From: Aquimarina spinulae
GTDB lineage: Bacteria > Bacteroidota > Bacteroidia > Flavobacteriales > Flavobacteriaceae
DNA: 64,000 bases
Direction: 5' to 3'
Assembly (NCBI RefSeq): GCF_943373825.1
Contig: NZ_CALSBP010000002.1
Span: 372,001 to 436,000, forward strand
In this document: positions 1 through 64,000 of the stretch, piece by piece
How the letters are laid out: every line of letters begins with the position of its first letter
How positions within the stretch are numbered: position 1 is the first letter of the stretch
The notes under the pieces: model-generated
Databases searched by the model: none
What the model was told of the DNA's origin: nothing
Seen by the model: the letters and a program-made list of their open reading frames with translations, nothing else
Program-made: the position numbers and the translations under genes

Positions 1-1
1 A

Positions 2-520
2 GTAAATGATGTATTTGTTCCCAAAGAATTAATCTATGGGCAACGAATGACTGATACTATTGAAAAGTTTGAACCAAATGCTCCCGAAGCTCTTAAACTT
101 GCTGCACGATCGCAGCATATTTGCAGGTGGGAAATCCCTCGCAAAAATTATGCAATGGATCGTATTGGTTATTTAAAATGGAGAGAAGAACTAAAAAAAT
201 TTCATGCATTAAAAGCCTCAGAGATTCTCGATGAGGTTGGTTATGATATAGAAACGATTAACCGGGTATCTTTTTTGATTCAAAAGAAAAAATTAAAAAA
301 AGATCAGGATACACAAACTTTAGAAGACGTGATCTGTCTCGTTTTTCTTAATTTTTACTATGAAGATTTTCTGACTAAACATACCGATCAAAAAGTAATA
401 GATATCCTTCAAAAAACCTGGCGTAAAATGTCTGAAAAAGGTCACGAATCTGCACTACAACTTTCCTATTCAGAAAAAGCTTTAGACTTAATTAAACAAG
501 CATTGAGTAAAGATTCCTGA
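2..520 (+). CDS. DUF4202 domain-containing protein (5'-truncated by window edge)
   Basis: The reading frame is open from the first bases (VNDVFVPKELIYGQRM...), so the ATG at 47 is internal and the true start lies left of the window. The visible part has the motifs I associate with DUF4202: a QHICRW-IPR segment followed by an RIGYLKWR segment, and an HD-like all-helical remainder. Family members are usually about 190-200 residues, so roughly 20-25 residues are missing. The biochemical role of the family is unknown to me; the conserved His/Arg/Trp residues suggest a small metal or nucleotide-binding enzyme, but that is inference. The gene converges on the sugar kinase gene with a 6-bp gap and no visible terminator between them. 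Confidence 0.85.
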   Translation, partial: VNDVFVPKELIYGQRMTDTIEKFEPNAPEALKLAARSQHICRWEIPRKNYAMDRIGYLKWREELKKFHALKASEILDEVGYDIETINRVSFLIQKKKLKKDQDTQTLEDVICLVFLNFYYEDFLTKHTDQKVIDILQKTWRKMSEKGHESALQLSYSEKALDLIKQALSKDS

Positions 521-526
521 CCTATA

Positions 527-1393
527 TTAAAGTTTAGCTTTTTTTTTAATGACTTCGTTGCGATAGTAATCAATAATTCCATCAATGGGTCTTCTTACGA
601 TATTACCAACTTTTAGGTGATATGGCCATACTGCTGCTCTTATAATATCTTCACTAAAATGAGCTATCGAACCAATAAAGTGTATAGGTACATGTTGTGA
701 TTCTGGAAAACACAGGACCCTGGTCTCTATAAACTCCTGAATACCTTCGGTAATAATTTTATAAAAATAGCCGTTGCGCTCACTGGTAAAAATAAATTCT
801 GCAAAAGAAGCCAAATATGTATTAGGATTTTCTCTTTTGTATAAGTTTTCTTTAATTGAATCTGAAGAAAGGTCAAAACGTTTTTCAAATTCTGATGCTA
901 TTTCGGGAGGCATTCTTTTATAGTAATAATCGCGTATTAGTTTTTTTCCAAAGTGATTTCCACTAGCCTCATCCATAAGAATATACCCCAGAGAATCTAC
1001 CGACATATGAATATCTTCGCCATCAAAGTAACAACTATTAGATCCTGTCCCTAAAATACATATAATCCCTGGTTCTGTTGTAGCGGCATACACTGCTGCA
1101 ACCATATCTTCTTTAACGATAACTTCTGCACCAACAAAAAAGTCCTCAAAGACTTTTTTCAACATTACTGCTGGTTTTTTTGTACCGCATCCTGCTCCAT
1201 AAAAATGAACAGTATCAATTTTATCTTGATAGGAAGAAAGTTTGTCGTTTTTTCTAACTCTTTCTTCTAAGAGAGATTTTTCGAATACAGCAGGGTTTAA
1301 CCCTTCTGTACGGGTTTTAAAAACGATTTCTCCTACATCATCCAGAAGAATCCAATCGCATTTAGTAGAACCGCCATCAGCTAATAAAATCAT
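527..1393 (-). CDS. BadF/BadG/BcrA/BcrD-type ATPase, N-acetylglucosamine kinase-like sugar kinase
   Basis: 288 residues. The N-terminus MILLADGGSTKCDW is the phosphate-1 loop of the ASKHA (actin-like ATPase) fold, and ILGTGSNSCYF near residue 115 is the phosphate-2 loop. The length and these motifs fit the NAGK-like sugar kinases common in Bacteroidetes. The substrate cannot be read from sequence: N-acetylglucosamine is the family name, but glucose or another hexose is possible. The gene lies downstream of gapA and pfkA on the same strand (159-bp gap), and no other glucokinase is visible in the window although maltose phosphorolysis releases free glucose. A role in phosphorylating that glucose is inference only. 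Confidence 0.8.
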   Translation of the reverse strand: MILLADGGSTKCDWILLDDVGEIVFKTRTEGLNPAVFEKSLLEERVRKNDKLSSYQDKIDTVHFYGAGCGTKKPAVMLKKVFEDFFVGAEVIVKEDMVAAVYAATTEPGIICILGTGSNSCYFDGEDIHMSVDSLGYILMDEASGNHFGKKLIRDYYYKRMPPEIASEFEKRFDLSSDSIKENLYKRENPNTYLASFAEFIFTSERNGYFYKIITEGIQEFIETRVLCFPESQHVPIHFIGSIAHFSEDIIRAAVWPYHLKVGNIVRRPIDGIIDYYRNEVIKKKAKL

Positions 1394-1471
1394 TTAAAAA
1401 ATTTGTTATGTGGTTAGCAAATAGAATAAATACTAACATTTATTCTTTTGAATTTAATATGCTATCATCTC

Positions 1472-1521
1472 GAGCGTAATCGAAAACTATTAATTCTAAT
1501 TACTATTTTTTAATTACGCTC
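1472..1521. repeat. Intergenic inverted repeat
   Basis: GAGCGTAAT (1472-1480) is repeated inverted as ATTACGCTC (1513-1521), with flanking partial complementarity (CTATC and GATAG). It lies between the end of gapA and the start of the kinase gene, both on the minus strand. No T-run follows in the minus direction, so it is not an obvious terminator. It resembles the wider cgag...cgaa palindromic repeats found further right in the window. Confidence 0.4.
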
Positions 1522-1552
1522 AGATAGCCAATACTATACGTTATATAATACT

Positions 1553-2581
<1,029 letters not shown>

Positions 2582-2611
2582 TTATACTGACTGTGGTTAT
2601 ACTATTCAAAA

Positions 2612-3598
2612 TTATACAGAAGTGATGTCTGCTACTTTTATCAATCCATCATGTTTATGAGGTCTTTTATCTAATGCAGTTTTAAGAGGTACAATAGTAA
2701 CCACCTTATGAACAATCCCAATCATTACTTCACTTTTACCATCTAATAATGCTTCGACTGCTCCTACTCCTAGTTTACTGGCTAATACACGATCATAACA
2801 ACTTGGTGGTCCACCCCTCTGGATATGCCCTAATACAGATACTCTTACTTCGTAATCATTAAGATTTTCTTCGACATATTCTCCTAGCTCAAAAATATTC
2901 TTGCCCGATTTATCCCCTTCTGCTACTACAATAATACTAGAGGTTTTCCCAGTTTTCTTACTTTTTCTTAGCGATTCTATAAGTCGCTCTACTCCCATAT
3001 CTTCTTCGGGAATTAAAATTTCCTCTGCTCCTGCTCCAATTCCGGCATTTAAAGCGATATCTCCTGCATCACGCCCCATTACTTCGATTAAAAACAATCT
3101 ATTATGAGAACTTGCAGTATCTCTAATCTTATCAATTGCCTCTACTACCGTATTTAAGGCGGTATCGTATCCTATAGTATAATCTGTACCGTTAATATCA
3201 TTATCGATAGTGCCCGGGATACCTACTACCGGAAAATTAAATTCTTCTGATAATTTTAAAGCTCCTGTAAAACTTCCGTCACCACCAATTACAACAAGTG
3301 CATCGATACTATTTTTAACCAGATTTTCATATGCTTTCTGCCTGCCTTCTATAGTTCTAAATTCTTTTGAACGGGCAGATTTAAGAAAAGTTCCTCCTTT
3401 ATTTATAACATTACGAACAGATCGTGCATTTAATACTTCGACTTCATTATTAATAAGACCTTCATATCCTTTATAAATACCAAAACATTTTACATCGTAA
3501 TAGCTACACGCCCGAACTACAGCACGAATTGCTGCATTCATTCCGGGAGCATCTCCTCCCGAAGTTAGTACGGCTATATTTTTAACTTTTTTTGTCAT
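2612..3598 (-). CDS. pfkA: ATP-dependent 6-phosphofructokinase
   Basis: 328 residues, typical of bacterial PfkA. It phosphorylates fructose-6-phosphate to fructose-1,6-bisphosphate, the committed step of glycolysis. Visible motifs are LTSGGDAPGMNAAIR (ATP site), IGGDGSFTG, GIPGTIDNDINGTDY (catalytic Asp region), EVMGRDAGDIAL and LGHIQRGG (substrate and effector contacts). The residue after the first GGD suggests an ATP-type rather than PPi-type enzyme. It is the first gene of the probable pfkA-gapA operon. A 10-bp palindrome AAAACGTTTT lies about 52 bp upstream of the start. Its location next to a maltodextrin locus fits the flow of glucose-6-phosphate into glycolysis. Confidence 0.97.
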   Translation of the reverse strand: MTKKVKNIAVLTSGGDAPGMNAAIRAVVRACSYYDVKCFGIYKGYEGLINNEVEVLNARSVRNVINKGGTFLKSARSKEFRTIEGRQKAYENLVKNSIDALVVIGGDGSFTGALKLSEEFNFPVVGIPGTIDNDINGTDYTIGYDTALNTVVEAIDKIRDTASSHNRLFLIEVMGRDAGDIALNAGIGAGAEEILIPEEDMGVERLIESLRKSKKTGKTSSIIVVAEGDKSGKNIFELGEYVEENLNDYEVRVSVLGHIQRGGPPSCYDRVLASKLGVGAVEALLDGKSEVMIGIVHKVVTIVPLKTALDKRPHKHDGLIKVADITSV

Positions 3599-3649
3599 TG
3601 AGCCAAATCTATCGTTATTGATAGTAATAACCTAATTTGCCCAAAAACT

Positions 3650-3659
3650 AAAACGTTTT
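3650..3659. promoter_or_regulatory. Candidate operator upstream of pfkA
   Basis: AAAACGTTTT is a 10-bp perfect palindrome about 52 bp upstream of pfkA. It shares the AAACGTTT core with the 16-bp palindrome between lacI and susC (14318-14333). Control by the same or a related LacI-type regulator is inference from this shared core only. Confidence 0.3.
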
Positions 3660-3762
3660 CGGTTAATAAATTCAGCTTTTACTGACAAAAAATGCATTAT
3701 TTTAACACATATTTCTACATTACATTAAAAATAAATTAATGTGCTTAAAATTGTAAAAAAAT

Positions 3763-3792
3763 AAAAACGACCCGCAATAGCAAGTCGTTTTT
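3763..3792 (-). terminator. Rho-independent terminator of the T9SS-signal protein gene
   Basis: AAAAACGAC (3763-3771) pairs with GTCGTTTTT (3784-3792) across a 12-nt loop. On the minus strand the hairpin is followed by TTTTTATTTTTTT, a strong U-tract. It lies just after the stop of the gene at 3834-4562 and before the pfkA promoter region. Confidence 0.75.
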
Positions 3793-3833
3793 GTAAATTA
3801 ACACTACTAATTTTAAATATTCCTTATCGAGGA

Positions 3834-4562
3834 TTATTTTACAAATTGCTTAGTAATTATCTTATCATCCTCTATATATACCTTTATGATATAGTTTCCT
3901 TTTGGTAATTTTTTAATGTTAATAGAGTTAGTAGTAGAAACACCTAATAGTCTAGAGTTTAGATCATAAATTTCACTCTTCTTGATGAAACCAGAATATT
4001 GGATAACTACTCTTTCCTTCCCAGGATTAGGGAACACCTTCAGGCTATTTATATTGGGTGTACCCGATTCTAAAGACATTTTATTTTCTTCGGGGCCATT
4101 AGCTCCAGAAAATATTTCTCCTGTAGAACTTCCTGTTGCAGATTTACCACAATCCTTCATTTCTATTCCGGTCCATCTAATTACCCATTCTCTATTCTTT
4201 GCTGTACTTGCTCTTAACGGGTTTGGAAAATTAAGTGATCCAACCGTTGGCAAATCAGAAGGTGCATCTGCCCATCTTAGATATATTCTAAATCCTGTAG
4301 GCGTAGCATTATAAATAGACGAGGTCCCAGAGATATACCAATGAAATCCTTTGTTGCCTATAGACTCCAGAGTTACTAAATAATGTGGAGTTGTTTTAAA
4401 AGCACATGCTGTGGTATTTACATCAACATAGATTCCTGTTGTGTTATAATTAACCCAATCATTTGGGGAGGTAACACCTTGTCCCATTTTTATTTGCCCT
4501 TGCACTACCACAAGGCAAAAAATAGCTAAAATTGTTAAAAAAATAGTTTTAAGAGATTTCAT
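3834..4562 (-). CDS. Secreted protein with T9SS type A sorting domain
   Basis: 242 residues. A signal peptide (about residues 1-22, ending VVVQGQ) is followed by a central region of unknown function rich in Gly, Trp and Asn. The C-terminal 70 residues match the type A sorting signal of the type IX secretion system: LKVFPNPGKERVVIQY, then IYDLNSRLLG, then LPKGNYIIKVY and a final KQFVK. Such proteins are exported through the outer membrane and released or anchored. The middle part does not match a family I recognise. It stands alone between pfkA and the GH13 lipoprotein gene. The 296 bp upstream (4563-4858) shows no gene or clear promoter, and a terminator follows the stop. Confidence 0.8.
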   Translation of the reverse strand: MKSLKTIFLTILAIFCLVVVQGQIKMGQGVTSPNDWVNYNTTGIYVDVNTTACAFKTTPHYLVTLESIGNKGFHWYISGTSSIYNATPTGFRIYLRWADAPSDLPTVGSLNFPNPLRASTAKNREWVIRWTGIEMKDCGKSATGSSTGEIFSGANGPEENKMSLESGTPNINSLKVFPNPGKERVVIQYSGFIKKSEIYDLNSRLLGVSTTNSINIKKLPKGNYIIKVYIEDDKIITKQFVK

Positions 4563-4858
4563 AATAAAAGGTTTTAAGAATTAAAAAAGTGAGTTGTTTT
4601 TTTTATTTGTTTGGTATAAAACAACGTTCTTCTAAGATACTACAAACCTCAAAAATTAGCATATGGAATAACAGTAAAAAAAAGAACAAATCTCCTTATT
4701 TTTTAATTCAAAAAACATATTAATTACATAATAATCAGATATTTAAAACAAACAAACAATGCATTCAGAATTAGACCTACAGTTGATATTTAACATTTTA
4801 TTAACTCATAATTTCCCCAAAAACAACTTGCGTTTTAGTTCTAAATCCAATACCTATA

Positions 4859-6241
4859 TCATTCTTCAATCAAAATCTGATATTGCCATGCGGTAAACTC
4901 ATATGCTGCACCAGATGATGCTTCTATGATTTCTCCGGAAAGGTAATCTGTAAACTTTCCTTCATATGCCAAAGTAAACTTTATGGGCTGCTTTGTCATA
5001 TTTGCAATAAAGATCACTTTATGACCGTCTTTTTCTCTTAAAAATGCTAATACACCAGTATCTTCAGAAGTTTTAATACGAGTATATGAAGCGGCATTTT
5101 TACCACCATGCAATGCTGGGTTTGTATTTTTTAATGCTCCTAATTTTTCATATAACGGGAAAAAATTGCCTTGTTTTTTTATAATCGTATCTTTTTCAAA
5201 AAACAAAAGACGTTTATCCATATCATATTCCTGTCCAGAATAAATCAAAGGCATACCAGGTGCAAGGTATGTAAGTGCTGCTAACATCTCTTTTGCATCT
5301 CCCATTCTTTCTTGTACAGTACCGTTCCAGGAATTTTCATCATGATTTGATGTAAAGTTCATTAAAATATCATCTTTTGCATACATGGTATCTATCTGGA
5401 CCATTCTTTTATCCCATTCAGCAACATTAGCTTTTCCCTGAGCAATATCATTCATTTTATGATGAGTATCCCACCCATATCCCATATCAAATGCATTTTC
5501 TAATAACTCGGGCTCCCAACCTTCGGCTAACATAAATACGGGTTTAATCTTTTTAAACTCTGCTATGGTTTTATCCCAAAAATCTACAGGAACCATTCCC
5601 GCCACATCACATCTAAAACCATCTACACCTTCTTCTTTTAACCAATACAGCATATCATTTTTCATCTGCTCACGCATTTCTTGATTGTCATAATTAAGAT
5701 CTGCTACATCGGTCCAATCTGTACCTTCGGTATGCGTGATAGCACCATTTTTATCTTTGGTGTAATATTCGGGATGTTCTTTTAACCAAATATGATCCCA
5801 GCCGGTGTGATTAGCTACCCAATCCAAAATCACATAAATCCCATTATCATGCGCAGTTTTTACTAATGCTCTAAAATCTTCGATAGTACCAAATTCTGGA
5901 TTCACCTTTGTATAATCAGATACGGCATAATAACTTCCTAATGATCCTTTACTTTTGGTTGTAGAGATAGGATATATCGGCATTACCCATACTACTTTAA
6001 CGCCCAGTTTTTTAAGAACAGGAATATCTTTGGTAAATGCACTAAAAGTACCTTCTTCAGAATATTGACGAATATTTGCTTCATATATAACTGCATTTTC
6101 CATCATAGCGTCGTTAACCGGTGAAAGTGCTTCTTTTATGACCTCCTGAGTTTCAGTCTTGGCAGTAGTTTCTTCTTTTGTTGTCTTTCCGCAGGAAAAT
6201 AGAATTCCGATTACTGTAAGACTTAAGATTATCTTTTTCAT
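4859..6241 (-). CDS. GH13 alpha-amylase family lipoprotein
   Basis: 460 residues. The signal peptide ends in a lipobox (LFSC, lipidated Cys17), followed by GKTTKEE rather than an immediate acidic run, so periplasmic anchoring is more likely than surface exposure (inference). The GH13 catalytic barrel has all conserved regions: DWVANH (region I), GFRCD with nucleophile Asp212, LAEGWEP with acid/base Glu240, and NFTSNHDE with Asp301. A short beta domain closes the protein. The substrate is probably alpha-1,4 glucan oligosaccharides. It is the last gene of the minus-strand maltodextrin operon, 37 bp after the preceding GH13 gene. The exact GH13 subfamily is not assigned. Confidence 0.93.
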   Translation of the reverse strand: MKKIILSLTVIGILFSCGKTTKEETTAKTETQEVIKEALSPVNDAMMENAVIYEANIRQYSEEGTFSAFTKDIPVLKKLGVKVVWVMPIYPISTTKSKGSLGSYYAVSDYTKVNPEFGTIEDFRALVKTAHDNGIYVILDWVANHTGWDHIWLKEHPEYYTKDKNGAITHTEGTDWTDVADLNYDNQEMREQMKNDMLYWLKEEGVDGFRCDVAGMVPVDFWDKTIAEFKKIKPVFMLAEGWEPELLENAFDMGYGWDTHHKMNDIAQGKANVAEWDKRMVQIDTMYAKDDILMNFTSNHDENSWNGTVQERMGDAKEMLAALTYLAPGMPLIYSGQEYDMDKRLLFFEKDTIIKKQGNFFPLYEKLGALKNTNPALHGGKNAASYTRIKTSEDTGVLAFLREKDGHKVIFIANMTKQPIKFTLAYEGKFTDYLSGEIIEASSGAAYEFTAWQYQILIEE

Positions 6242-6278
6242 TTAATTAAATTTATAGGTGGTTATTTGTGGTTATATT

Positions 6279-8135
6279 TTATTTTAAATCCAGTATCATT
6301 GATGTTTTAGCAGGTATGCTAAAATCCTCGGTGATGTCTATATTAGAATCAGTAATAATATCGGTTCCTACACTATAGTTTTTCATACCTTCTTTGAATC
6401 GGGCAACGTCTAATTTTTGATCTTTTAGGCTATTATTAATAACTACCATTACGCTTTTCTCTTCATTATACCTGAAGTATACATATACATTATCAAAAGG
6501 AATAAATTGTAATAGTTTCCCGGTATGAATTACAGCTGCTTTTCGCCTCCATTTTAATACTTTGCTGGTAAAAGAATGAAATGCTTCCTGGTCATTAGTT
6601 CTTCCATTTTTGGTTTCTGAAGATAAAAAAGCATTTTTTGTATCTCCCGGCCATCCACCAGGAAAATCTCTGCGAATATCACCATCGCCTTTTTTATCGC
6701 GATTGCCCAACATACCTATTTCATCACCATAATAAATTTGAGGAATACCACGAGTGGTAAATATCAAAGTCATCACCATTTTATAAATATCAATATCTCC
6801 TTGATATATCTCATTAATACGATTCGTATCATGGTTTCCTGCGAATAATAGAATATTGTTGATATCTGGGTATAGAAAATCATTTGTAAAGTTATTATAT
6901 GCTCTTATCATTCCTTTATCCCAGGAATTTTCGTCTTCGTTAAATAATACTGTAATGGCATCATGAAGCGTAAAATCCATTACCGATGGTAAGTGAGAAT
7001 TGTAGTTATCGATAGCTCCGATTTTACTATTTTTTTGCCAGTATGCTATCTGCGCCTGATTGTGCATCCATACCTCTCCTACAATATTAAAATTAGGATA
7101 TTCGTCCATAATTGCTTTGGTCCATTTGGCTATTCCATCTTTATCATTATAAGAATAGGTATCTACTCTAAAACCATCCAGATCTGCATATTCTATCCAC
7201 CAAATTGCATTTTGGGTAATATACTTAAGCAACAAAGGATTACTTTGGTTCATATCTGGCATGGTAGTATCAAACCACCCATTCATACACCCTTTACTAT
7301 CTATTTGTGAGGCATTATAATCAAATTGGGTAGTCATACGATAATTACTACGTCTGAAACCTTCTGGCCATTGGTGTATCCAATCTTTGGTTGGTAAATC
7401 CTTTATCATCCAATGCTTAGATCCCCAATGATTGGTTACATAATCCATAACCAGTTTCATATCCTGTTTATGCATTTCTGAGGCTAGTCGTTTATAATCT
7501 TCATTGGTTCCATATCTTGGATCTATCTTATACAAATCACTTTGCGCATAGGTATGATACGAATACGTTGGTTCATTATCTTCTAGTAATGGGGTACTCC
7601 ATAATGCTGTAACTCCCAAATCTTTAAGATAACCCAAATGATCAATTACTCCTTGAATATCGCCTCCATGGCGCCCGCCGGGATTAGAACGATCTGCTTT
7701 TTCTACTGTATCCTTATGAGAATCATTCTCTGGATTACCATTTGCAAACCGATCCGGCATGATTAAATACATCACATCACTGCTATCAAAACCTTTTCTT
7801 TCTGCAGAATTTGCTCTCCTGGATTTAAATTGATAAGGTTGAGAAAATACTACATTACCATTCTCTTTAAAATCAATTGAAACTGTACCAGCTTCAACCT
7901 TTTTGGTATCCAGAGTTATAAACAGATAGTTTGAGTTTTCGGTTTTGGTAATATCGCTAATCGTTATGTCTTTACTCTCTACGCTATATTTAGCAATATC
8001 TTTTCCGTAGCACAGTATCTGAAGTTCGTCCTGCTGCATAGCACTCCACCAAAATGGAGGTTCCATTTTTTCTACCTGGGCTTGTGTTAAAGCAACCAGA
8101 CAAAAGGAAAACAGAGCAATTAGTTTACTTTTCAT
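6279..8135 (-). CDS. Periplasmic GH13 neopullulanase / cyclomaltodextrinase-like (SusA-like)
   Basis: 618 residues. An ordinary signal peptide (about residues 1-20, ending LTQAQ) places it in the periplasm. Residues 21-105 form an N-terminal beta-sandwich like the extra domain of cyclomaltodextrinases and neopullulanases. The barrel carries DYVTNH, GFRVD (nucleophile Asp325), IVGEVW (acid/base Glu354) and FAGNHD (Asp436). Family knowledge assigns hydrolysis of maltodextrins, cyclodextrins or pullulan, like SusA of Bacteroides thetaiotaomicron. In this operon it would reduce imported oligosaccharides to maltose for the cytoplasmic phosphorylase. The gap to the upstream GH65 gene (198 bp) holds an 11-bp perfect stem-loop. 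Confidence 0.92.
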   Translation of the reverse strand: MKSKLIALFSFCLVALTQAQVEKMEPPFWWSAMQQDELQILCYGKDIAKYSVESKDITISDITKTENSNYLFITLDTKKVEAGTVSIDFKENGNVVFSQPYQFKSRRANSAERKGFDSSDVMYLIMPDRFANGNPENDSHKDTVEKADRSNPGGRHGGDIQGVIDHLGYLKDLGVTALWSTPLLEDNEPTYSYHTYAQSDLYKIDPRYGTNEDYKRLASEMHKQDMKLVMDYVTNHWGSKHWMIKDLPTKDWIHQWPEGFRRSNYRMTTQFDYNASQIDSKGCMNGWFDTTMPDMNQSNPLLLKYITQNAIWWIEYADLDGFRVDTYSYNDKDGIAKWTKAIMDEYPNFNIVGEVWMHNQAQIAYWQKNSKIGAIDNYNSHLPSVMDFTLHDAITVLFNEDENSWDKGMIRAYNNFTNDFLYPDINNILLFAGNHDTNRINEIYQGDIDIYKMVMTLIFTTRGIPQIYYGDEIGMLGNRDKKGDGDIRRDFPGGWPGDTKNAFLSSETKNGRTNDQEAFHSFTSKVLKWRRKAAVIHTGKLLQFIPFDNVYVYFRYNEEKSVMVVINNSLKDQKLDVARFKEGMKNYSVGTDIITDSNIDITEDFSIPAKTSMILDLK

Positions 8136-8224
8136 TTTTATATATTTTGTATTTATAGAAATGTTTATATAATCACTTTTTTGAAAACAATCGGTCTAAC
8201 AAAAAAGCATTACTGTTTCTATTA

Positions 8225-8276
8225 AGCAGAGTCGATAAAGTAGGGTTCATTCATCTTATTACAGCTCGACTCTGCT
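8225..8276 (-). repeat. Intra-operon stem-loop between GH65 and GH13 genes
   Basis: AGCAGAGTCGA (8225-8235) and TCGACTCTGCT (8266-8276) are perfect 11-bp inverted repeats around a 30-nt loop. In the transcribed (minus) direction no U-run follows, so it is not a standard terminator. A role as an mRNA processing or 3'-end stabilising structure separating maltose phosphorylase from the downstream amylases is inference. Confidence 0.45.
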
Positions 8277-8333
8277 CTCTAGAAAAGGTTGGGGGGCAAA
8301 ACTTATTACTAAAATCGATTTCTAAATAACAGG

Positions 8334-10640
8334 TTACACAGTTATTAAACTGTTCGGAGAAATTTTAAACTCCTTATTATCTACATAAATTAATAATTCC
8401 TTAGTACCTTCAAGAGTAAACGATGTTCCTTCTTGAGATACTTTTACTTTAAGGATTTGATTTCTGAAATTTACATTGAAGGTATACCCTTTCCATTCCT
8501 TAGGAATTTTAGGAGAAAAAGACAAGGTATCATTCTTAATTCTAAGTCCTCCAAATCCTTCGACAATACTCATCCATGTGCCTGCCATACTCGTGATATG
8601 CAATCCTTCTTCAACTTCTTTGTTATAATCATCCAGGTCTAGCCTTGAAGTTCTCAGGTAAAAAGTATAGGCCTGATCCATTCTATCTAAAGTAGCTGCC
8701 TGTATACTATGAACACATGGTGAAAGTGAAGATTCATGTACAGTAAACGGTTCATAGAAATCAAAATGTCGTGTTAATTCTTCTTTGGTAAATTGATCCT
8801 CGAACATATAAAAACCCTGAAGCGTATCTGCTTGTTTAATATAAGGAGAGCGCAATATTCGATCCCAACTCCACTTTTGATTAATAGGACGTTGTGACTT
8901 GTCTAAATTATCTACTGTAATCAATTCTTTATCCAGAAATCCATCCTGTTGTAAGTATACCTGGTATTTTTCTGAATATGGAAAATACATTTGACCAGCC
9001 ACTTCTAACATTGCATTAATTTCTTCCTGATCTAAATTGGTCCTTTTTATAACCCTTTGATAGTCAATTGTATATTGGGTTTTTATTTTATCAACGTTTT
9101 CAATACAATACTCGATACACCATTTTGCCAGGTAATTTGTATACCAATTGTTATTGACATTATTTTCGTATTCATTAGGTCCTGTGACGCCAAGGATCAC
9201 ATATTTATTTTTTTCTGTAGAAAATGTCGCTCTTTGATGCCAGAAACGAGCAATCGCAATCATAACTTCTAATCCCTTTTCTGTAACATAAGTATAATCA
9301 CCGGTGTACCTAACATAATTATAGATGGCGAATGTCATTGCTCCATTGCGATGTATTTCTTCAAAAGTGATTTCCCACTCATTATGGCACTCTTCGCCAT
9401 TCATAGTTACCATAGGATATAATGCAGCTCCATTGGTAAAACCAAGTTTTTTTGCGTTCTCTATAGCTTTTTCGAGATGGTTATAGCGATAGGTTAATAG
9501 ATTACGTGCTACAGCTTGATCTTTGGTAGCCATATAAAACGGAATACAATACGCTTCGGTATCCCAATATGTACTTCCGCCATATTTCTCACCTGTAAAT
9601 CCTTTGGGTCCGATATTTAATCTTGCATCTTTGCCAAGGTATGTTTGATTGAGTTGAAAAATATTAAATCGGATTCCCTGCTGTGCTTTTACATCACCTT
9701 CGATTACAATATCAGCCATTTCCCATATGCTCGACCATGCCTTCTTTTGTAAATTTAAAAGTGTATTAAATCCAGATTCTGAAGCCTGCTTAAGTATAGC
9801 TTTGCTAGTCGCTTGCAGATCTTCTTCTTTATGATTAAGAGATACTGTATATCCTCCAAATTTTGTGAGGCCTGCTGTTTCTCCTTTACGAACCTGAACA
9901 GTATATTTTAAATGTATATATGTACTGTTAGCTTCTACTTTTGGGGATATATCTTTTTGTATACTATTAACAAAAATCTGATTTGACATTCCTGTGCACA
10001 CATGATAATCAGTCTTCATGGTTTTAGATAAGATATATGCAGTGTTTTCTTCGTGTGCCAGGTTATAGGTATCCCAAAACTTATCATCCCAGTTCGTATC
10101 CTCATTCATAATTCCCGAATCCAGATACGGTACTAATGTTATAGTAGCTTCTTGATTTACAGGAGTTACTTCATATTTAATTGCACCTACTTCATCCAGG
10201 TCCAAGCTTAGAAAACGTGTAGAAATAACAGATACTTCTATATTATTTGGTAAAACAGCATGAAACGAACGTTGATACCAACCTTCTTTCATATTTAATT
10301 CTCTTCTAAAATTGGTTACTGATTTACATGTATATAAATCCAGTTTCTCTCCATCAACTTCTATATCGATACCGATCCAGTTTGGTGCATTCAGTACTTT
10401 GGCAAAATACTCTGGATATCCATTTTTCCACCAACCTACTCTGGTTTTATCGGGGTAATACACTCCTGCGATATAGCTTCCCTGAAAAGTAGGACCAGTA
10501 TATGTTTCTTCAAAATTGGCGCGCTGCCCCATTGCTCCATTACCAATACTAAAAAGGCTTTCTGATGACTTAACTCGTTCTACATCAAACCCTTCTTCAA
10601 TAATTGACCAGTTATCTGGTTTTATATAATCCTGATTCAT
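8334..10640 (-). CDS. GH65 maltose phosphorylase family protein
   Basis: 768 residues, the usual length for GH65 phosphorylases. It cleaves maltose with inorganic phosphate to glucose and beta-D-glucose-1-phosphate in the cytoplasm; no signal peptide is present. The sequence shows the N-terminal beta-sandwich, then the (alpha/alpha)6 barrel. The catalytic acid is expected at Glu490 in VTGPNEYENN, and the phosphate-site region follows near RILRSPYIKQAD to HESSLSPC. The substrate could be another glucose disaccharide (trehalose, kojibiose, nigerose), but the neighbouring beta-phosphoglucomutase, sugar transporter and amylases point to maltose. It lies 119 bp after pgmB on the minus strand. Confidence 0.93.
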   Translation of the reverse strand: MNQDYIKPDNWSIIEEGFDVERVKSSESLFSIGNGAMGQRANFEETYTGPTFQGSYIAGVYYPDKTRVGWWKNGYPEYFAKVLNAPNWIGIDIEVDGEKLDLYTCKSVTNFRRELNMKEGWYQRSFHAVLPNNIEVSVISTRFLSLDLDEVGAIKYEVTPVNQEATITLVPYLDSGIMNEDTNWDDKFWDTYNLAHEENTAYILSKTMKTDYHVCTGMSNQIFVNSIQKDISPKVEANSTYIHLKYTVQVRKGETAGLTKFGGYTVSLNHKEEDLQATSKAILKQASESGFNTLLNLQKKAWSSIWEMADIVIEGDVKAQQGIRFNIFQLNQTYLGKDARLNIGPKGFTGEKYGGSTYWDTEAYCIPFYMATKDQAVARNLLTYRYNHLEKAIENAKKLGFTNGAALYPMVTMNGEECHNEWEITFEEIHRNGAMTFAIYNYVRYTGDYTYVTEKGLEVMIAIARFWHQRATFSTEKNKYVILGVTGPNEYENNVNNNWYTNYLAKWCIEYCIENVDKIKTQYTIDYQRVIKRTNLDQEEINAMLEVAGQMYFPYSEKYQVYLQQDGFLDKELITVDNLDKSQRPINQKWSWDRILRSPYIKQADTLQGFYMFEDQFTKEELTRHFDFYEPFTVHESSLSPCVHSIQAATLDRMDQAYTFYLRTSRLDLDDYNKEVEEGLHITSMAGTWMSIVEGFGGLRIKNDTLSFSPKIPKEWKGYTFNVNFRNQILKVKVSQEGTSFTLEGTKELLIYVDNKEFKISPNSLITV

Positions 10641-10759
10641 CTATTCTTTTTTATTCGTTTTTAGTAATCAGACCTGTATTGATATAGATCTGTCTAAAAC
10701 ATGCCATGAATTTTTTATCCTAAATCTTTAGGATGAATTGCTATGGCTTTTATATTTTA

Positions 10760-11422
10760 CTAAACTTTTTTGGCCGTAACCAATTGATTTATAAACTCTT
10801 CTTTTATTTCTGTAAAATCTCTAAAAATGTAATCTGCCTCGTGTAGTACTTCTTGATTACCGATCCCAATACTAATCATATTGGCGATATTTGCAGCCTT
10901 AATTCCGGCAACAGAATCTTCGAATACAATACAGTTTTCTGGTGAGATTCCCAATGCTTTGGCACCTAATAAAAATACTTCGGGATCTGGTTTAGCGTTA
11001 GAAACATTAGTACCATCTACAATCGTATTAAACTTATCATAGAGTTGTACTTTTTCTAGAATCGCCCTGGCATTTTTACTTGCAGAACCCAAAGCTATTG
11101 CCTGGTTCTCTAAAATCAGATACTCTAATACTCTTGGTACATCGGGTAGGATTTCACTAGCATCCATCTCAGAGATATAAGTGAGATACTCTGTATTCTT
11201 TTCAGACATCAATTGACTAAATTTTTCTTCTGATATGGTTTTGTTTCCCCATTCCAGAATCTTTTCTAGCGATTGTACTCTACTCACTCCTTTAAGTTGT
11301 TCATTCTGTTCCTCAGAAAAAGAAATACCAAGGCTATCGGCAAGTTTTTGCCAGGCCTTAAAATGGTATTTTGCAGTATCTACGATTACACCATCGAGAT
11401 CAAATATAAATGCTTTTTTCAT
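10760..11422 (-). CDS. pgmB: Beta-phosphoglucomutase (HAD superfamily)
   Basis: 220 residues. It interconverts beta-glucose-1-phosphate and glucose-6-phosphate, the step that follows maltose phosphorolysis. HAD motif I is FDLDGVIVDTA with nucleophile Asp and acid/base Asp two residues later. The cap domain includes LKGVSR, a beta-PGM signature loop. Motif II is GSASKNA, motif III holds KPDPEVF, and motif IV is IVFEDSVAGIKAA. Its start codon overlaps the stop of the transporter gene by one base (TAATG), so translation is probably coupled. The GH65 neighbour makes the assignment much firmer than HAD similarity alone would. Confidence 0.95.
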   Translation of the reverse strand: MKKAFIFDLDGVIVDTAKYHFKAWQKLADSLGISFSEEQNEQLKGVSRVQSLEKILEWGNKTISEEKFSQLMSEKNTEYLTYISEMDASEILPDVPRVLEYLILENQAIALGSASKNARAILEKVQLYDKFNTIVDGTNVSNAKPDPEVFLLGAKALGISPENCIVFEDSVAGIKAANIANMISIGIGNQEVLHEADYIFRDFTEIKEEFINQLVTAKKV

Positions 11423-12807
11423 TACTCTATCTCGCCTTTTGGGTTATACGTTATAGCATCTTTATTGACAATCAACAAATTACACATCCCTGCAATGATC
11501 AAACTTATTCCTGCCACCAACATTGCATTAATCGTTTCGTTTCCTATAAGTTTGTAGGCAAAATTAACCCCACCTACAGCTGCGACAATTTGAGGAATCA
11601 CAATAAACATGTTAAATATCCCCATAATCACTCCCATTTTTTTAGGGTCTACGGCACTTGATAACATGGCATATGGCATCGATAGAATACTCCCCCAGGC
11701 AAAGCCTACCAAAGTAAAAGAGAGAAATAACCATTCTGGCGAAGGGATAAAATACATCGATATAAAACCGAGACCTCCTAAAACCAGAGATATCAGGTGA
11801 ACCCATTTTCTATTAATTCTTTTTCTCGAAGTATAAAAAGTTAATATCAAAGCAAAAGCCATAGAAGACAATCCATATGTTCCCATATATCGACCAACTT
11901 CGTTAGACGATTTTTGAAATGCTGTATTTGCTTTTTCGAATGCCGCAGCCGATTCTTGAATTTCCATATTAAATGTTGATTCGATCGGTGCAGGAGTATT
12001 AAACACATGTTCTGTTAATGCCGGATTTGCAAGGCTCCACATAGTAAAAAAGGCAAACCAGCTAAAAAACTGAATAAGTCCTAGTTTTTTCATAGTAAGA
12101 GGCATACTTCCGATATTACTCAAAATATCAGGTATAAATTGGTTCTTTTTCTTCTTTTCTAGTTTAAATTCTTCCATATCCTCGGGAGGATATTCAGAAG
12201 TTGTAAAAACGGTATATAGAATACTGGCAAGAAAAACAAAAGCTCCAATAGCAAAAGCTATTTTTACCGACAGAGGGATTACACCGTTTGGAGCAGCATC
12301 ACTTACCCCCATCTGAGAAATCATCCAGGGTAAATTACTGGCTACCCAGGTCCCAATACCTATGATAAGTGTTTGAGTAACAAATCCGTATGACCGTTGA
12401 GATTCTGGTAATTTATCTGCTACCAAAGCCCTAAAGGGTTCCATAGAAATATTTATAGAAGCATCCAGGATCCATAAAAATCCTGCTGCTACCCATAAAA
12501 CCGGAGAATGAGGTACCAGAAACAAAGCTATAGAACTTAGTACTGCTCCTATTAAGAAATAAGGTCTGCGTCGACCCCATCTTGGGCTCCAGGTACGATC
12601 ACTTAAGTATCCTATAATTGGTTGAACCAAAAGACCTGTCAAAGGAGCTGCAATCCATAATAAAGGTATTGCGTCTTTTTCTGCGCCTAAGGTTTGGAAA
12701 ATTCTAGACATAAATCCGCCTTGCAATGCAAAACCGAACTGAATTCCCAGAAAACCAAAACTCATGTTCCAAATTTCCCAGAAACTTAATTTACGCTTGT
12801 TCATCAA
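11422..12807 (-). CDS. MFS sugar transporter (maltose/maltodextrin uptake, SLC45/GPH-like)
   Basis: 461 residues with about twelve hydrophobic segments. The motif GYLSDRTWSPRWGRRRPYF in the loop after the second membrane segment is the classic MFS loop 2-3 signature. The overall pattern resembles the SLC45/GPH-type sugar carriers found in Bacteroidetes maltose loci. It would carry maltose across the inner membrane, probably with protons. A large hydrophilic stretch around residues 260-310 lies between helices near the middle of the protein. It is translationally coupled to pgmB and preceded by a Bacteroidetes-type -7 box (TATCTTTG). The substrate is inferred from context. Confidence 0.88.
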   Translation of the reverse strand: MMNKRKLSFWEIWNMSFGFLGIQFGFALQGGFMSRIFQTLGAEKDAIPLLWIAAPLTGLLVQPIIGYLSDRTWSPRWGRRRPYFLIGAVLSSIALFLVPHSPVLWVAAGFLWILDASINISMEPFRALVADKLPESQRSYGFVTQTLIIGIGTWVASNLPWMISQMGVSDAAPNGVIPLSVKIAFAIGAFVFLASILYTVFTTSEYPPEDMEEFKLEKKKKNQFIPDILSNIGSMPLTMKKLGLIQFFSWFAFFTMWSLANPALTEHVFNTPAPIESTFNMEIQESAAAFEKANTAFQKSSNEVGRYMGTYGLSSMAFALILTFYTSRKRINRKWVHLISLVLGGLGFISMYFIPSPEWLFLSFTLVGFAWGSILSMPYAMLSSAVDPKKMGVIMGIFNMFIVIPQIVAAVGGVNFAYKLIGNETINAMLVAGISLIIAGMCNLLIVNKDAITYNPKGEIE

Positions 12808-12864
12808 GTAAATGTTTAATTATTACTATGATAAGCGAAACTACTTATCAAAACTTATTTTAGT

Positions 12865-12882
12865 AGAAAGTGAAAATATAAG
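12865..12882. repeat. 18-bp word shared with the susC promoter region (copy 1)
   Basis: AGAAAGTGAAAATATAAG reads on the plus strand here and again at 14391-14408 with no mismatch, while the flanks differ. Here it lies in the untranslated leader of the transporter operon, in the opposite orientation to transcription. It is a candidate regulatory element. Confidence 0.5.
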
Positions 12883-12895
12883 TCTTGATCGAGGT

Positions 12896-12903
12896 CAAAG
12901 ATA
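12896..12903 (-). promoter_or_regulatory. Bacteroidetes-type -7 box for the transporter operon
   Basis: On the minus strand TATCTTTG (12903 to 12896) exactly fits the Bacteroidetes TAnnTTTG consensus. It lies about 90 bp upstream of the transporter start, so malT-pgmB-GH65 can be transcribed apart from lacI. No convincing -33 TTTG is seen at the usual distance. Confidence 0.55.
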
Positions 12904-12933
12904 TTATAATTTTTGAATTAAAATAGCCTCTCC

Positions 12934-13956
12934 TTATTTTTTTGTCGATTTTCTTTCAATCAGACTTGTATCAATAATAACTGTTCTATACTCCTCTGTT
13001 ACAGCATCATCCCCTTCTAATTTATCGATAAGAAGTTTTGCTGCTCGTATCCCCATATCTTCTCCATGTTGGCTTATCGTAGTTAAGCTTGGGATAAAAT
13101 GTTTAGAAAGAATACCATCGGTAAAACCAATAATAGCGATATCATCAGGAACTTTTTTGCCTTGTGCATCAAGAACTTTGGCTGCTGTAACTGCAAATAA
13201 TTCATTTACTGCAAAAACAGCATCTATATCCTTATCCAGTAAGAAATCCGAAATTTCGGCTTCACAATTATCGATATCCTCTATTTTAAGAATAAGCTCT
13301 TCTTTTTCAGGAATATCATAAGCTCTTAATGCTCTTAGATACCCATTAGTTCTTAATTTACCAACACTTATATAATCTACCGTAGTAAGGATGGCTATTT
13401 TCTTACATCCAATAGAAAGCAGGTGATTTGTAGCGGTTTGAGCTCCTTTGGCATCATCTATAATCACTTTATCACATACGACCTCATCAATAATTCGATC
13501 AAAAAGTACAACGGGCATCCCCTGGCTCATGGTCTCTTCGATATGATGATAATCTTTTTTAAGCTGTGTTTCTTTGGCTACAGACAGGATAAATCCATCG
13601 GCACTCCCACTGGCCAGCATTTCTAAGTTAATAACCTCTTTATCAAAAGAGTTATTCGAAGAACATATGATTACATTGTACCCTTTTTCATTTGCTACCT
13701 TCTCTACCCCGCCAATTACAGTCGTAAAAAAGTGATGCACAATTTCTGGAATAATAACACCTATGGTCTTAGTTTTTCTATTCTTAAGACTTAACGCTAT
13801 ATTATTAGGTTTGTAATTGTATAGCTTGGCAAAGGCTTTTACCTTTTGCCTGGTATCTAAACTTATCTCTGCACTATCTTTTAATGCTTTAGATACTGTA
13901 GAAATAGAAACATCCAGCTCCTTTGCTATTTGTTTTAATGTAACTTTTCTCTTCAT
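12934..13956 (-). CDS. LacI-family transcriptional regulator of the maltodextrin locus
   Basis: 340 residues. The N-terminal helix-turn-helix and hinge are typical of LacI: VTLKQIAKELDVSISTVSKAL, then YKPNNIALSLKNRKT. A periplasmic-binding-protein-like effector domain follows from about residue 60 (IGVIIPEIVHHFF, DGFILSVAKET, IIGFTDGILSKHF). The gene is divergent from susC and upstream of the transporter operon. The 16-bp perfect palindrome at 14318-14333 is a textbook LacI-type operator, so this protein most likely controls both arms of the locus in response to maltose or a derivative. The classic Bacteroides locus uses SusR instead; LacI control is known from other Flavobacteria. Confidence 0.92.
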   Translation of the reverse strand: MKRKVTLKQIAKELDVSISTVSKALKDSAEISLDTRQKVKAFAKLYNYKPNNIALSLKNRKTKTIGVIIPEIVHHFFTTVIGGVEKVANEKGYNVIICSSNNSFDKEVINLEMLASGSADGFILSVAKETQLKKDYHHIEETMSQGMPVVLFDRIIDEVVCDKVIIDDAKGAQTATNHLLSIGCKKIAILTTVDYISVGKLRTNGYLRALRAYDIPEKEELILKIEDIDNCEAEISDFLLDKDIDAVFAVNELFAVTAAKVLDAQGKKVPDDIAIIGFTDGILSKHFIPSLTTISQHGEDMGIRAAKLLIDKLEGDDAVTEEYRTVIIDTSLIERKSTKK

Positions 13957-14317
13957 CCTTGTTCCTTTTATTGTTTTATCATCAGATCAACCTGGAAATG
14001 TACTACAAAAACATCTTGAATTATCCTAAATCAAGATGTATAGCCTTTTCATTATTCGTATCTTTTAAAAGTCATTTGAACTTTTATTTCTGGGCTGCAA
14101 AAATGCATTTTGCACCCTAATTTCATTTTTTTTTCACACCGTAGCTATGGCTATGCTATTCAAAAATGGATTTATTATAGCACAAAAGTCTATTTTTTCG
14201 CTTCCATACAAAAAGTTCAAAATGACTTTTTAGTTAAAAATCAAATGTAAGCATCAAAATATGCCATATGGCCAGAATTATACTTAAAATTTTGATAGAA
14301 TTCTAAAAGTTTTCCAC

Positions 14318-14333
14318 ACGCAAACGTTTGCGT
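14318..14333. promoter_or_regulatory. LacI-type operator
   Basis: ACGCAAACGTTTGCGT is a perfect 16-bp palindrome with the central CG of LacI-family operators. It ends 18 bp upstream of the candidate -33 element (TTG at 14351) of susC. That position, upstream of rather than over the promoter, is compatible with activation or with repression by looping. Confidence 0.75.
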
Positions 14334-14350
14334 AAGGTTCGGACTACAAC

Positions 14351-14386
14351 TTGACAAAAAATTAACACAAAATTTACATACTTTGG
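14351..14386 (+). promoter_or_regulatory. Candidate susC promoter
   Basis: TTG at 14351-14353 and TACTTTGG at 14379-14386 resemble the Bacteroidetes -33 and -7 elements. The -7 match is imperfect (TTTG is one base closer to TA than the consensus) and the spacing of 25 bp is long. The position about 55 bp before the susC ATG is reasonable. Confidence 0.35.
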
Positions 14387-14390
14387 TTGC

Positions 14391-14408
14391 AGAAAGTGAA
14401 AATATAAG
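14391..14408. repeat. 18-bp word shared with the transporter promoter region (copy 2)
   Basis: Identical to 12865-12882. Here it begins close to the expected transcription start of susC and lies in the direction of transcription. Confidence 0.5.
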
Positions 14409-14439
14409 ACGTAAAACAATCAAAAACTAATTTAATTTT

Positions 14440-17367
14440 ATGAAAACATTTACCAAAAGCGCATTGTTTTTATTATGGTTGATACCAATGAGCTTTTTTG
14501 CACAGTCAACTGTTAATGGGACAGTTACTGATGCTGGAAGTGGTCAGCCCATTCCTGGTGTAAATATCATTGTTAAAGGAACCACAAACGGAACAACTTC
14601 TGATTTTGATGGTAACTATACTATAAACAATGTTAACAATGAGGATATTATTGTATTCTCTTATGTTGGATTTATACCTCAAGAAATGGTATATAGTGGT
14701 CAGGCCACTATTGCTATCACATTAGAAGAAGATGCTGCAGAACTCGAGCAGGTAGTACTGATTGGGTATGGTGCAACCAGAAAGAAAGATCTAACAGGAT
14801 CTGTTGCTTTGGTTACATCAGAGGATTTCAATACGGGTAACAATGTTACTCCCGAAAATCTATTTAACGGTCGAGTTGCAGGTGTATCCATTAACACTAA
14901 CGGTGGTCCTGCCGCTAATTCTGAAATCAGAATCAGAGGTGGCGCATCACTAAACGCATCTAATGATCCACTAATTGTTGTAGATGGCTTACCTCTAAAT
15001 GATCCAGGAGATTTAGCCAATGGTTCAAGATCTATTCTTTCTTCAATCAACCCCAACGATATTGAATCTTTTTCTATCCTTAAAGATGCATCGGCAGCTG
15101 CTATCTACGGTAACCGTGGTGCAAATGGTGTGATCATTATCACCACCAAAAAAGGGAAAAAGAACTTACAGATCAGTTTAGATTCTAAAACCAGTGCCAC
15201 TCGTGCGCATGAAACAGTAGATGTTTTTTCTGCAGATGAGTATAGAGCATTTATCGCAGAAAATTTTCCTACTCGTGTTGCTGATTTAGGTACTGCAAAC
15301 ACAGATTGGCAGGATGAGATTTACAGAACGGCTTTTTCTACAGATCATAACTTATCTGTAAGTGGTTCTCTTATGCAAGTCTTACCTACGAGGGTTGCCA
15401 TAGGAAGATCAGATCAGGAAGGACTTAGAAAAACATCTAAATTTGAGAGAACTACAACATCTCTTTCTTTAAATCCAAGGTTATTTAATAATCACCTAAA
15501 AATAGACGTAAACGCTAACTTAAACTTTGAAAAAAACCGGTTTGCGCCTGGTGTAGAAGGGGCGGCTATTACTTTTGATCCAACTCAGCCAGTCCTTGAC
15601 TCAAGTTCTCCTTACGGAGGTTTTTTTGAATACCGAGATTCTAGTACTGGATTTGCCTCAAACAACGTTCAGAGAAACCCTCTGGCTCAACTATTACAAA
15701 CAAAAGAGATCGCTAATGTAAGACGGTATTTTGGGAATATAAAACTAGACTATCAATTACACTTCTTTCCCGATATACGCGCTGTAGTAAACCTGGGAAT
15801 AGATGATAGCGAAACAGACAGATTCCAGGAACGTTCTACCGAAAGTGCAACCGGTTTTAATGCTACACAAGGAGAATTTTTAGGTTTTAAATCAGATACA
15901 GATCTGTTAGTAAAAAACCGACTTCTGGATGCTTACCTTACCTATAACAAAACTCTTGGTCGATTAGACATCGAAGCAACAGGAGGATACTCTTATCAAA
16001 AATTCGAATTAGATAAGTATGAAACAGGAGATCAACGTGATCCAGGTAATTTCCCAGAAAGAACCATTGATCCAGACGAGGTATTACTAGCATATTTCTT
16101 AAGAACCAACTTAAAATTTAATGACAGATACTTTTTAACCGCATCTATACGTAGAGATGGTACTTCTCGATTCGGAGAAGACAACAGATGGGGGTATTTT
16201 CCTTCGGCATCTTTTGGATGGCAAATAAGCGAAGAAAACTTCCTTAGAAACTCTTCTACCGTAAGTAATTTACGATTACGTTTAGGATATGGTATTACTG
16301 GTCAGCAAGATATTGATCAAGCTTATGCATACTTAGAGCGATACAGAAGAAGTAGTCCTCTTACACAATATATCCTTGATGGAGAGCTCATCAATATTGT
16401 ACAGCCACAATTTAGAAATGAAGATATCGAATGGGAAAAGATAACCGAATATAATATCGGTTTAGACTACGGTTTCTGGAACGATAGAATTAGTGGTGCA
16501 ATCGATGTGTTTAGAAAAGAATCCGATGATTTACTTTCTCAGGCGCCGATTCCCGATGCTGCCAACTTTTCTAACCAGGGATTTCAGAACATAGGTAAGT
16601 TTATAACAGAAGGTATAGAGTTTTCTATTAATGCAGATGTTATTAGAAATAGCAACCTAAAATGGAATGTAAGCTATAATGCAACATTTATAGACCGAGA
16701 AATAGAAAGTCTGGCATTTGGTCAGGATATCTTAACCACTGGTATTGGTGGCGGTACAGGTAATACTATCCAGATACATAGACAAGGAGAGGCTCCGTTC
16801 TCGTTCTTTACCTATGCACAAATTTATGATACCAATGGCAAACCTATAGAAGGTGCATATGCCGATCTTAATGGTGATGGAATCATTAATAATAATGACC
16901 GATATATTTCTGGTAAAGGTACTCCAGACTTAATCATGGGGCTTCAATCTAGTGTAAGCTATAAGAATTTTGATTTTAGCTTTAGTATGAGAGCTAATAT
17001 CGGTAACGAAATTTATAATAATGTTGCTTCTTCAAATGCACAACGAGGTAATATATTTAGAACCGTATTTAACAATACACCATCATCAATAGTAGATACT
17101 AATTTTCAGAATACTTCAGATGTTATTCTTTCTGATTATTATATAGAGGATGCTTCTTTTCTACGAATGGATAACATTACATTAGGGTATACGCTTAGAG
17201 ATCTTATGAAAGGAGTATCCAGTCTTCGATTATGGGCTGGAGTGCAGAATGCATTTGTTATTACGGATTATTCTGGGCTAGATCCCGAAATTCAAAATAA
17301 CGGTGTAGATAATACTATTTTCCCTAGAGGAAGATCACTCTTACTAGGATTAAATTATAAATACTAA
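14440..17367 (+). CDS. susC: SusC-like TonB-dependent receptor for maltodextrins
   Basis: 975 residues. A signal peptide (ending MSFFAQ) precedes a carboxypeptidase-regulatory-like domain (about 23-100, VNGTVTDAGSGQPIPGVN). Then come a TonB-box-like region, the plug domain (about 115-230, IRIRGGASL...PLIVVDGLPL) and a 22-strand beta-barrel ending RGRSLLLGLNYKY. It forms the outer membrane channel that imports oligosaccharides with energy from TonB-ExbBD and SusD as lid. It is the first gene of the plus-strand operon and lies 11 bp before susD. The substrate, starch-derived oligosaccharides, follows from the surrounding GH13 and GH65 genes. Regulation by the adjacent LacI protein is likely. 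Confidence 0.95.
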   Translation: MKTFTKSALFLLWLIPMSFFAQSTVNGTVTDAGSGQPIPGVNIIVKGTTNGTTSDFDGNYTINNVNNEDIIVFSYVGFIPQEMVYSGQATIAITLEEDAAELEQVVLIGYGATRKKDLTGSVALVTSEDFNTGNNVTPENLFNGRVAGVSINTNGGPAANSEIRIRGGASLNASNDPLIVVDGLPLNDPGDLANGSRSILSSINPNDIESFSILKDASAAAIYGNRGANGVIIITTKKGKKNLQISLDSKTSATRAHETVDVFSADEYRAFIAENFPTRVADLGTANTDWQDEIYRTAFSTDHNLSVSGSLMQVLPTRVAIGRSDQEGLRKTSKFERTTTSLSLNPRLFNNHLKIDVNANLNFEKNRFAPGVEGAAITFDPTQPVLDSSSPYGGFFEYRDSSTGFASNNVQRNPLAQLLQTKEIANVRRYFGNIKLDYQLHFFPDIRAVVNLGIDDSETDRFQERSTESATGFNATQGEFLGFKSDTDLLVKNRLLDAYLTYNKTLGRLDIEATGGYSYQKFELDKYETGDQRDPGNFPERTIDPDEVLLAYFLRTNLKFNDRYFLTASIRRDGTSRFGEDNRWGYFPSASFGWQISEENFLRNSSTVSNLRLRLGYGITGQQDIDQAYAYLERYRRSSPLTQYILDGELINIVQPQFRNEDIEWEKITEYNIGLDYGFWNDRISGAIDVFRKESDDLLSQAPIPDAANFSNQGFQNIGKFITEGIEFSINADVIRNSNLKWNVSYNATFIDREIESLAFGQDILTTGIGGGTGNTIQIHRQGEAPFSFFTYAQIYDTNGKPIEGAYADLNGDGIINNNDRYISGKGTPDLIMGLQSSVSYKNFDFSFSMRANIGNEIYNNVASSNAQRGNIFRTVFNNTPSSIVDTNFQNTSDVILSDYYIEDASFLRMDNITLGYTLRDLMKGVSSLRLWAGVQNAFVITDYSGLDPEIQNNGVDNTIFPRGRSLLLGLNYKY

Positions 17368-17378
17368 AAAATTAAGAA

Positions 17379-19049
17379 ATGAAATTATATAAGATTTTTT
17401 TATACACATTTCTATCCATAGGTATCTTCACCTCTTGCGAAGGGGATTTGGATATCGAATTAGAAGATGATGATGATTTACTAGCGAGTGATGTATTTAA
17501 TACTCGAGAAGATTACCTTAAAGCTCTTGGCGGAGTATATGCAAACTTATCATTAGTTGGTCTTGATGTTGATGCTAGTGGTGACCCTAATCAATCCAAT
17601 CTTGCTGGTATCGATGCCGGAACAAGTCAATATGTTCGTGGTTTATTTAGTATGCAAGACGTATCTACCGATGAAGTGATATGGACTTATGAGAATGATC
17701 CTGGGATTCGTGAGATCCAGAGAAATACATGGGATGCCAATAATGTTATTGTCCTAGGTTTTTGGGCGAGAGCAACATTTGAAATCTCTCTGGCAAATGA
17801 ATTTTTACGCCAGACTACAGATGCCAAATTAGATGAGAGAGGTGTATCTGCAGCTCTTAGAAGTGAGGTTAGAACCTTTAGAGCAGAAGCTCGCGTATTA
17901 AGAGCATTAGCCTACTATCATCTTATGGATCTATATGGTCGCGCTCCTTTTGCAACAGAAAATGATCAGGTAGGGTTTATAAGAGTACCGGAAATTAAAG
18001 GTCAGGCGTTATTCGATTATATAGAAAAAGAACTTCTCGAAGTAAATGCAGACTTATTAGATATAAATCCTGGTCAAAACTATGCCCGTGCTGATAAAGG
18101 AGTGGCAAAAATGATTTTGGCCAAGATCTATCTAAATGCCGAAGTGTATTTAGGAGCAGGTAATGGTCGTTACTCAGAATGTGTACAAACAACCCAGGAG
18201 ATTATTAATAGCGGATATTCACTAACCCCTAATTATCTGTATAACTTTATTGCAGATAATGATGCTAATGGTGCTCAAAACGAAATCATATTTCCTATTG
18301 TTGGTGATGGTGCAAACGTAAGAAACTTTGGTGGTGCATCAATCATCATCCAGGGACAACAAAATGCAGATGGTTTTAAACCTACTCCTGCTTCATTAGG
18401 AGTTCAAGGGTTTACTACACTATATAGAGCGAGAAAACAATTCTCTGAGCTATTTGTTACCGATCCGGTTTTTCAAAATGATGATAGAAATACGTTGGTG
18501 ACTCAGGATATTAGTTCTGATCCGGCAAATACAGATCCTCCTGTAGACAGGCCTATCGAGATTGGTTCTGATTTCACAGATTTCTCTAAGGGATACCTGG
18601 TTTCTAAATATTCTAATATAAAGTCAACAGGTGAAGCCGGACAAAGCGCAAGATTTGTCGATACCGATTTTCCATTATTCAGGTTAGCAGATGCTTATTT
18701 AATGTATGCAGAGGCTCATCTTAGAAGTGGTGGCGGTGATCGAGCTACTGCTCTGGGGTATGTAAATGCCCTTAGAGAAAGAGCGTTTGGAGATGTGTCT
18801 GGAAATATTACAGATGCCGAACTCACCCTGGATTTTATCCTTGACGAAAGAGCACGAGAATTATATTGGGAAGCTCACAGAAGGCAAGATTTAATCCGAT
18901 ATGGTAAATATACCGGTGGGGCCTATAACTGGAGATATAAAGGAGGAACACCTAATGGGTCTTCAATCTCAGATAATTTTAAACTATTTCCGGTTCCGGC
19001 ATCCAGTAGAGCTGCTAATCCTAATCTAGGACAGAATACTGGATTCTAA
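17379..19049 (+). CDS. susD: SusD/RagB-like starch-binding surface lipoprotein
   Basis: 556 residues. The lipobox is FTSC with Cys20, and the next residues (EGDLDIELEDDDD) are strongly acidic. This matches the lipoprotein export signal that sends Bacteroidetes lipoproteins to the cell surface. The helical TPR-like core of SusD is recognisable (EVRTFRAEARVLRALAYY, LMDLYGRAPF, then FPLFRLADAYLMYAEA). The C-terminal ERARELYWEAHRRQDLIRY is the family's best-conserved block. It binds glycan and closes the SusC channel. Spacing to susC is 11 bp and to the next gene 31 bp, so all belong to one operon. Confidence 0.95.
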   Translation: MKLYKIFLYTFLSIGIFTSCEGDLDIELEDDDDLLASDVFNTREDYLKALGGVYANLSLVGLDVDASGDPNQSNLAGIDAGTSQYVRGLFSMQDVSTDEVIWTYENDPGIREIQRNTWDANNVIVLGFWARATFEISLANEFLRQTTDAKLDERGVSAALRSEVRTFRAEARVLRALAYYHLMDLYGRAPFATENDQVGFIRVPEIKGQALFDYIEKELLEVNADLLDINPGQNYARADKGVAKMILAKIYLNAEVYLGAGNGRYSECVQTTQEIINSGYSLTPNYLYNFIADNDANGAQNEIIFPIVGDGANVRNFGGASIIIQGQQNADGFKPTPASLGVQGFTTLYRARKQFSELFVTDPVFQNDDRNTLVTQDISSDPANTDPPVDRPIEIGSDFTDFSKGYLVSKYSNIKSTGEAGQSARFVDTDFPLFRLADAYLMYAEAHLRSGGGDRATALGYVNALRERAFGDVSGNITDAELTLDFILDERARELYWEAHRRQDLIRYGKYTGGAYNWRYKGGTPNGSSISDNFKLFPVPASSRAANPNLGQNTGF

Positions 19050-19080
19050 AACAACGATTACAAATTTAATTTACTCAGTC

Positions 19081-20193
19081 ATGAAAAAAATATCAATACT
19101 ACTATTTGCATGTATCGCTGCACTTTGCTTCAATGCGTGTGTAGAAGATGAAGAACCAACGTTTGTTATTCAAAACGAACAAACAGAAGGGCCTTTAATT
19201 GTAACCGCCAATTCTACAGTTAGTCTTGTTAAAGATTTAGAAGATCAACGCGCTTTTACCTTAGTTTGGGAAGATGCAGGATATAATATTAATACTCCTA
19301 TCACCTATACTATAGAAGCCGGTTTAGGAGGTACAAATTTTGAAACAACCTTAGACCCTGCTGTTATTGCAACTACCAGTGATCGTTTTTATAACTGGAC
19401 CATTGGAGAGCTTAACAACCTTGCCATCGGATTAGGTATAGAACCTGATAAAGAAGGAGCGATAGATCTACGTGTGATTTCTTCTATCGGAACAAATGGT
19501 GGAAGCGCTATACCATCTAATGCAACCTCTTTAACGGTTACTCCTTATGCTACTGTCATTCCTCAAAAAGATCTTTTCTTAGTAGGTAGTGCAACCGCAC
19601 CAGGATGGGATAATAATAATAATAACCCTCCATTAGTAAGAGACCCTAGTAACCAGAATGTATTTAAATTCACTGGTAAATTTTTAGGTGGTGGTGACAT
19701 CGCTTTCAAATTCTTAGAAGTATTAGGCGAATGGCAACCACAATGGGGATTAAGCGGTGGTAGTTTAGCCAGTAGTGCGACCCTTGGTTCTGATCCGGAT
19801 ACATTCTCTGTTGCTGCAGAAGGATATTATACACTCGATGTAAACATTCAGGATTTAACCTATACCGTTAATGCATTTGATGCTAGTGGCGCTACCGATT
19901 ATACAGCTCAAGGTATTGGTATTATTGGTGATTCTACTCCGGGAGGATGGGATAATGATACTGATCTTACTCAATCTGCTTTTGATCCACACTTATGGTA
20001 TATCAATGGGATTGTATTAACCAATGGTGAGGCAAAATTTAGAGCTAATAACGCCTGGGATGTAAACTGGGGTGCAGATACTGCAATAACAGGATATGCT
20101 ACTGATGGTGGCCCTAATATTCCTGTAGCTGCAGGAACCTATAACGTATGGTTCAATGACATAGACGGAAGTTATGTTTTTATCATTCAATAA
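19081..20193 (+). CDS. susE: SusE/SusF-like outer-membrane starch-binding lipoprotein
   Basis: 370 residues. The lipobox ends at Cys20 (FNAC) followed by VEDEEP, again acidic and suited to surface display. An N-terminal SusE-type Ig-like domain (about 30-155) is followed by two carbohydrate-binding repeats. The first begins DLFLVGSATAPGWDN near residue 164 and the second GIGIIGDSTPGGWDN near 279. Each has the Gly-Trp-Asp loop and aromatic residues of the starch-binding modules of SusE and SusF. SusE and SusF differ by the number of modules; two modules favour SusE. It lies between susD and the surface amylase and probably holds starch near them. Confidence 0.88.
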   Translation: MKKISILLFACIAALCFNACVEDEEPTFVIQNEQTEGPLIVTANSTVSLVKDLEDQRAFTLVWEDAGYNINTPITYTIEAGLGGTNFETTLDPAVIATTSDRFYNWTIGELNNLAIGLGIEPDKEGAIDLRVISSIGTNGGSAIPSNATSLTVTPYATVIPQKDLFLVGSATAPGWDNNNNNPPLVRDPSNQNVFKFTGKFLGGGDIAFKFLEVLGEWQPQWGLSGGSLASSATLGSDPDTFSVAAEGYYTLDVNIQDLTYTVNAFDASGATDYTAQGIGIIGDSTPGGWDNDTDLTQSAFDPHLWYINGIVLTNGEAKFRANNAWDVNWGADTAITGYATDGGPNIPVAAGTYNVWFNDIDGSYVFIIQ

Positions 20194-20221
20194 TAAATCT
20201 GTACTCACTTAAAAAATTGAA

Positions 20222-21670
20222 ATGAAAAAAATAACACATATATCAACCAAAACCATCCTCCTTTTAGGAGGGTTGGTTCTTGGATTGACCGGTTGTTCTG
20301 ATGATGATGATTCTGCAAACGATGCTGCACCCATAATCACAAGTCAATCTCTAAAAATGGATTTGGCAGAACGTAAGAAAGAGAATGCAGGTGTATTCAT
20401 GCAGGCTTTTTATTGGGATACAGAACCTGCAGGAGAATGGTATAATGAAGTAAGCACAAGGATTGAAGACTATAAAGCTTCTGGAATCAATAGAATATGG
20501 CTCCCTGCTCCGGGAAAAGGCGCCTCGGGAGGTTTATCTATGGGATATGATCCTTCTGATTATTTTGATGTTGGTGAGTTTGACCAGCATGGTACTGTAG
20601 AAACCCGTTTTGGATCCAGGCAAGAATTAGAAGACCTCATCCAGAAAGCACATGCTAATGATATAGAGGTGATTGCCGATATTGTAATAGGGCATAACTC
20701 TGGAGGAGGAAAACAAGCGAATCCTTTTCGCGGGGGTACCGAAGTATACTCTTTGTTTAATGAATCAAACGGAAATGCCTCTGGTAAATTTAACCGTTCT
20801 AATGAGCATTTTCACCCTAATGATATTCATGATCACGATGATCAGGCTTTGTTTTTTGCCGAAACAGACCTTTGCCATGATCAGCAATATGTACAGGATT
20901 GGTTATGGGGTAGAGATGACTCTGTTGCAGAATTCTATAAAAAAACCCTTGGTTTTGATGGATGGCGTTTTGACTACGTAAAGAGTTTTGACCCTAAATG
21001 GGTTAAAGCCTGGAATGCTAAAATTGGAGGGTTCTCTGTAGGAGAAAATTTTGATGGAAACCAACAAGTACTAAAAGACTGGGTAGATGCATCTGGATCA
21101 ACTGCTTTTGATTTTGCATGTTTCTACAGATTAGATGAAACCCTAGACAGAGCAAATGATCTTACCGCATTAGGCGAAGCCGATAATATGCTTAGAAAAC
21201 TAGATCCAGCTAATGCTGTTACTTTTGTTGCTAATCATGATACCGAAAAAGATGATAATCCCGAGAATAGAATAAGCTATAATAACAAGCTACTTGCCTA
21301 CTCTTATATTCTTACTCATGATGGGTATCCAACTATTTTTTATCTAGATTATGAAGCTTTTAAAGGGCAACTTAAAACCCTTATCCAGATTTATACGACA
21401 TTAGCTGTTGGTGATGTAGAAATACTCGAAGCTAGTAAAGATGAGTATATCATGAAAAGAAGTGGTAGCGGTGATAACCCGGGACTAATTCTATACATGA
21501 ATATTGGCCAGCAAACAAAGCAACGTGTTGTAAAAACCAACTGGGCAAACAAAACCCTTGTTGACTATACCGATAATTCTAGAGCTACTCCTACTACAGA
21601 CGCAGAGGGTAATGCCACACTACAGGCACCTGCAGGAGGATATGCCATATGGTCTGTAACCAAGGAATAA
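20222..21670 (+). CDS. GH13 alpha-amylase, predicted surface lipoprotein
   Basis: 482 residues. The lipobox LTGC (Cys25) is followed by SDDDDSANDAA, an acidic stretch that predicts surface exposure. The catalytic domain begins at GVFMQAFYWDT and contains GLSMGYDPSDYFDVGEF and GTVETRFGSRQEL, features of compact GH13 alpha-amylases like the archaeal and plant groups (possibly GH13_6 or GH13_7). Catalytic residues are Asp251 (GWRFD), Glu275 (FSVGEN) and Asp340 (FVANHD). It would make the first cuts in starch, like SusG, though SusG has an inserted binding module and this protein does not. It is the last gene of the susCDE operon and a strong terminator follows. Confidence 0.93.
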   Translation: MKKITHISTKTILLLGGLVLGLTGCSDDDDSANDAAPIITSQSLKMDLAERKKENAGVFMQAFYWDTEPAGEWYNEVSTRIEDYKASGINRIWLPAPGKGASGGLSMGYDPSDYFDVGEFDQHGTVETRFGSRQELEDLIQKAHANDIEVIADIVIGHNSGGGKQANPFRGGTEVYSLFNESNGNASGKFNRSNEHFHPNDIHDHDDQALFFAETDLCHDQQYVQDWLWGRDDSVAEFYKKTLGFDGWRFDYVKSFDPKWVKAWNAKIGGFSVGENFDGNQQVLKDWVDASGSTAFDFACFYRLDETLDRANDLTALGEADNMLRKLDPANAVTFVANHDTEKDDNPENRISYNNKLLAYSYILTHDGYPTIFYLDYEAFKGQLKTLIQIYTTLAVGDVEILEASKDEYIMKRSGSGDNPGLILYMNIGQQTKQRVVKTNWANKTLVDYTDNSRATPTTDAEGNATLQAPAGGYAIWSVTKE

Positions 21671-21703
21671 AATTCTATTGAATTCTTATTATACATTAGC
21701 CAT

Positions 21704-21745
21704 AAACCATAAAAGAGTGCTTTTCAGCACTCTTTTATGGTTTTT
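21704..21745 (+). terminator. Rho-independent terminator of the sus operon
   Basis: AAACCATAAAAGAGTGC (21704-21720) pairs perfectly over 17 bp with its complement at 21727-21743 around a six-base loop, and the arm runs into a T-run. It begins 34 bp after the amylase stop. Confidence 0.9.
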
Positions 21746-22323
21746 ATTATTGTCATCCCAACCTTTTATCACTCCAGCCCTGTCATCCCATTGAAGAACG
21801 GGATCCATAGTAAAAACACAAATTAGTTTTCGATACACCACGCCCAAAAGAGTGGTACTCGAACTGACAAGTGTTTGCTCTGTTATTCCAACCTCTTATC
21901 ACTCCAGTCATTCTCGTCTCATCGAGTGTTTTATAGTGGAGCATAGCGTAAGTATAAAATGTGCTTCGACAAGCTCAGCCGAGCTATCGAGATGTAATTG
22001 AAAGTGAAAGTGCAAAATAGTTCTCGATACACCACACCCAAAAGCGTGGCACTCGAACTGACGGGCGTTTGCTCTGTCATTCTGTTAAAAAACAGGACTG
22101 GGATCCATACTAAAGTCGTTGCTTTAAAATGGATCCCAGTCTTTACTCTACTTTATCTCATGTTAACGTGAGTTCGGCTATAGAAAATTTACGTCAGTCA
22201 GAGTGATTTTCGATAGAAAATTGTATCGAAGACAAGTGAATTTTCAAGAAAAGCCTTATATCAAATTTACGTTAAGTAAGGTTAAATAACACATCAATCT
22301 ATAGTATGCATTCATAACCAAAA
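21746..22323. repeat. Intergenic palindromic repeat cluster
   Basis: No gene is supported here. A 59-bp direct repeat occurs at 21825-21883 and 22019-22077 with seven differences. ACTGGGATCCAT (22097-22108) and its 12-bp complement (22129-22140) form a perfect inverted repeat. GAGTGATTTTCG...TTGTATCGA (22201-22229) belongs to a family seen again near 29576 and 36672. Fragments such as gcttcgacaagctcag (21963-21978) belong to another family seen near 35141. All are short non-coding repeats of the dispersed palindromic type. Confidence 0.7.
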
Positions 22324-22464
22324 CTAGGCTTTACTCAATAAGGGGTGGTGTGTACCGTACCTTATTTCTCGTGTTTTTGCATTGATATATTGTATCCAAT
22401 CTACAGGATTATCAGTTTTCCTCTTAGGAACATATGCGCTTTTTAATAGTAATTTCTTTTCCAT
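22324..22464 (-). CDS. Possible 46-residue small protein
   Basis: An ATG at 22464 (minus) opens a 46-codon frame ending at a TAG at 22326-22324. The peptide begins MEKKLLLKSAYVPKRK and continues with TDNPVDWIQYINAKTREIR. It is highly charged, has a mixed and protein-like composition, and lacks a signal peptide or membrane segment. The leader AATAAAAACACATTGTT is A-rich, as usual in this lineage. I recognise no family. It sits between the repeat cluster and the DoxX-like gene. It could be a real small gene, the remnant of a larger one or chance; I lean weakly to real or recently real. Confidence 0.35.
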   Translation of the reverse strand: MEKKLLLKSAYVPKRKTDNPVDWIQYINAKTREIRYGTHHPLLSKA

Positions 22465-22678
22465 AACAATGTGTTTTTATTCAATTTTTGTTGTCGTTAT
22501 GAATACATATACCAATCATGATGCCAAAAATGTTTTTTTTCTATGTATTGTAGTGTTTATAGGGCTTAATCGGTGGTGTTAGAAGGGATATGAAAATATT
22601 GATTATTAGAAAAATATTATTGTTTATTGGATAATGGTTTTTATCATATACCTTCTAAAAATGGAATTATTACATGAT

Positions 22679-23935
22679 TTATCGATTAAAAGGATATTCA
22701 TTAATCCAGTTAAACCCTCTTCCGGTAAGTAAAAAGTCTTTTTTGTCTAATCTTTTTGTTTTACAATCAATCGTATCCTTGATAAAAACACCTTGGATAT
22801 GCATTGTCGAATCTGTTCTACTGTAGTTTAAGGTATATACTTTTGTAGAATCTTTACGATGTGTTAGCTCTATTTTTTTGGCAATCGTATCAATTTTTGA
22901 CAGATAACGTGTACTAGACATATTGGTTCTATATAGGTTCAAAGATTTTACACGCTCTATGGCAATGTATCTCCATCGGATCGAATCCGTAATAACAGGT
23001 GTAATCTCCTTAGAGTTTATTTTAAAATCGGTAACCTCATATAAACCGTATAAAACAGGTTTAGGCGCACTAGGCCCATATTTTTTGCTGGATTCTATAG
23101 CATCTCCAATAGTAGAATAAAGGAAAAAAACTACAGCGATCCATTTTACAGCATTTTTTATTTGTAATCGTCTTTTAATCGTAAATGGTTCTTTGTACTG
23201 GATAGGTACTGTTGGGATATTAAGCAGGATAACATTAAGTAGTCGTTTTAAGTGAGGCGACATGATAAGCAATACCATGATCAGTAACTCTGATGAATAC
23301 AATTTAACAGGAACATCATAACAAAAATTGATCAACACAATATTAGCTAACACAGATATTAATATCATCCCCCCCAGTACAACTGTTCTTCTATGAAAAA
23401 GTAATAGTCCTCCGATCACTTCGGCTAGTCCGCTAAATATGGTATACCCTTTTGATGCTCCTATAAATGTCCAAACCAGTCCCATAGGAGACGATTCCCC
23501 ATAGGGTAGTAAAAGCCTATAAAATGAAGGTTCTCGAAATTGCAACGGAATTACCTTTACCATACCATAAGAAAGCATTACATACCCTACATAATACCGT
23601 ATAAATACCAAAAACCAATAATTAAGTTGCTCATAATTTCTTTCCTTTTTATCAAAAAATGACCATATAACGGTAACTATTGCTGCTACAACCACGAAAA
23701 ATAATACCAACACATAATCATAGGTAGTATCCCCACTACCATTGGTAAAAACAGTGATCTCATAATCTAATTGCAAAATATGTTTCCCTATCCAGGGAAT
23801 TATAATATGATATAGATCAACAATAGGGTCTTGTACAACATCTAACTTAGGAATGATATTAATAGGAAACGGAAAGATTAACAATCCAAAAAAGAGCAGT
23901 AAAAACCTAAGTAAAATTTTATTTTGAGTAATCAT
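22679..23935 (-). CDS. DoxX-like multi-span membrane protein
   Basis: 418 residues. Six to eight hydrophobic segments lie in the first 260 residues. The stretch IRYYVGYVMLSYGMVKVIP through FSGLAEVIGGLLLFHRRT matches the DoxX-type four-helix pattern (arginine-rich first helix, then a YGxxK and a GGLLLF motif). The C-terminal 150 residues are hydrophilic and beta-rich, of no known family. The role is unknown; DoxX proteins have been linked to redox and quinone-associated membrane complexes. A TTCTAGAA box lies about 135 bp upstream and matches two boxes upstream of the next small gene, suggesting control by the adjacent AraC-type regulator. Confidence 0.75.
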   Translation of the reverse strand: MITQNKILLRFLLLFFGLLIFPFPINIIPKLDVVQDPIVDLYHIIIPWIGKHILQLDYEITVFTNGSGDTTYDYVLVLFFVVVAAIVTVIWSFFDKKERNYEQLNYWFLVFIRYYVGYVMLSYGMVKVIPLQFREPSFYRLLLPYGESSPMGLVWTFIGASKGYTIFSGLAEVIGGLLLFHRRTVVLGGMILISVLANIVLINFCYDVPVKLYSSELLIMVLLIMSPHLKRLLNVILLNIPTVPIQYKEPFTIKRRLQIKNAVKWIAVVFFLYSTIGDAIESSKKYGPSAPKPVLYGLYEVTDFKINSKEITPVITDSIRWRYIAIERVKSLNLYRTNMSSTRYLSKIDTIAKKIELTHRKDSTKVYTLNYSRTDSTMHIQGVFIKDTIDCKTKRLDKKDFLLTGRGFNWINEYPFNR

Positions 23936-24068
23936 AGTTTATTGCTTCTTCAATCGCTTTTCAATTTCTTTTTTACCTCCAGGGGTAAGAACTGCACTAG
24001 AAGTTTCTTTGATAAAGGTATATTAAAAACTACTTATAAACCTTTATTTATTTAGAACATTGATCTTA

Positions 24069-24078
24069 ATTCTAGAAT
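24069..24078. promoter_or_regulatory. TTCTAGAA box upstream of the DoxX-like gene
   Basis: ATTCTAGAAT is a 10-bp palindrome, set in CTTAATTCTAGAAT (24065-24078). The same 14-bp word occurs at 26017-26030. It lies upstream of the DoxX-like gene, with a near-consensus minus-strand -7 box (TACCTTTA, 24020-24013) between. It is a candidate binding site of the AraC-type regulator. Confidence 0.5.
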
Positions 24079-24111
24079 CAAGACTATTGAAGTGTTGATG
24101 AGTTTTGATTT

Positions 24112-25857
24112 TTAGGAGTTTAATTTTTTAATAAAATAAGATGGATATATGCCAGTTCTTTTAAAAAAAGATTTCGAGAATACTTCGGTAGAATTAAAAC
24201 CTGCTTCATTGGCTAATGCTTTAATCGTATATTTTTGTATTTTTTTATCCGTTTTTAATCTTTCTACAATATAATCAACTCTTAAATCATTAATATAGGG
24301 AGAAAAGCTTTTATCTCTATAAAATTTAATAACCTTTGTCAAATACTTAGAATTTGTATTTATTTTTTTGGCTAATGTTCCAGAAGTAATATTTAGTTCT
24401 AAAAACCCATTATTTTTTTCAAATTCATTGAGGGCTTTTAGAATAATTTTAACAACCTCTTTTGAAATACCTATTGAAGTATTTTCTTCATTTATTTTAG
24501 TATTGTTTCTTTTGACCTCATTATTTGTAGAAACCATGAGTTCGTCAAAATGTTTTTTGTATCGCTTATTTTTTCTATAAATATTGAAAAGAATAGAAGT
24601 AATAATAATTATAACTATTGATGTGATAAAAATCACATAATAGGACTGATTATTTTTGACTTTAAGTTCATGAATGATATTTTCTTTTTGTGATATTAAA
24701 ATAGGGGTATCAAATTCTGAGTTTAATTTATCTGTCGTAGTTATATATCTGCTGTGAAATAAACTATCATTATAAAGTAACCTATTTATATAATAAAGCT
24801 GATTGTCTCTATCATTAATAGATTTATAATAACTTATAATTTCTGAATATGCCAATCTTGTCTCTGGAATTACATAATTAGATTTCTGAATAACCGAATC
24901 TACTTTTTTATAATAGGAAATGGCTAACTCCTTTTTAGATAAAGCGTTATAGGAACTCCCTATAAAAAGATATCCATTTAATAAATCGTACCTTTCTAGG
25001 TAAGCCGCTTGATTCTCAGGTTTCAATATTGTATCTAGTGCGAGATTTATATTTTTAATTGCATTTTCATATTCATTGCTATAGTATTGAAGTATTCCTT
25101 GATTTAATTTGAATAAACACTGTATTGTTTTTCCTTTAGACATAATAATTCCCTTATTATTTAAGCTAATAGCAGAGTCTATTTCTTTATTTTTTCTATA
25201 AGTAGTTACTAACTCAGAGGTAGTTAAAAGGTATTTTAAATAGTTATTTTTTGTCTTATCTGATATAGGTTCTTCGTAAGCTAAACATTTTCTAAATATT
25301 AACTTAGCCTCTTCATACTTTCCTAGTTGCCTTTTTAATATTGCAATGTTACGATTTAAAAGGATTACATAATTGGTGTGGTTAGTCTTTTTTGCAAATT
25401 CCAAACCTTCTAAATAATGATCTATAGCTTTATTAAAAACACCCTTTTTTTCATACACAGCTCCTTTGTGAGTATACAAAAATGTAAGGAATTTTTTATG
25501 TCTCGATTTTTTTATTATACCTATTGCGCTGTCAACATAAAAAAAGCGTCTTTCCAGATCATCTTTATGGAGACGTGACATGTAATAAAAACCTTTGGAA
25601 ATATTAAGAACACTATCAGTATTCTTTCCTTTTTGCAAATATGCTTTTGCATAGATTTTAGCTAGTATAGGGTTTGTCTCTATTGTATCATAAAATTGAT
25701 CATGAAGTTCTTCAAAATCTAGCTTTACCAAAGAATCCAAAGATAAAAGATTTTCTTGTTGGCAATACAGCAAGTTTTGATATACAAGTACAATGACTAA
25801 ATAAAAGAATATTTTATGTCTATGCGTGAAACCGGTTTTTTTACTATAGGTTTTCAA
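24112..25857 (-). CDS. TPR-containing, membrane-anchored AraC-family regulator
   Basis: 581 residues. A hydrophobic N-terminus (about 15-32) acts as signal peptide. Residues 40-390 are helical repeats of TPR type (for example AIDHYLEGLEFAKKTNHTNY and KYEEAKLIFRKCLAYEE). A single membrane helix lies near residues 400-422. The C-terminal 100 residues form an AraC double helix-turn-helix (LAKKINTNSKYLTKVIKF, then IKALANEAGFNSTEVFSKSFFKRTG). This sensor-regulator architecture in one chain is common in Bacteroidetes, with the TPR domain in the periplasm. The ligand is unknown. It is divergent from a cluster of small genes, and TTCTAGAA boxes flank it on both sides. Confidence 0.85.
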   Translation of the reverse strand: MKTYSKKTGFTHRHKIFFYLVIVLVYQNLLYCQQENLLSLDSLVKLDFEELHDQFYDTIETNPILAKIYAKAYLQKGKNTDSVLNISKGFYYMSRLHKDDLERRFFYVDSAIGIIKKSRHKKFLTFLYTHKGAVYEKKGVFNKAIDHYLEGLEFAKKTNHTNYVILLNRNIAILKRQLGKYEEAKLIFRKCLAYEEPISDKTKNNYLKYLLTTSELVTTYRKNKEIDSAISLNNKGIIMSKGKTIQCLFKLNQGILQYYSNEYENAIKNINLALDTILKPENQAAYLERYDLLNGYLFIGSSYNALSKKELAISYYKKVDSVIQKSNYVIPETRLAYSEIISYYKSINDRDNQLYYINRLLYNDSLFHSRYITTTDKLNSEFDTPILISQKENIIHELKVKNNQSYYVIFITSIVIIIITSILFNIYRKNKRYKKHFDELMVSTNNEVKRNNTKINEENTSIGISKEVVKIILKALNEFEKNNGFLELNITSGTLAKKINTNSKYLTKVIKFYRDKSFSPYINDLRVDYIVERLKTDKKIQKYTIKALANEAGFNSTEVFSKSFFKRTGIYPSYFIKKLNS

Positions 25858-26019
25858 AATATAAGTAGTTAGCTTTTTTATTCTTAGGGGGAAATATTCT
25901 GATATACCAGAAAAACGAAATAAATATACATTTAATATGTTTCATCTATAGCACCTATTTTACTACACACCTAACAATCAAGTAATTGAATACAAAAAAT
26001 TTGAATTTATTATAGTCTT

Positions 26020-26052
26020 AATTCTAGAATTTTGACCTCTCAATTCTAGAAT
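26020..26052. promoter_or_regulatory. Tandem TTCTAGAA boxes upstream of small-gene promoter
   Basis: AATTCTAGAATT (26020-26031) is a perfect 12-bp palindrome and ATTCTAGAAT (26043-26052) a perfect 10-bp one. Their centres are 22 bp apart, two helical turns. They lie just upstream of a consensus promoter at 26068-26099, where activator sites are expected. The first shares the 14-bp word CTTAATTCTAGAAT with the box upstream of the DoxX-like gene. Confidence 0.55.
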
Positions 26053-26067
26053 CTAGACATACTCCTC

Positions 26068-26099
26068 TTGCACTAACGCAATTCTCCCTGTTATATTTG
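26068..26099 (+). promoter_or_regulatory. Consensus Bacteroidetes promoter
   Basis: TTG at 26068-26070 and a perfect TAnnTTTG (TATATTTG, 26092-26099) are separated by 21 bp, a good fit to the Bacteroidetes -33/-7 promoter. The predicted start is near 26105, about 15 bp before the ATG at 26121. Confidence 0.65.
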
Positions 26100-26120
26100 A
26101 CTCAACAAAAAACAACCAAC

Positions 26121-26375
26121 ATGGAGTATTTAGAATATAACAGTAAACACCGGTTTATGTCCGATATCTTAAAAACGTTACACCTTACTATGGATACTTT
26201 TATATATAACCTGGCAAATCATAGCCCATATGAGATGCTACTCTATCGATGGATTAATAAACTGTATAGTAAAGGAACATCTATAGATGATGCTATACAA
26301 CTCATCTATAAAGCACGTAATATACTATTACTTACTCCCAAAAATAGTTGGTGTAGCCCCCCAATTTTATCATAA
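26121..26375 (+). CDS. Small conserved-looking protein of unknown function (84 aa)
   Basis: The ATG at 26121 is chosen because the promoter's -7 box (26092-26099) overlaps an in-frame TTG at 26097, which therefore cannot be the start. The protein (MEYLEYNSKHRFMSD...) is predicted to be helical and soluble. It has the segment HSPYEMLLYRWINKLYSKG and an amphipathic helix DDAIQLIYKARNILLL. I recognise no family. It is the first gene of a plus-strand run of small unknown genes and is the best-supported target of the TTCTAGAA boxes. The next reading frame starts 11 bp after its stop, so the two may be co-transcribed. Confidence 0.6.
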   Translation: MEYLEYNSKHRFMSDILKTLHLTMDTFIYNLANHSPYEMLLYRWINKLYSKGTSIDDAIQLIYKARNILLLTPKNSWCSPPILS

Positions 26376-26386
26376 ACCACCTACTT

Positions 26387-26629
26387 ATGTTTATGCATTA
26401 TGATCAACTATGTACTACACAAAAAGCTTTGGTACATCGTAAAATAGCAGTAAGAACAAAAGCTCCCCAAGAGACCATACTTAAAGTACTCACAGGTATT
26501 AACCCTGTATTAAAAATAATAGATAAGGATGTGCTTATGATGTACTATATGATGAGCAAAATAGAACAGAGAATACAAGAAGAATTACGAATATCGAATG
26601 AAGAATTACGAATTACGAATGAAGAATGA
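26387..26629 (+). CDS. Small hypothetical protein with repeat-derived C-terminus (80 aa)
   Basis: Two in-frame ATGs, at 26387 and 26393, are possible starts. The protein is basic in the middle (VHRKIAVRTKAPQE) and has a Met/Tyr-rich helix (DVLMMYYMMSKIEQR). The last residues EELRISNEELRITNEE are encoded by the 21-bp tandem repeat at 26579-26641, which carries on past the stop. The original C-terminus may therefore have been replaced by repeat sequence. It follows the 84-residue gene by 11 bp. I recognise no family; it could be a genuine partner of that gene or a degrading one. Confidence 0.45.
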   Translation: MFMHYDQLCTTQKALVHRKIAVRTKAPQETILKVLTGINPVLKIIDKDVLMMYYMMSKIEQRIQEELRISNEELRITNEE

Positions 26630-26641
26630 AGAATAACGAAT
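26579..26641 (+). repeat. Tandem repeat, three 21-bp units
   Basis: Three units (26579-26599, 26600-26620, 26621-26641) each begin GAAGAAT and end CGAAT. Because 21 bp is seven codons, the first units are read as EELRISN and EELRITN. The third has changed and contains the stop. Similar simple repeats are widespread in bacterial intergenic DNA. Confidence 0.75.
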
Positions 26642-27183
26642 ACTGAATAATGTCACACTGAGCCCTTCGATAAACTCAGGACAGGCCTGTCGAAGTGGAT
26701 TGAAATGTGAAAGGAGTCAGAAGTTAGGAGTCAGAAGTTAGAAATACCAAAAAAAATTATAGTCTATAGTAACAAAAAAAGGAAAAAGGTAGGAGTAATT
26801 TGTATAGCTAAGCATAGTTGAGTTTGTGTAAACACCCATTTTTCAATTGCTCCTACTTCCTTTTTTTAAAATGTAAAACCGCAAAATGACAAATGAAAAA
26901 TATAATGGTAAAGACGCTGTAACTATCATTCCAGACTTGTTCTGGAATCCATAATACAGAGAAGCATTTTTGTGTATGGATTCCGGCCTACGCCGGAATG
27001 ACAAAGCGTAATGTTAGAGTGATAATAGCAACACACTCACAACTAATCAATGTAAAACCGAAAAATGAAAAATGTAGAAGTAAAGAGATGCCGTGACTGT
27101 CATTCCAGACCTGTTCTGGAATCCATGAGATAAGAAGAGTCAACAAACTCATATACTCACAACTAAATACTAAAAATAAAACA
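26642..27183. other. Gene-free stretch built of repeats (542 bp)
   Basis: No gene is supported. There is a half copy of the cctgtcgaag repeat (about 26651-26700) and a tandem 14-bp repeat GGAGTCAGAAGTTA (26713-26740). An imperfect inverted repeat joins 26772-26800 to 26844-26870 and ends in a T-run, so it may act as a terminator. A duplicated block starts ATGTAAAACCG at about 26871 and at 27050. Each copy includes a CATTCCAGA...TCTGGAATCC hairpin; the first also has the ATTCCGGC/GCCGGAAT hairpin (26980-26999). CTCACAACTAA follows each copy, the second one just before the next gene. Confidence 0.65.
26928..26999. repeat. REP-like double hairpin
   Basis: ATTCCAGA/TCTGGAAT (26928-26935 and 26941-26948) and ATTCCGGC/GCCGGAAT (26980-26987 and 26992-26999) form two hairpins. 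GGAATCCAT and ATGGATTCC pair the halves with each other. Related elements lie at 31153-31255 and 22097-22140, and a half copy at about 27098-27125. Confidence 0.7.
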
Positions 27184-27663
27184 ATGAGAAACATCATTCA
27201 AGATTTATTGACACAAGAAGAAAGAGATCAGGCAGGACAATTAGTCGAACAGCTAGAAGCTATGTTTACTAATAAACTAGCAGCCCTAACCGAAAAAGAA
27301 CGAGGGAGCTACAAGGCCATTAATGAGACCAATAAACTATTTGTAAATAAGGTTTGGGATTATCGTCAAAACAGTAGTACGCTTAGTTCTCCCGATGTAG
27401 ACTGGGAAGAGTTTGAAAAAGATTATAAAGCTCGTGTATTTGCAGAAAATCTATTGGGTCGTTTAGAAAGCCTGGCTTATCGATTAGAAAGTACCAAAAT
27501 CCTGCATGATTATGATAATTACCAGGATGCACTTAATGATTATGCGTATTCACAATATAGTAAAGGAGCAGGAAAACCGGGGTTTACCGAAAAAGTAGCA
27601 GAACTGAAGCAGTTTTTTAATCGTACCAGAAGTATCCCAAAGTCGGATAATACAGAAGAATAG
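27184..27663 (+). CDS. Conserved hypothetical helical protein (159 aa)
   Basis: The ATG at 27184 follows an A-rich leader (AAAAATAAAACA). The protein is soluble, highly charged and probably all-helical, with segments LLTQEERDQAGQLVEQLEAM, ALTEKERGSYKAINETNKL and VDWEEFEKDYKARVF, and a C-terminal AELKQFF block. No signal peptide, membrane segment or catalytic motif is seen. I have an impression of similar short unannotated proteins in other Bacteroidetes, which I cannot verify here. Its composition and codon use look like those of a real gene. The 21-bp dyad array begins only 6 bp after its stop and ends just before the next gene. Confidence 0.7.
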   Translation: MRNIIQDLLTQEERDQAGQLVEQLEAMFTNKLAALTEKERGSYKAINETNKLFVNKVWDYRQNSSTLSSPDVDWEEFEKDYKARVFAENLLGRLESLAYRLESTKILHDYDNYQDALNDYAYSQYSKGAGKPGFTEKVAELKQFFNRTRSIPKSDNTEE

Positions 27664-27668
27664 GTGAA

Positions 27669-27983
27669 AAAGACCTTCTTATGGGTCAAAAAGACGTTCC
27701 ATTAGACACCGGTGTCTCAAATTTAGGGATTGGGGTCCCAAAATTGGGTGTCGTACCTCTAATTTTAGAGAACAGAGGCTCAAATTTAGACATTAGTCAC
27801 TCAACGTTGAGCCTCTAAAGCCTAAATTTTCATTAAAAAGGTCCAACAGAAGGTCAAAAAGACCAAACCACTGATGAGCAGCATACAAATTTTAAGTAGA
27901 AGGATTCAAATTTGAACCCGGGAGGTCGAAAATCCTACAGTAACCACCAAATTTTGACCTCAGGGCATTAAACATTGCAAAAA
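27669..27983. repeat. Array of about fifteen degenerate 21-bp dyad units (iteron-like)
   Basis: Starting at 27669, cutting the DNA every 21 bp aligns a common core near CYYAAATTTRRG. The core is clear in units starting 27711, 27732, 27753, 27774, 27795, 27816, 27879, 27900 and 27942, and weaker in the rest. Core centres fall at 27721, 27742, 27763, 27784, 27805, 27826, 27889, 27910 and 27952, exact multiples of 21. Many units are palindromic: CCCAA-AA-TTGGG, CTCTAA-TT-TTAGAG, CTCAACGTTGAG (perfect) and TTCAAATTTGAA (perfect). AGACACCGGTGTCT (27704-27717) is a 14-bp palindrome at a unit junction. AGAGGCTCAA (27774-27783) pairs with TTGAGCCTCT (27807-27816). Two helical turns per unit suggests cooperative protein binding on one DNA face. 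Confidence 0.75.
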
Positions 27984-28007
27984 AACAAAATAAAGGGAAA
28001 ACACATT

Positions 28008-28289
28008 ATGAACATCATTATCAAACAGATTGAGCTTATAGAGCGGGTTGATCAACTTATTCGACTGCAAGCTACAGGATCACCAGATGATCTTGCCTAT
28101 CGATTAGGAATCTCTAAAACCAAATTGTACCGTATTATTAATACTATGAAATCCTTGGGTGCCCCTATAGAATATGATATTGCCATACAGAGTTTTGTCT
28201 ATGCAGAAGCTGTAGGGTTTACATTCGGGTTTTACCCAAGACAGCAAAAATATAGAAGAAAACTAGATCCTTTTGTAGGAGAGTTTTAG
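28008..28289 (+). CDS. Small winged-helix / HTH_11-like DNA-binding protein (93 aa)
   Basis: The ATG at 28008 is preceded by TAAAGGGA, a better ribosome site than is usual here, so it is preferred to the in-frame TTG at 27975. Residues 8-66 look like the helix-turn-helix plus wing of HTH_11 (WYL- or BirA-type) regulators. DDLAYRLGISKTKLYRIINT is the recognition region (residues 27-46) and GAPIEYDIAIQSFVY the wing. The tail GFTFGFYPRQQKYRRK is unusual, aromatic then basic, and there is no ligand domain. The array of 21-bp dyads ends 24 bp upstream of its start, so this protein is the obvious candidate to bind it. That is inference. Confidence 0.7.
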   Translation: MNIIIKQIELIERVDQLIRLQATGSPDDLAYRLGISKTKLYRIINTMKSLGAPIEYDIAIQSFVYAEAVGFTFGFYPRQQKYRRKLDPFVGEF

Positions 28290-28503
28290 AGGTTAATTAA
28301 AGAAAAGACGTATTTACTTTTATAAAGTATTGAAAACTTGTGGAAACGAAGAAATTTTCATGAAATTTTTCTCAGTCCCGAAAAATGAAACTGACTTCTC
28401 ATAATATTGCAAGTAGAATATCATATTTTAATAACCTAATACAATTCCAACTTATGAAAGGCGAAATCATATAACCATCGCTAAAATCAAAACCTAAATA
28501 AGA

Positions 28504-29523
28504 ATGAAAAAAACAATATTCCTATTAGTTCTAGCTCTGGTATTTTCTTGTAAGCAGCAAAAAAAGGAAATCAAAACCGAAGTTAGTACCAAAGAACTTA
28601 CTGTTGAAGAGAAAGCCCAATACACTGCTTTAAAAAATGAAGCTTGGAAACTCTATGAATCTAAGGATTATCTGCAATCTGCTAAGAAATACGCAGAAGC
28701 TTTTGGGATAAGTGGATACCATGGGAATACATCAGACATATATAATGCTGCTTGCTCCTGGGCCTTGGCCAAAGAAGTAGACTCTGCGTTTGTACAACTA
28801 TCCCGAATTGCCGAGAAAGGAGAATATACTAATTACAACCACATTACCAAAGATAGTGACCTCTCTATCTTACATTCGGATGAGCGATGGAACCAAGTTC
28901 TGGCATTAGTTAAAGCAAACAAAGAAAAAGCTGAGATCAATTTTGATAAACCGTTAGTTGCCCTACTCGATACCATATACCAGAATGATCAAGGGCCAAG
29001 AAGACAAATAAATGAAGTAATAGAAAAATACGGCAGAGATTCTGATGAGCTAAAACAACATTGGAAAAAAATAGCTGCTAAAGATTCGGTCAACCTGATA
29101 AAAGTTGAAAAAATACTGGATAAAAAAGGCTGGCTGGGTAAAGATATCATTGGTAATAGAGGAAATACTACCTTGTTTATGGTGATACAACATTCTGACT
29201 TAGAAGTACAAGAAAAATATCTACCCATGATAAAAGAAGCTGTAAAGAAAGGAAATATACGGCCAAGTAGTTTAGCATTGTTAGAAGACAGAATTGCTAT
29301 ACGTAAGGGGAACAAACAAATTTATGGGAGTCAAATCGGGCGAGACACAGAAGCTGATACATATTATATTTATCCGCTACAAGATCCTGATCATGTAGAC
29401 AAAAGAAGAGCAAAGGTTGGACTTGGACCACTACAGGATTATGTTTCTAGATGGGATATCACCTGGGATCCAGAAAAATATAAACAACAGTTACCAGATT
29501 TAGAAAAAAAACTAAACAAGTAA
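28504..29523 (+). CDS. DUF6624 domain lipoprotein with TPR-like N-terminus
   Basis: 339 residues. The signal peptide ends at a lipobox (VFSC, Cys16) followed by KQQKKE, not an acidic run, so it is probably periplasmic. Residues 35-130 form a TPR-like module (AWKLYESKDYLQSAKKYAEA, YNAACSWALAKEVDSAF). The C-terminal domain (about 145-330) has the DUF6624 pattern: a DQGPRR loop, NTTLFMVIQHSDLEVQEKYL, LALLEDRIAIRKG, and a final Asp/Arg-rich region. The function is unknown. It stands alone, 214 bp after the HTH gene. Confidence 0.75.
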   Translation: MKKTIFLLVLALVFSCKQQKKEIKTEVSTKELTVEEKAQYTALKNEAWKLYESKDYLQSAKKYAEAFGISGYHGNTSDIYNAACSWALAKEVDSAFVQLSRIAEKGEYTNYNHITKDSDLSILHSDERWNQVLALVKANKEKAEINFDKPLVALLDTIYQNDQGPRRQINEVIEKYGRDSDELKQHWKKIAAKDSVNLIKVEKILDKKGWLGKDIIGNRGNTTLFMVIQHSDLEVQEKYLPMIKEAVKKGNIRPSSLALLEDRIAIRKGNKQIYGSQIGRDTEADTYYIYPLQDPDHVDKRRAKVGLGPLQDYVSRWDITWDPEKYKQQLPDLEKKLNK

Positions 29524-29575
29524 TTAAATTACCCGTTGTGCATTTTATAAAAAAAAGCGTCAATTCGAGTGTTTT

Positions 29576-29705
29576 GTCGTAATGGAATGGAGACAAAATG
29601 TATCGAGAATAGCTTTTTTAAGCTAAAATCTTTGTCATCCTGAGTGTATCAAAGGGCTCTACACTTCTCCAGCCTGTACTGAGTTATGTCGAAGTATCAA
29701 ATCAC
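29576..29705. repeat. Intergenic repeat fragments
   Basis: CGAGTGTTTTGTCG...AAATGTATCGAGA (29576-29608) is a copy of the family seen at 22201 and 36672. A degraded copy of the tgtcat-ctgag...gtcgaag family follows at about 29634-29698. No gene fits between 29524 and 29746. Confidence 0.6.
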
Positions 29706-29746
29706 TTAAATACGAAAAGCTAAAGCATAAAAAAAAGAAACATCTC

Positions 29747-30235
29747 ATGGTTTCGATAGGTATAAAACATAATAAAGTAGCATTAAAGGTGATTCTGATT
29801 TCGTTATTGTTTTCCGTATCAATACATTGCCAGGGTCAGAAAGCCAAAAAAAGTGAAATTGTTAAATCATTTTTTGAAGATATTTTTTCACACAATAAGT
29901 CTTCTGAGAAATTATTTCTAGAATATGCCGATAAAAAAGGTTCTGGAGTAAGTACTTCAAAAGATACAATCTCTGTCATGTTTAATAAATGTGTTTTGCA
30001 GTTAAAAGCAGATAGAAAACATTTACTGAATAAAAATGTTAGCTTTTATGTAGAAAATTATGATACAAGTTCTCAACCTAACTTAAGGTATTTTGACAAT
30101 AAGATGAGAAAACTAATATATGTAGTTAGTGTAAATAATAAGATTGAATGTTATGTTCTAATGAGGAAATCTAAAATTCTGGCATTTCATTATATCACAA
30201 AAGGTACAGAAGGGCCAACCTATTTTTTATATTAA
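29747..30235 (+). CDS. Hypothetical secreted protein (162 aa)
   Basis: A hydrophobic segment (VALKVILISLLFSVSIHCQGQ) after a short basic N-terminus is a signal peptide, with cleavage near residue 31. The mature part is about 130 residues, mixed alpha/beta, with two or three Tyr/Lys-rich strands and a C-terminal TYFLY. No family is recognised, and the serum-like or nuclear-transport-factor-like shape of such small secreted proteins is only a guess. A broken second copy of part of this gene lies at 31276-31340. A bidirectional terminator follows the stop. Confidence 0.6.
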   Translation: MVSIGIKHNKVALKVILISLLFSVSIHCQGQKAKKSEIVKSFFEDIFSHNKSSEKLFLEYADKKGSGVSTSKDTISVMFNKCVLQLKADRKHLLNKNVSFYVENYDTSSQPNLRYFDNKMRKLIYVVSVNNKIECYVLMRKSKILAFHYITKGTEGPTYFLY

Positions 30236-30300
30236 TTAGAATCAAAAGGTGATATACCCGATAGCACGAATTTGCAATCCATACAGCATAACAAAAGATT

Positions 30301-30334
30301 AAAACAGTCTCGTATACGTTGACTGTTTTTTATA
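30301..30334. terminator. Bidirectional hairpin terminator
   Basis: AAAACAGTC (30301-30309) pairs with GACTGTTTT (30321-30329) around an 11-nt loop, and six Ts close the plus-strand arm. It lies between two convergent genes and can serve both. Confidence 0.75.
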
Positions 30335-30351
30335 CATTATTGAAACCTGTT

Positions 30352-30936
30352 TTAATCTTCAAACATACTACCTCCTGTAAATTTCTTATTTACTATTGTC
30401 CAGTTTTTATCATTATCTTCAATTTTAATATCTTTATACTCGTAGTCTTTATTCAGAATTTCATAAAAAAACTCAAGATTACATTCAGTTATTTTGGCTC
30501 TTTTCCCTTGGTTATCAAATGTTGTCAAATAAAACCCCGGTTTAAAATAAATGTTTCCCAGTATATATTTAGATGGTGAGCTATAACTTTTATTTTTATC
30601 CTTGTCCAATCCATTATCGGGTAATTTAATTAATAGGATCATTACAGACTCTTTATGTACAATCTTTAGCGGAAAAACCATATCGTTGTTAATTATATGA
30701 CAGTTAACCACAGAAAAAGAAGTATCGGTGTTTGTATTATATTCTTCTACATAGTTAAACTTAATAGGGCATCTACAAAAAGTGAGGTCGGGTATTGAAA
30801 ATAATTTTACAGATTCTCTGGTGAGTAAAGAATCAGTACTTTCTATTTTAAAATCAAAAATATTAGCTCGACATACTTGGCCATATGTTTTGGAAAATGA
30901 AAAACTAATAATGATAAAAAAAACGTACTTATTCAT
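30352..30936 (-). CDS. Hypothetical secreted protein (194 aa)
   Basis: The ATG at 30936 is chosen over the one at 30963 because it gives a clean signal peptide (MNKYVFFIIISFSFSKTYGQ) and is preceded by AAAAGAAAG. The mature protein has four Cys residues in the first half (VCRANIF, FCRCPIKF, NCHIIN) that could form disulphides. It has a beta-rich pattern and an acidic C-terminus with GGSMFED. I recognise no family. It is convergent with the preceding secreted-protein gene. The nearby repeats and gene remnants suggest a region of turnover. Confidence 0.6.
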   Translation of the reverse strand: MNKYVFFIIISFSFSKTYGQVCRANIFDFKIESTDSLLTRESVKLFSIPDLTFCRCPIKFNYVEEYNTNTDTSFSVVNCHIINNDMVFPLKIVHKESVMILLIKLPDNGLDKDKNKSYSSPSKYILGNIYFKPGFYLTTFDNQGKRAKITECNLEFFYEILNKDYEYKDIKIEDNDKNWTIVNKKFTGGSMFED

Positions 30937-31152
30937 TTTCTTTCTTTTAATTGAGTTCAACAATTGGATATAACCACCTTGATAGCTATATTTCTTATCT
31001 AGGTAGCCAAATTAATAAATCCTCATTATTTAGATTACCCCATATCCCGTGAAAAACAACTTATTATATAATGCCCTTTATACCATTTACAATTTGAATT
31101 TATTCTGAAGAAGTTTTATAAAGCACGGATTGCAAATCCCCCTATCACCGTT

Positions 31153-31255
31153 TTTGTCATTCCAGCAATCTGTCATCCTGTTAGAGAACGGGACTGGAAT
31201 CCATTTTGATATAGTGCTATTATAAGTGGATTCCGTTCTTCAACGGAATGACAAA
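31153..31255. repeat. REP/MITE-like palindromic element
   Basis: TTTGTCATTCC (31153-31163) and GGAATGACAAA (31245-31255) are perfect 11-bp terminal inverted repeats. GGAATCCA and TGGATTCC (31196-31203 and 31227-31234) form an inner pair. No reading frame is enclosed, so any movement would depend on an enzyme elsewhere. Confidence 0.65.
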
Positions 31256-31275
31256 TCAACTCATTTCTACAACAT

Positions 31276-31340
31276 ACAATTTTTGTCATGCACTAAGGTT
31301 TTGCAGTTAAAACCCGATAGTGTATTCTATGGATAAAAAT
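31276..31340 (+). pseudogene. Fragment of a second copy of the 162-aa secreted-protein gene
   Basis: The DNA aligns with 29967-30031. Shared words are ACAAT and TGTCATG, then TTTTGCAGTTAAAA, GATAG and GATAAAAAT in the same order. Translation gives VLQL then KPDS against VLQLKADR in the intact gene, but stops and frameshifts break it. It begins 20 bp after the REP-like element. Confidence 0.5.
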
Positions 31341-31380
31341 CATATCTCTCCTATTCTTCTTGCTATAAATTTACCATCCA

Positions 31381-31532
31381 TAACATCTTAAAAAAACAAG
31401 GGAAAACACCTATTGTTATTAGTGGGAGTATATATTACCTTTAGAATACTACAATTACATCCCAGAAGATAGTGATGCAATAGCATACCCGAAGGAAAAA
31501 AGAAATCAACACTATCACAAATACATTGATTG
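31381..31532 (+). pseudogene. Possible frame-shifted gene remnant
   Basis: One frame gives HNILKKQGKTPIVISGSIYY and then stops. Another frame takes over at once with EYYNYIPEDSDAIAYPKEK and runs on to a TGA at about 31532. Both look protein-like and a single indel would join them. No family is recognised and chance is not excluded. Confidence 0.3.
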
Positions 31533-31689
31533 AATAAGAATCTAGTTTAACGTTTTTATACCTCCCAATCAATATTTTACCCTGTAAAACAAAGCACATA
31601 GATACCCCAATGTGACTACTTGAAAAAGGAAGTCACACCCCTACAGTTTATACCCTAATTGTTATCAAAAATTAATACCATAAAAGGCT

Positions 31690-32607
31690 ATGAAAAAGTT
31701 AAGTATACAAACGTTCTTTGATTATCTCTCTGATATCGAATTTTACATAAAAATCACACTTGCATGTGTGTTATTTCAATGGATATTTGTTCACCTATTC
31801 GGAGGGGTTCAACTTACGCTAATTTCTAAAATCCTTATATATTGGGGAGTAAATCTATCCTCATATTATATCATTGCTTTTTTGATAGAAAAGGTAATTA
31901 AGAAAAATCGAAAGCTCACGACAAAGCTAAATACCCGGGTGACCAAGGTAAAAAGCCAGCCTTATAAGCACCCACCAATCAAACTTTTTTTTCTATCTCT
32001 TTTTCAAAATCTTATGATTTCTAGTGGGGTGATTATCATACTTAGAGAAGTACATCGAGAGGTTAATTTTGTCGAAAACTGCGGTTGGTTCCTCCTTAGT
32101 ATTGTGGTTACAGATTTTGCTTTTTTTGCGCATCACTACTGGTTCTTACACAATAAGAATTTCCCAAAATTGTTTAAAATCCATGGCAAGCATCATCGCT
32201 ATAGAGATACATCGGGTTTTGTAACTGCGTATAAAGATTTTGCAGACCAGGTGATCAATTTTGTTTTTGCAGATATGGTGGTTCTCATTCTATTTGGATT
32301 TGATTTTTACCAATTACTTGCCTGGACAGTGGTTATCAACCTATTTAACATAGAAGGGCATAGCGCCGTATCCCTATTTTTTATAGGTTCTGATTTTCAT
32401 GATAGGCATCACACCAATTATAGAGGTAACTATGGTATACAAGGGCTTTGGGATAAGATTTTTGGTACGTTTATAAGTAAAACAAGAAAGACTGGGATTT
32501 TCTTTCCTTCTAATACATTAGGGAAATACTTTATAAAAAAGAACGAAAAGCGTATCAATAGTATAAAAAAAGAAAAAGCATATATCGGCGATATGTATAA
32601 GAGTTGA
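31690..32607 (+). CDS. Fatty acid hydroxylase / sterol desaturase family membrane protein
   Basis: 305 residues. Four to six membrane segments surround the histidine clusters of the family. These are HHYWFLH (HxxxH type, about residue 155), HGKHHRY (HxxHH, about 172) and HDRHHTNYRGNYG (HxxHH, about 238), which together bind a di-iron centre. Members hydroxylate or desaturate lipids, sterols or carotenoids in the membrane. Bacteroidetes lack sterols, so a fatty acid, sphingolipid or carotenoid substrate is more likely (inference). The C-terminus is basic. It stands alone and is followed by a structured intergenic element. Confidence 0.88.
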   Translation: MKKLSIQTFFDYLSDIEFYIKITLACVLFQWIFVHLFGGVQLTLISKILIYWGVNLSSYYIIAFLIEKVIKKNRKLTTKLNTRVTKVKSQPYKHPPIKLFFLSLFQNLMISSGVIIILREVHREVNFVENCGWFLLSIVVTDFAFFAHHYWFLHNKNFPKLFKIHGKHHRYRDTSGFVTAYKDFADQVINFVFADMVVLILFGFDFYQLLAWTVVINLFNIEGHSAVSLFFIGSDFHDRHHTNYRGNYGIQGLWDKIFGTFISKTRKTGIFFPSNTLGKYFIKKNEKRINSIKKEKAYIGDMYKS

Positions 32608-32623
32608 TCCTATTCTTTAACGT

Positions 32624-32780
32624 AATAGCCCGGATTACAAATAGATACTATCAGATTTGCGTGAAGGATAGTAGCGGCATCCTTTTTTGCATTTGTTCGC
32701 TTCTTTTTGCTTTAGCAACATGTACTAAGAGATAATAAAAAAGATATAGCGAATAGCCTGACCCCGCAGGGTCACGCCCC
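32624..32780. repeat. Structured intergenic element of Bacteroidetes type
   Basis: The element starts near cccggattacaa. It contains TACTATC/GATAGTA (32646-32652 and 32667-32673), GCGGCATCC followed by a T-rich tract, and ends with hairpin TGACCC-CGCA-GGGTCA (32759-32774). From memory, very similar strings follow many genes in Flavobacteria; I cannot confirm that here. It could be a terminator or a mobile non-coding element. Confidence 0.45.
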
Positions 32781-32872
32781 AAAATATGGTATTAGTATTA
32801 TAGAAAAGAATTACTTTACTTTGTAGATAGATATTATCACACAAAAAAATCAATTTAATTTAAAAAAGCTTA

Positions 32873-35077
32873 ATGCCTAAATTTCCATTTTACAAACAAG
32901 CAGAGTCGAAAGATTGTGGACCTACTTGTATTAAGATTATCGCAAAACATTATGGAAGAGTTCTCAATACTCAAAAACTTAGATCATTAAGTGAAACCAC
33001 CAGGGAAGGAAGTTCTCTTTTGGGACTTAGCGATGCGGTAGAGGAAATAGGCTTTAGATCCCTGGGTGTAAAACTATCGCTAAACAAATTAGACGAGGTA
33101 CCTCTACCCTGTATTGTACACTGGAACAAGGTACACTATGTGGTTGTCTATAAAATCAAAATCTCGCGCAAAGGTGATATGACTATTTATGTCTCTGATC
33201 CTGCTCATGGATTGATTACCTATACAAAAGATGAATTTATAAAAGCATGGATCGGTAATAACGCCGACGAAAACACAGAAGAAGGTGTTGCTCTGCTGGT
33301 AGAACCTACTCCTAATTTTTATAGTGATAACCTGGATGAAGAGGATCAAAAATTTGGGTTTAAGTTTATATCTAAATACATATTTAAATACAAAGCTTTT
33401 CTTTTTCAGCTGGCATTAGGTCTGGGAGCAGGAAGTTTATTACAGCTTATTACTCCGTTTTTAACGCAGAGTATAGTCGATGTCGGGATTAAAAATCAAG
33501 ATCTTAATTTTGTATATCTCGTACTGATCGCAATGCTTTCTCTATTTATTGGGAGAACATTAATCGATGTACTTAGAAGCTGGATTTTACTTCATCTTAG
33601 TACACGTATCAATATATCGCTGATATCGGATTTCTTTATTAAGCTTATGAATCTGCCTATCTCCTATTTTGATGTAAAAATGACGGGAGATCTTTTACAA
33701 AGAATTAATGATCACAAACGAATCGAGCAGATACTAACCATGTCTTCTTTAAATGTACTATTCTCGATGGTAAATCTTATCGTGTTTAGTATCGTTCTGA
33801 TCTATTATAGCGTTCCTATTTTCGGTATTTTTGCAATAGGAAGCACATTTTATTTTGCCTGGATACTTGTTTTCTTCAAAAAACGTAAAAAACTAGACTA
33901 CAAACGCTTTTCGCAGATTAGTGAAGAGCAAAGTAAGGTTATCGAACTGGTAAACGGTATGCAGGAAATAAAACTGCATAATGCTGAAAAAAGAAAACGA
34001 TGGAACTGGGAGTTTGTACAGGCAAAACTATTTAGAATATCTATCGAGAATCTGGCTTTGGAGCAATATCAAAACGTTGGATCTTCTTTTATTAATGAAT
34101 TAAAAAATATCCTGATTACGGTTTTCTCTGCAACACTCGTTATAGATGGTGACATCACATTGGGTATGATGCTGGCGATTACTGCTATTGTAGGGCAGTT
34201 AAATGCGCCTATTTCACAATTAATTAATTTCTTAAGAGAATTACAGGATGCGCAAATTTCTTTAGAACGTCTGGGAGAGATTCATAATAAAGAAGATGAA
34301 GAACACCCCGGTGATGAAAAAATTAGAGATATCTCGGCAAACTCTGGGTTTGAAATCAAAAATCTAAGTTTTAGATATGTTGGGGCCGATAAACCGGTTT
34401 TAGAAGACCTCAACCTTTCTATCCCTGCTAATAAAATCACAGCCGTAGTTGGGGTTAGTGGTAGTGGGAAAACCACTCTTATGAAACTCCTTCTTAAGTT
34501 CTATGAACCTGATGAAGGACAGATTTATATTGGTTCTCATGATTTGCATAATGTATCCCAAAAAGCATGGAGAGATCAATTTGGTGTGGTGATGCAAGAA
34601 GGGTATATTTTTAATGATACGATTGCTAATAATATTGCGGTAGGAGAAGATTATGTAGATAAGAAAAAATTGGCGCATGCCGTAGATGTTGCTAATATTA
34701 AAGAGTTTATCGAATCACTCCCGCTTTCTTACAATACCAAAATAGGAATGGAAGGTGTAGGATTAAGTACCGGGCAAAAACAAAGGTTGTTTATAGCCAG
34801 ATCGGTATATAAAAATCCTAAATATTTGTTCTTTGATGAAGCTACCTCTGCTCTTGATGCCAATAACGAAAAGGTAATCATGGAAAAACTGGATACCTTC
34901 TTTAAAGATAAAACCGTAATGGTAATAGCGCATCGATTGAGTACGGTAAAAAATGCACATCAGATTGTTGTGTTAGACAAAGGTAAAATTGTAGAAGTAG
35001 GAAATCATGAATCTCTAATCAAAGAGAAAGGCAACTATTATCACCTGGTTAAAAATCAACTCGAATTAGGGAAATAA
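32873..35077 (+). CDS. C39-peptidase-containing ABC exporter (bacteriocin/peptide type)
   Basis: 734 residues. An N-terminal C39 peptidase domain (about 1-145) has catalytic Cys15 in ESKDCGPTC, His88 in KVHYVV and Asp109 in VSDPAHG. A six-helix transmembrane domain follows (about 165-450), then the ATPase: Walker A GVSGSGKTT, Q-loop VVMQEG, signature LSTGQKQR, Walker B YLFFDEATSALD and switch AHRLS. Such proteins cut double-glycine leader peptides and export the product. The adaptor gene follows 233 bp downstream. No precursor peptide with a GG leader was found in the neighbouring gaps. Self-secreted substrates encoded elsewhere are common. Confidence 0.93.
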   Translation: MPKFPFYKQAESKDCGPTCIKIIAKHYGRVLNTQKLRSLSETTREGSSLLGLSDAVEEIGFRSLGVKLSLNKLDEVPLPCIVHWNKVHYVVVYKIKISRKGDMTIYVSDPAHGLITYTKDEFIKAWIGNNADENTEEGVALLVEPTPNFYSDNLDEEDQKFGFKFISKYIFKYKAFLFQLALGLGAGSLLQLITPFLTQSIVDVGIKNQDLNFVYLVLIAMLSLFIGRTLIDVLRSWILLHLSTRINISLISDFFIKLMNLPISYFDVKMTGDLLQRINDHKRIEQILTMSSLNVLFSMVNLIVFSIVLIYYSVPIFGIFAIGSTFYFAWILVFFKKRKKLDYKRFSQISEEQSKVIELVNGMQEIKLHNAEKRKRWNWEFVQAKLFRISIENLALEQYQNVGSSFINELKNILITVFSATLVIDGDITLGMMLAITAIVGQLNAPISQLINFLRELQDAQISLERLGEIHNKEDEEHPGDEKIRDISANSGFEIKNLSFRYVGADKPVLEDLNLSIPANKITAVVGVSGSGKTTLMKLLLKFYEPDEGQIYIGSHDLHNVSQKAWRDQFGVVMQEGYIFNDTIANNIAVGEDYVDKKKLAHAVDVANIKEFIESLPLSYNTKIGMEGVGLSTGQKQRLFIARSVYKNPKYLFFDEATSALDANNEKVIMEKLDTFFKDKTVMVIAHRLSTVKNAHQIVVLDKGKIVEVGNHESLIKEKGNYYHLVKNQLELGK

Positions 35078-35132
35078 TACCTGAATTAGGAATTAGATGA
35101 AACGAATATGAAAGATTCTTAGATTTAGAATA

Positions 35133-35195
35133 TGTCATGCTGAGCCTGTCGAAGCAAATTATAGCAAAAAGCCCTTCGACAGGCTCAGGGTGACA
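35133..35195. repeat. Palindromic intergenic element
   Basis: TGAGCCTGTCGAAG (35141-35154) and CTTCGACAGGCTCA (35174-35187) are perfect 14-bp arms, bounded by TGTCA (35133-35137) and TGACA (35191-35195). The hairpin lies between the ABC exporter and adaptor genes. Half or degraded copies occur near 21963, 26651 and 29634. Confidence 0.75.
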
Positions 35196-35310
35196 TACCG
35201 GATAAAATATGTTAGTTATAGTTACTTAACAAAATTTTATTGGATGTTTCAAATCGACAAGAACAATACAATAACTATTAATAAAAAAACGCAATACATA
35301 ATTAAACATT

Positions 35311-36603
35311 ATGCCAGACACTTTAGACGACATACAATTACGTAGTGAAGAAGTACAGGAAATCCTAACCCGGGTTCCGCATTGGATGATACGATGGGGA
35401 AATCTTTTGATTTTGGTATTAGTGCTTATGCTATTATTTCTTTCCTGGATGTTTAAGTATCCCGATGTAATACCTGCAGAAGCTATTATCACTACTCGAA
35501 TACCACCGCAAAAAGAATATGCCAAAACCAGTGGTAAAATTGAGTCTCTATTTGTTAAAGACAATCAAATTGTACCCGAAAACACTCCCCTGGCAATATT
35601 AGAAAGCAGTGCTAATTATAAAGATGTGTTTTTGCTTAAATCTATTGTAGATACCATTAAAGTAAATACTAAATCATTTACATTTCCTATCGATGAGTTA
35701 CCGGTCTTGTTTCTGGGAGATATTGAGACCAGCTATGCAATATTTGAAAACAGTTATTCTGAATATATTCTAAATAAAGAATTACAACCTTTTTCTAATG
35801 AAGCCATAGCAAATCAAACCTCCTTATCAGAACTCTACAGACGTCTAGAAAGTCTAAAGGCGCAAAAAAGACTGGGTAAAGCCGAACTAGAGTTTAAACG
35901 AAAAGAGCTTCAGCGTCAAAAAAACCTATTCGAAAAAGGAGTAATCTCTGCACAAGAGTACGAAAGCAAAGAGCTCGATTACCTGCGAACAAAACGTAAT
36001 TATGAAAATAACGACGTGCAGCTATCTCAAATTAACGAAAGTATTAGTAATGCTACCAAAACATCAAAAGGTACAGAGATTAACAAGAGAAAAGAAGAAA
36101 TTAACCTGTTTAAAAAGGTGTTACAATCCTTTGGACAGTTAAAGAAAAGTATTAAAGACTGGGAGTTACAATACGTGCTTAAATCTGATATCGAAGGTCG
36201 TGTCTCTTTCCTTAATTTTTGGACAGAAAACCAAACCGTAGCCCTGGGAGATCTTGTTTTTATTATTGTCCCTTCAGAATACTCTTCTTACCTGGCAAAA
36301 ATCAAAGCTCCTTCTCAAAATTCGGGAAAAATAAAGGTCGGACAAACAGCAAATATTAGATTAGAAAACTTTCCTGATAATGAGTTTGGAACGCTGAAAG
36401 GTAAAGTAAAACACATATCCCTGTTACCAGATAAAGATGGGTTATATCTTATTGATGTCGAATTACCCGAAAAACTAATTACTACCTATGACAAAGAAAT
36501 TCCTTTTAAACAGGAAATGAGAGGTGTTGTAGAAATTGTAACCGAAGATCTTCGACTGATCGAGCGTTTCTTCTATCAGTTTAGAACATTGATGGATAAA
36601 TAA
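35311..36603 (+). CDS. HlyD-family periplasmic adaptor protein
   Basis: 430 residues. One membrane helix near the N-terminus (LLILVLVLMLLFLSWMFKY, about residues 31-49) leads into a beta-barrel/lipoyl part (about 60-100). Two long coiled-coil helices follow (about 170-285, rich in Lys/Glu/Leu, including RKELQRQKNLFEKGVISAQE). The second lipoyl half contains LKSDIEGRVSFLNFW, and the C-terminal beta domain holds IRLENFP. This is the layout of the membrane-fusion partner of C39 ABC exporters. It links the inner membrane transporter to an outer membrane TolC-type channel, which is not encoded in the window. Confidence 0.9.
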   Translation: MPDTLDDIQLRSEEVQEILTRVPHWMIRWGNLLILVLVLMLLFLSWMFKYPDVIPAEAIITTRIPPQKEYAKTSGKIESLFVKDNQIVPENTPLAILESSANYKDVFLLKSIVDTIKVNTKSFTFPIDELPVLFLGDIETSYAIFENSYSEYILNKELQPFSNEAIANQTSLSELYRRLESLKAQKRLGKAELEFKRKELQRQKNLFEKGVISAQEYESKELDYLRTKRNYENNDVQLSQINESISNATKTSKGTEINKRKEEINLFKKVLQSFGQLKKSIKDWELQYVLKSDIEGRVSFLNFWTENQTVALGDLVFIIVPSEYSSYLAKIKAPSQNSGKIKVGQTANIRLENFPDNEFGTLKGKVKHISLLPDKDGLYLIDVELPEKLITTYDKEIPFKQEMRGVVEIVTEDLRLIERFFYQFRTLMDK

Positions 36604-36671
36604 ATAGATTCTAACACTTCAAAGAATTTGAGTTCTACATAAATTTAGGGTTCTATAAAATCCGTCAAATC

Positions 36672-36787
36672 GAGTGATTTTTCGAAATGAAATGAAGAAA
36701 AATTGTATCGAGATCCAATTGTGGTATACCTCTTATTGCATCTCGATACAATTTTATAAACCGCTATCACTACTGATAAAATCACTC
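36672..36787. repeat. Nested inverted repeat (MITE-like)
   Basis: Outer arms GAGTGATTTT (36672-36681) and AAAATCACTC (36778-36787) and inner 16-bp arms starting AAAATTGTATCGAG (36699-36714 and 36740-36755) are both perfect. Related single-arm copies lie at 22201-22229 and 29576-29608. The 274-bp gap 36604-36877 otherwise holds nothing recognisable. Confidence 0.75.
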
Positions 36788-36877
36788 TATGAGATGTAAG
36801 AGTATATAAATAATAATCAACAAGTTAAATCATCTGTCAATAGTGTTTTCTTATGTTGAACTCAGATTTTAAGTAAA

Positions 36878-37516
36878 TTATATATCTTCTACTTCTTCTG
36901 ATATTTCTTCTTGAGAAGAATCAACCTCTTCTTGATTAGAATTAATCTCTTCAGAAATTTCCTCTTGAGAAGGGTTAACTTCTTCTAATATTTCTTCCTC
37001 AACAGCATTAACTTCTTCTGGCACCTCTTCTTGAGAAGAACCAGCTACTGCTACCGGTTGAGCTTTCTCAAATTGCTCTTCCTCGCCTGAGAAATAAGGA
37101 AAAACATCCATAATCGGAGATTCTGAAATTGCAGGTACTGTGTAATCACTAACAGAATCCTTCATCATACTAATGGTATTATCATAGGCTTCTTTTACAT
37201 CATTAGCCTGTACCAGCAGGTACATACTTGACTTTCTTTCCTTACCGCTTTCTTCATCATAAGAAACCAGGGCTACTTTTGATTTAAACCATCGATCAGA
37301 ATTATCAAAAGGATGTATCTCTGCAAAATTTGCAATCTTAATATTAGTGATTTTAAATTCTTCACTAATATATGCCGACATTTCTTCGTTAATTCTGGTT
37401 TCAGCTTCTGTATAGGATAAAGCATCTACCAGATAAGGTTCTGTTGTAACTTTCTGTACTCCAGATTCATCTATTTTTCTATACTTTACTTTACATTCAT
37501 ACCAAGTTGTGCTCAT
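36878..37516 (-). CDS. DUF4494 protein with acidic repeat tail
   Basis: 212 residues. Residues 1-150 match DUF4494, a Bacteroidetes family (WYECKVKYRKIDESGVQK, then YTEAETRINEEM, WFKSKVALVSYDEESGKE). Members are normally about 150-170 residues, so the tail from about 160 to 212 is an addition. The tail consists of repeats of the form SQEE(V/I)xEE(V/I)N, very acidic and probably disordered. The function is unknown. A perfect Bacteroidetes -7 box lies just upstream of the start. The tail repeat may have arisen by slippage. Confidence 0.82.
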   Translation of the reverse strand: MSTTWYECKVKYRKIDESGVQKVTTEPYLVDALSYTEAETRINEEMSAYISEEFKITNIKIANFAEIHPFDNSDRWFKSKVALVSYDEESGKERKSSMYLLVQANDVKEAYDNTISMMKDSVSDYTVPAISESPIMDVFPYFSGEEEQFEKAQPVAVAGSSQEEVPEEVNAVEEEILEEVNPSQEEISEEINSNQEEVDSSQEEISEEVEDI

Positions 37517-37534
37517 ATCTTTTTTTTAGGATGG

Positions 37535-37542
37535 CAAATATA
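37535..37542 (-). promoter_or_regulatory. -7 promoter box of the DUF4494 gene
   Basis: Minus strand TATATTTG (37542 to 37535) fits TAnnTTTG exactly and lies 19 bp upstream of the ATG, implying a leader of only about a dozen bases. No clear -33 element is visible. Confidence 0.5.
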
Positions 37543-37660
37543 TATTTTTAAAAAAACGCTAACCACGAATGCGCATAATAGATATTCACAATTTGAAAAT
37601 TCTATAATTTCTTGATACGTATGTTCTGTTATCTAAACCCGAAAACAACAAACTAAAAAA

Positions 37661-37705
37661 ACCTCACAGGGATACTGAAACAAGTTCAGTACATGCCTGT
37701 GAGGT
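37661..37705 (-). terminator. Terminator after the DUF885 gene
   Basis: ACCTCACAGG (37661-37670) pairs with CCTGTGAGGT (37696-37705), with an inner ACTGAA/TTCAGT stem. Read on the minus strand it is followed by a run of seven Ts. It lies 31 bp beyond the stop of the DUF885 gene. Confidence 0.8.
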
Positions 37706-37735
37706 CTGATGGATTATCATTTGTAAATTGAAGTA

Positions 37736-39607
37736 TTAAGAACCTACTTCTTCTTTAGTCTCATCTGTACTTTTACTCGCTACCCATTCTCCTACTAATT
37801 CTTCTAATATCGTAAGGGGTACAGCTCCATTGGTTAATACTACATCATGAAACTCTCTAATATCAAATGCATCTCCAAGAGTTTTCCTTGCATTTTCGCG
37901 TAGCTCAAGAATCTTAATCATTCCTATCTTATAGGCTGTAGCCTGACTTGGCATAACAATATGGCGTTCTACCATTTTTACGGCATCACTTTCTGCATTA
38001 GGGGTATTATCAACATAATATTTAATCCCTTCTTCTCTACTCCATTTTTTGCTATGAATCCCAGTATCTACAACTAATCGGCAAGCTCTCCAAAGCTCCA
38101 TTGCTAGTCTACCAAAATCTGAATACGGATCACTATACATTCCTATTTCTTTTGGTAATAGTTCGGTGTATAATCCCCATCCTTCAGAATATGCTGTGTA
38201 TCCACCAAATTTTCTAAATTTTGGGATATCCTTCAATTCTTGTGCAATAGACAATTGCATATGATGTCCCGGTATACCTTCATGATATGCCAAAGCTTCC
38301 ATCTGGTATATTGGCATTGCTGCCATATCATATAAATTGGCGTAATATGTTCCTGGTCTTGAGCCATCGGGAGTTCCTCTTTGATAGAAGGCTTTTCCTG
38401 CGTTTTTCTCTCTAAAGGGTTCTACTGCTTTAACAATGATATCTGCTTTGGGCTTAGTCATAAAAAGCTCATCCAGTTTGGATTTCATCGTATCGATTAG
38501 TCCAACTGCTTGTTTAAGGTATGCTGCTTTTCCTTCTTCGGTATTTGCAAAATAGAACTTTTTATCTTCTTTCATATACTTGAAAAAATCCTGTAATGTT
38601 CCTTCGTATTTAACTTGCTTCATAATATCCCGCATCTCACCATGAATACGAGCCACCTCTTTTAATCCTAGCTCATGAATCTGATCTGCAGTCATCGTAG
38701 TAGTGGTCGTGCGTTGTAATGCGTTATCATAAAATGCAGCTCCTTTAGGAAATTTCCAGCAACCATCATCTGTAGTTGCTCTTTGTTGTTGTCCTTCTAA
38801 TAATGTAATAAGATTATCATACGCTGGTTTTACACTGTCTATAAGCCCTTTTTCTGCTTTAGATACTAATTCACTCTGTTCTTCATCAGGCAATTTAAGT
38901 GTCGAGATTTTACTTTTGAAATCGGCCAATAATGTACTTTCCTGATTAGATTTATCAAAGGGTTGCCCTATAATAATGTTGCGGCTATCATCAAGAACTC
39001 TGGCAAACACAAACTTAGGAGGAAGAATCCCATTCTTTTCTCTGATTTTTATATTTTCTATCGCCTGAGTAAACATTTCATTAATACCATTTAATCTAGA
39101 AATGTAAGCTTCTGCATCACTCTTATCCTTGATCTTATGCATATTGATAAGAAAAGCAGGAATCCTGGATTGCATTCCAAACATTTGATTTACAGGGTAA
39201 TCATAGAATCTATATTGAAAATCTGCAATCTCATCTTCGAGATCTTTTTTCATTAATTTATAACTTAAAGCGGTTGCATCATTTAATTGAGATACATCTA
39301 CAGAGTCTTTTAAGTAAGCTAAACGTTCTTTTGCTTTTTCTAAATCTTCTGCTTCCTGTTTAGATGAAATATCATCCCATTTACCATAATCATCTGTTTT
39401 AATTCCTAAATACGTTTGCATCATTGGCGATTTATCAATTTCTTGCTGAAACTGTGCTTCGAACCAATCGTTTAGTTTTTTTGATTGCTCTTTGATGATC
39501 TCTGCTTGTGAAGCAGCATCCTGTTCTGGGGCTTTTACTTCTTGTTTACAGCCGGTTAATGCTAGAACAGAAGAAAATAGCAATACACTAATTTTTATTT
39601 TGGTCAT
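37736..39607 (-). CDS. DUF885 family lipoprotein (metallopeptidase-like)
   Basis: 623 residues. Signal peptide with lipobox LTGC (Cys20). The DUF885 domain covers most of the protein and includes YHEGIPGHHMQL, an HExxxHH-like metal site, in its C-terminal half. It also contains GGYTAYSEGWGLYTE and a final ATAYKIGMIKILELR block. Family members resemble M32-type and neutral metallopeptidases and are secreted or periplasmic. The substrate is unknown. It is the second gene of a pair with the CocE/NonD hydrolase (24-bp gap); both may serve peptide breakdown outside the cytoplasm. The start is fixed by the signal peptide. Confidence 0.88.
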   Translation of the reverse strand: MTKIKISVLLFSSVLALTGCKQEVKAPEQDAASQAEIIKEQSKKLNDWFEAQFQQEIDKSPMMQTYLGIKTDDYGKWDDISSKQEAEDLEKAKERLAYLKDSVDVSQLNDATALSYKLMKKDLEDEIADFQYRFYDYPVNQMFGMQSRIPAFLINMHKIKDKSDAEAYISRLNGINEMFTQAIENIKIREKNGILPPKFVFARVLDDSRNIIIGQPFDKSNQESTLLADFKSKISTLKLPDEEQSELVSKAEKGLIDSVKPAYDNLITLLEGQQQRATTDDGCWKFPKGAAFYDNALQRTTTTTMTADQIHELGLKEVARIHGEMRDIMKQVKYEGTLQDFFKYMKEDKKFYFANTEEGKAAYLKQAVGLIDTMKSKLDELFMTKPKADIIVKAVEPFREKNAGKAFYQRGTPDGSRPGTYYANLYDMAAMPIYQMEALAYHEGIPGHHMQLSIAQELKDIPKFRKFGGYTAYSEGWGLYTELLPKEIGMYSDPYSDFGRLAMELWRACRLVVDTGIHSKKWSREEGIKYYVDNTPNAESDAVKMVERHIVMPSQATAYKIGMIKILELRENARKTLGDAFDIREFHDVVLTNGAVPLTILEELVGEWVASKSTDETKEEVGS

Positions 39608-39631
39608 GATAGTATAATTAGGGTTAATTGG

Positions 39632-41488
39632 TTATTTTAAAATCATAACTTCTATAGCAGAATCATGATATACTTTGTGCGTTTGCCTGGTATAATCAGA
39701 AGCCGCAGCCTTAAAGATATTAGGAACATAAGTCTGCGGGTTTAAATCGATTAAAGGAAACCACGTACTCTGCACCTGAACCTGTATTTTATGTCCTTTT
39801 TTAAACGTATGGTGTATATCCTGTAGTTTAATATTTACATCTGTTTTTTGATTAGCAACAAAAGGTTCGGGTTTACTAAAATCATTTCTAAAACGTCCTC
39901 TCATCACTTCACTACGAACCATCATATGGTAATTGGCCATTTTTAAATATTTCTGTGTTTCTTCTGTATCTTTGGCATCATTAGGATACACATCTATCAA
40001 TTTTACTACCCAGTCTGCATCTGTACCCGTTGTAGCTACTTTTAGTTTTGCTAATACTTCTCCCGATAATGTCATGTCCTCGGTAAGAACAGGGGTTTCA
40101 AAAACTAAAACATCAGGACGACGTGCTGCAAACCGTTGATCATCTGTCATATATTTTCTTGGTGTAAATACCATTTTAACATCTTCGGAATAAGGAACTG
40201 GTTTTTTGGGGTCACTTATAAATTCTGAAGCCCCCACTCCGCTTTTACCAGACAACTCATCATTGGCAGAAAGGTAAAATGTCTTTTTCTCTACATTTGC
40301 AGGTGGCCAGCTTTCATAAGAACTCCATTCCTTTTTTCCGGTATCAAAAATTTGAATTTCTGGTAACCCGGTTTTTCCATCTGCATCTCCTTTTAGGAAG
40401 TGATTAAAAAAGGTGGTTTCTACATTTTTTTGAAAATTTAAAGAAAGGTCATCTCCAAAATAGACATTACCAATGGCTTGGCGCTTTTTGGTTCTTGCCC
40501 AATCCCCATGACTCCATGGTCCAAAAACCATGATATTATAATTATCACTTTTCTTTTCGATATTTTCATAAGTCTCAAAAGGACCATATAAGTCTTCGGC
40601 ATCGAACAAACCTCCTACAGTCATAACCGCTGGCTTGATTGTTTGGTTTTTTAAATGTTGAATGATTCCTCTTTTTTGCCAGAATTCATCATAATTCGGG
40701 TGCTCTTTTAATTGTGTCCAAAATACATTGTCTTCTTTATAATACTGGTCTAAAGTGCTTAAAGGTCCTGCATCCAGAAAGAATTGATATTGATCTTTAC
40801 TTTTCAAGTCAGGAAAAGTATACCAGCTCTCTGTGGTAGGTTTAGTTTTTTCATATCCAAAAACTGCCGTAGCTCTCCAATAGCTTAACAAATATGCTCC
40901 ATTATGATGAAAATCATCAAAAAAGAAATCACCAATACATGCTTGTGGCGATACTGCTTTTAAAGCCGGATGTGCATCTAATAAAGAATATGTTGCATAG
41001 AAACCTGGATATGAGATCCCCCATATTCCAACTTTTTTATTGGTATTCGATACATTCTTCACCAACCAGTCTATGGTATCATAGGTATCACTGGCTTCAT
41101 CAAATTGTTTTCCTTTTTTATCAGGAATATAGGCTCTCATATTATCATAAACTCCTTCACTCATCCAACGTCCGCGCACATCTTGATAAACAACAATATT
41201 GCCTTCTTTCATTAAAAATTCATTTGGACCTATTTTAGATCTAAATTCATCTTTACCATATGGCCTTGAACTATACGGAGTTCGATGCATTAAAATTGGA
41301 TATTTTTTTGAGGTATCCTTTGGTGTGTAAATGGTAGTGTGAAGTTTAACACCATCTCTCATCACAATATCAACTTCTTGTTTTGTGTAGTGTTCTTTTA
41401 CATTATAGGAATCTGCTTCCTGAGAGAACATAACACTTGTGTAAAGAAGTACTATGCTTCTTAAAAGAATAAATCTGACTGATCGCAT
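39632..41488 (-). CDS. CocE/NonD (S15 peptidase-like) secreted hydrolase
   Basis: 618 residues. A signal peptide (ending VMFSQ) is followed by an alpha/beta hydrolase domain with nucleophile Ser159 in WGISYPGF. VYQDVRGRW is a signature of the Xaa-Pro dipeptidyl-peptidase / cocaine esterase group, and FGPWSHGDW holds the catalytic His. A C-terminal jelly-roll domain (about 395-610) is also characteristic. It probably cuts amide or ester bonds of peptides or antibiotics outside the cytoplasm. It is co-transcribed with the DUF885 lipoprotein gene. Confidence 0.9.
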   Translation of the reverse strand: MRSVRFILLRSIVLLYTSVMFSQEADSYNVKEHYTKQEVDIVMRDGVKLHTTIYTPKDTSKKYPILMHRTPYSSRPYGKDEFRSKIGPNEFLMKEGNIVVYQDVRGRWMSEGVYDNMRAYIPDKKGKQFDEASDTYDTIDWLVKNVSNTNKKVGIWGISYPGFYATYSLLDAHPALKAVSPQACIGDFFFDDFHHNGAYLLSYWRATAVFGYEKTKPTTESWYTFPDLKSKDQYQFFLDAGPLSTLDQYYKEDNVFWTQLKEHPNYDEFWQKRGIIQHLKNQTIKPAVMTVGGLFDAEDLYGPFETYENIEKKSDNYNIMVFGPWSHGDWARTKKRQAIGNVYFGDDLSLNFQKNVETTFFNHFLKGDADGKTGLPEIQIFDTGKKEWSSYESWPPANVEKKTFYLSANDELSGKSGVGASEFISDPKKPVPYSEDVKMVFTPRKYMTDDQRFAARRPDVLVFETPVLTEDMTLSGEVLAKLKVATTGTDADWVVKLIDVYPNDAKDTEETQKYLKMANYHMMVRSEVMRGRFRNDFSKPEPFVANQKTDVNIKLQDIHHTFKKGHKIQVQVQSTWFPLIDLNPQTYVPNIFKAAASDYTRQTHKVYHDSAIEVMILK

Positions 41489-41630
41489 TGGTTTTAGTTT
41501 AGTTTATTGCTGAAGATAAAAAAATGGTACTGCGAGCCAGATAGATTTAAGGAGATTTTAACAACTTACAATCAATATATACATACTACAATAGGCACAA
41601 AGCAGTATAGTCACTCTATAGAAAATCATA

Positions 41631-42032
41631 TTATTTTTCTATAAAAGGCTGTCCTGTTATTTTTTCGAAAGCTATAACTTTTGCTAAACTATAATCACCA
41701 AAAAGCATTTTTTTAAGTTGGAATTTTGCTCTTATACCATAGTTTTTTTCAGCCATCTTAAACGGGCTTTCTGGCCATAATTTGTCAAAGTCTGCTTTAC
41801 TTACATATACCCACCTAATAGTGCCATAAGGCTCTGCAAGCCATACTCTTTTATTTTTATTTAGAGATTCAAGACTATATCTTATATAATCTTTCTGTTC
41901 TATATCAATCATTTTATATTTTATAGAAGAGTCAATTATGATAGTCGAATTCAAGGTTAAAATCCGGTACCTAAATAATGTAATCAAAAAAAATAGAAAT
42001 ACTACTCCACAAATACTTATAAAAACATTCAT
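41631..42032 (-). CDS. Hypothetical membrane-anchored protein (133 aa)
   Basis: An N-terminal hydrophobic helix (ISICGVVFLFFLITLF) is followed by about 110 soluble residues with no recognisable domain. Notable are aromatic-rich AEPYGTIRWVYVSKADFDKLW and a Lys/Arg-rich stretch near residue 105. It lies 38 bp after the DsbD-like gene on the same strand, so it may be the last gene of the tilS-dsbD operon. Function unknown. Confidence 0.6.
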   Translation of the reverse strand: MNVFISICGVVFLFFLITLFRYRILTLNSTIIIDSSIKYKMIDIEQKDYIRYSLESLNKNKRVWLAEPYGTIRWVYVSKADFDKLWPESPFKMAEKNYGIRAKFQLKKMLFGDYSLAKVIAFEKITGQPFIEK

Positions 42033-42070
42033 TACCTATCGGTGGTTTTAGTAGTTTTAATGTAAAGAAA

Positions 42071-44050
42071 TTATTTTCTAAAATTCTTCAGGCCTTTCTG
42101 TAACCATTTAAGATATTCATTTGTATCTGGGGTATAAGCAGTAGTTTTGTTAAGTAAATTCATATCTGCATCTAATAATGCATAATAAGGTTGTGAGTTA
42201 TTTTTGAAGTTTAAAGTCTGAAATGTTGCCCACTTATCTCCTACTGTTCTAATGGCTTTAATTCTTCCATCGGGTTTTAAGAACTTAAACTGATCATCTT
42301 CTGATAACTTCTCTCGATCATCAACATACAAAGAAATTAAAACGTACTTATTCTTAAGGATATCGATAATTTCTGGATGACTCCATACTTGTTCTTCCAT
42401 TTTACGGCAATTCACACAAGCCCAGCCTGTAAAATCAAGCATAATAGGTTTGTTTTGGGCTTTGGCAGCTTGTACTCCTGCTTCAAAATCGGTATAGGCA
42501 TTAAGTCCTAAAGGTCCATGAGCTTCTTTTTCATAAATACTATAAAATAATGGTGGAGGAAAACCGCTTAGTAATTTTAGATTCGCATAGGCGGTATTCG
42601 TAAGCCCAGGAACCAAATAAATAACAAATGCCAAGGTAATAATACCCAGCGTTTTTCTTCCTTTACTTAATTTTTGTATTGGGCTATCATGCGGAAAGCG
42701 TATTTTTCCGAAAAGGTATAAGACCATACCCAAGCCGATTACTATCCAGATACCTATAAATATTTCTCTTTTTAAAATTCCCCAATGCTCCACAAGATCT
42801 GCATTTGAAAGGAATTTAAATGCTAATGCCAGTTCGATAAAACCCAGGACTACTTTTACAGTATTTAACCATCCACCACTTTTTGGTAAAGAATTTAACC
42901 AATTAGGAAATAACGCAAATAGCGCAAATGGTAACGCTAAGGCTAATCCAAAACCTCCCATACCAAAACTTAATTGCATCGCTCCCCCATCACTACTTAG
43001 AGAACCTCCTAATAATGATCCCAAGATGGGTCCTGTACACGAGAAGGATACCAGAGCTAGTGTTAATGCCATAAAGAATATACCTATCACTCCCCCAATA
43101 CTTGTAGCTTTACTATCAAGCTTGGTACTCCAGGAAGCTGGTAAGGTAATTTCGAAATAACCAAAAAAGGATATTGCAAATACAATAAAAATGACAAAGA
43201 AGACAATATTAAGCGTAACATTTGTCGAAATATTATTTAATATCTCTGGATCTAATGAGTCTAACAAATGAAAAGGAAGACTTAATAAAATATAAATAAT
43301 AAATATAAAAAACCCGTACAAAACAGCATTGAATAATCCTTTTTTACGATCCTTGGCTCCTTTAGTAAAAAAAGAAACTGTAAGAGGTATCATAGGAAAT
43401 ACACAAGGTGTCAATAAAGCAATTAATCCTCCCAAAAACCCTAAAAGGAAAATATTAAAATAACTTTTCTCCTCTACTTGCTCTGAAGGAAAAACATCTT
43501 TACCTTTTATATCAATATGTAATGCTTCAGACTTTTTTTGATCCTTTGCTGTAATACTAGACAGATCTCCTTTATTTTCGATTGCTTCTCCAGAAAGATT
43601 GATGTCAAATTCTACAACTTCTGGAGCCAAACATTTCTCATCATCACAAACCGAAAAGAATACTTCTGCCTTAACCTGTTGCAACGTCTTGTCTATACGC
43701 TTGATTTTTTGAGAAAAAGTCACTTTATCTTCAAAATATTTCACATCCATCTCGAAGATATTATCAAACTTCTCGATACCTTTAGGTTCTGTCGTTTCTC
43801 CTATAAGTGCATAACTCTCTGGAGTATTATTATAAGTAAATTCTGTTGGTGTTGGAGCTATCTCATCACTATCGGCTTCATTTTGAGAATATAAATGCCA
43901 CCCTTCATCAAGAGTCGCCTCAAAATATAAGATATAAGTATCATCAGTTTCCTTCTCTATAGTAGCTTTCCACTTAATAGGATCCAGTGTTTGTGAAAAA
44001 AGCGTTGTAGAAAATAAAATAGTGGTAAGTAATAATAAGAGATATCGCAT
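42071..44050 (-). CDS. DsbD-like thiol:disulfide interchange / CcdA-type membrane protein
   Basis: 659 residues. After a signal peptide, a periplasmic N-terminal domain (about 20-170) has VFFSVCDDEKCLAPEVVEF, the cysteine motif of DsbD-alpha-like domains. About eight membrane helices follow (about 190-480), including the CcdA signature LLTPCVFPMIPLTVSF. A C-terminal thioredoxin domain has redox pair Cys545-Val-Asn-Cys548 in GWACVNCRK. It passes electrons from cytoplasmic thioredoxin to periplasmic proteins. Its start codon overlaps the tilS stop by one base, so the two are translationally coupled. Confidence 0.92.
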   Translation of the reverse strand: MRYLLLLLTTILFSTTLFSQTLDPIKWKATIEKETDDTYILYFEATLDEGWHLYSQNEADSDEIAPTPTEFTYNNTPESYALIGETTEPKGIEKFDNIFEMDVKYFEDKVTFSQKIKRIDKTLQQVKAEVFFSVCDDEKCLAPEVVEFDINLSGEAIENKGDLSSITAKDQKKSEALHIDIKGKDVFPSEQVEEKSYFNIFLLGFLGGLIALLTPCVFPMIPLTVSFFTKGAKDRKKGLFNAVLYGFFIFIIYILLSLPFHLLDSLDPEILNNISTNVTLNIVFFVIFIVFAISFFGYFEITLPASWSTKLDSKATSIGGVIGIFFMALTLALVSFSCTGPILGSLLGGSLSSDGGAMQLSFGMGGFGLALALPFALFALFPNWLNSLPKSGGWLNTVKVVLGFIELALAFKFLSNADLVEHWGILKREIFIGIWIVIGLGMVLYLFGKIRFPHDSPIQKLSKGRKTLGIITLAFVIYLVPGLTNTAYANLKLLSGFPPPLFYSIYEKEAHGPLGLNAYTDFEAGVQAAKAQNKPIMLDFTGWACVNCRKMEEQVWSHPEIIDILKNKYVLISLYVDDREKLSEDDQFKFLKPDGRIKAIRTVGDKWATFQTLNFKNNSQPYYALLDADMNLLNKTTAYTPDTNEYLKWLQKGLKNFRK

Positions 44051-45396
44051 CAGGCTATTGTTATTTTAAGTATTTGTTTTGTTTGGGGTATTATCTTAAA
44101 TCTATTATCTGCTCTATAGTTTATAATCCAAATTATTTCTTTTCCAGAACATAATAACCATACTCTTTCTTTGGCTAGTAAAGATAATTTTTCATCTTTA
44201 AAATATTTACTCAATTTCTTTTTCCCTTTCATTCCCAGAGGATAAAAATAGTCGCCTTCTTTCCATTTTCTTACAGTTAATGGGTACTTTAACTTTTCTT
44301 TATCAACATAAATGGTCTTGAGATCAATATCCGATATTTCGGATATCATTTTAAATTTGAGGGTTCCTGGGGGAATCATTAACATACTTTCGGCTTCGGG
44401 TATGCTGTAATTGCGATTCTCTATTTTTTCTGATATCGGACTCAATAATAAGTATTCTCTAGCCTTTACCAAACGATGGGTTCCCGAAAAAATTTGTTTC
44501 CCTGATTGACCAGTGATCATATGTTCTATATCTCCCCATGCTGTAAAACCATATTCTTTTAATAAAAAATACAGGCTAGTTTTTGGGTCTCCGTAATCCA
44601 TTAATCTATTAATAGGTATCTTAATGATATCATTTTCTGAAACCTCGAACAGCTCTTTTTTAAGTTGAATTATCTGGTTTTTAATAAATTCGTTACTCTG
44701 TTTTAGATATTCTAAAGTGGTATTAAAATTCTCTAAAAACTGAGGATTAACACCTTTTAACTCCGGAATTACATCTAGACGAAGTTTATTTCTAAGATAC
44801 TTTGTACTTTTATTACTGCTATCTTCTCTCCATTGCCAATCATTCTTTTTTGCATACGCCAAAATTTGCGCTCTCGAAAAAGGTAATAACGGCCGTACAA
44901 AAACCCCATTAACTTCTGGTATACCCGTTAACCCTTCTATCCCGGTACCTCTGGACAGGTTAATTAAAAAAGTTTCTAGATTATCATCTGCATGATGCGC
45001 AGTGAGAATATAATCAAACTGATGCTCTAGAGCTAGTTTCTTAAACCAATCATACCGTAGCTCCCTGGCTGCCATCTGTATGGATAAATTATGATCTGCG
45101 GCATATTTGTTGGTATCAAATTGTGTAATAAAAACCGAAGATCGAAGCTCATTAGACAATTGAGTAACAAAGTTTGCATCCTTATCACTTTCTTCTCCTC
45201 TTAGTTTAAAATTACAATGCGCGATACTATATTGCAGATGTAATGCCTGGCAAAGTCTTACAAGCATAACACTATCTAATCCACCACTACATGCAATTAG
45301 TAGTTTGCTTTCTGATAGAAATGAAAGGTTTTCAGTAATATGATCTTTAAACTCTTGTAACAACAGATTCTGGATTGAAGTTTTTCGATTTTTCAA
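44050..45396 (-). CDS. tilS: tRNA(Ile)-lysidine synthetase
   Basis: 448 residues. It modifies C34 of the AUA-reading isoleucine tRNA to lysidine, using ATP and lysine. The PP-loop SGGLDS (residues 37-42) binds ATP. HCNFKLRGEESDKDA, AHHADDNLETFLINLSRGTG and RPLLPFSRAQI are TilS family blocks, and RNKLRLDVIPEL follows. The C-terminal domain includes GDYFYPLGMKGKKKLSKYF, also typical. The gene is the first of a minus-strand operon with the DsbD-like gene, divergent from the sigma-like gene. Confidence 0.96.
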   Translation of the reverse strand: MKNRKTSIQNLLLQEFKDHITENLSFLSESKLLIACSGGLDSVMLVRLCQALHLQYSIAHCNFKLRGEESDKDANFVTQLSNELRSSVFITQFDTNKYAADHNLSIQMAARELRYDWFKKLALEHQFDYILTAHHADDNLETFLINLSRGTGIEGLTGIPEVNGVFVRPLLPFSRAQILAYAKKNDWQWREDSSNKSTKYLRNKLRLDVIPELKGVNPQFLENFNTTLEYLKQSNEFIKNQIIQLKKELFEVSENDIIKIPINRLMDYGDPKTSLYFLLKEYGFTAWGDIEHMITGQSGKQIFSGTHRLVKAREYLLLSPISEKIENRNYSIPEAESMLMIPPGTLKFKMISEISDIDLKTIYVDKEKLKYPLTVRKWKEGDYFYPLGMKGKKKLSKYFKDEKLSLLAKERVWLLCSGKEIIWIINYRADNRFKIIPQTKQILKITIA

Positions 45397-45525
45397 ATAT
45401 ACGATTTTGAATTGCGATAACCACCTTCTACCAAATTACATTTTATATATTGATTATCAGGTTTTTAACACTTTTTTCAATTTGTTTTTCTTATTTTTAG
45501 AAAGCAACTCTTAAATTACTGATAA

Positions 45526-46227
45526 ATGAATAGGACACATGAATTACAAGAATTTTATGAGGCAGATGATCAAAGGGAATTTAGTAAAAAATTATTATCC
45601 ATTGTACCACACTTACATCCCTATGTAAAACACAGATTATATATTGCAGAAAGCGTAGGCATTTTACCTCAGAACATGTATTGTTCTAATGGTATTATAG
45701 ACGATGCAATATTGAAACTTTATCATGATGATCTTGATGTCGAAATAGACACCTTATCTCTGGAACTTCAACTTTTTAAAATTGCCGATGAGCTTATTGA
45801 TGAATTATACATTCGCGAAGGATGGCATCAAACAAGCATTAGCACCAGTTATTTTCTTAAAGAAGAACTCGAAAAACTCGAAGAAAACTATACTGTAGAA
45901 GCAAATAACGAACTTATTATGAAAGAAGAGTTAGATGATATTTGTTATCATCAAAATTCTGAAGAAAAGCAGAGTTTTATATACACTGATATGGATTCTG
46001 ATATCCTTAAGGTTATAGATTCTGAACCCTCTTCTGAGCATCGAAAACAGAAGTTATTAGGTAAATTCTATAGTTGGCTCCCTATAGAAACTTCTAAAAT
46101 TATTGATCTTTTTGTTTTTGGGAAATTAAATTTTGAAGAAATTGCTAAAATTAAAGAGATAACTGCACAAGAAGTCAAGGAAATTATTATTGATGTACGA
46201 AAGAGTTTTAGGAGGAATCTTATTTAG
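45526..46227 (+). CDS. Sigma-factor-like protein of unknown function
   Basis: 233 residues. The N-terminal half (VPHLHPYVKHRLYIAESVGI, DAILKLYHDDLDVE) recalls sigma-70 region 2 helices. The C-terminal 45 residues (PIETSKIIDLFVFGKLNFEE, then IAKIKEITAQEVKEIIIDVR) look like region 4 helix-turn-helix. Between them is an acidic linker of about 80 residues. It is thus an atypical, possibly degenerate ECF-type protein. It could be a real sigma factor, an anti-sigma partner or a cytoplasmic regulator. It is divergent from tilS and stands alone. I recall related proteins in Flavobacteriaceae but cannot verify this. Confidence 0.55.
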   Translation: MNRTHELQEFYEADDQREFSKKLLSIVPHLHPYVKHRLYIAESVGILPQNMYCSNGIIDDAILKLYHDDLDVEIDTLSLELQLFKIADELIDELYIREGWHQTSISTSYFLKEELEKLEENYTVEANNELIMKEELDDICYHQNSEEKQSFIYTDMDSDILKVIDSEPSSEHRKQKLLGKFYSWLPIETSKIIDLFVFGKLNFEEIAKIKEITAQEVKEIIIDVRKSFRRNLI

Positions 46228-46525
46228 GATCTATTAGAAAATATCAGTTTTTAGAATTTCTAAACTTGGTTGTTTTCTATTTTGCGCATAAAAGATTATT
46301 AATATGATAGTTCTTATACCTACTTATATCTTGAATATATAAATAGTTGAAACTTTTTAATGGAAACTATCTGTAATCACCAAAAACTTACAAGAAAAAA
46401 CAGCACTCTATTTTAGTATAAATAATTACCTCCATTTCTTTTATATCAAATTCACGGTTTACGGGGTGTTTTCACCCACTACAAAACGGACCTTTGTATC
46501 CGAAATATATCAATAAAGTAAACCT

Positions 46526-47629
46526 ATGAAAAATGTAAAACTTTTTATAGCACTGTGCATTGGTGTTATTCCTATCTTATACTCCAGCAATGATAGTATC
46601 CTGCTAGAAACCACCAATCAAGTAGTTTTATCCTATTGCCTTGCAAAAGAAGATCCTACTAGAATTTTTGCCGTAGACTCAAAAACAGCAGAACTAAGCA
46701 AAGAAGGAAAAATAACAGTACATCTAAACAATGCTATAGAAACTATTAAAGGCAATATCATATTTACTGATGCTAATTTAAAAAAAGCATTGTTGACGCA
46801 TACCCCAATAATAGATACTAATAGTGATGGAGAAATCTCTGAAAATGAAGCTAAAAATGTAAAAGAACTTTTTCTAAATCGTAAAAACATCTACGATCTC
46901 TCAGAAATCAAATATTTTACAGCGTTGACCAAGTTAGAATGTAACAATAATCAACTCACTACTTTGGATATAAGTAAAAATACAGCCTTAGATCGACTGT
47001 CTTGTATTCAAAATCAACTTACTACTCTGGATGTAAGCAAAAATACGAAATTAAGATCCCTGAATTGTATTCAAAATCAACTTACTACTCTGGATATAAG
47101 TAAAAATACAGCGTTGAAATGGTTGATTTGTGGTTATAATCAACTCACTGCTCTAGACACAAGTAAAAATACAAAATTGACTCATTTGGCTTGTAATTAT
47201 AATCAAATCACTACTCTGGATATAAGCAAAAATATGTTGCTAAAATGGCTGGTCTGTAGTTATAATCAACTTAGTACTCTAGATACAAGTAAAAATACAG
47301 AATTAGAATTTCTAAATTGCCCAAATAATCAACTCACTACTCTGGATACGAGTAAAAATAGAGCCTTAGAATTCCTAAATTGTCAAAATAATGAACTCAA
47401 TACTCTCGATATATGCAAAAATATAGTGCTTACCAGATTAGAATGTGATAATAATCAACTCCATTTTCTAAACATGAAAAACGGGAACAATGTTGCTTTT
47501 ACCGAGGTAAGTCTAAAAAACAATCCCTCTCTTACTTGTATAACTGTAGATAATCCTACTGGATCATATGTAAACAAATGGCAAAAAGATGCTACTACAA
47601 GCTATACTAACGATTGTAGCACGCCATAA
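46526..47629 (+). CDS. Secreted leucine-rich-repeat protein with EF-hand-like motif
   Basis: 367 residues. A signal peptide (about 1-21) and a linker lead to DTNSDGEISENEA (near residue 96), an EF-hand or dockerin-like calcium loop. About nine 21-residue leucine-rich repeats follow, of the form NNQLTTLDISKNTxLxxLxC. The regular Cys at the end of each repeat is typical of this Bacteroidetes LRR group. The protein ends CSTP with no T9SS sorting domain, which relatives often carry, so it may be shortened or exported by another route. The 298 bp upstream (46228-46525) contains GGGTG-TTTT-CACCC (46464-46477) but no clear promoter. Confidence 0.82.
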   Translation: MKNVKLFIALCIGVIPILYSSNDSILLETTNQVVLSYCLAKEDPTRIFAVDSKTAELSKEGKITVHLNNAIETIKGNIIFTDANLKKALLTHTPIIDTNSDGEISENEAKNVKELFLNRKNIYDLSEIKYFTALTKLECNNNQLTTLDISKNTALDRLSCIQNQLTTLDVSKNTKLRSLNCIQNQLTTLDISKNTALKWLICGYNQLTALDTSKNTKLTHLACNYNQITTLDISKNMLLKWLVCSYNQLSTLDTSKNTELEFLNCPNNQLTTLDTSKNRALEFLNCQNNELNTLDICKNIVLTRLECDNNQLHFLNMKNGNNVAFTEVSLKNNPSLTCITVDNPTGSYVNKWQKDATTSYTNDCSTP

Positions 47630-47644
47630 TAAAATTTATCAGAC

Positions 47645-48949
47645 CTACACCCCTTCTAGTACTTCTCGCATTGCTTTTGCCTTAAGTAAACATTCTTCGT
47701 ATTCTTTATCGGGATCTGACTTGGCAGTTATAGCTCCACCAACGGTATATGATATATATTGGCGTTCCTCATTGTAGAGAATACTTCTAATTACTACATT
47801 AAAGTCAAAATCTCCATCTGGGGTAAAATATCCTACGGCTCCACTATATAAACCTCTTTTAGACTTTTCGAGGTTTTCTATTATTTGCATTGCAGAAATC
47901 TTAGGTGCTCCGGTCATACTTCCCATTGGGAAAGTTGTTTTGATAACATCAACAGGAGAAATGGTATCATCAATTGTAGAAGTTACCGTAGATATCATTT
48001 GATGCACTTGTTTAAACGAATACACCTTACACAATTCCTCAACAATAACCGATCCTTTGGTTGCAGTACGTGATAAATCATTTCGTACCAGATCTACAAT
48101 CATTACATTTTCTGATCTTTCTTTTGGATCCTTATAAAGATCTGATACTAATCTCTTATCTTCCTCAATATCTTGTGATCTTTTTGCCGTTCCTTTTATG
48201 GGTTGTGAAATTACTTTTTGTCCTTCTTTTCGCAAATAGCGTTCTGGTGAAGCTGATAATAAATAGTGATCATTCATCCTAAAAAATGTGGCAAAAGGAG
48301 GTTTTGAAATATCATTTAAATGATAATATGTCTGTAAAGGGTCAATACAACTGTTTTTTGCAAAAAACTCCTGACAGAAATTCGCTTCATAAATATCTCC
48401 TCGATGTATATGGGCAAGCATTTCATTTACCTTCTCTTTATATTCATCTTTTGTGATACGAAGGCTTATTTTTACCTTACCACAAGGTTGCTCTATAGTA
48501 TCTTTTTTGAGTAAAGAATGCTCTGTGATTTCCTTAAAATCTTCTTCCATTTCATCATCTACCATTCTCAAATAATGCATTTCAAGAATGTTTCCTTTGA
48601 GCAGAAAAAGTTTTTTAGGCTGAAAAAAGTACAAATCCGGAAAACATAACTCGTCCTTATTTTCAGAAATTAAATCTTCTGTATCATTTTTAAGATCATA
48701 AGAAAGATATCCAAAAATCCAATCCGAAGTTACGTTTTGATATTCTTTTAGCCTATCAAAACCATTATAATAATCGGTTTTAATCGTCGTAAAAGCATCT
48801 ACTGCCAATACCGCATCATAACTTGAATATTGCTGTGAATAGCTATTAGAATCCAGCCAAATAGCCTCTTCAAATTGCTGTCCCCAATGTAATAGCTTGC
48901 TTTTAAATTCTGAAAAATCTTCTAAAGTATATTGTTGAACACTTCGCAC
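47645..48949 (-). CDS. pabB: Aminodeoxychorismate synthase component I (anthranilate synthase-like)
   Basis: 434 residues. It adds ammonia to chorismate to form aminodeoxychorismate for folate synthesis. The chorismate-binding domain shows RITKDEYKEKVNEMLAHIHR, GDIYEANFCQEFF, PIKGTAKR (the Pro-Ile-Lys-Gly-Thr signature of PabB), DLVRNDLSR, GSMTGAPKISAM and SGAVGYFTPDGDFDFNV. The PIKGT motif, with its lysine, favours PabB over TrpE. The FMN-reductase-like gene lies 7 bp upstream on the same strand and is probably co-transcribed. A glutaminase partner (PabA/TrpG) is not in the window. Confidence 0.9.
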   Translation of the reverse strand: MRSVQQYTLEDFSEFKSKLLHWGQQFEEAIWLDSNSYSQQYSSYDAVLAVDAFTTIKTDYYNGFDRLKEYQNVTSDWIFGYLSYDLKNDTEDLISENKDELCFPDLYFFQPKKLFLLKGNILEMHYLRMVDDEMEEDFKEITEHSLLKKDTIEQPCGKVKISLRITKDEYKEKVNEMLAHIHRGDIYEANFCQEFFAKNSCIDPLQTYYHLNDISKPPFATFFRMNDHYLLSASPERYLRKEGQKVISQPIKGTAKRSQDIEEDKRLVSDLYKDPKERSENVMIVDLVRNDLSRTATKGSVIVEELCKVYSFKQVHQMISTVTSTIDDTISPVDVIKTTFPMGSMTGAPKISAMQIIENLEKSKRGLYSGAVGYFTPDGDFDFNVVIRSILYNEERQYISYTVGGAITAKSDPDKEYEECLLKAKAMREVLEGV

Positions 48950-48956
48950 TTACTTG

Positions 48957-49493
48957 TTAGATTTGATGTGCAAAAGTACTGAGAACTTCGTTTAATCCCA
49001 ATAAAAGTGTCTCATCTGTTACTGTATTGGATTCTATAGAAAAATTATCATAAAAAGAAGGAAAACTAAAACTCTCTACGATCTCGGCACCAAACCTGGG
49101 AAACACATTTTTAGCAAATTCTAATGAGCTTAATCCTCCTCTTTTTCCGGGAGAAGTACTCATTAATAAAATCTTCTTTCCTTCCAGAAAATTACGATCT
49201 AGTCGAGATAACCAATCTATTACATTTTTAAAAAAAGCACTCCAGCTCCCATTATGTTCATTTACCGAAATAATCAATGCATCAGCCTCAGAAATTTCTT
49301 GTTTTAACCCCATAACCATCCCGGGGAAACCAGCTTTTTTTTCTTCATCTTCACTATACATTGGCATAGCATAATTTACCAGGTTAATTATTCTTATATC
49401 ATGTCCCTTTATTTCTGAAACTACAAACTCTACGAGTTTATGATTAATAGAAGTACTGCTATTAGAACCTGCGAAGGCAATAATTTTCTTCAT
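48957..49493 (-). CDS. NADPH-dependent FMN reductase family protein
   Basis: 178 residues, flavodoxin-like fold. IAFAGSNSSTSINHKL is the phosphate-binding loop for FMN, INVNEHNGSWSAFFKNVIDW-like residues (VNEHNGSWSAFFKN) form the second FMN loop, and STSPGKRGG follows. Members reduce FMN, quinones or azo compounds with NAD(P)H. It is the first gene of the two-gene unit with pabB and divergent from the helicase gene, 88 bp apart. Substrate unknown. Confidence 0.88.
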   Translation of the reverse strand: MKKIIAFAGSNSSTSINHKLVEFVVSEIKGHDIRIINLVNYAMPMYSEDEEKKAGFPGMVMGLKQEISEADALIISVNEHNGSWSAFFKNVIDWLSRLDRNFLEGKKILLMSTSPGKRGGLSSLEFAKNVFPRFGAEIVESFSFPSFYDNFSIESNTVTDETLLLGLNEVLSTFAHQI

Positions 49494-49581
49494 TAGTATC
49501 GTATTAGAAAGTCAAAAGTAACCAAAATGTTCACAGTCCCAAAATAAGGCTACCTTTGTAGCATCAAAAAAAATAGATCAA

Positions 49582-50937
49582 TTGACTTTTCGAGATTTAA
49601 ATCTAAACACACAACTTCTTAATGCCCTTGACGATTTAGGGTTTGAGACTCCTACACCTATTCAGGAAAAAGCTTTTGCCCCGGTAATGTCTGGAAAAGA
49701 TGTTGTAGGTATTGCACAAACAGGTACTGGTAAAACATATGCTTATATGCTTCCGATTTTAAGGATGCTAAAATATTCTGTACAACAAAACCCAAGAATA
49801 TTGGTCTTAGTTCCTACGCGAGAACTTGTTGTACAGGTAGTTGATGAAATCGAAAAACTCTCTACGTATATCAATCTGCGAGTAACAGGAGTGTATGGAG
49901 GTACGAATATCAATACACAAAAACAAGCCGTTTCGCAAGGGTTGGATATTATAGTTGCTACTCCAGGGCGTTTATATGATCTGGCCGTAAGCAGAGCTTT
50001 ACAACTTAAATCTATTCAGAAACTGGTAATCGATGAAGTCGATGTAATGTTAGATTTAGGATTTAGACATCAATTGATGAATATTTTTGATATCCTTCCG
50101 CGACAGCGACAAAATATTATGTTTTCGGCTACAATGACAGATGAAGTAGATCAAATGATTTCGGAAATATTTATCAAACCACAAAAAATATCAATTGCCA
50201 AAAGCGGAACACCTCTTGAAAACATCAAACAGTATGGTTACAAGATTCCAAATTTTTATACAAAAGTTAATCTGCTGGAACAATTGCTTTCTGATAAAGA
50301 AACCTATCACAAAACACTAATTTTTGTTGGTTTTAAAAAGATCGCCGATCGTTTATTTGAGCAGTTAGAAAAAAAATACGCAGACGAGATTTGTATTATA
50401 CACTCTAACAAAACTCAAAACTATAGATTACGGAGTATAGAGCAGTTTAGAAAAGGAGAAAATCGAATATTGATCGCTACAGATGTAATGGCCAGAGGTT
50501 TGGACATAGAAAATGTAAGTCAGGTAATTAATCTCGACACCCCAGAATATCCAGAAAATTATATGCACCGTATCGGTAGAACCGGTCGTGCCGAAAAAGA
50601 AGGAGTCTCGTTTGTACTTACTACAGAAAAAGAACAAGAACATCTGGAAGCTATCGAAAGTTTGATGGAGATGAAAATCGAGCAATTAGACATTCCCTCT
50701 GGTGTAGAAATTTCTGATCAGCTTACTCCAGAAGAACAACCCAAGGTTAAAGAAATCAACAACCCTCATAAACGACCTAATGATGAAGTTGGGGCTTCTT
50801 TTCATGAAAAGAAAGAAAAAAATAAAAAAGTAAACCTGGGAGGTTCATACCAACGAGAAATTAAGAAAAAATATAAAAAACCTAAAACCAAAGGGGATAA
50901 AACATATAACTTAAAAAACAAAAACAAGAAACGATAA
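49582..50937 (+). CDS. DEAD-box RNA helicase (DEVD variant), TTG start
   Basis: 451 residues. Motifs: Q motif TPTPIQEKAF, I AQTGTGKTYAY, Ia PTRELVVQV, II IDEVDVMLDLGF (DEVD instead of DEAD), III FSATM, and the C-terminal helicase motifs IATDVMARGLDIE and HRIGRTGRA. A lysine-rich tail (390-451) probably binds RNA. The only good start is TTG at 49582: the protein begins M-T-F-R-D-L and no in-frame ATG lies upstream. Likely roles are ribosome assembly or mRNA decay at low temperature. The following NYN-domain gene is 47 bp downstream. Confidence 0.9.
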   Translation: MTFRDLNLNTQLLNALDDLGFETPTPIQEKAFAPVMSGKDVVGIAQTGTGKTYAYMLPILRMLKYSVQQNPRILVLVPTRELVVQVVDEIEKLSTYINLRVTGVYGGTNINTQKQAVSQGLDIIVATPGRLYDLAVSRALQLKSIQKLVIDEVDVMLDLGFRHQLMNIFDILPRQRQNIMFSATMTDEVDQMISEIFIKPQKISIAKSGTPLENIKQYGYKIPNFYTKVNLLEQLLSDKETYHKTLIFVGFKKIADRLFEQLEKKYADEICIIHSNKTQNYRLRSIEQFRKGENRILIATDVMARGLDIENVSQVINLDTPEYPENYMHRIGRTGRAEKEGVSFVLTTEKEQEHLEAIESLMEMKIEQLDIPSGVEISDQLTPEEQPKVKEINNPHKRPNDEVGASFHEKKEKNKKVNLGGSYQREIKKKYKKPKTKGDKTYNLKNKNKKR

Positions 50938-50984
50938 TGTAACTGATTTTGTTTTTTTAGATTGAACTCTTCTAATACCTTTTT

Positions 50985-51734
50985 ATGGATTTAAATCTTG
51001 CAGTATTAATCGACGGTGATAATATACCATCTTCGTATATAAAAGAAATGATGGAAGAAATTGCAAAATATGGCAATCCAACTATCAAAAGAATTTATGG
51101 CGACTGGACTAAACCAGATCTTACAAAGTGGAAAAAAATTCTTCTGGAAAATGCAATAACACCTATCCAGCAATATGGGTATACAAAAGGTAAAAATGCT
51201 ACAGATTCTGCAATGATTATAGACGCAATGGATATTCTATATTCTGAAAAAGTGACTGGCTTCTGTTTAGTATCTAGTGATAGTGATTTTACTCGTTTAG
51301 CAACAAGACTTAGAGAGGCAGGAATGAAAGTCTTTGGAATAGGAGAAAAAAAGACACCAGATCCATTTATTGTAGCTTGTGATAAATTTATTTATCTCGA
51401 AATTCTTAAATACGAAGCAGAAGAAAATGAATCGGAATCTATTGATAATAAAGCCGTTTCTAAAAACAGTGTTGATAAAATCACTTCAAAAGAGATTAAA
51501 TTAATTTCGCATACTATATCCGACGTAGCCGATGATGATGGTTGGGCTTTTCTTGGAGATGTTGGTAGTTTGTTACAAAAAAAGCAACCAAATTTTGATT
51601 CCAGAAACTACGGTTTTCAGAAATTAACTCCTTTAATCAAGTCTATTAAAAATTTTGAAATTGAACAACGTGAAGCTGCTAAAGGACGGTCTAAGTTAAT
51701 TTATGTGCGAAATAAAAGACAAAGGAAAAAATAA
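50985..51734 (+). CDS. NYN (LabA/DUF88) ribonuclease-like protein with OST-HTH/LOTUS domain
   Basis: 249 residues. Residues 1-150 are a NYN PIN-like domain: VLIDGDNIPSSYI supplies an Asp of the metal site, IYGDWTKPDL follows, then ATDSAMIIDAMDILYSEKV and SSDSDFTRLATRLREAG with further acidic residues. The C-terminal 80 residues (DVADDDGWAFLGDVGSLLQK, FDSRNYGFQKLTPLIKSIK) form an OST-HTH/LOTUS module that binds RNA. Together they suggest an RNA-processing or decay factor. The neighbouring helicase supports an RNA role. The stop lies 25 bp before the signal-peptide start of the next gene. Confidence 0.88.
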   Translation: MDLNLAVLIDGDNIPSSYIKEMMEEIAKYGNPTIKRIYGDWTKPDLTKWKKILLENAITPIQQYGYTKGKNATDSAMIIDAMDILYSEKVTGFCLVSSDSDFTRLATRLREAGMKVFGIGEKKTPDPFIVACDKFIYLEILKYEAEENESESIDNKAVSKNSVDKITSKEIKLISHTISDVADDDGWAFLGDVGSLLQKKQPNFDSRNYGFQKLTPLIKSIKNFEIEQREAAKGRSKLIYVRNKRQRKK

Positions 51735-51759
51735 GCTAATTGCAACAAAAAATATAGAT

Positions 51760-52752
51760 ATGAAATCATTAGTAGCAAAAGGAGGAATATTTTTCATTAT
51801 TCTAATGTCCTTTCAGGTAGAAGCTCAACAGGTCTATAAAGAAAAGTTTGCACATACTTTTTCTATTGTAGCAAGAGATAAAACTACCGGAGAAATGGCA
51901 GTAGGAGTGCAAAGTCACTGGTTTTCTGTAGGGTCGATTGTATCGTGGGGGCAATCTGGTGTTGGCGTGGTAGCAACACAATCCTTTGTTAATCCAGCAT
52001 ACGGCCCTAATGGGCTTGCACTTATGTCTGAAGGTAAAAGTGCAAAAGAAGCACTCGATCTTCTGGTAGCTAAAGATGATGGAAAAGATTTTAGACAAGT
52101 AGCTTTTCTGGATGCAAAAGGTAATGCAACTGCTTTTACTGGTGAAAAATGTATTGTCTCTGCACATCATATCGTTGGAGATAACTATGCTGTACAAGCC
52201 AATATGATGCTTAATGACAAAGTGGTTCCTGCAATGGCCAAGGCTTTTGAAGAACATAAAGACCTACCCCTGGCCGATCGTGTAGTCAAAGTACTTATCG
52301 CTGCTCAGGAAGCCGGAGGAGACATTAGAGGTAAGCAATCTGCTGCACTGGTGGTCGTGAATGCAAAACCAGCCAAAAACTCCTGGGAAGATAAAAAAGT
52401 AAACCTAAGAGTAGATGATCACGCAACACCATTAGTAGAATTACAACGCCTATTACAAGTACACAAAGCCTATGAATATATGAATAAAGGAGACCTGGCA
52501 GTAGAAGTCGGAGATATGGAAATGGCTCTCCAAGCCTATGGATCTGCAGAACAATTATTTCCAGAAAATTTAGAAATGAAGTATTGGAAAGCAGTAGCAT
52601 TGGCTAATAACAAAAGACTTGATGAAGCATTGCCTGTATTTAAGCAAATTTTTGATAAAGATGATAATTGGAGAGAACTCACCAAAAGGCTCCCAAAATC
52701 AGGATTATTAACCGTATCAAAAACACAACTTAATCAAATCCTTACCTTATAG
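51760..52752 (+). CDS. DUF1028 family secreted protein with TPR-like C-terminus
   Basis: 330 residues. The ATG at 51760 is chosen over 51703 because it gives a signal peptide (MKSLVAKGGIFFIILMSF, ending VEAQ) and does not overlap the previous gene. DUF1028 occupies about 25-225 (HTFSIVARD, AVGVQSHWFSVGS, VGVVATQSFVNPAYGPNGL, EAGGDIRGKQSAALVV). The family has an Ntn-hydrolase-like fold and is thought to have peptidase or other hydrolase activity, not proven. The C-terminus (about 240-330) has TPR-like helices. It is probably periplasmic. Confidence 0.85.
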   Translation: MKSLVAKGGIFFIILMSFQVEAQQVYKEKFAHTFSIVARDKTTGEMAVGVQSHWFSVGSIVSWGQSGVGVVATQSFVNPAYGPNGLALMSEGKSAKEALDLLVAKDDGKDFRQVAFLDAKGNATAFTGEKCIVSAHHIVGDNYAVQANMMLNDKVVPAMAKAFEEHKDLPLADRVVKVLIAAQEAGGDIRGKQSAALVVVNAKPAKNSWEDKKVNLRVDDHATPLVELQRLLQVHKAYEYMNKGDLAVEVGDMEMALQAYGSAEQLFPENLEMKYWKAVALANNKRLDEALPVFKQIFDKDDNWRELTKRLPKSGLLTVSKTQLNQILTL

Positions 52753-52831
52753 AATATGTATTAAAGTTTCAAGTTTGCATTAACCCGTTTTGACTCATAA
52801 ATTTACACTTCTTAATAAACACATCAAATCA

Positions 52832-53851
52832 ATGAAAAGTAAATTATCCCTATTATTTATCTTTTTTATGCTACTTGTTGCATGTAAAGAATCAAAAAAG
52901 AATACTCCCAAAAATGAGAAACCATTATCTAAGGAAATAGTACTCGATGAAAATGATATCTATTCGGTATTAGTTTCTAAGAATAATCAAATTGTATTTG
53001 AAGAATATTATAATGGAAAAACATCAGAGAATGTATCAAACGTTCAGTCTCTTACCAAAGGAATTATGAGTATTCTTATTGGAATTGCAATCGATAAAAA
53101 ATTTATTACCAGTGAGAATGAAACCATTGATACATACTTCGCCGATGAATTCAAAGATATTGAAGACGAGAGAAAAAAGACGATCACTATTAAGCACTTG
53201 CTAAATCAAACCTCTGGACTTTCCTGGAAAGGTTTCTTAGAGCATCAAAACTGGATAAATAGTGAAAACCCAATAGCATTTGTCTTACAAAAAAAATTAG
53301 AGCACACTCCTGGAGAAACATATAATTACAATACCGGCGCTACCCACCTACTATCTGCTATCCTAAATAAATCTACAGGAAAAACAACTCTTGAGTTTGC
53401 AAATGAAAATTTGTTCAATGCATTAGCTATTAATACTGTAAATTGGGAAAAACGAAATGATGGTCATTATGATGGTGGTGGACTTGGATTAGAAATGAAG
53501 CCTGGTGATCTTTTAAAAATAGGTCAATTATTAGAGCATAAGGGTACATATAATGGTGTTGAAATAGTTTCTAAATCATGGGTAGAAAAACTATTTGATG
53601 TAAACGAAAAATTAGCTACCGATTGGGGGCTAAGAAATTCTAAACATGGTTTTTGTTGGTATCATGCAAATCTAAATGAGGATCGTATTAATTATGGAAT
53701 GGGATATGGCGGACAATTCATAATCATGATTGCTGATAAAAACCTGGTGATCGTTACAACACATAATCACGATACACCAAACGGAATTAAACAACAAATC
53801 AAATTCTTAAATGGAAAACTTCCGTTATTAATTGAAAAATATGGTAATTAA
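52832..53851 (+). CDS. Beta-lactamase-fold serine hydrolase, lipoprotein
   Basis: 339 residues from the ATG at 52832; the upstream in-frame TTG (52790) would put a basic extension before the signal peptide. The lipobox is LVAC (Cys18). Catalytic Ser73-Leu-Thr-Lys76 forms the SxxK motif of class C beta-lactamase-like enzymes. TYNYNTGATHLLSAIL has the Tyr-containing second motif, and GYGGQF probably replaces the KTG-like third motif. Substrates may be D-amino-acid peptides or esters; real beta-lactamase activity is not implied. It lies 79 bp after the DUF1028 gene and 19 bp before a membrane protein gene. Confidence 0.87.
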   Translation: MKSKLSLLFIFFMLLVACKESKKNTPKNEKPLSKEIVLDENDIYSVLVSKNNQIVFEEYYNGKTSENVSNVQSLTKGIMSILIGIAIDKKFITSENETIDTYFADEFKDIEDERKKTITIKHLLNQTSGLSWKGFLEHQNWINSENPIAFVLQKKLEHTPGETYNYNTGATHLLSAILNKSTGKTTLEFANENLFNALAINTVNWEKRNDGHYDGGGLGLEMKPGDLLKIGQLLEHKGTYNGVEIVSKSWVEKLFDVNEKLATDWGLRNSKHGFCWYHANLNEDRINYGMGYGGQFIIMIADKNLVIVTTHNHDTPNGIKQQIKFLNGKLPLLIEKYGN

Positions 53852-53870
53852 CACCTGCAATATTTTATAA

Positions 53871-54407
53871 ATGGCCTCTATCTTTGCTCATGGATTTACA
53901 GCATATGCCTTTGGTAAAAGTTTTTCGAAAGAAATATATACCAAAAAGTTATGGATATTAGGAATTATCTGTTCTATCCTTCCTGACGCAGATGTCATAG
54001 GTTTTAAATTTGGTATAACGTATGAAAGTTTTTGGGGGCATAGAGGGTTTTCGCATTCATTACTCTTTGCTTTACTCCTGGGGATTATAGTTACTTTTAT
54101 TTTCTATTCTAAAAAAGCATATCCCAAAACAAGAGTTGCACTAATCTTATATTTTACGGTTTGCACGGCTTTTCATGGCGTTCTTGATGCTATGACTACA
54201 GGGGGACTTGGGATTGCATTCTTCTCTCCTTTTGATACTACCCGATATTTTTTTCCGTGGCGACCGATTCAGGTATCGCCAATTGGCGCTAGTAAGTTTT
54301 TTAGTACCTGGGGCATTAAAGTATTGTTAAGTGAGTTGATCTGGGTCGCCATACCAACAAGTATTTATATCTTAGTAATTCGTTATTTCAGAAAACGAAA
54401 AAACTAA
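53871..54407 (+). CDS. YdjM/LexA-regulated-type membrane-bound metal-dependent hydrolase
   Basis: 178 residues with four or five membrane segments. Motifs MASIFAHGFTAYAFG, LPDADVIGFKFG, HRGFSHSLLFALLLG and FHGVLDAMTTGGLGIAFFSP are those of the YdjM (DUF457) family, with His and Asp residues that could bind metal. The biochemical role is unknown; relatives are linked to phospholipid or stress response. It follows the serine hydrolase by 19 bp. A 27-codon reading frame in the gap to the ABC gene (54421-54504) is probably not a gene. Confidence 0.8.
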   Translation: MASIFAHGFTAYAFGKSFSKEIYTKKLWILGIICSILPDADVIGFKFGITYESFWGHRGFSHSLLFALLLGIIVTFIFYSKKAYPKTRVALILYFTVCTAFHGVLDAMTTGGLGIAFFSPFDTTRYFFPWRPIQVSPIGASKFFSTWGIKVLLSELIWVAIPTSIYILVIRYFRKRKN

Positions 54408-54520
54408 CTTCAAAAAAACAATGAAAAACTCGATTAAACCTCTATTTATTTTAATACCCCTATGGCGGACAGGAGTTATTAGCGTATACTATTTCTCTAT
54501 TTAAAACTGAACAATAATAT

Positions 54521-56293
54521 ATGAGAGAATTTCAAAATAACACTTCACCAAAAAGCAAAAGAAAATCAAAAGTTACTATAGGGCAAGCTTTCAAAACCAT
54601 CATATGGCCTCGAAAAAATCTTGTTTTTATTGGATTATTATTAATTGTACTAAGTAGATTAGCTGGCCTGGTATTACCTATGGCCAGTAAATATCTAATG
54701 GATGATGTTATCGCCAAAAAAGATTATGAAATGCTAAAAATGCTTTTGATTGGCGTAGGTCTCGCAATTCTGGTGCAAGCAGTAACATCATTTCTTTTAA
54801 CCCGAATACTAAGTGTACAGGCACAATTTCTAATTTCAGAATTAAGGGCACAAGTACAGAAAAAAGTGCTCTCTTTACCTATTAGTTTCTTCGACAATAC
54901 AAAATCCGGAGCATTAGTATCTCGTATTATGAGTGATGTAGAAGGTGTTCGTAATCTTATTGGTACTGGATTAGTACAATTAGTTGGAGGTACAATTACG
55001 GCTATTATCTCATTGGTATTGCTCATTAGAATTAGCCCTTCGATGACATTATTTGTACTGGTTCCTGTATCTGTATTTGGAATCGTTGCTTTAAAAGCAT
55101 TCAAATATATTCGTCCAATCTTCAGGAAACGAGGAGTTATCAATGCAGAAGTTAAAGGTCGATTAACCGAAACTCTTGCCGGAGTACGGGTAATAAAAGG
55201 ATTTAATGCCGAGGCACAAGAAAACAAAACCTTCGAAGAAGGAGTAGATCGACTATTTCAAAATGTAAAAAAGAGTTTAACCGCTACAGCATTAATGACT
55301 AGTTCTTCAACATTTTTATTGGGTATTGCTTCTACCGGAATTATGGGAATTGGTGGATATAAAATTATGATTGATGAATTGACCATTGGTGATTTTCTTT
55401 CGTTTACACTACTGCTGGGATTTATGATTGCACCCATTGTACAAATGAGTAATATCGGAAGCCAGTTAACCGAAGCACTGGCAGGTCTGGATCGTACCGA
55501 AGAGCTTATGAATATGACTCCGGAAGAAGAAATAGAGGATAGAAACATCACTTTAGAACATATAACAGGAGATATCATCTTTGACAATGTTTCATTTTCA
55601 TACGAAGAAGGAAAAGAGGTACTCCATAACATTAGTTTTAAAGCTCCTTCGGGATCTGTAACTGCTTTGGTAGGCAGCTCTGGTTCTGGCAAATCTACAA
55701 TCGCCGGATTAGCAGCTACATTCTTAAACCCAAAATCAGGAACTATTACTATTGATGATAATGATATTTCTAAAGTAAAGTTGCATAGTTACCGACGTAA
55801 TCTGGGAGTTGTATTACAAGATGAATTCTTGTTTGAAGGTTCTATTAGAGAAAATATTTTATTTCCTAATCCAGGAGCTACAGAAGTACAATTGCAACAA
55901 GCTGTAAAAGCTTCATACGTGAATGAGTTTACAGATCGTTTTGATGACGGGTTAGATACACTAATAGGAGAACGGGGTGTAAAACTTTCTGGAGGACAAC
56001 GACAGCGAATTGCCATTGCAAGAGCTATTCTGGCGAATCCTAAAATTATTATTCTTGATGAAGCAACATCAAATCTGGATACAGAAAGCGAAGCTTTGAT
56101 TCAAAAAAGCCTTGGCGAATTAATGAAAGGCAGAACTACTTTTGTTATTGCACATAGATTAAGTACAATCAAAAAAGCAGATCAAATTTTGGTTATCGAA
56201 TCTGGTAACATAGCCGAACGCGGTAATCATGATGAACTTATTGCCGCAGAAGGCAGATATTTTGATCTATACACATATCAAGCTAGAATTTAG
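54521..56293 (+). CDS. MsbA-like ABC exporter (half-transporter)
   Basis: 590 residues. A six-helix membrane domain (about 30-330) is followed by the ATPase. Motifs are Walker A GSSGSGKST, Q-loop VVLQDE, signature LSGGQRQR, Walker B IIILDEATSNLD and H-loop AHRLS. It works as a homodimer for lipid or drug export; no partner half-transporter is next to it. The membrane domain contains RIMSDVEGVRNLIGTGL, an intracellular-loop element of MsbA-type exporters. The CDGSH gene follows by 27 bp. The substrate cannot be told. Confidence 0.9.
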   Translation: MREFQNNTSPKSKRKSKVTIGQAFKTIIWPRKNLVFIGLLLIVLSRLAGLVLPMASKYLMDDVIAKKDYEMLKMLLIGVGLAILVQAVTSFLLTRILSVQAQFLISELRAQVQKKVLSLPISFFDNTKSGALVSRIMSDVEGVRNLIGTGLVQLVGGTITAIISLVLLIRISPSMTLFVLVPVSVFGIVALKAFKYIRPIFRKRGVINAEVKGRLTETLAGVRVIKGFNAEAQENKTFEEGVDRLFQNVKKSLTATALMTSSSTFLLGIASTGIMGIGGYKIMIDELTIGDFLSFTLLLGFMIAPIVQMSNIGSQLTEALAGLDRTEELMNMTPEEEIEDRNITLEHITGDIIFDNVSFSYEEGKEVLHNISFKAPSGSVTALVGSSGSGKSTIAGLAATFLNPKSGTITIDDNDISKVKLHSYRRNLGVVLQDEFLFEGSIRENILFPNPGATEVQLQQAVKASYVNEFTDRFDDGLDTLIGERGVKLSGGQRQRIAIARAILANPKIIILDEATSNLDTESEALIQKSLGELMKGRTTFVIAHRLSTIKKADQILVIESGNIAERGNHDELIAAEGRYFDLYTYQARI

Positions 56294-56320
56294 TATTTTT
56301 AGAATACAAAAATCAAGCTT

Positions 56321-56560
56321 ATGAAAAATAACATTAGAGGTGGTAATGCACCAATCGCATGCCAATTAGAGGTTGATAAAAACTATGCTTGGTGTTCTTG
56401 TGGTCATAGTATAGATCAACCGTTTTGCAATGGGAATCATAAAAAAACAGGAGGTTCTCCTCCCATCATTTTTTCTGTAGAAGAAACAAGAGAGGTTTAT
56501 TTATGTACTTGTAAACAGACCAACAATCCTCCGTATTGTGATGGATCACACGACAACTAA
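56321..56560 (+). CDS. CDGSH iron-sulfur protein with two Fe-S motifs
   Basis: 79 residues. Two CDGSH-type motifs are present: CSCGHSIDQPFCNGNH and CTCKQTNNPPYCDGSH, each with three Cys and one His for a 2Fe-2S cluster. Single-chain double-motif proteins of this kind are common in bacteria. They are thought to act in redox or Fe-S handling. It is the last gene of its run; a strong hairpin terminator follows. Confidence 0.93.
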   Translation: MKNNIRGGNAPIACQLEVDKNYAWCSCGHSIDQPFCNGNHKKTGGSPPIIFSVEETREVYLCTCKQTNNPPYCDGSHDN

Positions 56561-56563
56561 ACA

Positions 56564-56600
56564 AAAAACCTGTATACATACTATCATGATACAGGTTTTT
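56564..56600. terminator. Bidirectional terminator between CDGSH and serine hydrolase genes
   Basis: AAAAACCTGTAT (56564-56575) pairs with ATACAGGTTTTT (56589-56600) over 12 bp with a 13-nt loop and T/A runs at both ends. It serves the converging genes on either side. Confidence 0.85.
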
Positions 56601-56626
56601 ATAATTAACCAAATTTTTGAAATTCT

Positions 56627-57949
56627 CTATTCTCTTATAAACTCTGATCGTTTATTTCTAAAATCTAAAATCATTTTATTCTGATTAGGCAAGAATTCCA
56701 TTTTTACTTCATATGGCTCAGATCTAAATTTATCCTTATCATAAGCTTCCAGGGAAAAAGTAGGTCCGTTTTTTGCATGTACAATCAACGCAGCATCTTC
56801 ATTGGTGATTTTAATTTCAAAAGGGAAAGTATCTCCTTTATAAACCCCTAAATATGTATCAAGCTCTTCGGTTTTTAATAGTAATGCAGGTTTAAACTCA
56901 GGAAGTTTATTATCTATTCCAAAATAAATTTTCAAAGCCGCAAGTATGCAACTTTTGGGCGACATTACAGCTCCGTTAGCAATATAAGTAACTGCTAATT
57001 TCTCTTCTGGTATGTAAATCGATAACGATTGAAACCCATCTATGCCTCCATTATGCCCGTATATTTGTTTACCATGCAATACGTTATCGTCTAATCCCAT
57101 TCCCATTCCGGTTGATGTATCTGTCATTTGATTTAAAGACGTATCTGAAACCAGTTTTCCTGAAAACAAGCTTTCATAAAAAGCATTTAATTCTGAAGCT
57201 GTTGATACTATGGCTCCAGCTCCCATTGGGCCACTCATATCGGTATGGTTTTTTATTAATTTCCATTCAGAATCCTCTTCAAAATAAGGTAAAGCTTCAT
57301 TATTTTTAGGATTTATCTTTTTACCATATTCTGTTCTTTGCAGTTTAAGAGGTTTTATGATTCTTGACTCCAAAATTTTAGAAAAGGATTTGTGTTCGAT
57401 ATTCTCTGCTATATAAGAAAGTAAAATAAAATTCGTGTTCGAGTATTTTGTTTCTTCTCCAGGTTCAAAGACAGTTCCGTTTTTAATAAAACGTTCTAAC
57501 ATCTGTTCTCTGCTTTTTGGGGTTATTATCCATGATGCAAAGTTTTCTTGCTCTGTAATATTAAACAAACCACTTTGATGTCTTAGCAAATTATCGATCG
57601 TTATTTTTTTGGCATTAGGGATGTTAGGAAAATACGTATCCAAAGTTGTATCAAAACTTAGTTTTCCTTCTTCAACAAGTTTTGCAATTATAGTCGCTGT
57701 AAATGTTTTTGTAATCGAACCTATTCTATATTTTGTTTTCTTATTATTTTTGGTTGTGTTGGCGATATCAGAATAGCCTATAGATTTATGATAAATTTCT
57801 TTTCCTTCTTTAAAAATAGAAAAACTCCCCATTCCTTTATTATTGGTTTCAATCAACATAAACAAACTATCTAATTTCGCTTTGTTAAACGTTTGAGCGT
57901 TGCTACCGTAGCTTACTAAAAAAGCTATCATTATTATCTTTTTAATCAT
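56627..57949 (-). CDS. Secreted beta-lactamase-fold serine hydrolase
   Basis: 440 residues. A signal peptide (IIMIAFLVSYGSNAQ) precedes the beta-lactamase domain: SxxK motif Ser78-Ile-Thr-Lys81 (RIGSITKTF), YSN motif in ETKYSNTNFILLSYI, and HNGG (GHNGGIDGFQS) as the third motif. The C-terminal 100 residues form a small beta domain like those of Bacteroidetes D-aminopeptidase/esterase relatives. It is separate from the first serine hydrolase in sequence and lacks its lipobox. The gene stands alone; the 214 bp upstream hold a small AGGTAGT/ACTACCT hairpin (58082-58110). Confidence 0.88.
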   Translation of the reverse strand: MIKKIIMIAFLVSYGSNAQTFNKAKLDSLFMLIETNNKGMGSFSIFKEGKEIYHKSIGYSDIANTTKNNKKTKYRIGSITKTFTATIIAKLVEEGKLSFDTTLDTYFPNIPNAKKITIDNLLRHQSGLFNITEQENFASWIITPKSREQMLERFIKNGTVFEPGEETKYSNTNFILLSYIAENIEHKSFSKILESRIIKPLKLQRTEYGKKINPKNNEALPYFEEDSEWKLIKNHTDMSGPMGAGAIVSTASELNAFYESLFSGKLVSDTSLNQMTDTSTGMGMGLDDNVLHGKQIYGHNGGIDGFQSLSIYIPEEKLAVTYIANGAVMSPKSCILAALKIYFGIDNKLPEFKPALLLKTEELDTYLGVYKGDTFPFEIKITNEDAALIVHAKNGPTFSLEAYDKDKFRSEPYEVKMEFLPNQNKMILDFRNKRSEFIRE

Positions 57950-58163
57950 GATATTTTAAGTTTTAAATTTGTTGAATTAGGCAATAAAGAGTCCTGTATA
58001 GCATATTTAAAATCAGATGTTTCTTGATTTTAAATGGGCTAAGATCAACAGGTTTTATGTTTTTATTTATTGATTTTGATGAGGTAGTATTCTAAAAAAA
58101 TCCACTACCTAGGGCTAAAATTGATATATAGTACTGTACCGTTTTTTGTTTTTGAATGAATGA

Positions 58164-59048
58164 TTATAATTTATTTTTACCCTTTAACACTACTTTGGCG
58201 TATTCTAAGTCATTGCTTTGTTTAAAAACCCCTTCAGGGTTAACAATGCAATGAAAAGGAATTGTAGAAAAATAAAATTTCTGCATTGTTTCGAAATCAT
58301 GACCATTGGTGTTCAATTGGATTCCTTTTGGATTTTTATTGGTTATATATTTTTCCCATCGTTTTGTATCTCGATCTATTGAAATATCAATGAATATAAT
58401 ATTCTCATCCTCTTTAAATTCATTTTTCATTTGTTCGAGTATAGGTTTTTCTGCTATACAGGGAGGGCACCAGGTCGCCCAAAAAGTTATATACAATGTT
58501 TTTCCTTTGTAATTATTTAAAGAAGCTAAATTTCCTTCTGAATCAATATATTCTATATCTGGTAGATAATTATCTGAGTTTGTATTAAAGTCCCATACCG
58601 TCTGAGCATGTACTAAGTCTCCGTCCTGTGTTATTTTAAATCCTTTTTGCAATAATATCAAAGGTTGAGAAAGTAAAAAATAAGTAAACACAAAAAACAA
58701 AATAAAGATAGAAGATACTCTATACACTTTTTTCACTTCCTTTCTTGAAGCAATCAATGACAAAACTCCAATGATTATCAGTACTATTATAAAAGGGAAA
58801 TACAAAAACCTAAATGGCTTAAAAATCAAAAGTGGCAAAAACAGAAAAGGAAGATACTGTACAGAAGTATTCTTATTTATCGTTCCACTTACATAAAACC
58901 CTAATATGCATATCAAAATAGGTATCCATTTTAGTAATGCCGAATTATAAATAGGGAATACTTTAAGAAATAGAAAAAACAACGCAAATAATAGTATTGA
59001 GAAAGAAAGAATTCCCAAAAGAATTTTAAAAATAGATTTCTTGATCAT
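58164..59048 (-). CDS. TlpA/ResA-like thioredoxin protein with multi-span membrane N-terminus
   Basis: 294 residues. About four or five membrane helices fill residues 5-130. A thioredoxin-like domain (about 150-290) has redox pair Cys194-Pro-Pro-Cys197 in FWATWCPPCIAEKP. Usual TlpA proteins have a single anchor, so the long membrane part is unusual and may sense or transfer electrons. The start overlaps no other gene; the ExbB-like gene ends 3 bp upstream, so they are one operon. It would keep periplasmic or surface thiols reduced. Confidence 0.85.
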   Translation of the reverse strand: MIKKSIFKILLGILSFSILLFALFFLFLKVFPIYNSALLKWIPILICILGFYVSGTINKNTSVQYLPFLFLPLLIFKPFRFLYFPFIIVLIIIGVLSLIASRKEVKKVYRVSSIFILFFVFTYFLLSQPLILLQKGFKITQDGDLVHAQTVWDFNTNSDNYLPDIEYIDSEGNLASLNNYKGKTLYITFWATWCPPCIAEKPILEQMKNEFKEDENIIFIDISIDRDTKRWEKYITNKNPKGIQLNTNGHDFETMQKFYFSTIPFHCIVNPEGVFKQSNDLEYAKVVLKGKNKL

Positions 59049-59051
59049 AAC

Positions 59052-59489
59052 TTACTCTTTTTCTTTAGTTATCCATGTAAAAACAATTGTAGCAATTCTT
59101 GAAACTATAAAAACAAAAAAACCAAAGACTGCAGGAAGTGCAGATACTTTTAATCCACTTGCAAAAACATGAGTAGAGATTTCATCTATTATTTCTACTT
59201 TATCAAACATTCCTACAATACCTATTAATTGCCCTAATAGCCCCCATACCAATGTTAAAAGTCCTATAGAATTGATTAGGTTTATGTATTTTTCTGAAGG
59301 AATACCTTTTTGTATAACTACCCATATGTTTTTTATAATGATAAGCAATACGATCAGAAACATAATAACTATCGGTATCATAAAAAACATTCCTCCCTCT
59401 TCTATTCTATCACCTAGGGTTGTAAAGATTGATGAAGTTCCGTTTTGTAAAACAAATAGCTTTACAATATTGAGCATTAAATTGACCAT
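59052..59489 (-). CDS. MotA/TolQ/ExbB-like proton channel protein
   Basis: 145 residues with three membrane helices. SIGLLTLVWGLLGQLIGIVGMF and SALPAVFGFFVFIVSRIAT match the two C-terminal channel helices of the TolQ/ExbB family. It is shorter than typical ExbB (about 220) and lacks an ExbD/TolR partner nearby. MVNLML allows an alternative start at the second Met. It sits between the hydrolase and TlpA-like genes in one operon, 3 bp before the latter. The role is unknown; a membrane energiser without its usual partner is odd. Confidence 0.78.
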   Translation of the reverse strand: MVNLMLNIVKLFVLQNGTSSIFTTLGDRIEEGGMFFMIPIVIMFLIVLLIIIKNIWVVIQKGIPSEKYINLINSIGLLTLVWGLLGQLIGIVGMFDKVEIIDEISTHVFASGLKVSALPAVFGFFVFIVSRIATIVFTWITKEKE

Positions 59490-59512
59490 GCTATAAAATC
59501 GATTTTAAAAAG

Positions 59513-60952
59513 TTATTTTTTGATAATTTCTATTTCTGAATACTCTTTTTTGGTAAAAGTTCCTTTCATTTCTAATGGTTGTTGTTTAACATATTTATTA
59601 AAAAAAGTAAGAATCAATTGATTAGTAATATAAGACATTCTATCTGGATCGATTTCTCCTGTTTCTGTAAGTGAATGGATTTTTGACCAATACCCCAGAT
59701 CTCCAAAATTAGCATGCCCTGTCGACTTTATCGTAACCAAATAGTAATCATTTTTTGCCACTTGATCGTATACATAGAAGTTTGGAGTAAAGAATTTATC
59801 ATAATTTCTATCGGCATGCATTACCAAGAGTGGTGCTTTCAGCGTGGTATCGATTACTCTTCCAAATTGCGCTCCGTCCATATTAATTACTCCTTTAATC
59901 TTTTTATTTACCGATGCATTTTGCACTACTGCTGCCCCACCCCATGAATGTCCCAATAATCCAACTTGATCCATATTCAATTTTTGATATAAAAAGCTAC
60001 TCGAATCCTCGCTTAATACAGCCAATTGATCTATAACAAATGAAATATCATCCGACCATCTATCAAGGCTTTCAAAATATGGTAAATATTGTATGAGTTC
60101 ATAGGCTGCCTTATTGCCACGCTTACCTTTTGCATGGAGCGCTAAATCCATCTTTTTACGTACAAAACCAAAATCTACCTCTGTATTCATGTCGTCAATA
60201 TTTTTTTGACTCCATTTGATTCGTTTTCCTTGGTATTCTGAAAGAAAAGATTCATATGTATGATGTATCCCAAAAACCACATATCCCTGACTTACAATTT
60301 CCTCAATAATCGAAGTATACATTTTACTATTCCATAATAACCCATGAGATAAAATGATAATAGGCAACTGTTTATTTTTTATGATTGGAAGTGACTTTTG
60401 GGCGTGAGTCTTTGTAAGATCAAAATGTGTAGCAATGATAGAAGGCATACCTTTACTTTCTACAAAAGCCTCTGCATATCCATGATCCATATACCGTATC
60501 GGTTTTGTAATTTCACGGTCAGAAGGATAGTATACATCTATTGTTAACTTTCTATAATCTCCCTTTTCTTTTGTAAGTGTTTCTTCTCGTGTTTTATCTT
60601 CAAGATATAATGACGTTAATCCCACCGAAAAAGCACCAGATGGTTCTGGAAACTTAATCACAGGCATTATGATGCAAAGAACAATACTAAGTAAAGTAAT
60701 ACTCAATCCTAAACTAACTAACAAAACCTTTACTATTTTTTTAATGTTGGAGACATAGTATAATACTATACTTATCAAAAGTGCGATATAACCTAAATAC
60801 ATCTGCCATCGAACTCCTTCTACTAACCAGTGAAGTACAAAAAAAACAATGCTAATATAAAAAAGCCATTTTTTGGTCTTCACATATTGTGTAAAAGAAC
60901 AGATTAAAAAACCTATTAATGAAAGAAATAAAAAAAGTTCTAAGATTCGCAT
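59513..60952 (-). CDS. Membrane-anchored PAF-acetylhydrolase-like alpha/beta hydrolase
   Basis: 479 residues. Three or four membrane helices (about 1-100) lead to an alpha/beta hydrolase domain. The nucleophile is Ser336 in LLGHSWGGAA, the acid probably Asp359 (INMDGAQFG) and His413 (STGHANFGDLG) completes the triad. The ILSHGLLWNSKMYTSII segment near residue 200 carries the oxyanion-hole histidine. The layout fits the platelet-activating-factor acetylhydrolase family (phospholipase A2 VII), which removes short acyl chains from phospholipids. It is the first gene of the three-gene minus-strand operon, divergent from the LytS-type sensor. Confidence 0.83.
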   Translation of the reverse strand: MRILELFLFLSLIGFLICSFTQYVKTKKWLFYISIVFFVLHWLVEGVRWQMYLGYIALLISIVLYYVSNIKKIVKVLLVSLGLSITLLSIVLCIIMPVIKFPEPSGAFSVGLTSLYLEDKTREETLTKEKGDYRKLTIDVYYPSDREITKPIRYMDHGYAEAFVESKGMPSIIATHFDLTKTHAQKSLPIIKNKQLPIIILSHGLLWNSKMYTSIIEEIVSQGYVVFGIHHTYESFLSEYQGKRIKWSQKNIDDMNTEVDFGFVRKKMDLALHAKGKRGNKAAYELIQYLPYFESLDRWSDDISFVIDQLAVLSEDSSSFLYQKLNMDQVGLLGHSWGGAAVVQNASVNKKIKGVINMDGAQFGRVIDTTLKAPLLVMHADRNYDKFFTPNFYVYDQVAKNDYYLVTIKSTGHANFGDLGYWSKIHSLTETGEIDPDRMSYITNQLILTFFNKYVKQQPLEMKGTFTKKEYSEIEIIKK

Positions 60953-61168
60953 TGATTCTGTTATGGTTTATTTTGAATCAAAACTAACCCCATTAGATTT
61001 ACATTATTGGGTATTTGCGACCAACTACCAAATTAGCTTTGCTTATACCTTAAATAGTACCAAAAATGTGGTAAACCTGTAAAAAACCATATCAATTTGG
61101 CTTTTTACCTCGTTAACAATGCTGTTTAAAAAAATATATTGATATTACACTCTATTTTTGTTTAGCTA

Positions 61169-62239
61169 ATGATTTCTAAAGAGTTTGTATTAAAAATAAT
61201 TGTAGAATTATTACTTCATATCATCTTTTGGATTGTAGTATTGGTTTGCTATACCTATTTCTTTGGACATAATACAGATAACATAAATTATGTTTTTTCT
61301 TTTTCGTTATTCTTAATGCCGGTAACAATTGGGACTACCTACACTATAATTAACCATCTCATTCCAAAATATCTATTAAAAGAGAAATATTTACTTTTCT
61401 TATTATACTGCATATATACTATCATTATTTCTGCTTTTTTTATTACTATTTCGTTTTTTTACGGGTTGATTTTTTTATCATCCCTAAAATTAGAAGGAAT
61501 GGCTCCTATGACCAGAAGTCCCTTTTTTCTGTTTATTGCGGTATATTTTGTAGTCTTTGTTGCCAGTGCTTTTAGTTTGGTACGACATAATTATAAATCA
61601 AACTCAGCAAACCGAGAACTACAACATAAAGTCTTAGAGGCTCAGCTTAAACTTAAAGAGCAAGAATTACATTATCTCAAAATGCAAATTCATCCTCATT
61701 TTTTATTCAATACGTTAAACACGATGTATGGATTTGCACTAAAAAAGTCTGAAGAGACTCCAGAAATGATCTTAAGGCTTTCGAATCTATTAGACTATCT
61801 CTTATATCAGGTAGATAAACCTCTGGTACCATTAAAACAAGAATTAGATCATATCAAAGACTATGTTACCTTAGAAAAAATGCGATTTAATGATACACTA
61901 GATGTAATTATGGATTTTGAAAATGTAAACGATTCTATTCATATTGCTCCTATGCTGTTAATTCCGTTTGTAGAAAATAGTTTTAAGCATGGTCAAATAA
62001 GGAATAAAAAACTCTCTATTTATATGAAACTAACCCATATAGATAACGTAGTACATTTTTGTATAAAAAATTCAATTTATAGTTCGTCTGAAAATGACCC
62101 GGATGGTATTGGTTTATCTAACATCAAAAAAAGGCTTTCCTCATTGTATGCAGATAATCATGAGTTACTAATTTCTATAGATGAGCAGTGGCATAGTGTC
62201 GAATTAAATCTAAACACTTCTAAAACAAAAAATCTATGA
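61169..62239 (+). CDS. LytS/YehU-type sensor histidine kinase
   Basis: 356 residues. Four membrane helices (about 10-140) are followed by a short coiled coil and the His_kinase domain: QIHPHFLFNTLNTM with the phosphoacceptor near His177, then the ATPase part FVENSFKHGQIRNK (N box) and DGIGLSNIKKRL (G boxes). There is no separate periplasmic domain, so it senses within or near the membrane. A perfect TAnnTTTG box (TATTTTTG, 61153-61160) lies 8 bp before the ATG, so the leader may be almost absent. The stop overlaps the response-regulator start by four bases. Confidence 0.93.
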   Translation: MISKEFVLKIIVELLLHIIFWIVVLVCYTYFFGHNTDNINYVFSFSLFLMPVTIGTTYTIINHLIPKYLLKEKYLLFLLYCIYTIIISAFFITISFFYGLIFLSSLKLEGMAPMTRSPFFLFIAVYFVVFVASAFSLVRHNYKSNSANRELQHKVLEAQLKLKEQELHYLKMQIHPHFLFNTLNTMYGFALKKSEETPEMILRLSNLLDYLLYQVDKPLVPLKQELDHIKDYVTLEKMRFNDTLDVIMDFENVNDSIHIAPMLLIPFVENSFKHGQIRNKKLSIYMKLTHIDNVVHFCIKNSIYSSSENDPDGIGLSNIKKRLSSLYADNHELLISIDEQWHSVELNLNTSKTKNL

Positions 62240-62946
62240 GCACCAAAATATCCTGTATCATAGTAGATGATGAGCCTACGGCAAGAGAGATTATCACATC
62301 TCACCTGTCAAAAATTGATCGTATTGAGGTTATAGCAACATGTAGTAACGCTCTAGAAGCGTTTAATTGTATTAATACCCAAAAAGTAGATCTTATTTTT
62401 CTAGATATAAATATGCCTGAGATTTCGGGAATCTCTTTTGCGAAATCTATTAATAAGGATATCAAAATTATATTTACTACTGCTTATCGTGAATATGCTA
62501 TTGATGGTTTCGATCTTCATGCAGTAGATTATTTATTAAAACCTATCGCTTATGAACGATTACTAAATGCCATACATAATTATTTTGAAGTCTATCATAA
62601 GACAGAATTATCAAAAACTATCGAAACCAGCTCGAATGAATTTATTTTTGTTCGATCAGATCGAAGAATGAAAAAAGTTGATTTTTCCGAAATTATTTAT
62701 ATCGAAAGTTATAGCGATTATGTAAAAATCCATTGCTCATCTAATACTATTGTTACTAGAGAAACAATAAGTACAATCGAATCCAAATTACCACAGCAAT
62801 ATTTTATGCGAACCCATCGATCTTATATTATTGCTATTTCGAGGATAGATTCTTTTTCTAATGAAGAGATTATAGTTGGTAAAAAGTCTATCCCTATTAG
62901 CAGAAATTACAAAGCTGAAGTATTGTCGAGATTAGAGAACATGTAA
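62236..62946 (+). CDS. LytTR-family response regulator
   Basis: 236 residues. An N-terminal receiver domain has the acidic pocket (VDDEPTAREI) and phospho-Asp57 in IFLDINMPE, with Lys of KPIAYERLL. A C-terminal LytTR DNA-binding domain (about 135-234) carries the family pattern SDRRMKKVDFSEIIYIESYS, MRTHRSYIIA and RIDSFSNEEI. ATGA overlap with the kinase gene means coupled translation. Targets are unknown; the divergent hydrolase-ExbB-TlpA operon is the natural candidate. Confidence 0.95.
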   Translation: MSTKISCIIVDDEPTAREIITSHLSKIDRIEVIATCSNALEAFNCINTQKVDLIFLDINMPEISGISFAKSINKDIKIIFTTAYREYAIDGFDLHAVDYLLKPIAYERLLNAIHNYFEVYHKTELSKTIETSSNEFIFVRSDRRMKKVDFSEIIYIESYSDYVKIHCSSNTIVTRETISTIESKLPQQYFMRTHRSYIIAISRIDSFSNEEIIVGKKSIPISRNYKAEVLSRLENM

Positions 62947-62968
62947 GTATGAGTCTTACCTAACAATT

Positions 62969-63012
62969 CTAAGCCTGTTGAAGATTATAAAAACTTCAAC
63001 AGGCTTAGTTTT
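62969..63012. terminator. Hairpin terminator after the response regulator
   Basis: CTAAGCCTGTTGAAG (62969-62983) and CTTCAACAGGCTTAG (62994-63008) are perfect 15-bp arms around a 10-nt loop, followed by TTTTA. It also lies 43 bp beyond the stop of lpdA on the other strand and may serve both. Confidence 0.85.
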
Positions 63013-63051
63013 ACACTAATATATTATGCTTTTTACTACTTCTTAATTTGA

Positions 63052-64000
63052 TTAAGAATGTAACGCTCTATTATCTGTAGCTGCAAGTGCTGCTTCTTTT
63101 ACTGCTTCCGCAAAAGTTGGGTGCGCATGAGACATACGAGAAATATCTTCGGCAGATGCTCTAAACTCCATTGCAGTAACTGCTTCGGCAATAAGATCTG
63201 CGCAACGTGCTCCAATCATATGAACGCCCAATACCTCATCTGTAACTTCGTCTGCAAGTATTTTTACAAAACCATCAAGATCGCCACTAGCACGTGATCT
63301 ACCAAGTGCTCTAAAAGAAAATTGCCCTGATTTATATTTGATACCAGCTTCTTTTAATTCTTCTTCAGTTTTACCCACCGCAGCTACTTCTGGCCAGGTA
63401 TATACTACTCCTGGGATCAGATTATAATCAATATGTGGTTTCTGTCCTGCTAGCGTTTCAGCAACAAAAACTCCTTCTTCTTCAGCTTTATGTGCTAACA
63501 TAGCTCCTTTTATCACATCACCTATCGCGTAGATATTAGAAGCACTCGTTTGTAAATGGTCATTAACCTCAACTTGTCCTCTGTCATTAAGTTTTACTCC
63601 TGCGGCTTCTGCATTTAATCCATCTGTATATGGTCTTCTTCCTACAGATACCAAGCAGTAATCTCCTTTAAACTCTACCGGATTTCCTTTTTTATCATCT
63701 GCAGTTACCGTTACTTCATCTCCAGAAACCGATACTCCTGTTACCTTATGAGAGGTATAAATTTTGGATTTCTGTTTTTTCATTACTTTCTGTAATTCTC
63801 TAGATAGCGCTTTATCCATTCCGGGAATAATTCGATCCATATATTCTATTACAGAAACTTCTGCTCCCAAACGGCGATATACTTGCCCTAATTCTAGTCC
63901 AATTACTCCACCTCCAATAATAATTAGGTGTTTTGGTACTTCTTTTAGTTTAAGTGCTTCTGTAGATGTAATTACTCTCTTTTTATCAATTTCGATAAAT
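63052..64000 (-). CDS. lpdA: Dihydrolipoyl dehydrogenase (5' part cut by window edge)
   Basis: The frame stays open to the right edge: upstream of position 63870 it reads KHLIIIGGGVIGLELGQVYR then RLGAEVSVIEYMDRI, so the gene continues beyond the window (about 315 of some 465 residues are visible). GGGVIGLELG is the NAD-binding loop. SVGRRPYTDGL and IYAIGDVIKGAMLAHKAEEE bind FAD, and the C-terminal dimer domain ends in HAHPTFAEAVKEAAL with the catalytic His-Pro-Thr. The active-site disulphide lies in the missing part. It is the E3 subunit of pyruvate and 2-oxoglutarate dehydrogenase complexes. Confidence 0.95.
   Translation of the reverse strand, partial: FIEIDKKRVITSTEALKLKEVPKHLIIIGGGVIGLELGQVYRRLGAEVSVIEYMDRIIPGMDKALSRELQKVMKKQKSKIYTSHKVTGVSVSGDEVTVTADDKKGNPVEFKGDYCLVSVGRRPYTDGLNAEAAGVKLNDRGQVEVNDHLQTSASNIYAIGDVIKGAMLAHKAEEEGVFVAETLAGQKPHIDYNLIPGVVYTWPEVAAVGKTEEELKEAGIKYKSGQFSFRALGRSRASGDLDGFVKILADEVTDEVLGVHMIGARCADLIAEAVTAMEFRASAEDISRMSHAHPTFAEAVKEAALAATDNRALHS

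Follow-up and report, generated by a model that had tools for sequence, protein, structure and literature searches.

A 21-bp ladder array that accompanies the U159 gene family of Bacteroidota suggests an undescribed DNA-reading protein travelling with its own docking strip

Plasmid iteron arrays are spaced at about two helical turns and are loaded cooperatively by Rep proteins. Three other plasmid systems appear to be the nearest analogues of the locus described here. The F plasmid combines the DNA-binding protein SopB with sopC (parS_F), a tandem array of a 43-bp repeat that holds inverted-repeat sites, as an excerpt of PMC6238139 describes it. On plasmid R388, according to a portion of PMC3098194, StbA stabilizes DNA via direct repeats beside its own gene (stbDRs) and does not need the co-encoded ATPase; the repeats measure 9 bp, are spaced by two bases and lie around a plasmid operon promoter. 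The parS sites of pSM19035, in the part of the account given by an extract of PMC9499535, are contiguous, gap-free 7-bp repeats of mixed orientation, several of which are jointly needed for full activity, and they are read by omega, a ribbon-helix-helix protein.

The locus analyzed here consists of a gene for a 159-residue protein, termed U159, and an array of 21-bp units. Array and symmetry are present, and U159 is a candidate for the part that the binding protein has in ParABS and SopC-type systems; the sopC repeat length (excerpt of PMC6238139) equals the 43-bp spacing of some U159 arrays. In contrast to SopB/sopC, U159 has no convincing ParB-like match, and no ParA-type family matching at least two of the 79 nearest neighbor ORFs of the named loci was found among the 25 of 89 matching families listed, a lone case still being possible. 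Furthermore, the U159 arrays are chromosomal, they include orphans, and their unit letters are free to change. While the stbDRs surround a promoter, U159 arrays are built of 21-bp dyads and usually lie behind a single chromosomal gene. Unlike parS of pSM19035 they have no 7-bp period, and U159 gave no Foldseek match to a known fold at E ≤ 0.001. Iteron systems differ in that Pfam, NCBIfam and related searches gave no Rep family match for U159 and plasmid searches gave no hit at E ≤ 0.001. REP/RAYT systems use a Y1 HUH transposase encoded next to short palindromes, whereas Pfam, NCBIfam and PHROGs yielded no transposase match for U159. With regard to type III toxin-antitoxin systems, which pair an RNA repeat array with a toxin, one sub-threshold match of the TenpIN profile to a U159 relative was seen (L207; 13.9 bits, cut-off 90), and the window protein itself matches no ToxN/TenpN/CptN toxin family. 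CRISPR arrays consist of near-identical repeats and spacers, whereas the U159 units abut and spacers are absent. SopB/sopC, StbA/stbDRs and pSM19035 parS are treated as analogues, and we place U159 in none of these families.

The window, i.e. the whole stretch of 64,000 nucleotides of Aquimarina spinulae DNA that was analyzed, contains fifteen dyad-like 21-bp units at positions 27664–27978, assigned to neither strand. The first base of the array directly follows the stop codon of the U159 gene, which lies on the forward strand at 27184–27663. The first-pass annotation had proposed about fifteen such units and had suggested comparing the identity at lag 21 with shuffled sequence. The number of units held, and the register 27664–27978 fits better than the cut at 27669 that had been used. 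The autocorrelation revealed a clear excess: over 27664–27985 the mean identity at lags 21–105 was 0.417 (z = 12), and none of 2000 dinucleotide-preserving shuffles reached this value. Among segments of 315 bp the array gave the top 21-bp signal in the whole 64 kb (0.424 against a mean of 0.295, sd 0.020). Individual units matched their leave-one-out consensus at 6–15 of 21 positions (shuffled mean 6.3), with at least 10 positions matched in 12 of the fifteen, and adjoining units are only about 44% identical. Tandem Repeats Finder did not report the array. The 21-bp array in the window is real and lies far above chance.

The array had initially been ascribed to a 93-aa winged-helix protein as binder, with the 159-aa protein as a possible helper only. 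The 93-aa gene (28008–28289, forward strand) is located 3′ of the array; the short distance claimed between them is there, at 29 bp rather than 24 bp in the register 27664–27978. This proximity and weak HTH-domain matches of the 93-aa protein speak for it as the array binder. Its family in this genome is small and dispersed, with 13 matches including the window copy, two of them carrying an internal stop. We inspected 800 bp in front of the window copy and of 11 others, leaving out one partial match. Only one of these 11 (L021) has an array directly before the gene and ten have none, so that 2 of 12 examined copies are preceded by an array. Many U159 arrays have no 93-aa-type gene in the flanking sequence examined. 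The idea that the 93-aa protein binds the array is not borne out by these data and is very improbable. The array belongs to U159, and the 93-aa gene is not part of the module. The 159-aa protein, which had been considered as a helper only, is the array's constant neighbor, and its residue 146 changes together with the half-site (see below).

U159 represents an unclassified, all-helical family. Relatives were found in 39 of 66 Aquimarina genomes, in 8 of 249 sampled genomes of the bacterial family and in 26 of 392 sampled Bacteroidota genomes, the own genome being counted each time. In the own genome U159 has four matches: besides the copy in the window there are two close copies and a fourth that is 30% identical. 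Behind each of the four, the sequence has 21 as its best period. Named loci were taken from the best 80 of 151 matches; among these the closest relatives (99%) occur in Aquimarina sp. AU58, A. megaterium and A. atlantica, and other members in Chryseobacterium, Kaistella, Pedobacter, Flavobacterium, Capnocytophaga, Riemerella and Tannerella. Pfam, NCBIfam, PHROGs and PADLOC gave no convincing match. In Pfam at E ≤ 0.01 each family matched at most 3 of 48 U159 members (best 2e-4, a single member), a PDB sequence search returned nothing below E 0.2, and Foldseek against PDB and viral models found no match at E ≤ 0.001. Likewise, ParB, ribbon-helix-helix or winged-helix domains were not convincingly matched in Pfam, NCBIfam or PDB sequences, and phage, plasmid and viral-contig collections contained no U159 hit (plasmids at E ≤ 0.001). 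AlphaFold models of the window protein (pLDDT 89) and of one class B protein (pLDDT 88) agree on four to five predicted helices, one of 55 residues (74–128), and on a disordered C-terminal tail. The protein is acidic, with a pI of 5.0 (family median 5.3, range 4.6–9.1), which counts against DNA binding by the protein body, not by the basic tail. Beside U159 there is no second recurrent neighbor gene that would be an obvious array reader. Relatives of two small ORFs of the window, 26097–26375 and 26387–26629, recur near U159, mostly upstream, at 23 and 15 clustered U159 loci, respectively, nearly all of them in Aquimarina.

Linkage of the array to U159 was computed across the family and is evident. 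Significant downstream periodicity (z > 4) was observed at 61 of 85 non-redundant loci, with a best lag of 21 bp in 42, 42 bp in 10, 43 bp in 5, 22 bp in 3 and 14 bp in one. Thus 60 of the 85 carry a downstream array at lags 21/22/42/43, and persistence of the array in relatives of the 159-aa gene is supported. Upstream of U159, 14 of 85 loci were significant, four of them at lag 21 (L107, L109, L179, L180); these four have no significant downstream array. The Tannerella locus (L171) has its array upstream of U159. Counting either side, 64 loci have an array at one of these lags and 21 have one on neither side. In a control restricted to named loci, 42 of 54 regions immediately downstream had one of the lags 21/22/42/43, as had one of 52 immediately upstream and 0–2 of 50–54 in each of six further 600-bp windows at distances of up to 2.8 kb. 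From one lineage to the next the unit letters are entirely different. Examples are TAATTGTCTAATTAAATATCA (L091), TTGAACCAGTTC (L110), GGAAGGTACCCGGGTAGGTTC (L112), GACTnnAGTC (L111), CTTCGAAG (Aquimarina class B) and CCAAATTTGG-like units (window class). Three loci (L162, L120, L206) show a spacing of about 43 bp, which in L162 consists of alternating 21 and 22 bp, and the array of L091 is a near-perfect tandem repeat. Greater U159 divergence goes along with lower array similarity, the pairs not being independent. We found no published account of such arrays in the open-access literature, which does not by itself show that they are absent from print.

The spacing is kept while the letters change. 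An alignment of 13 class A arrays over 252 columns (about units 2–13) contains a single indel, of exactly 21 bp, in four rows, although the letters vary widely; the other gaps fall in the last unit. The class B set of fourteen arrays, of which five adjoin U159 and nine are orphan, aligns without gaps for about 220 columns; one copy has an extra base near the end. The indel control is mixed. In the comparison L208–L210 the downstream flank of the orphan was also indel-free (182 columns), while L214 against L224 gave no indels in the array and 31 in the flank. The recurrence of one spacing with unrelated letters throughout the phylum is a stronger argument than indel counts. The mean autocorrelation of 38 arrays, picked for their 21-bp identity, has no peak at 7 or 10–11. 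Two class A arrays (L133, L134) carry one inverted unit, CGTCTTTTTG in place of CAAAAAGACG, with the 21-bp register intact.

Dyad symmetry is a property of many arrays at the level of the consensus unit. It exceeded that of column-shuffled units in 15 of 38 arrays (p < 0.05; Fisher 5e-13) and was not individually significant in the other 23. In ten related arrays 47.5% of the cells were Watson–Crick pairs at the best center, with a median over centers of 24.9%, and at this consensus level the dyad core described by the first-pass annotation stands. So does the proposed likeness in kind to iteron or operator arrays with dyads two helical turns apart. What did not hold is the claim of compensating arms within units: over 38 non-redundant arrays 1506 pairings were observed against 1489 expected from unit shuffling (Stouffer z 0.73), and G–T mismatches (298) were not in excess of A–C mismatches (315). 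With h denoting the distance from the dyad center, half-site letters of 16 Aquimarina-type arrays co-vary between arrays (h4 z 3.1, h5 z 3.2) and not within them (z 0.0 and 0.2). Positions h3 and h6 show a weak pairing excess in both comparisons (within arrays z 1.8 and 2.1), and nine positions taken together give a Stouffer z of 3.4 in the pooled comparison and of 0.8 inside arrays. Drift of half-site letters between but not within arrays is the trace expected of a symmetric reader with a drifting preference. Hairpin arms would predict compensation within arrays, and none was seen.

We then asked which part of U159 goes along with the half-site. Nearly all Aquimarina-type rows have a basic tail after Phe145 of the form FF-[N/A/S/P]-R-[T/S]-[K/R]. 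The analysis used 29 loci of the Aquimarina type in which an array could be detected; L155, one of them, carries the label of an Acidobacteria MAG. Residue 146, the first of the basic tail past Phe145 and encoded in the window by AAT (Asn) at 27619–27621 on the forward strand, was the best protein column for C or T at h5 (adjusted R2 0.84; next best 0.47 for 153; 29 loci). By eye the two half-sites read about GGT-CY-AAA and GGT-TA-AAA. One locus with a cut gene (L154) was left out of the match. Over the other 28, Asn146 went with C-type arrays in 13 of 13 loci (weakest L045, 0.48 C) and Ala, Ser or Pro146 with T-type arrays in 15 of 15 (at most 0.31 C). Because only a short distance separates the tail codons from the array, we ran a linkage test. 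Bases 1 and 2 of codon 146 sorted 28 of 28 arrays by half-site, whereas variable columns of codons 144, 145, 147 and 148 sorted 0.54–0.64 (baseline 0.54) and the best other column in codons 105–153 sorted 0.82. A codon that sorts perfectly between neighboring sites that do not is more than physical linkage alone would give. Five genomes with both types (G000, G009, G017, G024, G059) keep the match of residue and half-site at each locus.

The link was seen after the fact, as h4 had been tested first (p = 0.43) and h5 then separated the classes, in a register set by a score that favors AAA/TTT at the center. A register-free count of CCAAA/TTTGG versus TTAAA/TTTAA gave p = 2e-5 with overlapping classes. 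On a tree of residues 1–144 the class changed eight times, with only two independent pairs on well supported branches, and the rule loosens beyond the Aquimarina type. Within one genus, residue 146 and the array half-site vary together, through few independent changes. Some U159 genes are chimeric (L040/L138 and L065 relative to the window, L067 relative to L042): they are near-identical up to about residue 144 and then have a different tail and a different array class. Their sequences point to recombination between paralogous loci.

Arrays also occur apart from U159. The own genome has class B arrays at C1:614 kb and C2:2285 kb, neither with U159 beside it, and at 9 of 14 class B places examined in Aquimarina no class B U159 lies closer than about 1.5 kb. 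Two orphan sets (L208/L209/L210 and L214/L224/L225) have flanks in common between species, and consequently these sites look old. A class B U159 gene is present in all seven Aquimarina genomes with class B orphans, although it is common throughout the genus in any case. In another bacterial family one genome (G470) carries an orphan array of its local unit type about 1.48 Mb from the U159 gene on the same contig, with no U159 in the flanks examined; in a further genome (G282) we found no orphan array. To function, orphan arrays would depend on a trans-acting factor.

On balance, U159 is probably a new DNA-reading protein that binds the array in register, in a centromere- or operator-like fashion; we infer both the binding and the role. 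Together, U159 and its array would form a self-contained DNA module of Bacteroidota, and the small, helical U159 proteins would be a new family of DNA readers. The protein may act in dimeric or oligomeric form, with each 21-bp dyad occupied by one dimer. All units would lie on one face of the helix, so that neighboring dimers are aligned, and cooperative loading could build a regular nucleoprotein filament on the strip by its own gene and on the chromosomal orphan strips. The basic C-terminal tail past Phe145 may contact the half-site, residue 146 helping to pick C or T. For the role, our preferred guess is a mark that is either centromere-like, with a single protein, or organizes the chromosome by positioning, pairing or insulating. 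We favor this over control of one gene because many sites stand in a row and in mixed orientation, and because of the orphans and the apparently insulated paralogues. The acidity of U159, the lack of a recognizable DNA-binding fold and the tail that is disordered in the models weigh against the reading.

Several explanations would do without a DNA-reading protein. The first-pass annotation had named a decayed heptad-repeat gene as the alternative, 21 bp being seven codons, and open frames do run across some arrays (L041, L042; six loci; class B ORFs of 79–119 aa), in a frame not common to the family. The best lag is 22 or 43 in 8 of 61 loci, and as neither is a multiple of 3 a coding repeat is excluded. 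Moreover, most units of L091 contain two stops in the frame shown, and in the 14 copies of class B the variation is spread evenly across the three codon phases (0.162, 0.145, 0.169) and the synonymous fraction is 0.23–0.31 in all six frames, none being in excess. The heptad-repeat reading is already refuted by phase, and we give it practically no weight. An array that works as structural nucleic acid, its transcripts folding into hairpins or its DNA extruding them, could draw on the folding energies, which in 38 arrays average z = -3.8 in sense and -3.7 in antisense and reach -14.7 in the lowest array. Low energies of this kind would be expected of any near-palindrome that is repeated. Several arrays fold at z near or above 0, Rfam has no match in the array, and the missing compensation within units, with no surplus of G–T over A–C, makes this reading improbable. 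That a neutral minisatellite sits behind U159 by chance would suit the turnover of units and near-perfect arrays such as L091, but one gene family with one spacing and unrelated unit sequences throughout the phylum leaves this a very slim chance.

Two further readings deserve more weight. Another conserved protein might read the array, with U159 as a linked passenger or a gene controlled by the array that never touches DNA. An acidic protein with no known DNA-binding fold would fit such a part, and with no obvious recurrent reader in the neighborhood the true one could be encoded anywhere. Linkage alone does not lead one to expect that codon 146 sorts the arrays perfectly and the surrounding sites do not, and the seven Aquimarina genomes with class B orphans all hold class B U159, common as it is in the genus. 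We regard this as unlikely, yet as the strongest of the competing readings. Slightly less likely is a transposable unit in which U159 moves or copies arrays and the orphans are non-autonomous copies. REP elements are the non-autonomous counterpart to RAYT transposases, and orphan arrays at unrelated places, also in a second lineage, exchange visible in the chimeric loci and REP-like palindromes near U159 agree with this notion. The absence of a transposase match in Pfam, NCBIfam and PHROGs and of hits in phage, plasmid and viral-contig collections argues against it, as do the orphan sites that share flanks between species and hence look old.

For U159 as the array reader, a bolder version can be formulated, which we put forward tentatively and with more doubt than confidence. 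U159 may found a new class of chromosome-borne, centromere-like modules in Bacteroidota, in which a helical protein that is neither ParB nor HTH polymerizes on strips of two-turn dyads, both next to its gene and at orphan sites, one tail residue resets the specificity, and several mutually insulated copies, of the N146 and A146 types, coexist in a genome. If true, this would parallel in bacteria the centromere DNA that changes fast while its function is conserved. An unclassified, phylum-wide protein family is linked to a DNA target that the genome itself shows next to most of the family's genes, and the many natural pairs of protein and site could open a route to a new recognition code. It would also provide an easy way to test, in bacteria, what a row of cooperative sites on the chromosome does. 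One fixed spacing can outlast the full replacement of its letters.

Other repeats were noticed in the window. REP-like palindromes crowd the region in front of U159 at 26643–26700, 26930–27002 and 27101–27125. By eye they fall into the types CCCTTCGATAAACTCAGGACAGG and TCATTCCAG/CTGGAATCC, and a palindrome of the TCATTCCAG/CTGGAATCC type lies between the U159 gene and the array at a related locus (L041). At 26582–26650 about ten copies of a 7-bp repeat (GAATWAC-like) extend over the end of an 80-aa ORF. An array of repeats whose unit measures 63 bp (3 × 21) is located at 46947–47423 and appears leucine-rich-repeat-like by eye.
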